From assembly GCA_001770015.1 (NCBI GenBank), contig MEQB01000054.1, forward strand, positions 1 to 35,742: a DNA stretch of 35,742 nucleotides. The letters run 5' to 3'. How positions within the stretch are numbered: position 1 is the stretch's first letter; each line of letters starts with the position of its first letter. This document shows, piece by piece, positions 1 through 35,742 of this stretch. This DNA comes from Bdellovibrionales bacterium RIFOXYC1_FULL_37_79. GTDB lineage: Bacteria > Bdellovibrionota > Bacteriovoracia > Bacteriovoracales > Bacteriovoracaceae. A program made the position numbers and the translations under genes. Below the pieces are notes generated by a model. The model was not told the DNA's origin, ran no database searches, and saw only the letters and a program-made list of their open reading frames with translations.

Positions 1-113
1 GTTTTTAATTTTGCCACAGGGAAATCATGCCATAGGAAAAATTAAAGGCCACGCTGCATGGCCCAATAAAAACTAAATACTTATGGGTAAAAGAAAGGGT
101 TTGGCGCACTTTG

Positions 114-144
114 TGGACAAAATCATTGATTTAATTTTTATACT
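114..144 (+). promoter_or_regulatory. Candidate sigma-70-type promoter for the TIGR02147 gene
   Basis: TGGACA at 114-119 and TATACT at 139-144 resemble -35 and -10 boxes, but the 19 bp spacer is longer than ideal. It lies 18 bp upstream of the start codon at 162, leaving a very short leader with no good Shine-Dalgarno sequence. The rest of 1-161 holds no gene I can support; a short GGCCA/TGGCC hairpin sits at 47-63. Confidence 0.3.
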
Positions 145-161
145 CTGATAAAAGTGACGGC

Positions 162-953
162 ATGAATACAAATGAAACATTTTATCTCGAAAAACTAAAA
201 AGCGAATTTTCGTTAAGACAACGATACAACTCAAACTATTCTCTGCGGGCTTTTGCCAGGGATCTAAAAATTGACTCGTCAAATTTAAGCGCTATTTTAA
301 GAAATAAGAGAAATTTACCAACTCGAAGAGCTAAAAGTATTGCAGATGTCCTCAAGCTATCTCCCAAAGAAATGGCTCTTTTTATAGGAAGTACATATAG
401 AAAAAAAATGACCTTGGATAAAATCAAAATAATTAAAGAGAGTAAGCGATATCTTTTAGACGAATCATATTATCATGTGATTGCAGAATGGGAGCATTAT
501 GCTTTTTTACAATTGCTAAAAGTTGATGGTTTTAAACATAATATTGAGTGGATTGCAAAACGGTTAGGAATTTCCAAAGATAGGGCGAACATTGTTATTA
601 ATAATTTGCTTCGTCTTAAAATGATAGAACTTAAAAAAGATGGAACTTATCATCGAATTACAGCAGCATTAGAAACATCAGAAGACATCGAATCCAGGGC
701 CTTACAAAAGTCTCATATCGAAAACCTTGAATTAGCAAAAGTGAAACTAGAAAAAACTGAAGTTACAAAACGTGATTATAGTTCAATTACATTTGCAGTT
801 GATCCAAAAAAAATACCTGAGGCAAAGGCCATTATTAGAGAATTCCAAGAAAAACTTTATACCCTGATGAGTGTTTCAAATCCCAAAGAAGTTTATATAT
901 TTTCTAGTCAACTATTTCCTACAACAAATATGGAGTATCAAAATGAAAAATAA
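162..953 (+). CDS. TIGR02147 family protein (putative DNA-binding regulator)
   Basis: This 263-residue soluble protein resembles the TIGR02147 family, which is expanded in Bdellovibrio and Fibrobacter relatives. Residues about 20-75 look like an Xre/Cro-type helix-turn-helix (SLRAFARDLKIDSSNLSAIL). Residues about 105-160 look like a second winged-helix segment (WIAKRLGISKDRANIVINNL). The C-terminal part (SSITFAVDPKKIPEAKAII) matches the usual family ending. Its last 11 bases overlap the start of the next gene (943), so the two are almost certainly co-transcribed and translationally coupled. A role as regulator of its secreted partner is inferred from this arrangement and from the HTH-like segments. 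I am confident of the family and have no evidence for the target genes. Confidence 0.8.
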   Translation: MNTNETFYLEKLKSEFSLRQRYNSNYSLRAFARDLKIDSSNLSAILRNKRNLPTRRAKSIADVLKLSPKEMALFIGSTYRKKMTLDKIKIIKESKRYLLDESYYHVIAEWEHYAFLQLLKVDGFKHNIEWIAKRLGISKDRANIVINNLLRLKMIELKKDGTYHRITAALETSEDIESRALQKSHIENLELAKVKLEKTEVTKRDYSSITFAVDPKKIPEAKAIIREFQEKLYTLMSVSNPKEVYIFSSQLFPTTNMEYQNEK

Positions 954-2379
954 AATAATTATTTTTTCAGCATTATTATTTTCACTTTCCTCGTTTGCTG
1001 AACTTGATAGAAAGGGCAACGGCGGTGATGGTGTGGTTTGCTATGACGATCAGAAAAATATCTTATCTGTCACTCTATTAGATTTATATGAAAGATCATT
1101 GGGTCGTGAAATGGGGAATGCAACAAGCTGGCAACAAAAATTACAATATGTTCTTAACAATATTAATGAATACGACTATTTCAGAGGAAAACTCTACGAA
1201 AAATGGCTTACAGAATTTGATAATGAGGCAAGCTTTAGAGATGGTATAGAGTTATCAGATATTTCAGACTCAAATCACATCACTATTCCAAAAGGATGTA
1301 AGATTGAGCAGCTCGCAATCCAGATAGAACCCAAATTTGAAGGGGATTTTCGTTATACAATTAACAATGATCTATGGTCGCATATGGATGCCGAAAATAG
1401 AGCTGGATTAATTTTACATGAATTTGTTTACCGAGAAGCGATTGGTTATAATCATCAGGACAGTATTTCAACACGTTTTCTTACCGCTTATTTTATTGCA
1501 AACCGTCTGAAAAATAAAAATGACAAGGAACGTTTTGAGTTTTATAAAAACGCAAATTTTCTTAAAATGTCCGTAGTTATGAACGCTCAATGGTTAGAAA
1601 TAAAACTTGGCCACTTTGAAATTAATGAGTGGACTAATAAAGAGTTTATTGTTTGGCATAATACCAAATTTTTTCAAACCAATAAATTAGAAGAAGCTTA
1701 CTTATCAGATGGATTCTTCAAAGCAGATAATGATGTCTTTTACCCAGGATATGGCCTTACCAATTTTTATGAAAATGAAAAAGTTAGTTACTCCAAACAA
1801 CTAATTCCAAAAGAGATTAAATATGGCAACCTAAATTTAATTTTAAAGAGTAATATCGATAATAATACTGTTGAATACTTTTTTGACGAGAACGGAAAAA
1901 TCAGCCACCTGAAATTTAGTGATAATTTTAGTGGATGGAATACTCATCCTTCTTCCAAGTTTAGTATAGAGAATATTTCTCCTTTTGAATCATTTTCTAT
2001 TGAGTCTGGATTTGATAGTATCTATTTTAATAGCAATAAAACAGTAGCTAAAATAATATTTAATTATTCAAGTTCAATCAGCACAACATATAAAAATAAA
2101 AAAATTAAAGTAAGTGACTTCAAAGAAGTAAAATTTGACTATGAAATTAAAGATGTTGTTTTTTTTCCTGATACCTATAACAGATGGGAAACAAAGGTAA
2201 AAATCAATGATCAAGATTTAAAATTAAAGTTTGACACAATATCAATAAAAAACATATTTGAAAATCCTAATTTTGAATCCTTGAAATTTGAAGGAAGTAG
2301 CAATTCTCATTGGCAAACACAACAAAAAGCATATGATTTTCCCAATAAATTATTAATAATAAGTTATTCCAAAAACTAA
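943..2379 (+). CDS. Secreted protein with GNGGDGVVC motif and LHExxYREA segment
   Basis: The start at 943 is preferred over an in-frame ATG at 871. It has a GGAG-like site at 932-935, and it begins with a clean signal peptide of about 19 residues ending SSFA|EL; the earlier start would bury that signal. The mature protein opens with GNGGDGVVC (residues 25-33), a motif I associate with a family of exported proteins in Bdellovibrio relatives. LILHEFVYREA places His159-Glu160 in a helix like those of zinc peptidases, but no HExxH is present, so peptidase activity is uncertain. The remaining ~270 residues look beta-rich and I do not recognise them. The gene overlaps the upstream TIGR02147 gene by 11 bp and so forms a regulator/exported-protein pair. 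Confidence 0.75.
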   Translation: MKNKIIIFSALLFSLSSFAELDRKGNGGDGVVCYDDQKNILSVTLLDLYERSLGREMGNATSWQQKLQYVLNNINEYDYFRGKLYEKWLTEFDNEASFRDGIELSDISDSNHITIPKGCKIEQLAIQIEPKFEGDFRYTINNDLWSHMDAENRAGLILHEFVYREAIGYNHQDSISTRFLTAYFIANRLKNKNDKERFEFYKNANFLKMSVVMNAQWLEIKLGHFEINEWTNKEFIVWHNTKFFQTNKLEEAYLSDGFFKADNDVFYPGYGLTNFYENEKVSYSKQLIPKEIKYGNLNLILKSNIDNNTVEYFFDENGKISHLKFSDNFSGWNTHPSSKFSIENISPFESFSIESGFDSIYFNSNKTVAKIIFNYSSSISTTYKNKKIKVSDFKEVKFDYEIKDVVFFPDTYNRWETKVKINDQDLKLKFDTISIKNIFENPNFESLKFEGSSNSHWQTQQKAYDFPNKLLIISYSKN

Positions 2380-2436
2380 ATATGTCTAATGCCACTGATA
2401 TTAAAAATGTCATCTTAAATTTAAACCAAACCAGGT

Positions 2437-3123
2437 TTATTGTTCTAGTTGATAATTTTTAATCAAACTTTTGATTCTTTTTACCAATATCTGATCTGGC
2501 TCGATAAATCGAAGCGACACCCTGGTAACCTTGTAGCTATATTTTTGATTTATTTGAGGATCAACCACATCAATGGATTGGATCTTCCCAGAGATTTCAT
2601 TTTTTTCCCGACCAATGTACAAGTTTATAAATGGAATGACATCACCTTTTTTAAAGCCATATTTCTCCATCGCCGACAGTATAATTGAAAAACCGCCAAT
2701 GCCTAAATCGAAGCAATTTTTTTTATACTTTCTTTTATCAAACTCAAATTCAACTTCCACAACCGAAGAAAACTCCTCGGTTCGGGGAATTTCTCGCCTG
2801 TCATTCAAATAAAGTTTTTCCGGCCATGAAATAACCAGCTCTTCTTTAAGCATTTTTAATTCAGAGATAAAATATATTGATTTATCCGGAATATAAAAGT
2901 TCAACTTACCCATTCCCGTGACCATATCCGCTAGATAATAAGCTGATCCTTCGGTGGGTTTGCAGGTTATATATTTTTTGATTTTATTATAATTCTCCAA
3001 TACCACCTCTGCCTTGGTGATTGAATCATTATGACAATTCCATACATAAAGCTTGGTATCAGCTTTTTTTAACCCCTGCAAAATACCTTCCAAACCGGCA
3101 ATATCAATTTCTTCAAATTTCAC
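2437..3123 (-). CDS. PilZ-like domain protein
   Basis: This is a 228-residue protein. The C-terminal half (from about residue 105) has PilZ features: an RxxxR element (Arg110-Glu-Ile-Pro-Arg114) and, about 25 residues later, DLGIGGFSI (139-147) at the place of the (D/N)xSxxG motif, with Gly where Ser is usual. PilZ domains bind cyclic-di-GMP and often act on motility. The N-terminal ~100 residues could be a YcgR-like or unrelated partner domain. An AAGGA site lies about 9 bases upstream of the ATG. The gene is downstream of two flagellin genes on the same strand but separated from them by a strong hairpin/T-run, so it probably has its own promoter. c-di-GMP binding is plausible but unproven because of the Ser-to-Gly change. 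Confidence 0.65.
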   Translation of the reverse strand: MKFEEIDIAGLEGILQGLKKADTKLYVWNCHNDSITKAEVVLENYNKIKKYITCKPTEGSAYYLADMVTGMGKLNFYIPDKSIYFISELKMLKEELVISWPEKLYLNDRREIPRTEEFSSVVEVEFEFDKRKYKKNCFDLGIGGFSIILSAMEKYGFKKGDVIPFINLYIGREKNEISGKIQSIDVVDPQINQKYSYKVTRVSLRFIEPDQILVKRIKSLIKNYQLEQ

Positions 3124-3177
3124 TTTTTTTCCTTTTATTTATTTTATCATCAGAACGATCTTAATTGTCAAAAAGCC

Positions 3178-3229
3178 AAAAAAAAAGCCATCCTCCCGGG
3201 CGAAATGCTTCGCCGGGGAGGATGGGCTT
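3178..3229 (-). terminator. Intrinsic terminator between flagellin gene 1 and the PilZ gene
   Basis: A long GC-rich hairpin has arms 3185-3204 and 3208-3229 (core CCATCCTCCC with GGGAGGATGG) and one or two bulges. On the minus strand it is followed by nine consecutive T residues (A's at 3178-3186 on the + strand). This is the classic form of a Rho-independent terminator. It would stop transcripts from the flagellin gene before they reach the PilZ gene. Confidence 0.75.
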
Positions 3230-3310
3230 AAATTAGCAAGGAATCGCTCCTCGCTCCTCTAACTCTATATTCTAACCAAGACAAAACTTGTTATTTTCTA
3301 ATTTAAAGCA

Positions 3311-3340
3311 ATCGGGTAGAGGACATTGCCTCTACCCGAT
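3311..3340 (-). terminator. Perfect 12-bp inverted repeat just after flagellin gene 1
   Basis: ATCGGGTAGAGG (3311-3322) and CCTCTACCCGAT (3329-3340) are perfectly complementary around a 6-base loop. The repeat begins 14 bases past the flagellin stop codon. There is no T-run after it on the minus strand, so it may be a 3'-end stabilising hairpin, with real termination at 3178-3229. Confidence 0.55.
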
Positions 3341-3353
3341 CGATCGTATTAAG

Positions 3354-4190
3354 TTATCCTACCAGCTTCATCGCTGCACTAGGAATTGAATTTGCTTGTG
3401 CTAATGTAGAAATTGCGGAATGTTTTACCAGAGACGTTGAGGCTAACTTGGCTGAAGCTTCTGCTACATCAACATCTTGAATTTTACTTCTAGCTGCATC
3501 TTGATTGATCGCCTGAACTTCAATATTACTTACGGTTGATTGTAATCTACTTTGAACAGCACCCATTTCTGAACGAAGGTTTACAATGCGATTAATCCCT
3601 TCATCAATAATGGCCATGGCGTCTTTTGCTGAATCCTTAGCGGCTACGTTACTACCTGCTACTCCAATAGCCTCACTGGTGGCATCAGCACTGTCGGCGT
3701 TATAGCTAATTATATTTTGTTCTCCGGCATAAGCTCCTACATGGAAGTCTAAATTTCCATTACCAACGTCTCCAGCTAAAAGTTTGGTGCCGTTGAATGT
3801 AGTTGACTGAGCTATCCTATCCATCTCAACAACGAGTTGTTGATATTCTTTATCCAAAAAACCTCTTTCATTGTCACCTAAAGTGTCAGAAGCAGCTTGG
3901 ACTGACAGCTCACGTAGTCTGGTTAAAATGTTGGTTGATTCGTTCAATCCACCTTCTGCAGTTTGCACTAATGAAATACCATCACTGGCATTTCTGGCAG
4001 CTTGCCTTAAACTTTTAGTCTGTGCTTCCAAATTGGTAGAAATACCAAGTCCGGCAGCATCGTCGGCAGCTTTGGTAATTCTTCTACCTGAAGAAAGTTG
4101 ATCCATTGTTGAATTGTTCTTTTCAGATACTTCTTTTAAATTTTTCTGAACTGTTTGAGATGCGATGTTTGTTGCGATTCTTAAGCCCAT
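3354..4190 (-). CDS. fliC: Flagellin (paralogue 1)
   Basis: This 278-residue flagellin has the conserved D0/D1 N-terminus (MGLRIATNIASQ; LSSGRRITKAADDAAGLGIS; LVQTAEGGLNE) and C-terminus (SRLQSTVSNIEVQ; ending AMKLVG). The variable centre is short, so only the core helices and a small D2-like part exist. Short flagellins of this length are typical of Bdellovibrio-type sheathed flagella. The ATG follows a GGAGGATCAA ribosome-binding site. It has its own sigma-28-type promoter (4247-4273) and a 5'-UTR hairpin (4218-4240). A second flagellin lies upstream in the same orientation behind a terminator, so the two are separate transcription units. It is exported by the flagellar type III apparatus and polymerises into the filament. 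The family call is certain; which numbered fliC this corresponds to is not. Confidence 0.95.
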   Translation of the reverse strand: MGLRIATNIASQTVQKNLKEVSEKNNSTMDQLSSGRRITKAADDAAGLGISTNLEAQTKSLRQAARNASDGISLVQTAEGGLNESTNILTRLRELSVQAASDTLGDNERGFLDKEYQQLVVEMDRIAQSTTFNGTKLLAGDVGNGNLDFHVGAYAGEQNIISYNADSADATSEAIGVAGSNVAAKDSAKDAMAIIDEGINRIVNLRSEMGAVQSRLQSTVSNIEVQAINQDAARSKIQDVDVAEASAKLASTSLVKHSAISTLAQANSIPSAAMKLVG

Positions 4191-4217
4191 TTGATCCTCC
4201 TGTAAATCTTAATTAAA

Positions 4218-4240
4218 TGTCCGACTATTTTCATCGGACA
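4218..4240 (-). promoter_or_regulatory. Hairpin at predicted 5' end of flagellin-1 mRNA
   Basis: TGTCCGA (4218-4224) and TCGGACA (4234-4240) form a 7-bp stem with a 9-base loop. Counting about seven bases past the -10 box at 4247, transcription should begin near 4240, so the stem would sit at or beside the first nucleotide of the mRNA. Such 5'-terminal stems protect some bacterial mRNAs from decay; that role here is inferred. Confidence 0.5.
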
Positions 4241-4246
4241 CTAACA

Positions 4247-4273
4247 TTATCGACACGGATCAATTTTACTTTA
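4247..4273 (-). promoter_or_regulatory. Sigma-28 (FliA)-type promoter of flagellin 1
   Basis: On the minus strand TAAAGTAA (4273-4266) is followed after 11 bases by GTCGATAA (4254-4247). The sigma-28 consensus is TAAAGTTT-N11-GCCGATAA, so spacing is exact and the -10 box has a single mismatch. It lies 57 bases upstream of the ATG, as expected for a late flagellar gene. Confidence 0.8.
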
Positions 4274-4376
4274 GTATTTTTGTCAACCTTTAATTTTTAT
4301 TTTTCAATTTTTAAAAGAATTCATGTGGTTAAGACAAATTATTTTTAATTAAAAGACTCGGGTATATACAAATAAT

Positions 4377-4390
4377 GGTCCTATAGGACC
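4377..4390. other. 14-bp perfect palindrome GGTCCTATAGGACC
   Basis: A perfect dyad with no spacer lies between the flagellin-2 terminator and the flagellin-1 promoter, about 100 bp upstream of that promoter. It could be a protein-binding site, but nothing else in the window carries the same sequence that I can see. Confidence 0.4.
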
Positions 4391-4395
4391 AAATC

Positions 4396-4428
4396 AAAAA
4401 CCCCACTATCCATTGCTGGTAGTGGGGT
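4396..4428 (-). terminator. Intrinsic terminator of flagellin 2
   Basis: On the minus strand ACCCCACTA (4428-4420) pairs with TAGTGGGGT (4408-4400), and TTTTT follows at once. It begins about 30 bases after the flagellin-2 stop codon and separates the two flagellin units. Confidence 0.85.
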
Positions 4429-4458
4429 CTAAAGAGACTAAAAGGTTTTAAGATATTC

Positions 4459-5292
4459 TTATGAAATCAATTTAAGGGCCATGGCACCGGCATTATTTGC
4501 TTGGGCCAATACCGCCACACCTGAATTAGAAAGAATGTTAGCCTTTTGTAATTCAGAGCTGGTTTGCGCCACATCGGTATCCCTTATTCTTGAATTCGCT
4601 TGGGATAAATTTTCATTTTGTATTTCTAAATTTGTAATAGTTGATTGTAATCTATTTTGAAGAGCCCCTAAATTGGCCCGATTACCATTCAAATGATTAA
4701 TCGCCAGATCAATTGATTCCAGATTATTCCTGGCTCCTTCTTTAGTTAGTACGTTCATGCTTTTCACACCAAGCGCTTCACCGGTAGCACTGGTTTTACT
4801 GATATCATATGACAATCTGTCATGATCTGGATTATTGTTAATTCCTATCTGGAAATCCAGTTTATCTCCTGTTCCATTAATAAGTTGTTTTCCGTTGAAT
4901 TGAGTGGATGCTGCAATTCGATCTACTTCTTGAGTCAGATTTTGAAATTCCATATCAGAAAATTTTCTTTCTGGATCACCAATTGTATCTGAAGCAGTTT
5001 GCACAGATAATTCTCTCAATCTGACCAGAATACTTGATATTTCATTAAGTCCGCCTTCAGCGGTTTGAATAAGTGATACTCCATCGCTGGCGTTTCTAGA
5101 TGCTTGTTGAGTACCCCTGATTTGTGCTTTTAATTTTTCACTGATAGCAAGTCCGGCGGCATCGTCGGCTGCCATGTTGATTCTTGACCCTGAAGCCATT
5201 TTTCCAATTTCGCTTGATTGTTTTTTGGTTACTTCTTTTAAATTTCTTTGTGCTGAAAGTGACTGGACGTTTGTGTTAATTCTTAAACCCAT
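4459..5292 (-). CDS. fliC: Flagellin (paralogue 2)
   Basis: This 277-residue flagellin is nearly the same length as paralogue 1, with conserved N-terminal (MGLRINTNVQSLSAQRNL; NMAADDAAGLAISEKLK; LIQTAEGGLNEI) and C-terminal (NRLQSTITNLEIQ; AMALKLIS) helices. The start at 5292 is chosen over an in-frame codon 34 triplets upstream. It matches the invariant flagellin start MGLRI, follows a GAGGAG site, and the upstream extension lies in the 5'-UTR downstream of a sigma-28-type promoter. The two paralogues differ most in the middle third and may assemble at different positions along one filament, as in Bdellovibrio relatives with several flagellins; that is inference. Confidence 0.95.
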   Translation of the reverse strand: MGLRINTNVQSLSAQRNLKEVTKKQSSEIGKMASGSRINMAADDAAGLAISEKLKAQIRGTQQASRNASDGVSLIQTAEGGLNEISSILVRLRELSVQTASDTIGDPERKFSDMEFQNLTQEVDRIAASTQFNGKQLINGTGDKLDFQIGINNNPDHDRLSYDISKTSATGEALGVKSMNVLTKEGARNNLESIDLAINHLNGNRANLGALQNRLQSTITNLEIQNENLSQANSRIRDTDVAQTSSELQKANILSNSGVAVLAQANNAGAMALKLIS

Positions 5293-5368
5293 ATAATCTC
5301 CTCGAATCGTTGTTAATCGACCTCCTTGTTTATTGTTGTTTTTCAAACGACCGTGTTTGATTTTTGGT

Positions 5369-5394
5369 GTGAAGCCTACCCCAAGTAGCTTCAC
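5369..5394 (-). promoter_or_regulatory. Hairpin at predicted 5' end of flagellin-2 mRNA
   Basis: On the minus strand GTGAAGC-TAC pairs with GTA-G-GCTTCAC, a ten-pair stem with one bulged G and a TTGGG loop. It starts at 5394, about where transcription from the -10 box at 5400-5407 should begin. The placement is the same as in flagellin 1, but the stem sequence is unrelated. Confidence 0.5.
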
Positions 5395-5399
5395 TTGAT

Positions 5400-5426
5400 G
5401 TTTCGGCGCCCTTGTAAAATACTTTA
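5400..5426 (-). promoter_or_regulatory. Sigma-28 (FliA)-type promoter of flagellin 2
   Basis: On the minus strand TAAAGTAT (5426-5419), an 11-base spacer, then GCCGAAAC (5407-5400). Spacing matches the sigma-28 consensus exactly; the -10 box keeps GCCGA and departs at two of its last three bases. It lies about 108 bases upstream of the ATG, so the leader is long. No gene occupies 5427-5536. Confidence 0.7.
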
Positions 5427-5536
5427 GTAAAACTTAGGAAAAAATTGCCTTTTTTTTCAGCAAGGCCGACAATAACTCTCCGGTATTCCAACGAACTGGT
5501 TGATAACACGTTGTCTCTATAGTGAAAGTAATTTGA

Positions 5537-5998
5537 TCAGGTATTCTTTCTGATTTTTTCAATGAGCTTGGTGGTTGATTTACCCTCTTTAAATGACAAA
5601 CTTTTTACTTCTCCACCCTTTTTTAAAACAATATCAGACCCAACTATCTCGCTGATCTGCCAATCGCCGCCTTTTACCAATATATCAGGCCCAATAGCCT
5701 TAATCAGTTCGTAGGGAGTATCTTGCGAAAAAATTTCAACACAATCAACGGCCCTTAAATTTTCCAGCAGGTATTTGCGATCTTCCTCATTATTAATTGG
5801 ACGGTCACTTCCTTTGAGTTGTTTTATGCTGCTATCGGAGTTCAATCCCACGATCAAAAAATCACCCAAGGCCTTGGCCTCATTTAAATACATAATATGA
5901 CCGCTATGAAGTATATCAAAACAGCCATTGGTAAATACCATTTTTTTGGATCTATTTTTTGACAGGAATTCTTTGGTTTTTTTGGAAAGCTCAAACAT
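5537..5998 (-). CDS. rfaE2: D-glycero-beta-D-manno-heptose 1-phosphate adenylyltransferase (RfaE2/HldE C-terminal type)
   Basis: This 153-residue nucleotidyltransferase carries the cytidylyltransferase-like HxGH motif in TNGCFDILHSGH (residues 23-34) and the typical continuation DFLIVGLNSDSSIKQLKG. Near the C-terminus it has KGGDW and KSTTKLIEKI, in place of the usual GxSTTxII. It is the stand-alone form of the second half of HldE and makes ADP-heptose from heptose-1-phosphate and ATP in the cytoplasm for lipopolysaccharide inner core. It starts 5 bases after the RDD gene stops, so the two are in one operon. The kinase half (RfaE1) is not in this window. Other small cytidylyltransferases share the fold, but the motif spacing and C-terminus favour this assignment. 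Confidence 0.88.
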   Translation of the reverse strand: MFELSKKTKEFLSKNRSKKMVFTNGCFDILHSGHIMYLNEAKALGDFLIVGLNSDSSIKQLKGSDRPINNEEDRKYLLENLRAVDCVEIFSQDTPYELIKAIGPDILVKGGDWQISEIVGSDIVLKKGGEVKSLSFKEGKSTTKLIEKIRKNT

Positions 5999-6003
5999 AA
6001 TTA

Positions 6004-6732
6004 TTAGTTATTGTTCATAATGACTTTCGTATCAGATATTTTGCCATGAAAATCAATATAAAGGGGAACACACAAAGCTAAAAATGAAGCGGCAGAGACC
6101 AGTGATCGGATAAATGTATCCTTAAGGGTAAGATTTGCTCCATTAGTCCTAACCAAACGGATATTTAAAAGATATTTTCCAGGGGTGATAAAAAAGTCCA
6201 TAATGGAAAAATATAAAACATAATAACAAACAAACATGATGATAGAAAAAATAATCATATCTTTAAAAGATATAAGATTTAAAAAATCATTCAGCTTCAT
6301 TCCAGGAACCACGGCAGAGAAAATCATAGTGACTGACATAAAGGCAAAAATCACCAAAACATCAATTAGCCAGGCTGAAATTTGAATTCGTACCGGAGCC
6401 AATTGAATAACATCCGCCTGATTTTCTTGTACCGTTTCCTCTTTTTTGATATTTAACTTCTTCTCAAAAACATCCAAATAAGAACTGGCATCAAACATCT
6501 TTTCTTTTAATTGATTTTTTTGAGTTGCCGCTGACTCCACTATCCTATTTACATTTTTGCCGGTTTTTAGAACTCTTTTATCTCTTTCATGATTAAAACC
6601 AAGACCAGTAGTAAGCGGAGTAAAATTAAAATCATCCGAATCAAAATCAACAGGTTCCTTACCAAGGTCAAATTCTATAATTGGTTGCTTATTTGGATTC
6701 TTTTCAACAGCAGTATCTGAGTTGTTGATCAT
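6004..6732 (-). CDS. RDD family membrane protein
   Basis: This is a 242-residue protein. The first ~125 residues are soluble, charged and probably disordered. A hydrophobic C-terminal half follows, starting with PVRIQISAWLIDVLVIFAFM, the Arg...Asp signature of RDD domains, and further membrane segments near residues 160-185 and 205-225. The segment ITPGKYLLNIRLVRTNG is the conserved mid-domain loop of the family. RDD proteins are inner-membrane proteins, some linked to ion transport, mostly of unknown function. The ATG follows GAGGG at good spacing. The gene sits between rsmE (83-base gap) and rfaE2 (5-base gap). The long acidic N-terminal extension is unusual for small RDD proteins. Confidence 0.8.
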   Translation of the reverse strand: MINNSDTAVEKNPNKQPIIEFDLGKEPVDFDSDDFNFTPLTTGLGFNHERDKRVLKTGKNVNRIVESAATQKNQLKEKMFDASSYLDVFEKKLNIKKEETVQENQADVIQLAPVRIQISAWLIDVLVIFAFMSVTMIFSAVVPGMKLNDFLNLISFKDMIIFSIIMFVCYYVLYFSIMDFFITPGKYLLNIRLVRTNGANLTLKDTFIRSLVSAASFLALCVPLYIDFHGKISDTKVIMNNN

Positions 6733-6815
6733 AGCTTACCCTCAAAAATTATTGTCTCTTAAATAATAGTATCATAATAAAACTGATGAGTAAGCTCAAT
6801 TATTATTTCTTAACA

Positions 6816-7529
6816 CTAGCCCTGTGCGTCTTTGAAACCCAGTAAATAACCCAAGGCCACATTAACTGCCGTTGGCGCTCTCATGATTGGAAGATCCATT
6901 TTCAACAAATTAACATTAGCGAGAACATTGATTGCTTTCTCTTCACTTTCAGAAAAACCCCCTTCCGGACCGATTAACATAAGATTTTTTTTACCAAAAT
7001 TAATTTTTTTTTGATCACACTTGATCTTGGTGGAAAAGGCAAAGACGTAATCGTAACCGCTGACAATCTCAATCAACGTTTCAAATTCTATGGTTTTTTG
7101 AAGTACTGGAAGATAAGGATTGTTTGATTGAACTAGGGCCGTTTCAATTATTTTATCTGTTCTTTCCTCAGATAAGAATATTTTCTGGGAAAACTCACTT
7201 TTTACTTGAATGATATTGGATATCCCCATTTCCACGGAGGATTTTAAAATCGACTCATAAGCTTCTTTTTTTGGTAAACAAAGAGCCAAATCCATCCAGG
7301 TGTTTTTTTCCTTGAAATTTATTTTAACCACTTTCAAAAATGCAGATTTGTTAGTGGCCTTCTCCAGTTGTGTGATAATCTCCAGGCCATTTCCATTTAG
7401 TACCATTATCTGCTCACCTGCTTTGATTCTGGCGACGTTAAGCAAATGATGAAGACATTCACCTTTTAATTCAAAAATCTCTCCCGCTTTTAACATTTCA
7501 TTAATTGATTGATCAAATACCGCTCTCAT
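6816..7529 (-). CDS. rsmE: 16S rRNA (uracil1498-N3)-methyltransferase
   Basis: RsmE methylates U1498 of 16S rRNA using S-adenosylmethionine; it is a SPOUT-class enzyme. The signature IGPEGGFSESEE lies at about residues 186-197, followed by a motif-3 region (MRAPTAVNVALGYLLG). The N-terminal ~70 residues form the expected PUA-like domain (LKGECLHHLLNVARIKAGEQ). I place the start at 7529 (protein MRAVFDQS, 237 residues). It overlaps the prmA stop as TGATG, has an AGGA site, and matches the normal RsmE N-terminus. An in-frame ATG at 7559 would add ten residues. Usual family length is about 240 residues, which fits. Confidence 0.92.
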   Translation of the reverse strand: MRAVFDQSINEMLKAGEIFELKGECLHHLLNVARIKAGEQIMVLNGNGLEIITQLEKATNKSAFLKVVKINFKEKNTWMDLALCLPKKEAYESILKSSVEMGISNIIQVKSEFSQKIFLSEERTDKIIETALVQSNNPYLPVLQKTIEFETLIEIVSGYDYVFAFSTKIKCDQKKINFGKKNLMLIGPEGGFSESEEKAINVLANVNLLKMDLPIMRAPTAVNVALGYLLGFKDAQG

Positions 7530-8509
7530 CAATTTTTCCTGAGTAAAACCGCACTCCATCCATTTTTATTTATTTCCTGAATAATTTCGAGCGAAGAGTA
7601 GTGATTTTTAATATTATCGAGTTGATCATTCAAAAGACCTGAAAGGATTAAATATCCGTTTCGATTTAAACTTTTTAATAAAAAAAATTTCTCCTTTAAT
7701 AAGACCTGTTCCAAAATATTAGCAAAAATAAGGTCATAGGTTTTATCCTGGTTCAATCTCTCCCTTATCACGAGACAATGTCCTTCCAAATCCTGATCTT
7801 TGAAATTAAAGGTTAGGTTTTCCAGACAATTATCCATCGCTTCAACGTCCACATCCGAAAATGTCACCAGAAGATCAGTATTTTTAATTGCAGCAATTCC
7901 AAGTATTCCCGAACCACAGCCCAGATCCAGGCATTCCCCCTTGAGAGACGACTGAAGCTTAGTCAGTTCATCCAGCAGTTTTAAACACATCCAGGTGGTT
8001 TCGTGTCCACCCGTACCAAATCCCTGGCCGGGATTGATAAAGATCTTGTCCTTATCATATCGATTGCTTTCGTTTAATTGCCAAATAGGATAAATATTTA
8101 TGTTTTTACTGACATGTACACTGCTAAAAAATTTTTTCCACTCCTCAATACCATTTTCCCATTTTTTTTCAATTCGACTGAGGTGAATATTCTGGAAGTT
8201 ATTGGATAAATATTTCAAACAATCCGCTGAGCGCTGTTTGGCTTCATCACTTGAAAAAATAATGCTAAATTCCTCAACCTCGTTTTGCTTTTGTCTCTCT
8301 TCAATTCTTAATAATATTTCCTCAGGGATCACATCACTAACCAGGGCATCTCGGCCTAAGATTTTATCAATCTGGTCATCTTCCAGGGTAAACTCTTCAA
8401 TATAATCACATCCATAAATATTTACAGCATCTTCTTTTATTTGAGACACTTGCTGGTCATATTCTCTAGCAACACAGATTTTTAATACATAATATTTGGT
8501 TGGTTTCAT
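7529..8509 (-). CDS. prmA: Ribosomal protein L11 methyltransferase
   Basis: PrmA methylates lysines and the N-terminus of ribosomal protein L11. It has an N-terminal substrate-recognition domain and a C-terminal Rossmann methyltransferase domain containing GQGFGTGGHET (161-171), the S-adenosylmethionine motif LDLGCGSGILGIAA (194-207), and a catalytic-region FANILEQVLL. At 326 residues it is slightly longer than the usual ~295, mainly because of the N-terminal domain. It is the first gene of the prmA-rsmE-RDD-rfaE2 run; the 60-base divergent gap to the B-box gene must hold its promoter. No clear ribosome-binding site precedes the ATG. Confidence 0.92.
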   Translation of the reverse strand: MKPTKYYVLKICVAREYDQQVSQIKEDAVNIYGCDYIEEFTLEDDQIDKILGRDALVSDVIPEEILLRIEERQKQNEVEEFSIIFSSDEAKQRSADCLKYLSNNFQNIHLSRIEKKWENGIEEWKKFFSSVHVSKNINIYPIWQLNESNRYDKDKIFINPGQGFGTGGHETTWMCLKLLDELTKLQSSLKGECLDLGCGSGILGIAAIKNTDLLVTFSDVDVEAMDNCLENLTFNFKDQDLEGHCLVIRERLNQDKTYDLIFANILEQVLLKEKFFLLKSLNRNGYLILSGLLNDQLDNIKNHYSSLEIIQEINKNGWSAVLLRKN

Positions 8510-8569
8510 ACGAAAAGACTAAAAATTATCATACAAATAGACAAGAAAATTAATTATCATTAGTATAAT

Positions 8570-9124
8570 ATGATGGAAAATTTAAATATCTATTTATACG
8601 TTATTATTCTCCTTCTAATTGTACTCATCGTTTTGGCCATTATTGTTCTGGTTGGAATAATTTTCCTTTATTTTAACAAAATTGCCACCCCTAAAGACTT
8701 GACCAATGACAAGAAAACATCCAATTCAAACACTTTTTACTGCACCAATCATCCTGACACCCACTCGGTTGGAATATGCATGATCTGCCAGAAAAGTTTT
8801 TGCGCAAAATGCTTATGTGACCATGACCGACTTAATTTTTGCCATGATCACTTAAAACTTTATTTGGAAAACGAATGGCAACAATTGGAAACCATTCTAA
8901 CTGAACCCAATCAGCCAGAGAAGGCCATGGTACTTTACGATTTCAAGAAAATCATATGGGACAAGGAAAATAAGCCATCTTATGTAGTCACCCACTATAA
9001 AATTAATTTTCAAGGCGATTATATTGAATCTTTTGTAAGTCTATATGTAAAAAAGCAAGACGGCTTTGAAATGACCAAGCGTCTTGCTTCTTTTAAGGAA
9101 AATTATTCCACTCAAGTATCCTAG
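8570..9124 (+). CDS. Membrane-anchored B-box-type zinc-finger protein
   Basis: This is a 184-residue protein. Residues 7-35 are a strong transmembrane helix. Residues 58-94 hold the ligand series Cys58, His61, Cys70, Cys73, Cys78, Cys81, His85, Cys91, His94, which matches a B-box zinc-binding pattern; small bacterial proteins with this layout exist. The C-terminal ~80 residues are soluble, with no family I recognise. There is no Shine-Dalgarno sequence: TATAAT (8564-8569) directly abuts the ATG, so a leaderless or unusual start is possible. The last 23 codons (from 9053) fall inside a sequence that is repeated twice more downstream, and they encode a terminator-like hairpin. Function is unknown. 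Confidence 0.75.
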   Translation: MMENLNIYLYVIILLLIVLIVLAIIVLVGIIFLYFNKIATPKDLTNDKKTSNSNTFYCTNHPDTHSVGICMICQKSFCAKCLCDHDRLNFCHDHLKLYLENEWQQLETILTEPNQPEKAMVLYDFKKIIWDKENKPSYVVTHYKINFQGDYIESFVSLYVKKQDGFEMTKRLASFKENYSTQVS

Positions 9125-9238
9125 CTTTTTAAAAAAATTGGCTGAATTTTTCCGGTATTAAAACCAATTTTTTTGCAATAAAATATATATGAGTATTTGA
9201 TGTTTTACTCATAAGAAGTGAGGTTTTATGAAATTTAT
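9051..9238 (+). repeat. Leader repeat, copy 1 (B-box gene tail + intergenic + start of secreted gene A)
   Basis: This ~188 bp sequence recurs at 10088-10276 and 11168-11355 with about ten or fewer differences per pair by eye. It contains the final codons of the B-box gene, a hairpin/T-run (9053-9094), an AT-rich inverted repeat AAAATTGG...CCAATTTT (9134-9171), a short ATGAGT/ACTCAT hairpin, the site GTGAGG, and the codons ATG AAA TTT AT. Similarity between all three copies stops inside the fourth codon of the downstream genes. Confidence 0.9.
9053..9094 (+). terminator. Terminator-like hairpin inside the 3' end of the B-box gene
   Basis: AAGCAAGACG (9053-9062) pairs with CGTCTTGCTT (9080-9089). 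With a bulged G, CTT/AAG extends the stem to 13 pairs, and CTTTT follows. It lies about 30 bases before the stop codon, so here it is coding. The copies at 10090 and 11170 lie outside genes, just after the stops of secreted genes A and B, where they can act as real terminators. Confidence 0.55.
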
Positions 9239-10088
9239 TTTAATTTTTCTTTTTTTATTCTCTAATTTTGCTTTTGCCAATGTTAAACATTGCCAAACTT
9301 ACTTGCGATCTCTACCCAACTATTTAAAACCCCACTATGGAGTGAGATGGAGCATGGATGAGCAAGGAAAATTGAAACGTGAAGATATAAAATTTCTCAA
9401 AGGATTATCTAACTCTATTGAGCTTAACCCAGTTTTCAATTTGATAGAAAACAAAAATGGGACTATTAACCTTGAAGAAGTTAATAAAGAAGGTTTTAAA
9501 AATCAAGTTGTGTTATCACTTGATTCGATGAAACGAATTATAAAAATTGATCACAACTTCGGTATTAATCCAGATGATATGAAAAATTCTCAAACTACCT
9601 TTTTTTCCTACAAAAATGACGTTTGTTATCCTGCACTAGTTACTAGTACTCAACCTGGATCAGGAAATGAACTTTTAGCGCATACTGCCCTTTGTCAGGA
9701 GCTTAGAGAATATTTATTAAATGTAAAAGATAAAGAAGAACCCTTTAAGTGTGTCTGTGGCACCGACAAAACCAACAATGACTTAACTGGCATATTCAAG
9801 CGTCACAGCGAGATTGATTTAAATGGTGAAATATGGACTTATAATTATGACTCCATTATTAAACACCCTCAAGGAACTTTTTCTCTTAAGGATAAAGATA
9901 ACACTGGTCTAATGTCGTCATCACTAACCCCTAGTCATAAAGCAATTCAAGTAATTAATATTTGTTTTTCTTTTGAGGGTATTAGCGATGCCATCAAAGA
10001 CCCAACTTTATGGGAGAAACCAACAGAAAAATCTATTCCTCCGCCAGAAGTCCAAGGTGATCCAATTCAGAAGATCAAATTAAAATGA
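9228..10088 (+). CDS. Secreted six-cysteine protein, paralogue A
   Basis: This 286-residue protein has a Sec signal peptide (MKFILIFLFLFSNFAFA|NV). The mature protein has exactly six cysteines (22, 133, 156, 175, 177, 246), all conserved in paralogues B and C: HCQTYL, DVCYPAL, ALCQEL, FKCVCGT and NICFSF. These probably form three disulphides outside the cytoplasm. The C-terminus is a Pro-rich tail (KPTEKSIPPPEVQGDP). I do not recognise the family. The gene has a GTGAGG site six bases before the ATG and is the first of three tandem copies, each behind the same leader. It is most similar to B, including near-identical DNA for the signal peptide and the tail. It could be a surface- or prey-directed factor, but nothing in the sequence shows that. 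Confidence 0.8.
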   Translation: MKFILIFLFLFSNFAFANVKHCQTYLRSLPNYLKPHYGVRWSMDEQGKLKREDIKFLKGLSNSIELNPVFNLIENKNGTINLEEVNKEGFKNQVVLSLDSMKRIIKIDHNFGINPDDMKNSQTTFFSYKNDVCYPALVTSTQPGSGNELLAHTALCQELREYLLNVKDKEEPFKCVCGTDKTNNDLTGIFKRHSEIDLNGEIWTYNYDSIIKHPQGTFSLKDKDNTGLMSSSLTPSHKAIQVINICFSFEGISDAIKDPTLWEKPTEKSIPPPEVQGDPIQKIKLK

Positions 10089-10276
10089 AAAGCAAGACGG
10101 CTTTAAAATGAACAAGCGTCTTGCTTCTTTTAAGGAAAATTATTCCACTCAAGTATCCTAGCTTTTTAAAAAAAATGGCTGAATTTTTCCGGTATTAAAA
10201 CCAATTTTTTTCCAATAAAATATATATGAGTGTTTGATTTCTTTGCTCATAAGAAGTGAGGTTTTATGAAATTTAT
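10088..10276 (+). repeat. Leader repeat, copy 2
   Basis: Second copy of the tail-plus-leader sequence, beginning at the stop of paralogue A and ending at codon 4 of paralogue B. Compared with copy 1 it has scattered substitutions, for example GAA to AAA and ACC to AAC in the former coding part and GTATT to GTGTT in the small hairpin. The downstream hairpin can still pair (GU in place of AU). Confidence 0.9.
10090..10161 (+). pseudogene. Orphan copy of the B-box gene's 3' end (first)
   Basis: In frame it reads KQDGFKMNKRLASFKENY followed by STQVS and stop, matching the last 23 residues of the B-box protein with two changes. There is no upstream coding sequence or start, so it is a duplication relic. 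Its hairpin, directly after gene A, probably now serves as that gene's terminator. Confidence 0.85.
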
Positions 10277-11159
10277 TTTAATTTTTCTTTTTTTATTCTC
10301 TAATTTTGCTTTTGCAAATATCAAGCATTGTCAGACCTACTTACGATCTCTACCGTCTAATTTTGAACCTCAATACGGGATGGGTTGGAGCATGGATGAA
10401 CAAGGAAAATTAAAACTTGAAGATAATAAATTTCTCAAAGGGTTATCTAACGCGATTGCGGGTAACCCCGTTTTCAACTATACCACAAACAAAGATGGAA
10501 CTGTTAGCCTTGAAAAAGTTGATAAAAGAGGTTTTAGAGATAAAATTTTATTAACACTTGATTCAAAAGGACGAATTATAAAAATACATCACGAACTTAA
10601 CAATGATTCAGATGAAATTGTATTAACATATGATTCAAAAGGACAATTAAAAAAAACAGCTGGCGAAACTAGTCAAAATAATCTAGAAGATCATCGAACC
10701 ACCTTTTTTTCCTATAAGGATGATACTTGTTATCCTGCAGTTATCACATCCGATGTCTATATGCTTGCAAATACCGCCCTTTGCCAAGAACTAAGAGAAT
10801 ATTTATTAAAAAATAAAGATGAAGCCTTTAAATGTGTCTGTGGCACCAACAAAACCAATAAAGCAATAACCGACATATTTAACAGTCACCGCGAAATGGA
10901 TTTCAATGGTAAAAAAATAACCTTCGATTATGATTTAACAATGGGCGACCCTCAGGGAATCTTTTCTTCAAAAGATAAAGGTGGTGCTGATTTCGATTTA
11001 TTATTATCACCCAGTCATAATGCGATTGATACAATTCATCGTTGCTTTAGCTATAAGGGTGTTAGCGGTGCCATCGAAGATAAAACTATATGGGAAAAAC
11101 CTACAGAAAAATCTATTCCTCCGACAGAAGTCCAAGGTGATCCAATTCAGAAGACCTAA
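10266..11159 (+). CDS. Secreted six-cysteine protein, paralogue B
   Basis: This 297-residue protein is the closest relative of paralogue A. It has the same signal peptide (MKFILIFLFLFSNFAFA), the same six cysteines and the same C-terminal IPPTEVQGDPIQK tail. It differs by an insertion after about residue 100, where LTLDSKGRIIKI is followed by a second similar segment, LTYDSKGQLKKT. This looks like a short internal duplication, visible also in the DNA at about 10550-10585 and 10615-10650. The repeats resemble YD/RHS-type short strands only loosely. The gene has its own leader and ribosome-binding site (GTGAGG). Function is unknown; export to the periplasm or outside is well supported by the signal peptide. 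Confidence 0.8.
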   Translation: MKFILIFLFLFSNFAFANIKHCQTYLRSLPSNFEPQYGMGWSMDEQGKLKLEDNKFLKGLSNAIAGNPVFNYTTNKDGTVSLEKVDKRGFRDKILLTLDSKGRIIKIHHELNNDSDEIVLTYDSKGQLKKTAGETSQNNLEDHRTTFFSYKDDTCYPAVITSDVYMLANTALCQELREYLLKNKDEAFKCVCGTNKTNKAITDIFNSHREMDFNGKKITFDYDLTMGDPQGIFSSKDKGGADFDLLLSPSHNAIDTIHRCFSYKGVSGAIEDKTIWEKPTEKSIPPTEVQGDPIQKT

Positions 11160-11167
11160 TTAAAATA

Positions 11168-11355
11168 AAAAGCAAGACGGCTTTGAGATGACCAAGCGTC
11201 TTGCTTCTTTTAAGGATAATTATTCTACTCAAGTATCCTAGCTTTTTAAAAAAATTGGCTGAATTTTCCCGGTATTAAAACCAATTTTTTTGCAATAAAA
11301 TATATGTGAGTGTTTGATTTTTTGCTCATAAGAAGTGAGGTTTTATGAAATTTAT
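11168..11355 (+). repeat. Leader repeat, copy 3
   Basis: Third copy, between paralogues B and C. It is about as close to copy 1 as copy 2 is, yet the gene that follows (C) is far more diverged than B. Similarity to the other copies ends after ATGAAATTTAT of gene C. Confidence 0.9.
11170..11241 (+). pseudogene. Orphan copy of the B-box gene's 3' end (second)
   Basis: In frame it reads KQDGFEMTKRLASFKDNY followed by STQVS and stop, one residue different from the intact gene; two further base changes are silent. It has no start codon of its own and lies directly after the stop of gene B. Confidence 0.85.
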
Positions 11356-12235
11356 AACAATCATTTATGTACTGTTTTCATGCGCCACAATTTTGGCCGC
11401 TTCGGACAAAAACTATTGTGATACTTATTTATCAAATCGTACATATGGAACACCCCTTTATGGTGAAAAATGGAAGATTAACAATGATGGTACATTAAAA
11501 ATGATTGATAAGACCCCAACTCCAACAATAAATGAAGGTACGTTAAATGCATTAGTATATAGTTATTCTGAAAAAGGTAACGTAGTGGTTATTAATTCAG
11601 CTCAAGGAAACTTTCGTGGTCCGACAGATAAAGAACAAATTGTTTTTAAACTTGACAGCAATAAAAAAATTTTAAGTATGCAATTTGGTACACATCAATA
11701 TGAAGACTCATATCGTTATCATAGAACAATTCTTTTTGATAACAAAAATGGAATCTGCTATCCTCAACTTGCCCTAGAAGGAGCACTTGACATTAATCCC
11801 GTCACTAAAAGTTACGATGATAATTCTCCTATAGATGGTATAATAAACAATAGTATTTATTTTAATACGGAATTATGCCGAGATTTAAATGCATATATAA
11901 ATAATGAGAAAAATAAAGATACTGTAATGAAATGTAGTTGTGGAACAAGTCAATCAAATAAAATTTTAACGGATATTATTAATAAACATAATAAGATTAA
12001 AATATCAGGCAAAGATTATTCTTTTGAAGGAAAGCCAAAATTTTATACAGATGGAATCTTTGATACAGAAATGATTCAAAAATTTGTTGACCTCACTCCT
12101 ACCACTCAAGCCTTGTCCATTCTAAAAGATTGCAATATAAGAGGAGTTATTGAGACTATCTCGGACGATGATCTATGGAAAGAAGCACCTACCAAGGAAA
12201 CGCCCAACAAAGGTAGCGCAACTGCGGGTGGTTAA
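11345..12235 (+). CDS. Secreted six-cysteine protein, diverged paralogue C
   Basis: This 296-residue protein has signal peptide MKFITIIYVLFSCATILAA. The body keeps the six cysteine positions of A and B (NYCDTYL, GICYPQL, ELCRDL, MKCSCGT, KDCNIRG) and the order of elements, but little other sequence. It lacks the QGDPIQK tail, ending instead GSATAGG. The extra cysteine in the signal region does not make a convincing lipobox (Phe at -2). The same leader precedes it as precedes A and B, and nothing similar follows it, so it is the end of the array. It converges on ftsZ. Confidence 0.78.
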   Translation: MKFITIIYVLFSCATILAASDKNYCDTYLSNRTYGTPLYGEKWKINNDGTLKMIDKTPTPTINEGTLNALVYSYSEKGNVVVINSAQGNFRGPTDKEQIVFKLDSNKKILSMQFGTHQYEDSYRYHRTILFDNKNGICYPQLALEGALDINPVTKSYDDNSPIDGIINNSIYFNTELCRDLNAYINNEKNKDTVMKCSCGTSQSNKILTDIINKHNKIKISGKDYSFEGKPKFYTDGIFDTEMIQKFVDLTPTTQALSILKDCNIRGVIETISDDDLWKEAPTKETPNKGSATAGG

Positions 12236-12260
12236 TAAATTTACTACTGTTGACAATTAA

Positions 12261-12281
12261 TGCTGAAAAAAATCATCAGCA
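12261..12281. terminator. Possible shared terminator hairpin between gene C and ftsZ
   Basis: TGCTGA (12261-12266) pairs with TCAGCA (12276-12281), with AT-rich flanks that extend the pairing imperfectly. It lies in the 48-base gap between convergent genes. There is no long T-run in either direction, so the call is weak. Confidence 0.35.
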
Positions 12282-12283
12282 AA

Positions 12284-13684
12284 TTAATTAATATTATTTT
12301 CCGTAACTTCCAAATCTCTTCGTAAGAAAGTAGGCGTATCCAACTCTTCTTCGTCAAAATTAATAAACCCAAGTTTTTCAGCGATGGTTTTGGCTTTTAC
12401 AGCGCTGCTGGTTGACCTTTTTATCTCAGGTAAAACGGGTTTGGTCTTCACCGGATTAGCATTGGTGGTTCGCTCACTTTGAAAACCTTTTTTATCCTGT
12501 TCATACTGACTAGCAGCTTCTTTGATGGTTTTTACCAGATTGGATGTAGCCGATTCAGTAATGCGGGTCTGCAGCGGTTCCATGGTACTGTGATGCTCAG
12601 TTTTATTTTTACCTACGTCATTTGTCCCGTAAGTATCCTGAGTCATCATGGTGACTTCCTCGACTTCCGGTCTTTCACTTTTATGCACTTCTCTCACTGA
12701 TTTGGTAGTAACTCGCTCAAGACCGCCCAGTCCCGTCGCAATCACTGTCACTTTTACACTTTCTCCCATGTTATTATCAAAAACATGACCAACAATAATT
12801 TCCGCTTCTTCATCCGCCGCTTCCATGATTAACGTCGCAGCTTCGTTAATTTCATGCATGGTCATATTCTGACTTCCGGTAATATTAATAATAATCCCGG
12901 TGGCACCATCAATAGAAATATCCTCAAGCAGTGGTGAGCTAATGGCATCAGTAGCCGCTTTAATGGCCCGATCCGTACCCGAAGCAATTCCAGTGCCCAT
13001 TAAGGCAAGACCTTTGTTGGCCATGACAGTGCTAACATCTGCAAAATCACAATTAATAAAACCGGTGGAATTAATCAAATCGGCAATTCCTCTGACTGCA
13101 TTTAACAATACGTCATCTGCCTTTTTAAATGTATCTATAAGAGAGAGGTTTTCTCCTGCTAAAAAAAGCAATCTTTGATTTGGAATAGTAATCAGAGAAT
13201 CCACATTCTCCTCAAGATTGGCGATCCCTGCTTCGGCTTGACGGAATCTTTTTTTACCTTCGAATAAAAAAGGCTTGGTTACCACACCAACCGTGAGTGC
13301 GCCCATTTCTTTGGCCAGCTTGGCAATTACTGGAGCAGCTCCGGTTCCGGTTCCTCCACCCATACCTGCCGTTATAAAAACCATATCAGCGTCTTTTATA
13401 ATTTCACTTAATTTTTCATATTCATCAAGAGCAGCTTTCTTCCCAACCTCTGGATTGGCCCCAGCGCCCAGGCCTTTGGTGGTTGAAACCCCTAGCTGAA
13501 CTTTGATCGGTGCCAGGTTTGATTTGAGTGCTTGAAGATCCGTATTACAAACAATATATTCAACACCCGTAAGTCCTGCGTTTATCATTGTGTTTACTGC
13601 GTTGGAACCACCTCCTCCAACACCTATTACTTTAATTCGTGCACCTTCCATAACGTTGTCCTTTTTTTCAGAAATTTCAAACAT
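12284..13684 (-). CDS. ftsZ: Cell division protein FtsZ
   Basis: FtsZ is the tubulin-like GTPase that forms the Z-ring at midcell. The GTP-binding tubulin signature [10 protein letters not shown] lies at 109-118, the T7 synergy loop region is [11 protein letters not shown], and the C-terminal peptide DTPTFLRR (449-456) binds FtsA and other partners. At 466 residues it is longer than the ~385 usual, because the linker between the core (to about residue 325) and the tail is about 120 residues, rich in Glu, Thr and Lys. The start at 13684 follows GGGGGA. It starts 9 bases after the ftsA stop and is the last gene of the dcw cluster. Confidence 0.98.
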
Positions 13685-13693
13685 AATTTCCCC

Positions 13694-14932
13694 CTAAAAA
13701 ATCTCTTTAAATACAGATTTCAAGGAATCACTCAACCGACTTACTAAATCAGCCTGGTTTATTTCCATATCTTTATTTAATTTATTATGATCACTTTTTC
13801 TTGCAGCTTCAAGCAATAACCCTAAAACCGTGGAGTATTTCGGATTATGCATGATATTGGTCATACCACCAAATGATTTCGGATAACCAATCTTGGTCGG
13901 CATCTCTAAAATATATTCACCAAGCTCGGGAAGACCCTTAGTCAAGGCACCTCCACCCGTTAATATAATTCCACCAGTGATTTCATTTTTAAGATTTTTT
14001 TCTTTAATGACTTCATTAATTAATTCAAATAGCTCCTCTGCTCGTGCGCCCAAGACGTTGGCCACCTCGGCTAAACTTACTTCCCTGGGTTTAGTGCCGT
14101 GAAGCCCTTCAACCGTTATCTTGGCCGATTGATTTAGCTGTTCTGCGAGAACACTTCCATGGTTGGTTTTAATTCTTTCAGCTTCAATATGTGATATTTT
14201 TAAGGCCACGGCTAAGTCATTCGTAAAATGATTTCCACCAACTGGAATAATCTTTGAATGGATTAAACTCCCATTTTTCCAGACAGCAACATCTGTCGTT
14301 CCACCCCCGACATCCACCAGTACAACCCCGAGTTCTTTTTCTTCCTCGCTGAGTACCGCTTCCGACGAAGCAATTGGTTGTAAGGTTATATTTTGTGGGT
14401 GAATACCCGCAAGCTCTACACATCTTAATAAATTTTGTACCAATGAAACCGAACCAGTCACAATATGCACATGCGCTTCCAGCCTCACACCACACATTCC
14501 GACTGGATCTACAATACCTGGAGTATTATCAACTTTAAATTCCATAGGAAGAACGTGTAAAACTTCCCGATCAGAAGGTACGACCACCGCTTTAGCAGCT
14601 TCTAAAACCCTCTCCACGTCCTCATTAGTAATTTCAATTCCCTTGACTGCCACGACTCCTGAACTATTAAAACTATAAATATGACTACCGGCAATTCCAA
14701 TGGTCGCTTCAGTAACATTCACCCCGGCCATCAGCTTGGCTTCCTCTACTGAAGATCTGATCGAGCTTACAGTTTTATCAATATTGACTACTGAACCTTT
14801 TTTAAGCCCTTGCGAGGGATGATTACCTATTCCAATTATTTCCAAACCAGTTTCAGGATGATCCAAACCGACAATGGTACACACTTTGGTGGTACCAACA
14901 TCCAGACCCACAATGATATTTTTATTTTTCAT
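13694..14932 (-). CDS. ftsA: Cell division protein FtsA
   Basis: FtsA is an actin-like ATPase that tethers FtsZ filaments to the membrane. The 412-residue sequence has phosphate-1 (VGLDVGTTKVCTIVG), phosphate-2 (VDVGGGTTDVAVW) and adenosine (ILTGGGALTKGLPEL) motifs. It ends in an amphipathic helix, VSRLSDSLKSVFKEIF, which is the membrane-targeting sequence. The ribosome-binding site is AAGGGA. It is 85 bases downstream of ftsQ, the largest gap in the downstream half of the cluster, and this gap contains a short hairpin with a T-run, so ftsA-ftsZ may have an additional promoter. Confidence 0.97.
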   Translation of the reverse strand: MKNKNIIVGLDVGTTKVCTIVGLDHPETGLEIIGIGNHPSQGLKKGSVVNIDKTVSSIRSSVEEAKLMAGVNVTEATIGIAGSHIYSFNSSGVVAVKGIEITNEDVERVLEAAKAVVVPSDREVLHVLPMEFKVDNTPGIVDPVGMCGVRLEAHVHIVTGSVSLVQNLLRCVELAGIHPQNITLQPIASSEAVLSEEEKELGVVLVDVGGGTTDVAVWKNGSLIHSKIIPVGGNHFTNDLAVALKISHIEAERIKTNHGSVLAEQLNQSAKITVEGLHGTKPREVSLAEVANVLGARAEELFELINEVIKEKNLKNEITGGIILTGGGALTKGLPELGEYILEMPTKIGYPKSFGGMTNIMHNPKYSTVLGLLLEAARKSDHNKLNKDMEINQADLVSRLSDSLKSVFKEIF

Positions 14933-14976
14933 GAGATTCCCTTCTCACCCTAACTAACAGATTCATTCTGCCTACT

Positions 14977-14997
14977 AAAAAAATCGAGCTTAGCCCG
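14977..14997 (-). terminator. Short hairpin plus T-run between ftsQ and ftsA
   Basis: On the minus strand CGGGC (14997-14993) pairs with GCTCG (14989-14985), including one GU pair, around a 3-base loop, followed by ATTTTTTT. The stem is only five pairs long, so it may be an attenuator or processing site within the cluster. Confidence 0.4.
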
Positions 14998-15017
14998 CTA
15001 CTATATAATGATAGTAA

Positions 15018-15770
15018 TTACTCATTAAATTTGACAACTACTTTTTTTGAATTAGTTAGATTTATAATCGCCGGTATCTTATTTTTAGCCTGCATATAGG
15101 TAACAATTTGCTCCAGCTTATCCACCTTATCAATCCACTCATTCTTACCCATAAAAACACTAGTGGGCCTTCCCTGAATCGACATAATCACCGTTAACTC
15201 CAAATTATCGTTTAGAATCACCTCTGACAACATATCCCTGACGCTATGTTTAAAAGTTTTAATCAACCTGGCAATGTGATGTTGAATATTTTTATCCATT
15301 TCTTTAAGTGGTAATGCCAAATACGGAAGCTCTTGCTTCAATTTCTGTTCATCACGAAGCAAGACTTCATACGTAGGATCATACAAATCTCCATTTTCCA
15401 CTAAAATGGCGTTGTATGTCTCATCGCTACCATCTTTTACCACCTGAACTCTCATGAGCGGACGGGGACATTCAAAGTTGATAACCATGAAATTTCTAAG
15501 CGGATCAAATTTTATCTGATAATTGGAAATAAAATGCTTTTGATCGAGCCTTTGCAAAAGAATCTCTTGTTTAATCGCTTTTAAACTCATTTCATCTTCA
15601 AAAATTTTTATCAGATTGAGAGTAAGACTACCTGCCGACCTGGAAGGGCAGGTACCAAAATATGTCCGATATTTAAGCTTATTATCTGTAAAAACTGCGG
15701 CAACAGCACTTGCTCCCATTAAAAAAAACAAAACATAACAAAGCATCTGCCTCAAACCCGTCTCCTTCAT
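15018..15770 (-). CDS. ftsQ: Probable cell division protein FtsQ
   Basis: This bitopic protein has one N-terminal membrane helix (residues about 9-27), then a periplasmic part with POTRA-like and beta-domain features (NYQIKFDPLRNFMVINFECP; NGDLYDPTYEVLL; a C-terminus with INLTNSKKVVVKF that recalls FtsQ's last strand). The sequence is quite diverged, so position between murC and ftsA carries much of the weight. FtsQ links FtsL/FtsB to the divisome. Start choice is uncertain: the ATG at 15770 lacks a ribosome-binding site. AAGGAG inside its second and third codons is spaced six bases from an in-frame TTG (codon 6), which may be the true start. Length (250) is normal. Confidence 0.75.
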   Translation of the reverse strand: MKETGLRQMLCYVLFFLMGASAVAAVFTDNKLKYRTYFGTCPSRSAGSLTLNLIKIFEDEMSLKAIKQEILLQRLDQKHFISNYQIKFDPLRNFMVINFECPRPLMRVQVVKDGSDETYNAILVENGDLYDPTYEVLLRDEQKLKQELPYLALPLKEMDKNIQHHIARLIKTFKHSVRDMLSEVILNDNLELTVIMSIQGRPTSVFMGKNEWIDKVDKLEQIVTYMQAKNKIPAIINLTNSKKVVVKFNE

Positions 15771-15820
15771 ACTTTTAGCTTATTATACCAACATCATAAG
15801 TGTGAAGACAAGTTTTGCCA

Positions 15821-17224
15821 TTACTTCTCTCCCTCTTCTAGCCTTTCAACAATTTTATGAATAACCTTGCTGACTGATCCTGCACCCAAGGCAAGCAAAA
15901 CCACCTCTTCATTTTCCAGTAATCTTAAATGCCGGGGAAGTTCCAACATATCGCTGATATAAGCAGATAATCCGGGATAAAGCTGGTTGATACTTTTATT
16001 TAATAACTCGGAAGTAATTCCTTCAATGGGTTTTTCACTGGCGGGATAAATAGGTCCCAAAAAAAGCTGATCAGTATCTTTAAAACAGTGAAGAAAATGA
16101 TCCCAACTATCCCTGGTCCGGGTATAACGATGAGGCTCAAAAAGCGTTATTATCTTGGCCCGAGGATAAATCGTCTTTACCGTTTGCAAGACTGACCTGA
16201 CCGCCGTGGGATGATGAGCATAATCATCAATGATTTTTAATTTGGGGGAATTTAGCAAATAATTAAATCTTCTTCCAATTCCGGTAAATTTCTCCAGCGA
16301 AGACGAAATTTTTTCAAAAGGAATTTTCAAATGAGTCGAAATGGCAATTGCCCCTAGAGAATTGAGTAGATTATGACGTCCAGGCACTTTGATTATAATT
16401 TTACCTACATATTCACCATTATGGCATAAATCATATTTGATCCCCGTCACGTCCATTTGCACGTGTCTCGCCTCAAAATCGCAAGGAAAACCAAGTTCAT
16501 CATAAATACCAAAAGTTACCGAAGGCTTCTTCATCTGTTTTTTTATTTCTTGCAAGTGAACATCGTGAGCATTTAAAGCACAAAGTCCAAAAAAAGGAAT
16601 TCTGTCCGCAAATTTTTTAAAAGCATCACAAAGATTTTCTTCTGTTTTATAATAATCCATATGATCATAATCAACGTTATTGATAATCGACATCACCGGA
16701 TTATATAAAAGAAATGATCCATCCGACTCGTCAGCCTCAACTACGATATAATCACCATTTCCCACTTTGGCATGTCCTTTAAGATTTTGTACAATTCCAC
16801 CAATTAAATAACTCGGATCTACTCCGGACTCACTTAAAATGGTAGCTAACATTCCTGAGGTGGTGGTCTTGCCATGAGTACCCGCCACTGCCAGGCCACA
16901 TTTAAGCCTCATCAGCTCTGCCACCATCTCAGCTCTCTTCATAATCGGAATTTTGTTATTAATAGCCGCCTGAAATTCCAGATTATCAAACGCAATAGCC
17001 GAGCTATAAACTACGACATTTTGATTTTTAATATTTTGAGAGACATGTTCATAATTTATAACTGCCCCCATGGATTCAAGTTTTTTGGTGGTATTTGATT
17101 CTTGAACATCTGATCCTGAAACTTTAAAACCCAGGGACAACAAAATCTCCGCAATTGCGCTCATTCCTATTCCACCAATACCTATAAAGTGAATTTGTAT
17201 CTCTTGATTGATTTTAAATTTCAT
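15821..17224 (-). CDS. murC: UDP-N-acetylmuramate-L-alanine ligase
   Basis: MurC adds L-alanine to UDP-MurNAc, using ATP, in the cytoplasm. The 467-residue sequence has the N-terminal glycine-rich UDP-binding motif GIGGIGMSAIAE (15-26), P-loop GTHGKTTTS (115-123), the metal-binding NVDYDHMDYY region, and a C-terminal domain with DDYAHHPTAV, a MurC hallmark. All catalytic motifs look intact. The start follows AAGG at good spacing, 14 bases after ftsW. In most relatives murG precedes and murB follows; both are missing here. Confidence 0.97.
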   Translation of the reverse strand: MKFKINQEIQIHFIGIGGIGMSAIAEILLSLGFKVSGSDVQESNTTKKLESMGAVINYEHVSQNIKNQNVVVYSSAIAFDNLEFQAAINNKIPIMKRAEMVAELMRLKCGLAVAGTHGKTTTSGMLATILSESGVDPSYLIGGIVQNLKGHAKVGNGDYIVVEADESDGSFLLYNPVMSIINNVDYDHMDYYKTEENLCDAFKKFADRIPFFGLCALNAHDVHLQEIKKQMKKPSVTFGIYDELGFPCDFEARHVQMDVTGIKYDLCHNGEYVGKIIIKVPGRHNLLNSLGAIAISTHLKIPFEKISSSLEKFTGIGRRFNYLLNSPKLKIIDDYAHHPTAVRSVLQTVKTIYPRAKIITLFEPHRYTRTRDSWDHFLHCFKDTDQLFLGPIYPASEKPIEGITSELLNKSINQLYPGLSAYISDMLELPRHLRLLENEEVVLLALGAGSVSKVIHKIVERLEEGEK

Positions 17225-17238
17225 AAAAGCCTTGTTTA

Positions 17239-18360
17239 TTATTGCTGATGTAATTTTTTAGAGTAATTGGCGACAGCTATCATTAGGCCCAGGCCAAAAA
17301 AATTTGCCACTATGGAGGATCCTCCGTAACTTATAAAGGGAAGATTGAGTCCCTTGGTGGGAAGCATTCCCAGCACCACTCCCATATTAATTAAGGCCTG
17401 AAAACCAATTAAAAAAACCACCGAACTTACCAGAATTTGAAAAGTTTTTTGCGGCAGACTTATCACCAAATTAAATCCCCAGTAAATTAATAACAAAAAC
17501 AAAATTACAGTTATCAAAACTCCAATAAAGCCCAATTCTTCTGCCAATACGCTAAAAATAAAATCATTATGGGCCTCTGGTAGATAAAAAAGTTTTTCAT
17601 TACTATTCCCAAGACCCTGGCCCCAAAAAGCGCCATTGGCAAAAGCCAGATAGGACTGAATAATTTGAAAACCACTGGTTCTGGCATTTTTCCATGGGTC
17701 CATGAATGCCAGGATTCTTTTTACTCGATAAGGTTGAGTGAAAATGGTAATCAAAATAAGAAAGATTCCACTGCCCAGTATTGAGTAAAAAATTTTTCTT
17801 TTGAATGAACTCATAAAACAGGCAAAAATAATTACCACCAAGCATATCAAGAATGAACCATAATCAGGTTGCATGATTAAAACCACTAGGGGAAAAATAA
17901 TCGCAACTATATATTTAATAATGTCATTCATTTTTAAATAATCAAATTTTTCAAAAAAATAAACCGACACCAGCATAAGTGAATATTTGACCACTTCACT
18001 TGGTTGAAAATTAGTGACCCCCAAATTCAGCCAGCGACTAGCACCTTTTATGGTTAAACCGGTCACTGGAAATAAAGTCAACATCAGCAACCCACAACAA
18101 AGGCAATGAAAATAAAAGGAATATTTAAGCCAGAAAGAAATTTTTGTTTTTCCCACCACAAAAGCAATCAGACATCCGGCCAGCAAAAAACCAACTTGTT
18201 TGATTAAATAATAAGACGAACTGTGGAACACTTCTTTGGCATATATATAGCTGGATGAATAAACCATAATTACACCAAAAACCACCAGAACACCCAGCGT
18301 GGCAATATAAAGCTTCAGATATTTTTCTGTGAATTGATTTTCTTGCAACAACATAATCAA
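17239..18360 (-). CDS. ftsW: Septal peptidoglycan glycosyltransferase FtsW
   Basis: FtsW is a SEDS-family inner-membrane glycosyltransferase that polymerises lipid II at the septum with the FtsI transpeptidase. The 373-residue sequence has about ten membrane helices and the family signatures WLNLGVTNFQPSEVVK, QPDYGSFLI, PEAHNDFIFSVLAEELGFIG and the C-terminal LPFISYGGSS. The start may be TTG at 18360 (AAAGG five bases upstream) or the ATG two codons later; spacing favours TTG. RodA is the alternative paralogue, but the dcw position and N-terminus support FtsW. It is separated from murD by about 70 bases. Confidence 0.95.
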   Translation of the reverse strand: MIMLLQENQFTEKYLKLYIATLGVLVVFGVIMVYSSSYIYAKEVFHSSSYYLIKQVGFLLAGCLIAFVVGKTKISFWLKYSFYFHCLCCGLLMLTLFPVTGLTIKGASRWLNLGVTNFQPSEVVKYSLMLVSVYFFEKFDYLKMNDIIKYIVAIIFPLVVLIMQPDYGSFLICLVVIIFACFMSSFKRKIFYSILGSGIFLILITIFTQPYRVKRILAFMDPWKNARTSGFQIIQSYLAFANGAFWGQGLGNSNEKLFYLPEAHNDFIFSVLAEELGFIGVLITVILFLLLIYWGFNLVISLPQKTFQILVSSVVFLIGFQALINMGVVLGMLPTKGLNLPFISYGGSSIVANFFGLGLMIAVANYSKKLHQQ

Positions 18361-18430
18361 TTTTACCTTTAAGTAAATTGTATCAAATTCATGCCAATTT
18401 ACATAGGGAAAATTGTGCTACAAGTCTTAA

Positions 18431-19813
18431 TCAAAGTTGGTAAACCAACTTTTTAAAATAATTGCCCCGTTCCTCGAAATCTCTAAAGAAATCTGTACTT
18501 TCATTTCCAGGTGACAATAATATTGTATCTCCGGTTCTGGCCTTTTGGTAAGCAATCAAAACAGATTCCTCAAAAGATCCCACAATAAAAGTTTGGGTAA
18601 AATTGCCAAAAAAACGATTCATTCTTTCTTTACATTCACCCACCAAAACCAAAACCCGTACATTTTGAGTTATTTCTTCAGCATATTTTTCGTAATCCAC
18701 TTCTTCATCATCTTTTCCACCAGCAATAAGAATAACCGGTGTTTTAAAAGCAGAAATACTTTTCTTAAGCTGCTCAAGAGTTTCTGTTTTTGAATCGTTA
18801 TAAAAACAAACACCATTTTTCTCAATCAAAAATTCCAACCGATGTGGAATGCCGGGAAATTTTTCGATAGTACTTTGAATGGATTTATCACTTATATCCA
18901 AAGCCTTGCAGGCAGAAATAGCTGCCAGAAGATTTTCGCGATTTTCGACACCCACAATTTTCATCTCATTTACTTTGAATTCTGAATGATAGTGAATCCC
19001 TGAATGAATTCTGCGGTCATGAAAATGAGTTCCTTGCACTTCATTCATAACACCCATTTTGGCAAATGATTTTCTGGTATACCAGTAGGTCTGACAGTTA
19101 GCATTCCTAAAAAAAGTATTGTTGCCAAGTACATCAAAATTAACAATCAAATAATCATCCGGAGATAATGACTTAATCACATTTAACTTCGTTTCAATAT
19201 AAGTTCCCACTGAATTAAAATGAATTTTTGAATACTCTTCCCCTATATTGGAAAACACCACCACTTTGGGGTGAAAGTTCTCTAATTTAAGCATCTGGAC
19301 CGCTGAAACTTCCACGACCACATAATCAATCAAATCCCGATTGGGTGACATGGCATAATTAATAAAAGGTTCTTCGCTGGTACCACCCACAAAAATATTT
19401 TTCCCTTCCTGTTTAAGCGCAAACCCGATCATGTGAGCAATCGTTGATCGGCCATATGAACCACAAACAGCTATAATGGGTTTCCGGCATAATTTATTAG
19501 CAAGCGCAAATTCACTATATACTTCTCGACCGTTGCTTCTAGCCAGTTCCAGCTGGGGAAGATTAGGATTTACCCTCGATGAATAAACAATCACATCTGC
19601 ATCCAAAAAGTCATCATTAACATGCTCACCAAACGTCATCTGGGGAGCCGGTTCAAATTTTTTCAACTTTTTGACTTCCTTGTTTAAATCAAAAATCGGT
19701 TTAATATCAGTCACCCTGATGTCACAACCCAGTTGATTAAAAAAATGTATTAAGGCAAAACCTGTTTTTCCGATTCCAACCACCAGAATTTTTTTATTCT
19801 TAAATCGATCCAT
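18431..19813 (-). CDS. murD: Divergent MurD (UDP-N-acetylmuramoyl-L-alanine:D-glutamate ligase)
   Basis: The 460-residue Mur ligase is in the murD position and keeps MurD landmarks: N-terminal VVGIGKTGFAL, VEVSAVQ with metal-ligand Glu168, Lys209 at the place of the carbamylated lysine, HRLE, NDSK and a C-terminal LSPGNESTDFFRDFEERG. Two key residues differ. The P-loop is GSYGRST (118-124), with Arg122 for the invariant lysine. The usual N-x4-H-x-D segment reads NIGEEYSK (189-196), with Tyr194 where E. coli MurD has metal ligand His183. The ribosome-binding site AGGAG and a full-length frame argue against a decayed gene. It may have altered chemistry or low activity, or another enzyme may do this step; its position suggests it is still the ligase. 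Confidence 0.8.
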   Translation of the reverse strand: MDRFKNKKILVVGIGKTGFALIHFFNQLGCDIRVTDIKPIFDLNKEVKKLKKFEPAPQMTFGEHVNDDFLDADVIVYSSRVNPNLPQLELARSNGREVYSEFALANKLCRKPIIAVCGSYGRSTIAHMIGFALKQEGKNIFVGGTSEEPFINYAMSPNRDLIDYVVVEVSAVQMLKLENFHPKVVVFSNIGEEYSKIHFNSVGTYIETKLNVIKSLSPDDYLIVNFDVLGNNTFFRNANCQTYWYTRKSFAKMGVMNEVQGTHFHDRRIHSGIHYHSEFKVNEMKIVGVENRENLLAAISACKALDISDKSIQSTIEKFPGIPHRLEFLIEKNGVCFYNDSKTETLEQLKKSISAFKTPVILIAGGKDDEEVDYEKYAEEITQNVRVLVLVGECKERMNRFFGNFTQTFIVGSFEESVLIAYQKARTGDTILLSPGNESTDFFRDFEERGNYFKKLVYQL

Positions 19814-19827
19814 TATTACTCCTATCT

Positions 19828-20904
19828 TTATCTTGTTTTAAGTGTTGCAATTGCAATCACTGCCAGACATGCACTTATAATCCAAAATCTTACGATCACC
19901 TTTGTTTCCGGCCATCCCTTGAGTTCAAAATGATGATGAATGGGTGCCATTTTAAAAATTCTTTTTTTCCTAATTTTATACGAACCCACTTGTAAAATAA
20001 CTGAAACCGCTTCAATTACAAAAATACCACCAATTAAAACAAATAAAATTTCATTTTTTGTCAAAACGGCTACCGCACCAAGGAAACCGCCCAATGATAA
20101 CGAACCAACATCACCCATAAAAATTTGAGCCGGATACGAATTGTACCACAAGAAACCAATCCCGGCCCCTATAAGCGCAAAGGAGAGCACCATCAGTTCA
20201 CCCACATTTTCCACGTAAGGAATAAACAAATAGGAAGCCAGCTCCACATGCCCGGCCACATATGCCATCACCCCAAGCGAAATCGAACTGGTGATAATAG
20301 GTCCAATTGCCAGACCATCCAATCCGTCAGTTAGATTTACGGCATTGCTTGAACTGACGATAACCAAAGTGGTAAATGGAATGTAAAACCAGCCTAGATC
20401 AACAAGCGCATTTTTAAAAAAGGGAATATAAATCTTGGTATCAACAATATTAAATTTATAAATAACAAAGCTTACCAGCAGGCCCGTAATAACCTGCCAA
20501 AACAATTTGCCCTTGGCAGAAACACCTTTGGGATTTCGCTTCAAAACTTTCAAATAATCATCCAAAAAACCCAGGCCAAAAAAAGAAGTCACCACAAAAA
20601 TTGTTATCAATACAGGTAGCGAATGAAAATTACCGCAGAAAAATACTGCTGCTGCCAAACTACCAACAATTACACAGCCCCCCATCGTCGGCGTACCTGC
20701 CTTGGCAAAGTGGCTTTTTGGTCCATCATCACGGATAATTTGTCCAAATTGTTTTTTGCGCATAAAGTTAATAAAATATTTCCCCCAAATAACAGAGATG
20801 AGTGTTGCAAGTATAAAAGCTATTATCGATCGGAAGGTAATATATTTAAAAACGTTAAATGCTGAAATATCTAAATTCAAAGGGTATAGAAAGTGAAAAA
20901 ACAT
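19828..20904 (-). CDS. mraY: Phospho-N-acetylmuramoyl-pentapeptide transferase
   Basis: MraY transfers phospho-MurNAc-pentapeptide from UDP to undecaprenyl phosphate, making lipid I. It is an integral membrane enzyme of about ten helices. Signatures are DDGPKSHFAKAGTPTMGG, NAVNLTDGLDGLAIGP, MGDVGSLSLGG and APIHHHFELKGWPETKV. The start at 20904 gives MFFHFLYPL...FNVFKYITFRS, the standard MraY N-terminus, and has an AGAGG site; an upstream in-frame start at 20934 would add ten atypical residues. The 69-base gap after murF is the largest in the upstream half of the cluster. MurG, which would act next, is not encoded in this window. Confidence 0.97.
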   Translation of the reverse strand: MFFHFLYPLNLDISAFNVFKYITFRSIIAFILATLISVIWGKYFINFMRKKQFGQIIRDDGPKSHFAKAGTPTMGGCVIVGSLAAAVFFCGNFHSLPVLITIFVVTSFFGLGFLDDYLKVLKRNPKGVSAKGKLFWQVITGLLVSFVIYKFNIVDTKIYIPFFKNALVDLGWFYIPFTTLVIVSSSNAVNLTDGLDGLAIGPIITSSISLGVMAYVAGHVELASYLFIPYVENVGELMVLSFALIGAGIGFLWYNSYPAQIFMGDVGSLSLGGFLGAVAVLTKNEILFVLIGGIFVIEAVSVILQVGSYKIRKKRIFKMAPIHHHFELKGWPETKVIVRFWIISACLAVIAIATLKTR

Positions 20905-20973
20905 AGAGCCTCTACTGTTAGCAAGAATAAACACCCATAGATAGTAGTATGGTAAATCTACGGCAATTTAACC

Positions 20974-22365
20974 CTATGTTATATCCATCAACAACTCTAG
21001 TTGTAAAGATCGACTGCCTTTAATAAAGAAATATTCGTATTTTTTTTTGATTTTCTTCCAGTCTTTCAATAATTCGTTAACATCCTGATAAATTTGGGAC
21101 GACTCTCCAAAGCCTTTTTGATAATTTTTTGCGAATCTTCCTACAAAAATGGCATTTTTACCCTGCATTTTTTTTATCAAACCACCAATTTCTTCATGTA
21201 AAGCTGGCCCGATCGCTCCCAACTCATTCATGTCCCCTAAAACAAAGCAAATATTTTCCTTTAAAACCTTTTCTTTGGAACATTTATCAATAAATCCTTC
21301 AAGAGCAGCTTGCATGGAGGAGGGATTCGCATTGTAAGCATCCATAAAAATTAATTTATTTTCCTCCTTTATCCACACACTTCTATTGGAAGAGGGTTTA
21401 AAAGATGAAACTGCATTGATTAATTTTGATTTTTCGTCAGGAAAAAGCATCAATGCCATCATAAAAGCTACCGCTAAATTATAAAAATTATGAATACCAG
21501 TCAGCTCGTTATTATGCAGACTGATCTTTTCGTTTTGGGAAATAATTTCAACACCATTTTTCAAGAAAAAAATATTTTTCCTAGTTTTCCCGATCAAAAC
21601 TACATTTTTATACACCGGCAGGGTATTCAAAAATTTATCGTCGCTGTTTATAATAAAAACTCCATCATTTTGGGTATTTTTCATAACACGGTCAAATAAA
21701 CAACGTTTTTCCTGCAGCACTCCCTCCTGGGAGTATAAAAATTCAAGATGGGCCTTGCCAATATTAGTAATTATTCCTGCGGTGGGATTGGCCAAACTAC
21801 ACAGAAAATCTATCTCTCCGGGATGATTTGACCCCATTTCTACAATGGAGGTAACGTGATTTTCACTAATTTTAAGCAACGTAAGTGGCACTCCAATGTG
21901 ATTGTTTAAATTGCCTTTGGTACAAGTCAATTTTTCCCCTAAAACTGCATTTAACAAGTGATTTAATATGTTCTTGGTGGTTGTTTTACCATTTGATCCG
22001 GTTATTCCGATAACATGTTTTAGTTGTTTTTTCTTCAAATCCTGAACATGATTTTTTGAAATTTCTTGCAAAAATTGAAGAGTATCAGTAACCCCAAGAA
22101 AGGTAATATTTGGATGTTTAATAGAGAGCAGTTCAGTTTTGCTCGCCCTGGATTCATCAAAATTATAGACAAAAATTGCACACCCTTTACAAATAACGTC
22201 GTCAATAAAATTAAAGGCATCAAACGATTCTCCCGCCAGTGCAATAAAGACATCACCTGCTTGCATGGTACGGGTATCCGTTGATATTTCAAAAAAAGGT
22301 TTAACCGGTTGATTAAAAATTTTTTTTATTAACTTTGAACTCAGTATTATTTCCGTGCAAATCAT
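20974..22365 (-). CDS. murF: UDP-N-acetylmuramoyl-tripeptide:D-alanyl-D-alanine ligase
   Basis: MurF adds D-Ala-D-Ala to UDP-MurNAc-tripeptide. The 463-residue sequence has P-loop GITGSNGKTTTKN, SIVEMGSNHPGEI, NIGKAHLEF with the metal-ligand His, and the MurF-specific DAYNANPSSMQAAL. The ATG overlaps the murE stop (ATGA, 22365-22362) and has an AGGA site inside murE, so the two are translationally coupled. The P-loop lysine and the metal-binding His are both present, in contrast with the neighbouring murD. Confidence 0.96.
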   Translation of the reverse strand: MICTEIILSSKLIKKIFNQPVKPFFEISTDTRTMQAGDVFIALAGESFDAFNFIDDVICKGCAIFVYNFDESRASKTELLSIKHPNITFLGVTDTLQFLQEISKNHVQDLKKKQLKHVIGITGSNGKTTTKNILNHLLNAVLGEKLTCTKGNLNNHIGVPLTLLKISENHVTSIVEMGSNHPGEIDFLCSLANPTAGIITNIGKAHLEFLYSQEGVLQEKRCLFDRVMKNTQNDGVFIINSDDKFLNTLPVYKNVVLIGKTRKNIFFLKNGVEIISQNEKISLHNNELTGIHNFYNLAVAFMMALMLFPDEKSKLINAVSSFKPSSNRSVWIKEENKLIFMDAYNANPSSMQAALEGFIDKCSKEKVLKENICFVLGDMNELGAIGPALHEEIGGLIKKMQGKNAIFVGRFAKNYQKGFGESSQIYQDVNELLKDWKKIKKKYEYFFIKGSRSLQLELLMDIT

Positions 22366-23759
22366 AACAATCCTATAATTTCGTTTACTACTAAAAAATC
22401 ACTAAAGGGATACTTTACCCCTTTGATATCCTGATAATCCTCATGTCCTTTGCCGGCAATAATCAAAACAGCCTGGGAAGTCAAAAACTCAATCCCCTTT
22501 TTAATGGCAACTTTACGGTCATGCAAAACCTCGACTTTTTTAAGATCACAACCAACCAGGCCTTGCAACATGTCATCCATAATAACTTTTTCGTCTTCAT
22601 ATCTTGGATTATCGTTAGTTAGAATTAATTGATCAGCATATTGGTAAGCCACTTTGGCCATAAGGGGTCTTTTGATTCTATCACGATCCCCACCGCATCC
22701 AAAAAGTACTATCAGCTTTTTATCCTTAATTTCTTCCCTGACTGCCTTACAAATGTTTACCAGGGCATCTGGAGTATGGGCATAATCAATAATAATTAAA
22801 TTATCCTTGTGCCTGATTTGGGAAAATCGCCCTTTCGGAAGAACTAGCCTGCCTGGATCAATTTTTTTAGTATCAATCCCGAGATGCTTACAAAGATTAA
22901 GCGCCAATTCCAAATTTTTTTTATTAAAAGAAAATTTAAAACAATCGGGAACATCGCCATCAATCAAGGTATGAATATCTGTTGCTAAAATTCCATAACC
23001 AGCTCTATTACGCAATTCAGCTTCACTTGATAAAAAATAACAATTGTTAATATTTTTTAAATATTTTTTAAATATCAAACATTTTGAATTAAAATAATCG
23101 TCCATGCTCTTATGATAATCCAAATGATCCTGGGTGAAGTTAGTCCAGGCGGCTACATCCAACCTGAGATCATAGAGTCTATCCTGTTTCAAAGCATGGC
23201 TGCTTACTTCTAAAAATAGGATTTCATATTTATCCTGTAACCAGTAAATTATTTTTCTAAGATCAATATAGGATGGGGTGGTAATTCCTCCAACATCCTT
23301 AAGTGCACCCTGGGCATCATTTAGCCCAAGCGTTCCAAGTGAGGCGGCCCTAACTCCATCAAGTTGAGAAATCTGACTGCATAGATTAACAATGGAAGTT
23401 TTTCCATTGGTTCCTGTAACTCCGGCGAGTTTCAATTTATTTTTATTGGGGTACAACTGATCCAATAATATCTTTTGAAGTTTTAAAAAATCATTTTCGT
23501 TGACCACAACTATGTTTTTATAATTTTTCAAATTAATTGGGAGTTCATTTACTATAAGTAACCCATAGGATGATTCGTGAAAGCGCTTGCTTAAAATCTC
23601 CATGTTCCTTTCATCTTGCCTTACATTATAAAAAACCAAATCACTTTTTTTGGCATTTTGTAAATTCGATTCAACACTGGTAATCTTTAAATTTTCATCC
23701 AGCTGGGTCTTATCAACTATAAAAGTACCAATTAAATTTAAAATTATTTTGCTATTCAT
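22362..23759 (-). CDS. murE: UDP-N-acetylmuramoyl-L-alanyl-D-glutamate:meso-diaminopimelate ligase
   Basis: MurE adds the third residue of the stem peptide. The 465-residue protein carries P-loop GVTGTNGKTS, NFTQDHLDYH, a lysine in NSKCLIF at the carbamylation site, and the specificity motif DNPR (in LILTNDNPRYEDE), which marks meso-diaminopimelate rather than lysine enzymes. The peptidoglycan is therefore expected to be the mDAP (A1gamma) type, as in Gram-negative bacteria. It starts 8 bases inside the end of ftsI with no separate ribosome-binding site and overlaps murF by 4 bases. Confidence 0.96.
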   Translation of the reverse strand: MNSKIILNLIGTFIVDKTQLDENLKITSVESNLQNAKKSDLVFYNVRQDERNMEILSKRFHESSYGLLIVNELPINLKNYKNIVVVNENDFLKLQKILLDQLYPNKNKLKLAGVTGTNGKTSIVNLCSQISQLDGVRAASLGTLGLNDAQGALKDVGGITTPSYIDLRKIIYWLQDKYEILFLEVSSHALKQDRLYDLRLDVAAWTNFTQDHLDYHKSMDDYFNSKCLIFKKYLKNINNCYFLSSEAELRNRAGYGILATDIHTLIDGDVPDCFKFSFNKKNLELALNLCKHLGIDTKKIDPGRLVLPKGRFSQIRHKDNLIIIDYAHTPDALVNICKAVREEIKDKKLIVLFGCGGDRDRIKRPLMAKVAYQYADQLILTNDNPRYEDEKVIMDDMLQGLVGCDLKKVEVLHDRKVAIKKGIEFLTSQAVLIIAGKGHEDYQDIKGVKYPFSDFLVVNEIIGLL

Positions 23760-25659
23760 ATTTAGGTGTTTCGTAATTTAAAATAACATAAGAATCAGTT
23801 AAAATTTTATTTCCAAACGACTGACTTTGTCTTTTAACAATACCAACCCCTTTATGAATTAGGTTGATTTTTAGTTTGCTGGCAAGCTGGTTAGCAGATA
23901 TTTTATCCAATCCAAGAAAATTAGGAATTGTTTCATTGTCAATTATGCGAGCGGCTGACTTTTCCGTTTTAACCTCATCAAAATGTTTATCTTCTTCAGA
24001 AAAATTTTGGGTTTCGGTCAGCCCCTTGTACTCTTTGTTTTTATAAAGAATATATTCCGCCACTTCTTTAAAAACCGGCGCCGCTATGGAATTCCCATAA
24101 TAACTAGCACCCTGGGGATCATCTATATAAACATACAAGACAAATTTTTTATTTACATTAACCGGATAACCGATAAACCCCGCAACATACCCCTTGTATC
24201 CACCATTCTTATCAGCTCTTTGGGCAGTTGAAGTTTTTCCAGCAATAACAAAATCCTTAATTTTAGCATTGGTGCCTGTGCCTTCATCAACAACTGAAAT
24301 CAACATATCTGTAAGTGCATCCGCTGTTTGCTTTGAGATAATTCTTTTTTTAGAAATCATCTTGTCTTGACGAAGCAAAAGTGTTGGCTCTATGTAATAA
24401 CCTCCATTGGCAAAAACACTGTATGCTGCCAACATTTGAATTCCAGTGGTCGCCAGGCCTTGTCCAAAACTCATATTGCTTAAACTTAAACTTGAGGTAT
24501 TTTCCTGAAAGTTATAAATTCCCCGGGATTCTCCGGGTACCTCCACATTGGTTTTTTGTCCAAATCGAAAAAAATCCATGGCGGCATTAAATTTGGCATA
24601 GGTTAAGTCAAAAGCAATTTTGGTGGTTCCAATATTTGAACTGTATTTTAATATATCCTTGACCGACAACCATTCATATTTTTTCCGAGTATCGGCTTCA
24701 CCGATGTAGTGACTGCCAATTTTAAACCTGCCTTTTTCGCAATAATAATTGGTATCCGGCCGAATAATTTTATTTTCTATCGCAGCTGCAACTGTAAAAA
24801 CTTTGAAACTGGAACCCGGTTCAAAAGGATCAGTCACAAACGCCAGTTTCCGATTATTGGTATTAGAATGTTTATAATTTTCCCCATCAAACGTCGGATA
24901 ATTAGCAATCGCCAAAATTTCACCATTATCTGGATTCATAATCCCTATTCCACCACGAAAAGCTTCATTTTTTATTACGGCCTCTTTCAAAATTTTTTCA
25001 GACACCGCTTGCAAATCCTTATCAATGGACAAATGCAAATCTTTTGCATCATCTCCCACTTCCTGACTTTCAAACTTGATCGCTCTTCCCTTGGCATCTC
25101 TTAAATATTTTATTATCCGTGGCTTACCCTGTAACTCCTTATCAAACAAATATTCAAGTCCCGCCAGACCTTTATTATCGACACCGACAAAACCAATAGC
25201 TTGTGATAACAATTCATGATTGGGATATATCCGCTTGGGAACAGCATCGATATATATACCCGGCAATTCCTTGATTTTATCTACCTGTTCCTTGCTTAGT
25301 TCAATTTTTCTGGCAAGCCATGTATAACGTTTTCTATTTTTTATTCTTTTGCTAATTTTTTCGTAGGTAAGCACCGGCGCAATTCTGGCCAATTCTTTGT
25401 ATGGCCGATGATCACCTTTTAAAAGTTTTGGTATGGTAAACAAGCTATATGTTTGGACATTAATCGCAAGATCATACCCGTTTCTATCGTAAATCCTTCC
25501 CCTGTTTGGATAATTTTTTTCAAACCGTAGCGTTTGATCCTTTGAATATGAAATCAGTTCGTCGTTACTTATAACTTGTATATGAAAGGCCCGCACCAGC
25601 ACCGCTAAAAAGAGTATCGTAAAAATTACAAGAACGACAAAAAGCTTATTTCTAATCAT
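23752..25659 (-). CDS. ftsI: Septal transpeptidase FtsI (PBP3-like) with a C-terminal PASTA domain
   Basis: This 635-residue class B penicillin-binding protein has one N-terminal membrane helix (about residues 7-26) and a dimerisation/pedestal domain starting NRGRIYDRNG. The transpeptidase domain has SxxK at Ser283-Ser-Phe-Lys286 and SxN at Ser340-Ser-Asn342. The third motif is KTS (475-477) instead of the usual KTG. The last ~60 residues (from IPNFLGLDKISANQLASKL) form a PASTA-like domain, known in spore-forming and delta-proteobacterial-type PBPs but not in E. coli FtsI. It crosslinks septal peptidoglycan together with FtsW. It overlaps ftsL and murE by 8 bases each, with no ribosome-binding site of its own. 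Confidence 0.95.
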   Translation of the reverse strand: MIRNKLFVVLVIFTILFLAVLVRAFHIQVISNDELISYSKDQTLRFEKNYPNRGRIYDRNGYDLAINVQTYSLFTIPKLLKGDHRPYKELARIAPVLTYEKISKRIKNRKRYTWLARKIELSKEQVDKIKELPGIYIDAVPKRIYPNHELLSQAIGFVGVDNKGLAGLEYLFDKELQGKPRIIKYLRDAKGRAIKFESQEVGDDAKDLHLSIDKDLQAVSEKILKEAVIKNEAFRGGIGIMNPDNGEILAIANYPTFDGENYKHSNTNNRKLAFVTDPFEPGSSFKVFTVAAAIENKIIRPDTNYYCEKGRFKIGSHYIGEADTRKKYEWLSVKDILKYSSNIGTTKIAFDLTYAKFNAAMDFFRFGQKTNVEVPGESRGIYNFQENTSSLSLSNMSFGQGLATTGIQMLAAYSVFANGGYYIEPTLLLRQDKMISKKRIISKQTADALTDMLISVVDEGTGTNAKIKDFVIAGKTSTAQRADKNGGYKGYVAGFIGYPVNVNKKFVLYVYIDDPQGASYYGNSIAAPVFKEVAEYILYKNKEYKGLTETQNFSEEDKHFDEVKTEKSAARIIDNETIPNFLGLDKISANQLASKLKINLIHKGVGIVKRQSQSFGNKILTDSYVILNYETPKYE

Positions 25660-25987
25660 TCGTGGTTTCGACTGTTTTCGGTATCACGATAATCTGATCA
25701 CGTCTGGGTTGATTCAAATTATGCTTAGTGGCCATGTTTCTTAGATTTTTTACGGACAATAATCTCGACTTTTGGGCATTTAGTTCTTTTTGATCAACCC
25801 TAACTTGATCAATTTTTTTATTTAAATCATGTATTCCATAATCAAGTTCAACCACTTTCATTCGAAATAAAACAAATAAAATTGCCAAGACCGTACAAAC
25901 TAAAAAAATAGGAAACCCTTGAGAATGGAATAAGATTTTTCTAATGAATCCCTTATGTGTTGCTGTTTTCTTCCCTGAACCTAGCAT
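25652..25987 (-). CDS. ftsL: Cell division protein FtsL
   Basis: This small bitopic protein of 111 residues has a basic cytoplasmic N-terminus, one membrane helix (FPIFLVCTVLAILFVLF) and a periplasmic coiled coil (DLNKKIDQVRVDQKELNAQ). It ends with the FtsL-like short stretch LRNMATKHNLNQP. The identification rests on topology, size and position between rsmH and ftsI. The start at 25987 has GGAG at ideal spacing; an ATG four codons upstream (25999) has none. FtsL forms a complex with FtsB and FtsQ that activates FtsWI. Confidence 0.85.
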   Translation of the reverse strand: MLGSGKKTATHKGFIRKILFHSQGFPIFLVCTVLAILFVLFRMKVVELDYGIHDLNKKIDQVRVDQKELNAQKSRLLSVKNLRNMATKHNLNQPRRDQIIVIPKTVETTND

Positions 25988-26004
25988 ACATTTCTCCATG
26001 AAAA

Positions 26005-26952
26005 CTAAATATGTTCCAATATCCTAAGTTTAGCACTTCTTGAACGAAAATTCCTCTTAATTTCTTCACTTTTAGGCACAATGGGTTTTTTTGTAATGAC
26101 TTTAAAATTTGATCCATCTTTTTCCAACCGCCGGAATTCATGTTTTACTATTCGATCTTCCAAGGAATGGAAGCTAATTACCGCCAATCTCCCCTTGGAT
26201 CTAAGCAAAGAAGCTGCTACAGACAAGGTCTTTTCCAAAACCTCCAGCTCTTGATTAACATAAAGCCTAAGCGCTTGGAACGTACGGGTTGCCGGATGAA
26301 TTTTTCCCTTTCTGAGTTTGGCAGGATAAGAATGAAAGATAATATTTTCCAGTTCCTTGGTGGTTTGAACTTCCGCTTCTTTTCTTTTTTCCACGATATT
26401 TCTCGCAATAATTCGTGAAAATCCTTCCTCTCCGTACTTGTAAATAATATCCGCCAATTCTACTTCACTATAGGTATTAATCACGTCCTTCGCACTCAAG
26501 CTTTCATCATCCGCCTGATTCATTCTCATATCAAGGCTGCCATCATTCATAAAAGAGAAACCCCTTTCCCCTTGATCAAAATGATGAGACGAGACCCCTA
26601 AATCCATGAGTATTCCCAAAAACTGCTTTTGTGATTTTAACAGGTGTAAAGAATTTTTTTCTATCACCTGTTGAATGTTTTTAAAGTTATCATGATTGAG
26701 AAAGATTCTATCCTGATAATTTCTATCGGTTATTACTTTCAAACCGTTATTGATGGCATCCATGTCTTGATCCAAAGCTAGAATTTTTATAAAAGGATTC
26801 TGCTCACAAAAACCGAGACTATGACCGCCTCCCCCAAAAGTTAAATCAGCGATCCACTCCTCCTTCTCACCATCCTTATTTTCCAGGATTCCTTGAAGAC
26901 ACTCATCAAATAGCACTGAAACATGTTTTTTGTAGTTTTCGGTATTTTCCAA
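26005..26952 (-). CDS. rsmH: 16S rRNA (cytosine1402-N4)-methyltransferase
   Basis: RsmH (MraW) methylates C1402 of 16S rRNA. The 315-residue protein shows HVSVLFDECLQGI, the S-adenosylmethionine motif DLTFGGGGHSLG, LMDLGVSSHHFDQGERGFSF, and HPATRTFQALRLYVNQEL, all family hallmarks. The initiation codon is TTG (26952), supported by AAGAGG five bases upstream and by the normal N-terminus it gives. It begins 9 bases after mtnP. In most bacteria mraZ precedes it; here no mraZ is present. Confidence 0.96.
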   Translation of the reverse strand: MENTENYKKHVSVLFDECLQGILENKDGEKEEWIADLTFGGGGHSLGFCEQNPFIKILALDQDMDAINNGLKVITDRNYQDRIFLNHDNFKNIQQVIEKNSLHLLKSQKQFLGILMDLGVSSHHFDQGERGFSFMNDGSLDMRMNQADDESLSAKDVINTYSEVELADIIYKYGEEGFSRIIARNIVEKRKEAEVQTTKELENIIFHSYPAKLRKGKIHPATRTFQALRLYVNQELEVLEKTLSVAASLLRSKGRLAVISFHSLEDRIVKHEFRRLEKDGSNFKVITKKPIVPKSEEIKRNFRSRSAKLRILEHI

Positions 26953-26961
26953 AAAATCCTC

Positions 26962-27810
26962 TTAACCTAAAAGTACTTCCAGAATTTTTTTATGATTACT
27001 GGCCAATTTTTCAGGATCAGTCATAACCGCATTTTGATTTTCTGGATTAAAATCAAATTTATTCTGGCCTAAAGCCGGAATCAATTTTAATAGAACTTTT
27101 TTTACATATTCATTATTGGTTTTCATTGTATTCATTACTTCCTCAACCGTGCAATGCTGCTCTTTCCAGCAGTCGTAATCAGTAACCATGGCAATCGTCG
27201 CATAGGCCATGCCAGCTTCCTTGGCAAGATATGATTCCGGAACGTTGGTCATTCCGATAACAGATGCATCAAGTTCCCTATATATTGCTGATTCTGCCTT
27301 AGATGAGAATTGCGGCCCCTCGATACAAAGATAAGATCCCCCTTTGCTATATTTTACCCCCACTTCTTTGCAGGTCTTAGCAATCAAATTTTGAAGAGTG
27401 AGATTAACCGGAACCGCAGTGGAAACATGGCCCACCATTCCTTCACCAAAAAAAGATCTTTTTCGAAGCCCTTTTGTCCAATCGATAAACTGACTCGGCA
27501 GTACAAAAGTGGTTGGAGGCAATTCATCCTTTAAAGATCCTACTGCCGAAGCCGAAATAACATATTTCACTCCCAAAGTTTTCAGGGCAAAAATATTGGC
27601 TCGGTAGTTTACTTCACTGGGTAAAAATGTATGGAATTTTCCATGTCTTGGAATAAAATAAAATTTTTCACCATTAATTTTTGCTTCAATGACCGCAGAA
27701 CTTGGAGCACCAAAAGGGGTGGTTATCTCATGTTCTTTAACAATTTCAATTCCTTCAATCTTATAAACACCACTTCCTCCGATAATTCCAATTTCTCTTT
27801 TTGAATTCAT
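26962..27810 (-). CDS. mtnP: S-methyl-5'-thioadenosine phosphorylase
   Basis: The 282-residue enzyme of the PNP/MTAP nucleoside phosphorylase family splits methylthioadenosine (a by-product of polyamine and related synthesis) into adenine and methylthioribose-1-phosphate. Motifs are GIIGGSGVY, PRHGKFHTFLPSEVNYRAN, SAVGSLKDELPPT, CIEGPQFSSKAES and GMTNVPESYLAKEAGMAYA, followed by MVTDYDCW as in MTAPs. Purine nucleoside phosphorylases of the same family are the alternative, since Ser/Asp differences in the base pocket cannot be judged safely by eye. GAGGGG precedes the ATG. It is the first gene of the dcw transcript, which is an unusual place for it, and it diverges from the hydrolase gene across an 81-base gap. 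Confidence 0.88.
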   Translation of the reverse strand: MNSKREIGIIGGSGVYKIEGIEIVKEHEITTPFGAPSSAVIEAKINGEKFYFIPRHGKFHTFLPSEVNYRANIFALKTLGVKYVISASAVGSLKDELPPTTFVLPSQFIDWTKGLRKRSFFGEGMVGHVSTAVPVNLTLQNLIAKTCKEVGVKYSKGGSYLCIEGPQFSSKAESAIYRELDASVIGMTNVPESYLAKEAGMAYATIAMVTDYDCWKEQHCTVEEVMNTMKTNNEYVKKVLLKLIPALGQNKFDFNPENQNAVMTDPEKLASNHKKILEVLLG

Positions 27811-27891
27811 AATCCCCTCATTTTAAAAGATGTTTGACTTGTTCTTGTTTCAAATGTCACAATTTTATCAATCAGGTATTAATATTGAAAG

Positions 27892-29118
27892 ATGCAAAAG
27901 GCAAGTTTTATGGATGAACCGCTTAAAAAAAGGCGAGAAATATACAAAAATATCAAAAGACGCTATTTTCATAAAACCCGCAAAACAAGAGAGTTTTTGG
28001 AATTTGCAAAAAAAATTTCAAGTGAAGAATTACGAGATAACATTCATGCTTTTACCAAATCACCATCAATCAAAGAGGCTATTTTTACATTAAAAGATCT
28101 GGTCGGATCAAGCACATGGGTTTCAGTTGCCTACATGAAACACATAATGACAGTCATTAAATTTTTACAATCATCTGAATCCCTCCCTCTTCCCAAACAA
28201 GATTTTATTGTCAATCAAGTGGCCAATAAAAATGAAATCAGCCCTCAATATGCCTCTACTGCAGATATATTCGAGGCTATTTATAATGATTTGATAAGAG
28301 AAAATGATGAACTTGAGTATAAATCAAGACTCAAACTGGTTCCTCATAAAATAACCATTGTGCTAGTTTCCGGGGTTTTTAATGAATTATTTAAAACTGC
28401 CGCTTTTGAAAAAGGTTGCGAACAAATATGTAAAGAATTAAAAGCAAAATATTTTGTTGCCAAGGTTGGTGGTGCCAAAGGCGTTAAGCACAACGCCGCC
28501 CTTATAAAAAACCAATTAGAAAATTATATTGAAAAACATCCTACGGAAAAATTATGGATTGTCGCTTTTTCCAAAGGTGGCATTGATTCCCTTCACTATC
28601 TAAGGCATAACGGAGATTTTGCCAACAAGCATATTCATGGAATTTCAACCATAGCCTCACCTATTATTGGAAGCAGTCGTGCGGATCAAAAAATTTTGCT
28701 GGCCATTCGCAGTTTGCAAAAATTGACCAAAAATTACATTTTCACCAGAGATAAATTAGAGCGTGATCTTTTTGCCATTAAACTCCAGGAATCCGTTTCC
28801 AGCAAAGTTCAGGGCAAGTGGTTTAAAAATAACTATAAAGAACTTCCCAAAAAACTATTTTATACCGCTCTTGGACTTCGAGCTTCCTGGCACGAAAGCC
28901 ATCTGGGTATGATCGCCACTAAAATCATTCTACCCACCAAAGAAGCCAATGATGGTATCGTTGACATTTACCAAAGCCAGTTTCCTGATTATTTTAAAGC
29001 TTATAATCTTGGTATTATCCAGGGACACCATTTGATCGGTTATCGTTTGAGTTCTTATAATCAAGATATCCTGCTAAAAGCTCACATTATTTTTTTACAA
29101 TACGTAGGGCGATTATAA
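27892..29118 (+). CDS. Alpha/beta-hydrolase-like protein
   Basis: This 408-residue protein has no signal peptide. From about residue 150 the order looks like an alpha/beta-hydrolase: KITIVLVSGVFNELF (first strand and oxyanion turn), WIVAFSKGGIDSL with candidate nucleophile Ser227 in AFSKGG instead of the classic GxSxG, NDGIVD with Asp354, and QGHHLIG with His379 or His380. A lipase/esterase-like triad is therefore plausible. The first ~140 residues are helical and basic, and I do not recognise them. The start could be ATG 27892 or ATG 27910, the latter having AAGG upstream. It is divergent from mtnP, and a small ORF follows 20 bases later. The family is fairly likely; the substrate is unknown. 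Confidence 0.65.
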   Translation: MQKASFMDEPLKKRREIYKNIKRRYFHKTRKTREFLEFAKKISSEELRDNIHAFTKSPSIKEAIFTLKDLVGSSTWVSVAYMKHIMTVIKFLQSSESLPLPKQDFIVNQVANKNEISPQYASTADIFEAIYNDLIRENDELEYKSRLKLVPHKITIVLVSGVFNELFKTAAFEKGCEQICKELKAKYFVAKVGGAKGVKHNAALIKNQLENYIEKHPTEKLWIVAFSKGGIDSLHYLRHNGDFANKHIHGISTIASPIIGSSRADQKILLAIRSLQKLTKNYIFTRDKLERDLFAIKLQESVSSKVQGKWFKNNYKELPKKLFYTALGLRASWHESHLGMIATKIILPTKEANDGIVDIYQSQFPDYFKAYNLGIIQGHHLIGYRLSSYNQDILLKAHIIFLQYVGRL

Positions 29119-29138
29119 AATTTTTTCAGGAAAAAAAC

Positions 29139-29411
29139 GTGAAAATACTTCGCCAGATACTTTCTTTCCTAAAAAGTAATATCAAAATCAATAGAATTGG
29201 CGAATTTTCCTTTTTAAATGACGGCGTCAAGGCATACGAATATGCTTATCAAAAAGGGTTAATAAATGAGGTAATCATGCTAGGAATTTATCAATCATCA
29301 GACCGAATCAAACTATTTTCAGCGCTTATTGGAAATCATGTCAGCCTTATCGTTAATAATTTACTTATTTTTTTTCCATACATCTTCAACCAACCAATCT
29401 ACCGCACTTAA
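29139..29411 (+). CDS. Small hypothetical protein, possibly 3'-altered
   Basis: A GTG-started frame of 90 residues has AGGA upstream and lies 20 bases after the hydrolase gene. The sequence (starting KILRQILSFLKSNIK) is basic, then mixed, with a hydrophobic end. I do not recognise it. Its last 51 bases overlap the end of the oppositely oriented ATPase 1, so the original C-terminus may have been replaced when the ATPase arrived. It could also be a chance frame. Confidence 0.4.
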   Translation: MKILRQILSFLKSNIKINRIGEFSFLNDGVKAYEYAYQKGLINEVIMLGIYQSSDRIKLFSALIGNHVSLIVNNLLIFFPYIFNQPIYRT

Positions 29412-30509
29412 TACTTCAACCCCTTCGACATTTTGAAATTTTCTATCCAGATTTCTTACCAACTGAATTTTTCTTGCCTTAGGCAGAAAATTTGAAAAAA
29501 ATCGAAAGTGTTTTGAAACTATATTATCTGATAATTTTACCTCGCACATAAGACTTGGATAATCCTCGACTTCAACGTAAAAATCCATCTCTGGCCCATT
29601 TCTACTTCGAAGAAAATATAAACTACCTCGACATCCCTGGGTACTCTCCAATTTTGCAATTTCCGTTTTTAATTTAAGAGCAATAATGTTTTCAAGTTTT
29701 TGAGCCTCATCCCCACGAATTCTTCCAACATCATAAAAATAATATTTCCCCTCTTTAAGCACCGACCGAGTAATTTTTTTACTATATGGCGGCACTCGAA
29801 ATATTACATATAAACGCTCTAACAATAGTAACCAACGCTTAATTGTCTTCGCATCCTTTTCTAAATCTCTTGCCAGATTAAGATACGAGATAGTTGAACC
29901 AACTCTTTCTTCTAAAATTTGAATAAGCAATCGTATCGGTTCAATATCCCTGACTTGCTCTTGTCCTAAAAGATCTTGTTTTAGGATTATATCTAAATGA
30001 TTATTTCTCCATTTCTTGTAAAAAGCTTCATCGTTTTCCAAAAATGGCTCAGGAAAAGAACCCATTTTTAACATCCGCTTATATATTGTTTCTGCTGAAA
30101 ATTTTTGTTCTAGTTCGTCAGGAGAAAAAGGTAAAAGCGTATAAGTAAAATGTCTCCCCGCCAAAGAATCTCCCATCTGTTTGACGATATCCATCTTTGA
30201 ACTTCCCGTTATAATTTTTTTTTGATTCACTCCCTCAGTGTCATAAAGCCCTTTTAACCATCTTTTCCATAATGGCATTTTATGAATTTCGTCAAAAATA
30301 ACAAGCTCTGCAGAACGATCCCACTGTTTTTTTTTAATTTTTATCCGATCTTCATCATTATCGTAATTCAAATATTCGGCATTTTTCACAAGATGCTTGG
30401 CGAGGGTGGTTTTGCCACACTGACGAGGTCCTCCTAATAAAATGATTTTTTTATCAAGATCCTTTTTTAGAATTAATTGAATTTCTCTTTCTATAAACAT
30501 ATCAGTCAT
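29361..30509 (-). CDS. AAA_14/DUF4143 ATPase, copy 1
   Basis: This 382-residue protein has an N-terminal AAA-type ATPase domain, with Walker A GGPRQCGKTT (26-35), Walker B ELVIFDEIHK (Asp73-Glu74) and sensor KIITGSSK. A helical middle follows, then a C-terminal DUF4143 domain with the nuclease-like pattern GPEMDFYVEV...CEVKLS. DUF4143 is thought to be a PD-(D/E)xK-like fold. Such proteins are widespread, often in variable numbers, and their biological role is unsettled. The start may be ATG 30509 or the ATG three codons later (protein MFIERE). It is the most diverged of the three ATPases here and follows ATPase 2 after 56 bases that contain interleaved inverted repeats. Confidence 0.88.
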   Translation of the reverse strand: MTDMFIEREIQLILKKDLDKKIILLGGPRQCGKTTLAKHLVKNAEYLNYDNDEDRIKIKKKQWDRSAELVIFDEIHKMPLWKRWLKGLYDTEGVNQKKIITGSSKMDIVKQMGDSLAGRHFTYTLLPFSPDELEQKFSAETIYKRMLKMGSFPEPFLENDEAFYKKWRNNHLDIILKQDLLGQEQVRDIEPIRLLIQILEERVGSTISYLNLARDLEKDAKTIKRWLLLLERLYVIFRVPPYSKKITRSVLKEGKYYFYDVGRIRGDEAQKLENIIALKLKTEIAKLESTQGCRGSLYFLRSRNGPEMDFYVEVEDYPSLMCEVKLSDNIVSKHFRFFSNFLPKARKIQLVRNLDRKFQNVEGVEVLSAVDWLVEDVWKKNK

Positions 30510-30518
30510 TTTAGGATG

Positions 30519-30569
30519 CTATTCCCTTTTTGTCTAGTCAATTATGGAATAGGCTCCCGATTTGACTAG
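30519..30569 (-). promoter_or_regulatory. Interleaved inverted repeats (possible H-type pseudoknot) before ATPase 1
   Basis: Two perfect inverted repeats alternate. CTAGTCAA (30534-30541) pairs with TTGACTAG (30562-30569), and CTATTCC (30519-30525) pairs with GGAATAG (30546-30552). On the transcribed strand the order is S1, 9-base loop, S2, 4-base loop, S1', 8-base loop, S2', which fits H-type pseudoknot geometry. The element starts at the ATPase 2 stop and ends about 9 bases before the ATPase 1 start. Confidence 0.45.
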
Positions 30570-31741
30570 TACTTGTTTATCAATAAATCAAGCTGTTTTA
30601 ACAAAAAATTCTTCCACGAGACTGCCAGGACATTTTCGTCCATTAGAATATCGTGTTCATTATTAGCTATAACAAAAGCACGTTTTGCTTTAGGATACTC
30701 ATCCATAAAAGTCAAAAGATGTTTTATATCACGTTTGCTTGGACTTTTTGAAAACTTTACTTCTATTGGTATCAACTCATCTGATGTTTCAATTACAAAA
30801 TCAACTTCTGGGCCAGATGGATCACTCCAGAAAAAAATCCGAACCTTACCATGTTTGGTACGGGCCCATCTGAGAAGTTCAAGACCTATAAATTGTTCGA
30901 AAAGATGTCCCTTCTCTACTAGAGAAACACTACCATATTCTTTCGCACAAATATTTCGAACTCCTAAATCAAAAAAGAAATAGCGGGGAGAACGAATAAG
31001 TCTTTTTCTTGTTTTACTTTTAAAAAATGGTTCGATCTTTTGTAAAATCAAACAATCTTCGAGGATCTGATAATAAGATGCAATCGTAGTGTGTGAAGGG
31101 CCAAGATCTTGCGATAAACCCCTGAAGTTTGCAGCATTTCCAGATTCAATCGCTGCCAACTCTAGAAAACGTGCAAAATTTCCTACGTTTCTGACCAAAG
31201 CCTCGGCCCTGACTTCTTCTTCAAGATAGGTTTCTACGTAGGACTGTAAATCTGTATCTGGGTCCAAGCTCGATATAATTCCCGGCAAGGAGCCAAATCT
31301 TAAAAGTTCATCTAGTGATTTGTCACAATACTCGGAATATGAAAAAGGATCTAAATAAAGAGAAACTACACGTCCTGGTAATAAATTAGCGCTTGCTCTT
31401 TTAAGTTTTCTGGCCGATGAACCTGTAATTATAAACTGTGCAATTTTTTTATCACACAACTCTTGAATCACATCAAGCAGCTCTGGAACTTTTTGAATTT
31501 CATCAACACAAATAAGCGGATTTTTTTGTTTTATTGCCTTTATCTCTCCAAATAAAAGTGATGGATTTTTTTCGTATTTTTGCCTGATAGATGGAGAAAT
31601 AAGTGAAATACTCCGATAAGGTTTTAGCTGTTCTATCAGAGTCGTCTTACCAGTTTGCCGAGGACCTAAAAACATAACACTTTTACCTCTTGCCAGTGCC
31701 TTTTCAATGTCTGATTGTATTGTTCTTGGTATGTATTGCAT
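30566..31741 (-). CDS. AAA_14/DUF4143 ATPase, copy 2
   Basis: This 391-residue protein has Walker A GPRQTGKTT (about 26-34), Walker B LICVDEIQKVP, sensor FIITGSSARKLK, and a DUF4143 domain with GPEVDFVIET...PIEVKFS. The start at 31741 (MQYIPRTIQSDIEKAL) is chosen because it gives the usual family N-terminus. An in-frame start 12 codons upstream lies inside an inverted repeat and a candidate promoter. It is clearly related to ATPase 3 (shared EIQKVP/EIQKIP, TGSSARK, EALV, F-S/A-RFLE), but overall similarity is modest. Its role is unknown; a defence or nucleic-acid role would be speculation based on the nuclease-like fold. Confidence 0.9.
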   Translation of the reverse strand: MQYIPRTIQSDIEKALARGKSVMFLGPRQTGKTTLIEQLKPYRSISLISPSIRQKYEKNPSLLFGEIKAIKQKNPLICVDEIQKVPELLDVIQELCDKKIAQFIITGSSARKLKRASANLLPGRVVSLYLDPFSYSEYCDKSLDELLRFGSLPGIISSLDPDTDLQSYVETYLEEEVRAEALVRNVGNFARFLELAAIESGNAANFRGLSQDLGPSHTTIASYYQILEDCLILQKIEPFFKSKTRKRLIRSPRYFFFDLGVRNICAKEYGSVSLVEKGHLFEQFIGLELLRWARTKHGKVRIFFWSDPSGPEVDFVIETSDELIPIEVKFSKSPSKRDIKHLLTFMDEYPKAKRAFVIANNEHDILMDENVLAVSWKNFLLKQLDLLINKY

Positions 31742-31772
31742 GGTTTCCATTTTCGCCGAATTTGGAAACCAT
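31740..31772 (-). promoter_or_regulatory. Inverted repeat overlapping the ATPase 2 start, with candidate promoter
   Basis: ATGGTTTCC (31740-31748) and GGAAACCAT (31764-31772) are perfectly complementary around 15 bases; the near arm includes the first two bases of the start codon. On the minus strand TTGACA (31777-31772), a 17-base spacer and GAAAAT (31754-31749) form a possible promoter. Initiation would then fall at or near the ATG, so the mRNA may be leaderless. The arms would lie within the promoter, as an operator might. Confidence 0.45.
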
Positions 31773-31800
31773 GTCAACCATATTGTATTTCAGTCAAATT

Positions 31801-31860
31801 TTACCAAATCTTCACAATCACGGCTGCCGGAATCACCATCAGATCAAAGTCTTTATAGTT
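31801..31860 (-). pseudogene. Ghost of an M13 peptidase gene 3' end
   Basis: On the minus strand this reads NYKDFDLMVIPAAVIVKIW and stop. The intact M13 gene ends CKDTDPMVIPEADIVKIW and stop. Aligning 31801 with 33069 I count 53 identical bases in 65. There is no further upstream coding: the ATPase 3 stop lies at the break. It is therefore a relic of a duplication or of an insertion at the end of an M13 gene. Confidence 0.75.
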
Positions 31861-33007
31861 ACAAGACATTCAAAATAGTACTGACAAGATCTGTATACGG
31901 AATGACGGTGACACGATCATCTTTTAAAGAGTATTTTCCTGTGTAAACCCCAAAGGCTTTTGTTATTATTCCTTCTTCCGCCATTTGATTAAGATTTTTT
32001 GAATACTTACTCTTCCATGAATCAGTAGACTTGATTTCAAACCCCAAGATCTTTTTCCCAACCTTCATAATTAGGTCAACTTCAGCTCCATCCGCAGTTT
32101 TCCAGTAAAAAAATTCGGCACCAAGTTTTTTATATGAATTTGTGGCCTTTAATTCGTTTACAATGAGTGTTTCAAATAATCGTCCTCTTTCCTCGGAATC
32201 AAGGGAATCTCTTAATTTGCCAGAGATTGTGCGAATCACACCAGTATCAAAAAAATAAAATTTGGGATGATTAATTTCTTTAACCTTGTGTTTAGGCCTC
32301 CATGAAGGCAAAAGATAACCAAGCAAGGTATCACAAAGAATTTCAATGTACCCGTTAATGGTGGTTCTTGCCACCTTTGCATTTGATGCAACATTACTGA
32401 CATTTAAAATTTGTCCATTCAAGATGGCCATGACTTCTAAAAACCTTGAAAATGAATCCAATTTTTTAACAAGTGCTTCTTGTTGGATTTCTTCCTTCAT
32501 ATAGGTGCTGACATAACTTTCCAAAAAGTCAGCTTTTATTTCTGTGTCTTTTTGTGATGAGATGATGGGAAGTGTACCATATTTCAAAATGGATTCTAGG
32601 CTTAAGGCACCATCTAATTCATTTAGAGTTAATGGAAATAAATTCCGAGTAAGCGCCCTCCCCGCCAGCATATTACCATTACTTCTTTTTATCTTTCTTG
32701 CTGAGGAACCTGTTAATGCAAACTTCCTTTTGCCCTGGGACTCATACATGGCCTTATGAACTTCATCAAGAAGGGCCGGAATTTTTTGAATCTCATCGAT
32801 AACAATCCATTTATTAATTGGCGCATTTTGGACGATTTGTTGTAAAAGAGATGGATTGTTAAAGAAGGACAAAAATTCTCGATTGGAAAGCAAATCAATT
32901 TTAATTGCATCAGGAAGTTTTTCACCCAGCCAGGTTGATTTGCCAGTCGATCTAGGCCCGAATAGTAAAAAACTGTTAGTTGGAAGCACAAGGTCGCGTT
33001 TAAACAT
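31859..33007 (-). CDS. AAA_14/DUF4143 ATPase, copy 3
   Basis: This 382-residue protein starts MFKRDLVLP and moves directly into Walker A GPRSTGKST (17-25), then Walker B WIVIDEIQKIP, sensor FALTGSSARKIK, and a DUF4143 domain with GAEVDLIMKV...GFEIKST. A GGAAGGGG site precedes the ATG and forms part of an inverted repeat upstream. The gene lies between the intact M13 peptidase gene and a ghost of that gene's 3' end, so it is bounded by 60-65 bp imperfect direct repeats. This suggests it arrived by insertion or by a duplication involving the M13 tail. Confidence 0.9.
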   Translation of the reverse strand: MFKRDLVLPTNSFLLFGPRSTGKSTWLGEKLPDAIKIDLLSNREFLSFFNNPSLLQQIVQNAPINKWIVIDEIQKIPALLDEVHKAMYESQGKRKFALTGSSARKIKRSNGNMLAGRALTRNLFPLTLNELDGALSLESILKYGTLPIISSQKDTEIKADFLESYVSTYMKEEIQQEALVKKLDSFSRFLEVMAILNGQILNVSNVASNAKVARTTINGYIEILCDTLLGYLLPSWRPKHKVKEINHPKFYFFDTGVIRTISGKLRDSLDSEERGRLFETLIVNELKATNSYKKLGAEFFYWKTADGAEVDLIMKVGKKILGFEIKSTDSWKSKYSKNLNQMAEEGIITKAFGVYTGKYSLKDDRVTVIPYTDLVSTILNVL

Positions 33008-33017
33008 ATGTCACCCC

Positions 33018-33048
33018 TTCCGTCAATTTTACGTCAAAAATGACGGAA
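33018..33048 (-). promoter_or_regulatory. Inverted repeat upstream of ATPase 3
   Basis: TTCCGTCA (33018-33025) and TGACGGAA (33041-33048) are perfect 8-bp arms with a 15-base spacer, the same spacer length as the ATPase 2 repeat. It lies about 10 bases upstream of the ATG; the proximal arm contributes GGAA to the ribosome-binding site. It could be an operator, or an mRNA hairpin controlling translation. Confidence 0.45.
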
Positions 33049-33068
33049 TGACAATCAGTGGGCAAAGC

Positions 33069-35084
33069 TTACCAAATCTTCACAATATCCGCTTCCGGAA
33101 TCACCATTGGGTCAGTGTCTTTACAGCTATAAGCCTCTTTAAAACCCGCTTGATGTTTTATCTGCTCGTTGGTTCTAGCATAACCCAAGGAATGCGGATC
33201 AATTTTTAATCGAAGTTCTGCGATTTCTGGTTTTTGAATTTCACACCAAAGCCTAGCAAATTGCAAAAAGAATTTTTGTTTTAATTCTTTTGATTTATTT
33301 TTATCATCCCCAAAAGCCGTCCTATAAGCAAGACTTGCTCCAACTAAATCACCAATATTTTCTCCCAGGGTAAATTTACCATTATGACCAATTTTATCAA
33401 ATTGGGTAACCAGATAAGCTGATTTTTGATCAAATGTTTTTTTATCAGCATCATTCATCCAAGATTTTAACAATCCATCTGCGTTATATTTATTTCCATT
33501 ATCGTCAATCGAATGCCCAATCTCATGCGCTATAATCGCACCAATGGCAGCCATATTAACTTCTTCCGATTCATTAACGTCATAAAAAGGATACTGCAAA
33601 ATCCCGACTGGAAAAACTATTTTATTATAAGCCGGATTGTAATAAGCGTTTATGGTTAACGGCCCCATTTCCCAACGATCAGGACTGACATTTTCTCTTA
33701 ATTCTTTTAAATTCTTATCCATGATCAATTTCGTAAGTTTTTTTACATTACCATTAGGCCGATCATTCCAGTAACTGGTTCTTGGATTAAAATCCCATTC
33801 TTCGTTATTATCCGGGCTGACTAATTGCAATTTTATTTTGGTTATTTTTCTTATAGCTTCTTTTTTTGCCTCACTGGTTAGCCAAGAATTTTCTTTTAAT
33901 TGGTCAATCAAAGTTTTTCTAAGCTTTTCAATTGAATTGACAAATTTCTTTTTAGGAAAATTGGGAAACAGTTTTGGCATCAAAATATAGTCCAATTCTT
34001 TTGTAAAACTATTCATAACCAGTTTGGTACAACGCTCCTGTCTCTCTGGTCTAACATTTGGGCCTCCTAAATATTTTTTTCTAAAATCAAAAGATTTTTG
34101 AAAAAAATCAGGATAGGCATCATCCATATATTGCTTTAACTGAAAATATAAAAAAACATTTTTTAATTCTTCCAAAGAAGCTGTTTTAAGCTTGTCATCC
34201 AAAAACTTCATTACCTCAACGCCAATAATATTTCTAATATGAGTATTTTTAGGTATTTTTTTAAGAAACCCTTCAAGTTTTAAATAAGGATAATCCTTTA
34301 TTAATTCTTCTCTTGAAATTGAAGTTCGAGAAGAAACTAATTTTTGTATTTCGGGAGGTGTCGGAAATATCTTTGCCAAATCTTTTTCAAATTCATAAAC
34401 CATTTTTGCCCGTTCACTTGGATCAGGCAATTCGATCGTTTTGAAAAAATCCTCTATTAAAACCAACAAATCCTTAATTAATTCTTCTTTTTCATAATAG
34501 GTTTTTTCAGGTAAAGAACGAAGACTATTATCAAACAATAAATCTTTTTTCAAAGGATTATCTTGATTAGGTAACCCAGCATCAAATTGAACAAAACTGG
34601 TTAATGGCTCTGTAATATTCCTAGCAACCATATTAATGAACTGCTCTCTTGTTGTTATACTATTCATTTGACTTATGGTTTGCTTGACGATCTCCACTTC
34701 TTCTTTTTTACTGGCCTCCTCATTCATACATGCCAGGTAAACTGTCTTAATCTCTTTTTCCATTTGTGATTTTGGTTTAATATTGGCCAAATTTACAAAA
34801 TATTTTTTCTTATAATCTAACAATCTTTCCTCTGCATCATCGAAAGAAAAAATATGGATTGATCGATCTTCCCTAAGCTTAAAACTGTCTATGACTTTGG
34901 AGCAGGCATATTCATAAAAATTTTCGCAGGGATTGATTTTATCGTTAATTGGAAATTCTCTTTTGAGAGGTATTTCTGAGGATCTATTATCCGGAGGTGT
35001 TACATTCTCTTTTTTGGTTTTAAACCAGGATGAGCAACCCGAAATCAATAATGTTAGACAAATCAAAATAAAAATATTTTTCAT
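33069..35084 (-). CDS. M13-family (neprilysin/PepO-like) zinc metallopeptidase, lipoprotein
   Basis: This 671-residue protein has a lipoprotein signal (MKNIFILICLTLLISGC, lipobox LISGC), so it is predicted to be lipid-anchored outside the cytoplasm. After a large N-terminal M13 domain comes the peptidase domain, with NAYYNPAYNKIVFPVGILQ, the zinc site HEIGH (His520 to His524), and GENIGDLVG, which supplies the third zinc ligand (ExxxD). The C-terminus DPMVIPEADIVKIW has the usual family ending. The start at 35084 follows AAGGAGG; an in-frame ATG at 35105 would add seven residues ahead of the signal. It is 33 bases downstream of mglA. M13 peptidases cut peptides; in a predator they might digest prey proteins, which is inference. 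Confidence 0.95.
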   Translation of the reverse strand: MKNIFILICLTLLISGCSSWFKTKKENVTPPDNRSSEIPLKREFPINDKINPCENFYEYACSKVIDSFKLREDRSIHIFSFDDAEERLLDYKKKYFVNLANIKPKSQMEKEIKTVYLACMNEEASKKEEVEIVKQTISQMNSITTREQFINMVARNITEPLTSFVQFDAGLPNQDNPLKKDLLFDNSLRSLPEKTYYEKEELIKDLLVLIEDFFKTIELPDPSERAKMVYEFEKDLAKIFPTPPEIQKLVSSRTSISREELIKDYPYLKLEGFLKKIPKNTHIRNIIGVEVMKFLDDKLKTASLEELKNVFLYFQLKQYMDDAYPDFFQKSFDFRKKYLGGPNVRPERQERCTKLVMNSFTKELDYILMPKLFPNFPKKKFVNSIEKLRKTLIDQLKENSWLTSEAKKEAIRKITKIKLQLVSPDNNEEWDFNPRTSYWNDRPNGNVKKLTKLIMDKNLKELRENVSPDRWEMGPLTINAYYNPAYNKIVFPVGILQYPFYDVNESEEVNMAAIGAIIAHEIGHSIDDNGNKYNADGLLKSWMNDADKKTFDQKSAYLVTQFDKIGHNGKFTLGENIGDLVGASLAYRTAFGDDKNKSKELKQKFFLQFARLWCEIQKPEIAELRLKIDPHSLGYARTNEQIKHQAGFKEAYSCKDTDPMVIPEADIVKIW

Positions 35085-35117
35085 AAAATCCTCCTTGAAA
35101 AGCATCGAAATTATTTA

Positions 35118-35705
35118 TTACAATCCACCCTTAAGATTCATAAGCACCAGCTTGGTAACCGCTTTAAGAGTTTCAAAAACACCAGTTCCCTTAATGGCCA
35201 CGGCTTCAAACGAAGTAAAATTATATTTGTTCAATTGTTTTTCCATATCTTTGACAGAGGAAATATTGGGCAAATCTCTTTTGTTCCACTGAATCACGAT
35301 GGGTAGCTTAGTTATATCGTAGCCTTGCGCCTTTAAATTGGTTTCCAAATCTTTAAGACTTTCAAGATTGCTTTCCATTTTTTCCAGCTGCGAATCAGCC
35401 ACAAAAATAATCCCATCCACACCCCTTAGAATCAATCTTCTGGAAGCCTCATAAAAAACCTGGCCGGGAACCGTGTAAAGATGAAATCTGGTTCGATAAC
35501 CCCTGATTTCTCCGAGATCAAGAGGAAGAAAATCGAAAAAAAGAGTTCTTTCATTTTCAGTATTAAGGGAAATAATGCTTCCCTTGGATTCACCGCTGGT
35601 TTTTTGGTAAACAAATTGTAAATTGGTAGTTTTTCCACCAAGACCAGGCCCATAATATACAATCTTGCAGTTAATTTCTTTGGTATGATAATTTACAAAA
35701 GACAT
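35118..35705 (-). CDS. mglA: MglA-type Ras-like GTPase
   Basis: The 195-residue protein closely follows Myxococcus MglA, the small GTPase that sets cell polarity and drives gliding and type IV pilus motility. P-loop GPGLGGKTTNL (19-29), TENERTLFFDFLPLDLGEIRG, YTVPGQVFY (the MglA variant of the DxxG loop) and QWNKRDLP (the NKxD base-recognition motif) are all present. Myxococcus MglA has Cys where this protein has Gly23 in the P-loop, a small difference. It ends without a lipidation motif. The ATG follows AGGGA. In Bdellovibrio MglA is linked to prey invasion and pili. The partner GAP MglB is not in the window. The upstream 37 bases to the window end contain TTGACA (minus strand), too little to define a promoter. 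Confidence 0.97.
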   Translation of the reverse strand: MSFVNYHTKEINCKIVYYGPGLGGKTTNLQFVYQKTSGESKGSIISLNTENERTLFFDFLPLDLGEIRGYRTRFHLYTVPGQVFYEASRRLILRGVDGIIFVADSQLEKMESNLESLKDLETNLKAQGYDITKLPIVIQWNKRDLPNISSVKDMEKQLNKYNFTSFEAVAIKGTGVFETLKAVTKLVLMNLKGGL

Positions 35706-35742
35706 CGTTAATTCCCTGAAAAAGCAAAAATATTGTCAATTT

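Follow-up and report, generated by a model that had tools for sequence, protein, structure and literature searches.

Near-identical leaders that begin in the coding tail of a neighbouring gene precede much older gene bodies in a tandem array of six-cysteine secreted-protein genes

The erp genes of Borrelia burgdorferi (ospE/ospF/elp) join one promoter, leader and localisation sequence to many different bodies, and recombination among them is frequent (PMC10016077, PMC7002432). The locus described here resembles erp and its upstream homology box (UHB) in that a near-constant promoter/operator and leader peptide stand before strongly diverged exported proteins. However, erp genes are found at allelic sites across many cp32 prophages and have bodies of independent origin, whereas we are dealing with one chromosomal tandem array of homologous bodies, and part of its leader is a neighbouring gene’s tail. 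The conserved promoter plus leader peptide of erp/UHB is seen in two of the genes, A and B, which share the leader and 16 signal-peptide codons before a body that is 27% diverged; the third gene, C, shares the leader only. Independent bodies at allelic sites on several replicons were not found, the bodies being homologous and the leader confined to a single locus. Judged by this comparison, the locus is erp/UHB-like in layout and erp/UHB is the closest analogue described, yet the locus is no member of that class. The second relevant pattern is concerted evolution of tandem paralogues, in which homogenised flanks surround diverged middles and similarity falls off where the match ends. A, B and C are tandem paralogues in a single orientation with recognisable unit boundaries, and parts of the units are far more alike than divergence elsewhere allows, with sharp limits. 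In contrast to the usual case, the core of the similarity consists of noncoding DNA and a detached coding tail, and it extends no further than the gene ends. Concerted evolution of tandem-array flanks is already known, and the locus is a new example of it.

The array belongs to the uncultured Bdellovibrio-like bacterium Bdellovibrionales bacterium RIFOXYC1_FULL_37_79, whose draft genome comprises 4.36 Mb in 74 contigs. The window, i.e. the whole stretch of 35,742 nucleotides that was analysed, is one contig, and the species is represented by one genome in all comparisons. The closest relative among the compared genomes is Bdellovibrionales bacterium RIFOXYA1_FULL_36_14, subsequently designated the congener. 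The plus strand carries, in this order, U, A, B and C, followed by convergent ftsZ on the minus strand. Gene U (8570–9124, plus strand) encodes a membrane-anchored protein of 184 aa and has conserved its place next to ftsZ in the family. Leader 1 (9053–9227, plus) overlaps U, the first 72 nt of the leader being the final 24 codons of the gene; it consists of the U 3’ coding tail up to position 9124, an inverted repeat, an AT-rich promoter region and a ribosome-binding region. Gene A (9228–10088, plus) encodes a secreted protein of 286 aa with six conserved cysteines. Leader 2 (10090–10265, plus) carries a detached 24-codon fragment of U directly 3’ of the A stop codon and is followed by gene B (10266–11159, plus), whose product of 297 aa is 64% identical to A. 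Leader 3 (11170–11344, plus), again with a detached 24-codon U fragment, precedes gene C (11345–12235, plus; 296 aa, 28–30% identity to A and B). The array thus sits between U and its convergent conserved neighbour ftsZ (12284–13684, minus strand). No leader copy is present 3’ of C, i.e. unit 3 is without a leader on its 3’ side.

The stop codons of U and ftsZ are only 5–86 nt apart in five other genera, compared to 3159 nt here. Since U abuts ftsZ in these five genera, the U-ftsZ junction is conserved and the array is an insertion into it, a point that, like the origin of the leader start in U coding sequence, is absent from an earlier note on this DNA. A small ORF lies between U and ftsZ in three further genera, and the junction seems to accept insertions; the ORF filling the gap in these three (L019, L020, L022) is a different one of 114–136 aa. 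Leader, U and ftsZ are all absent from the congener’s bin, which is 85% complete. U matched no Pfam or NCBIfam family, though it is kept beside ftsZ in many genera. A conserved Cys/His cluster in U (8570–9124) resembles a B-box-like zinc-binding motif.

The earlier note had described three leaders of ~180 bp differing by roughly ten or fewer bases per pair. This held: over 175–176 alignment columns, leaders A/B differ by 7, A/C by 8 and the remaining pair by 9 substitutions, and no pair has more than a single 1-nt indel. A search of the entire 4.36-Mb genome retrieved three leader copies, all within the array, and revealed neither a fourth leader nor a leader-sharing regulon. Short leader matches in other genomes reflect similarity of AT-rich start regions and are not true leaders. 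The note had further stated that similarity ends at the start of each gene. For copy 3 this is correct: in one-change-point fits identity is lost at 9239 (copy 1) and 10277 (copy 2), ~12 nt into the gene, where the substitution rate jumps from 0.043–0.048 to 0.49–0.56. For copies 1 and 2 it is not, as these remain alike through the signal-peptide codons. They are near-identical past the ATG up to 9277 (codon 17), diverge by 27% over 9278–10022 and then differ by only 5% from 10023 through the next leader. Segmentation with two change points described A/B best (BIC 1141 -> 1046) and yielded 3.1% difference for the leader plus 50 nt of gene, 27.3% for the body and 5.1% for the last ~55 coding nt plus the next leader. 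Gene B is thus near-identical to A over its first 16 and its last ~18–20 codons. The note would have abandoned its reading if identity fell smoothly across the start codon, but identity along the units changes at sharp points. The 11 bases ATGAAATTTAT, which are common to the copies, also open a leaderless relative in another species; because of their presence there, we regard them as ancestral and not as a marker of a breakpoint.

The repeating unit starts within the last 24 codons of U and comprises the U tail, the following inverted repeat, the promoter region and the gene. Accordingly, the first 72 nt of the leader are coding sequence, and a search with the U protein detected, besides U itself, two fragments of 24–25 residues, one at 11167 (96% identity) and one at 10084 (84%), both free of internal stops. 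The C-terminal region of U could be aligned to homologues from 10 other genera, showing that the tail is a genuine part of U and that copying proceeded from U to leaders 2 and 3. As copies 2 and 3 carry the detached tail, the unit probably stems from a tandem duplication whose left breakpoint fell inside U, and the left junction is identical in both leaders. In leader 1, the U stop codon is followed by a terminator-like AT-rich inverted repeat (9129–9176), which is poorly stable in copy 2, then by the AT-rich promoter region containing a dyad (9189–9212) and finally by the ribosome-binding region. A pattern scan for the dyad returned two real sites, copy 2 having an extra base; the remaining matches with 3 mismatches barely exceed a reversed control. 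The U tail itself can fold: directly after the A stop codon, positions 10090–10130 (plus) form a hairpin, AAGCAAGACG...CGTCTTGCTT followed by UCUUUU, of -14.9 kcal/mol, and a second copy after B (11170–11210, plus) reaches -15.8 kcal/mol. From these features we infer that the hairpins are putative terminators of the A and B transcripts. They escaped a terminator pattern scan because of the loop limit of that scan. The hairpin in U’s own tail has -18.5 kcal/mol, compared to -0.3 to -14.5 kcal/mol in ten relatives. One could speculate that the U tail serves as terminator for A and B and that homogenisation also runs backwards, the 3’ coding end of U being rewritten from the detached copies of itself; the hairpin, stronger than in any of the ten relatives, would then be a relic of such editing, but we consider this idea doubtful.

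A second tail copy exists in the window. A 71-nt piece at 31795–31865 (minus strand) is 80% identical to the 3’ end (33063–33133) of a metallopeptidase gene at 33069–35105. On either side of it is an ATPase gene, and the two encoded proteins share 36% identity; the pair represents a second tandem unit with a copied tail. At the ATPase pair, too, a duplicated unit took along the 3’ end of its upstream neighbour, here with the tail decayed to 80%. In contrast to the U-tail leaders, the rest of the ATPase leader is not recognisably similar.

The gene bodies go back much further than the similarity now seen between the leaders. Within the A/B body, pS is 0.45 and pN 0.23, and dN/dS is 0.41 over the entire gene. 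Given the synonymous difference of 0.45 and the dN/dS of ~0.4, the bodies are old rather than fast; the ratio indicates that they are under net purifying selection, and, taken gene-wide, it gave no excess of amino-acid change for the body. Gene C is separated from A and B more deeply still (dN 0.75–0.81). The ends of A and B deviate from this picture: no synonymous difference is present in the first 16 codons, nor in the last ~18–19 shared codons (0/~20 sites at the two ends), compared to 64/140 in the body, with tract boundaries that were chosen post hoc from the same data. Protein constraint does not account for the identity of the ends, because in other members of the family no parts of the protein are less conserved than the signal peptide and the C-terminal tail.

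The earlier note had reasoned that the divergence of noncoding leaders should equal or exceed that of the genes behind them. This premise is too strong and needs a control, since promoter DNA of this genus evolves slowly: two orthologous intergenic promoter regions differ by 8.5% and 14.5% between two species of the genus, while dS of neighbouring genes is 1.0–1.8. We therefore calculated expected leader differences using the family dN as clock and the orthologous promoter DNA as yardstick, a procedure that assumes similar rates among the paralogues. For the A/B leaders, 15–19 differences in 175 positions were expected and 7 observed (P 0.001–0.015). For the pairs involving C, 39–52 in 175 were expected (A/C: 42–52) and 8–9 observed (A/C: 8; P < 1e-9). 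By this measure the leaders are younger than the bodies even when compared to slowly evolving promoter DNA, the evidence being overwhelming for C and moderate for A/B, where part of the similarity could be explained by promoter constraint. The note’s suggestion that the leader is homogenised by recombination gains support, as the leaders are too similar even relative to the promoter control.

Taken together, the locus is a tandem array of genes from an old family of six-cysteine secreted proteins. A duplication that broke within U probably founded the array, and recombination probably keeps its leaders alike. The first two units would stem from a tandem duplication whose left end lay in U, and the third from unequal exchange. 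Thereafter the near-identical leaders would be kept alike by RecA-type recombination between them, either gene conversion or unequal crossing-over, with tracts extending outward while the sequence matches, i.e. through signal peptide and C-terminal tail in A/B and to the start codon only in C. The tracts would enter the A and B genes because recombination spreads as far as sequences match, and would stop at the start of C because the C body is too diverged. Each leader would end the preceding transcript, the U-tail hairpin acting as terminator, and start the next. The outcome would be three separately transcribed genes under one control, which export related but diverged proteins.

Other histories have to be weighed against recombination between the leaders. 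Old tandem paralogues might have received the leader once and fairly recently, without continuing homogenisation, through unequal exchange combined with a deletion by which the leader became joined to C at the common ATGAAATTTAT. The leaders are about equidistant (7, 8, 9), as expected from a single burst, homology of C to A/B ends at its start, and within the family the bases at the point of fusion are ancestral; but A and B, near-identical at both gene ends in spite of old bodies, need a second explanation, and the identical left junction of leaders 2 and 3 also speaks against a one-off event, which we consider rather unlikely. Purifying selection alone would mean that leaders present since the duplications were kept as promoter, terminator and regulatory RNA. 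The slowness of promoter orthologues in the genus fits, as does the identity of hairpin stem and ribosome-binding region in all copies. However, 75 nt of the leader serve no evident purpose in copies 2 and 3, namely the loops of the hairpins and what remains of the detached U tail, and they are nearly unchanged too: 2, 4 and 6 differences were counted there, whereas the body diverges by 27% between A and B and by ~50% for C. Moreover, A/C leader identity is far above the control, synonymous sites are unchanged at both A/B ends, and the known regulatory RNA that the note had named as a competing explanation did not appear, as no Rfam match was obtained over 7500–13700 with E-values up to 1. Selection as sole cause is therefore improbable.

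The note itself had favoured a cassette-type variable locus, in which a constant leader precedes bodies that are swapped or hypervariable. A constant leader before diverged secreted proteins invites this idea, and the Borrelia erp loci show that the pattern is possible (PMC10016077). Against it stand the synonymous difference of 0.45 and dN/dS of ~0.4, which lend no support to swapped or rapidly diversified bodies. Silent donor cassettes with common flanks, as in antigenic variation, were not found: the genome contains no further leaders, the sole other gene of the family lacks the leader, and no leader copy follows C. By reading, no recombinase was recognised among the ORFs of the window, and the family is absent from the viral contigs, plasmids and phages searched, leaving no sign of a mobile origin in these collections. 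We regard a cassette locus as highly improbable. The possibility that short-read assembly of this 74-contig draft joined the leaders from a repeat is practically negligible: the longest exact repeats between copies (70, 41 and 35 nt) do not reach the length of usual reads, and substitutions distinguish the copies from one another. We thus retain tandem duplication followed by recombination between leaders as the likely history.

Six cysteines are invariant in A, B, C and three relatives. The note had granted C little else in common with A and B; the cysteines stand, but the remaining likeness was understated, as C shares 28–30% identity and many further invariant residues with both. In the tree, C forms a deep branch in the same local group as A and B (support 85/85), and alternative placements were not rejected. 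Of the 129 genomes from the taxonomic family, 15 encode a member of this protein family (12 of 48 genera), with one copy per genome except in this genus. The only other family gene in the present genome, the fourth member, is a diverged paralogue adjoining a pepT-like gene; its upstream region is distinct, and the congener carries an orthologue. The note had proposed that the leader be sought upstream of other six-cysteine genes, but the fourth member, its congener orthologue and the congener’s second member all lack it. The fourth member (L011:3958–4785) and its congener orthologue (L012:2314–3132) show a dS of only 0.42 (dN/dS 0.61), compared to 1.0–1.8 for three syntenic genes. Most of the length difference between A and B is due to an internal repeat of B (10538–10595 and 10610–10667), a ‘LxxDSKGxxxK’ beta-hairpin unit with 72-nt spacing and 78% identity, which is absent from A. 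Genes for TIGR02147-family regulators are repeatedly found beside a gene for a secreted ‘GNGGxGxxC’-type protein (window 162–2379; L012:158–2257; L034), and the pairs in L012 and L034 are also near a six-cysteine family gene.

A, B and C matched no NCBIfam entry, none of them had a Pfam match that passed the cut-off, and the six-cysteine proteins had no informative PHROG or PADLOC match and no sequence relative in the PDB. An AlphaFold model (pLDDT 69.5, pTM 0.68) retrieved no Foldseek match at E < 0.07. Rhs-type beta structures were rejected as candidates, since their best VIA-align Z of 6.1 is under the level reached by unrelated models; for this reason no function was drawn from the model. 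Literature searches found no paper on the six-cysteine family.

The array is a compact natural case in which the age difference between leader and body can be measured, and the dead coding fragment within the leader helps to tell recombination from selection. It offers a concrete homogenised locus in an uncultured relative of predatory bacteria and shows a route by which the coding tail of a neighbour may join a regulatory module.
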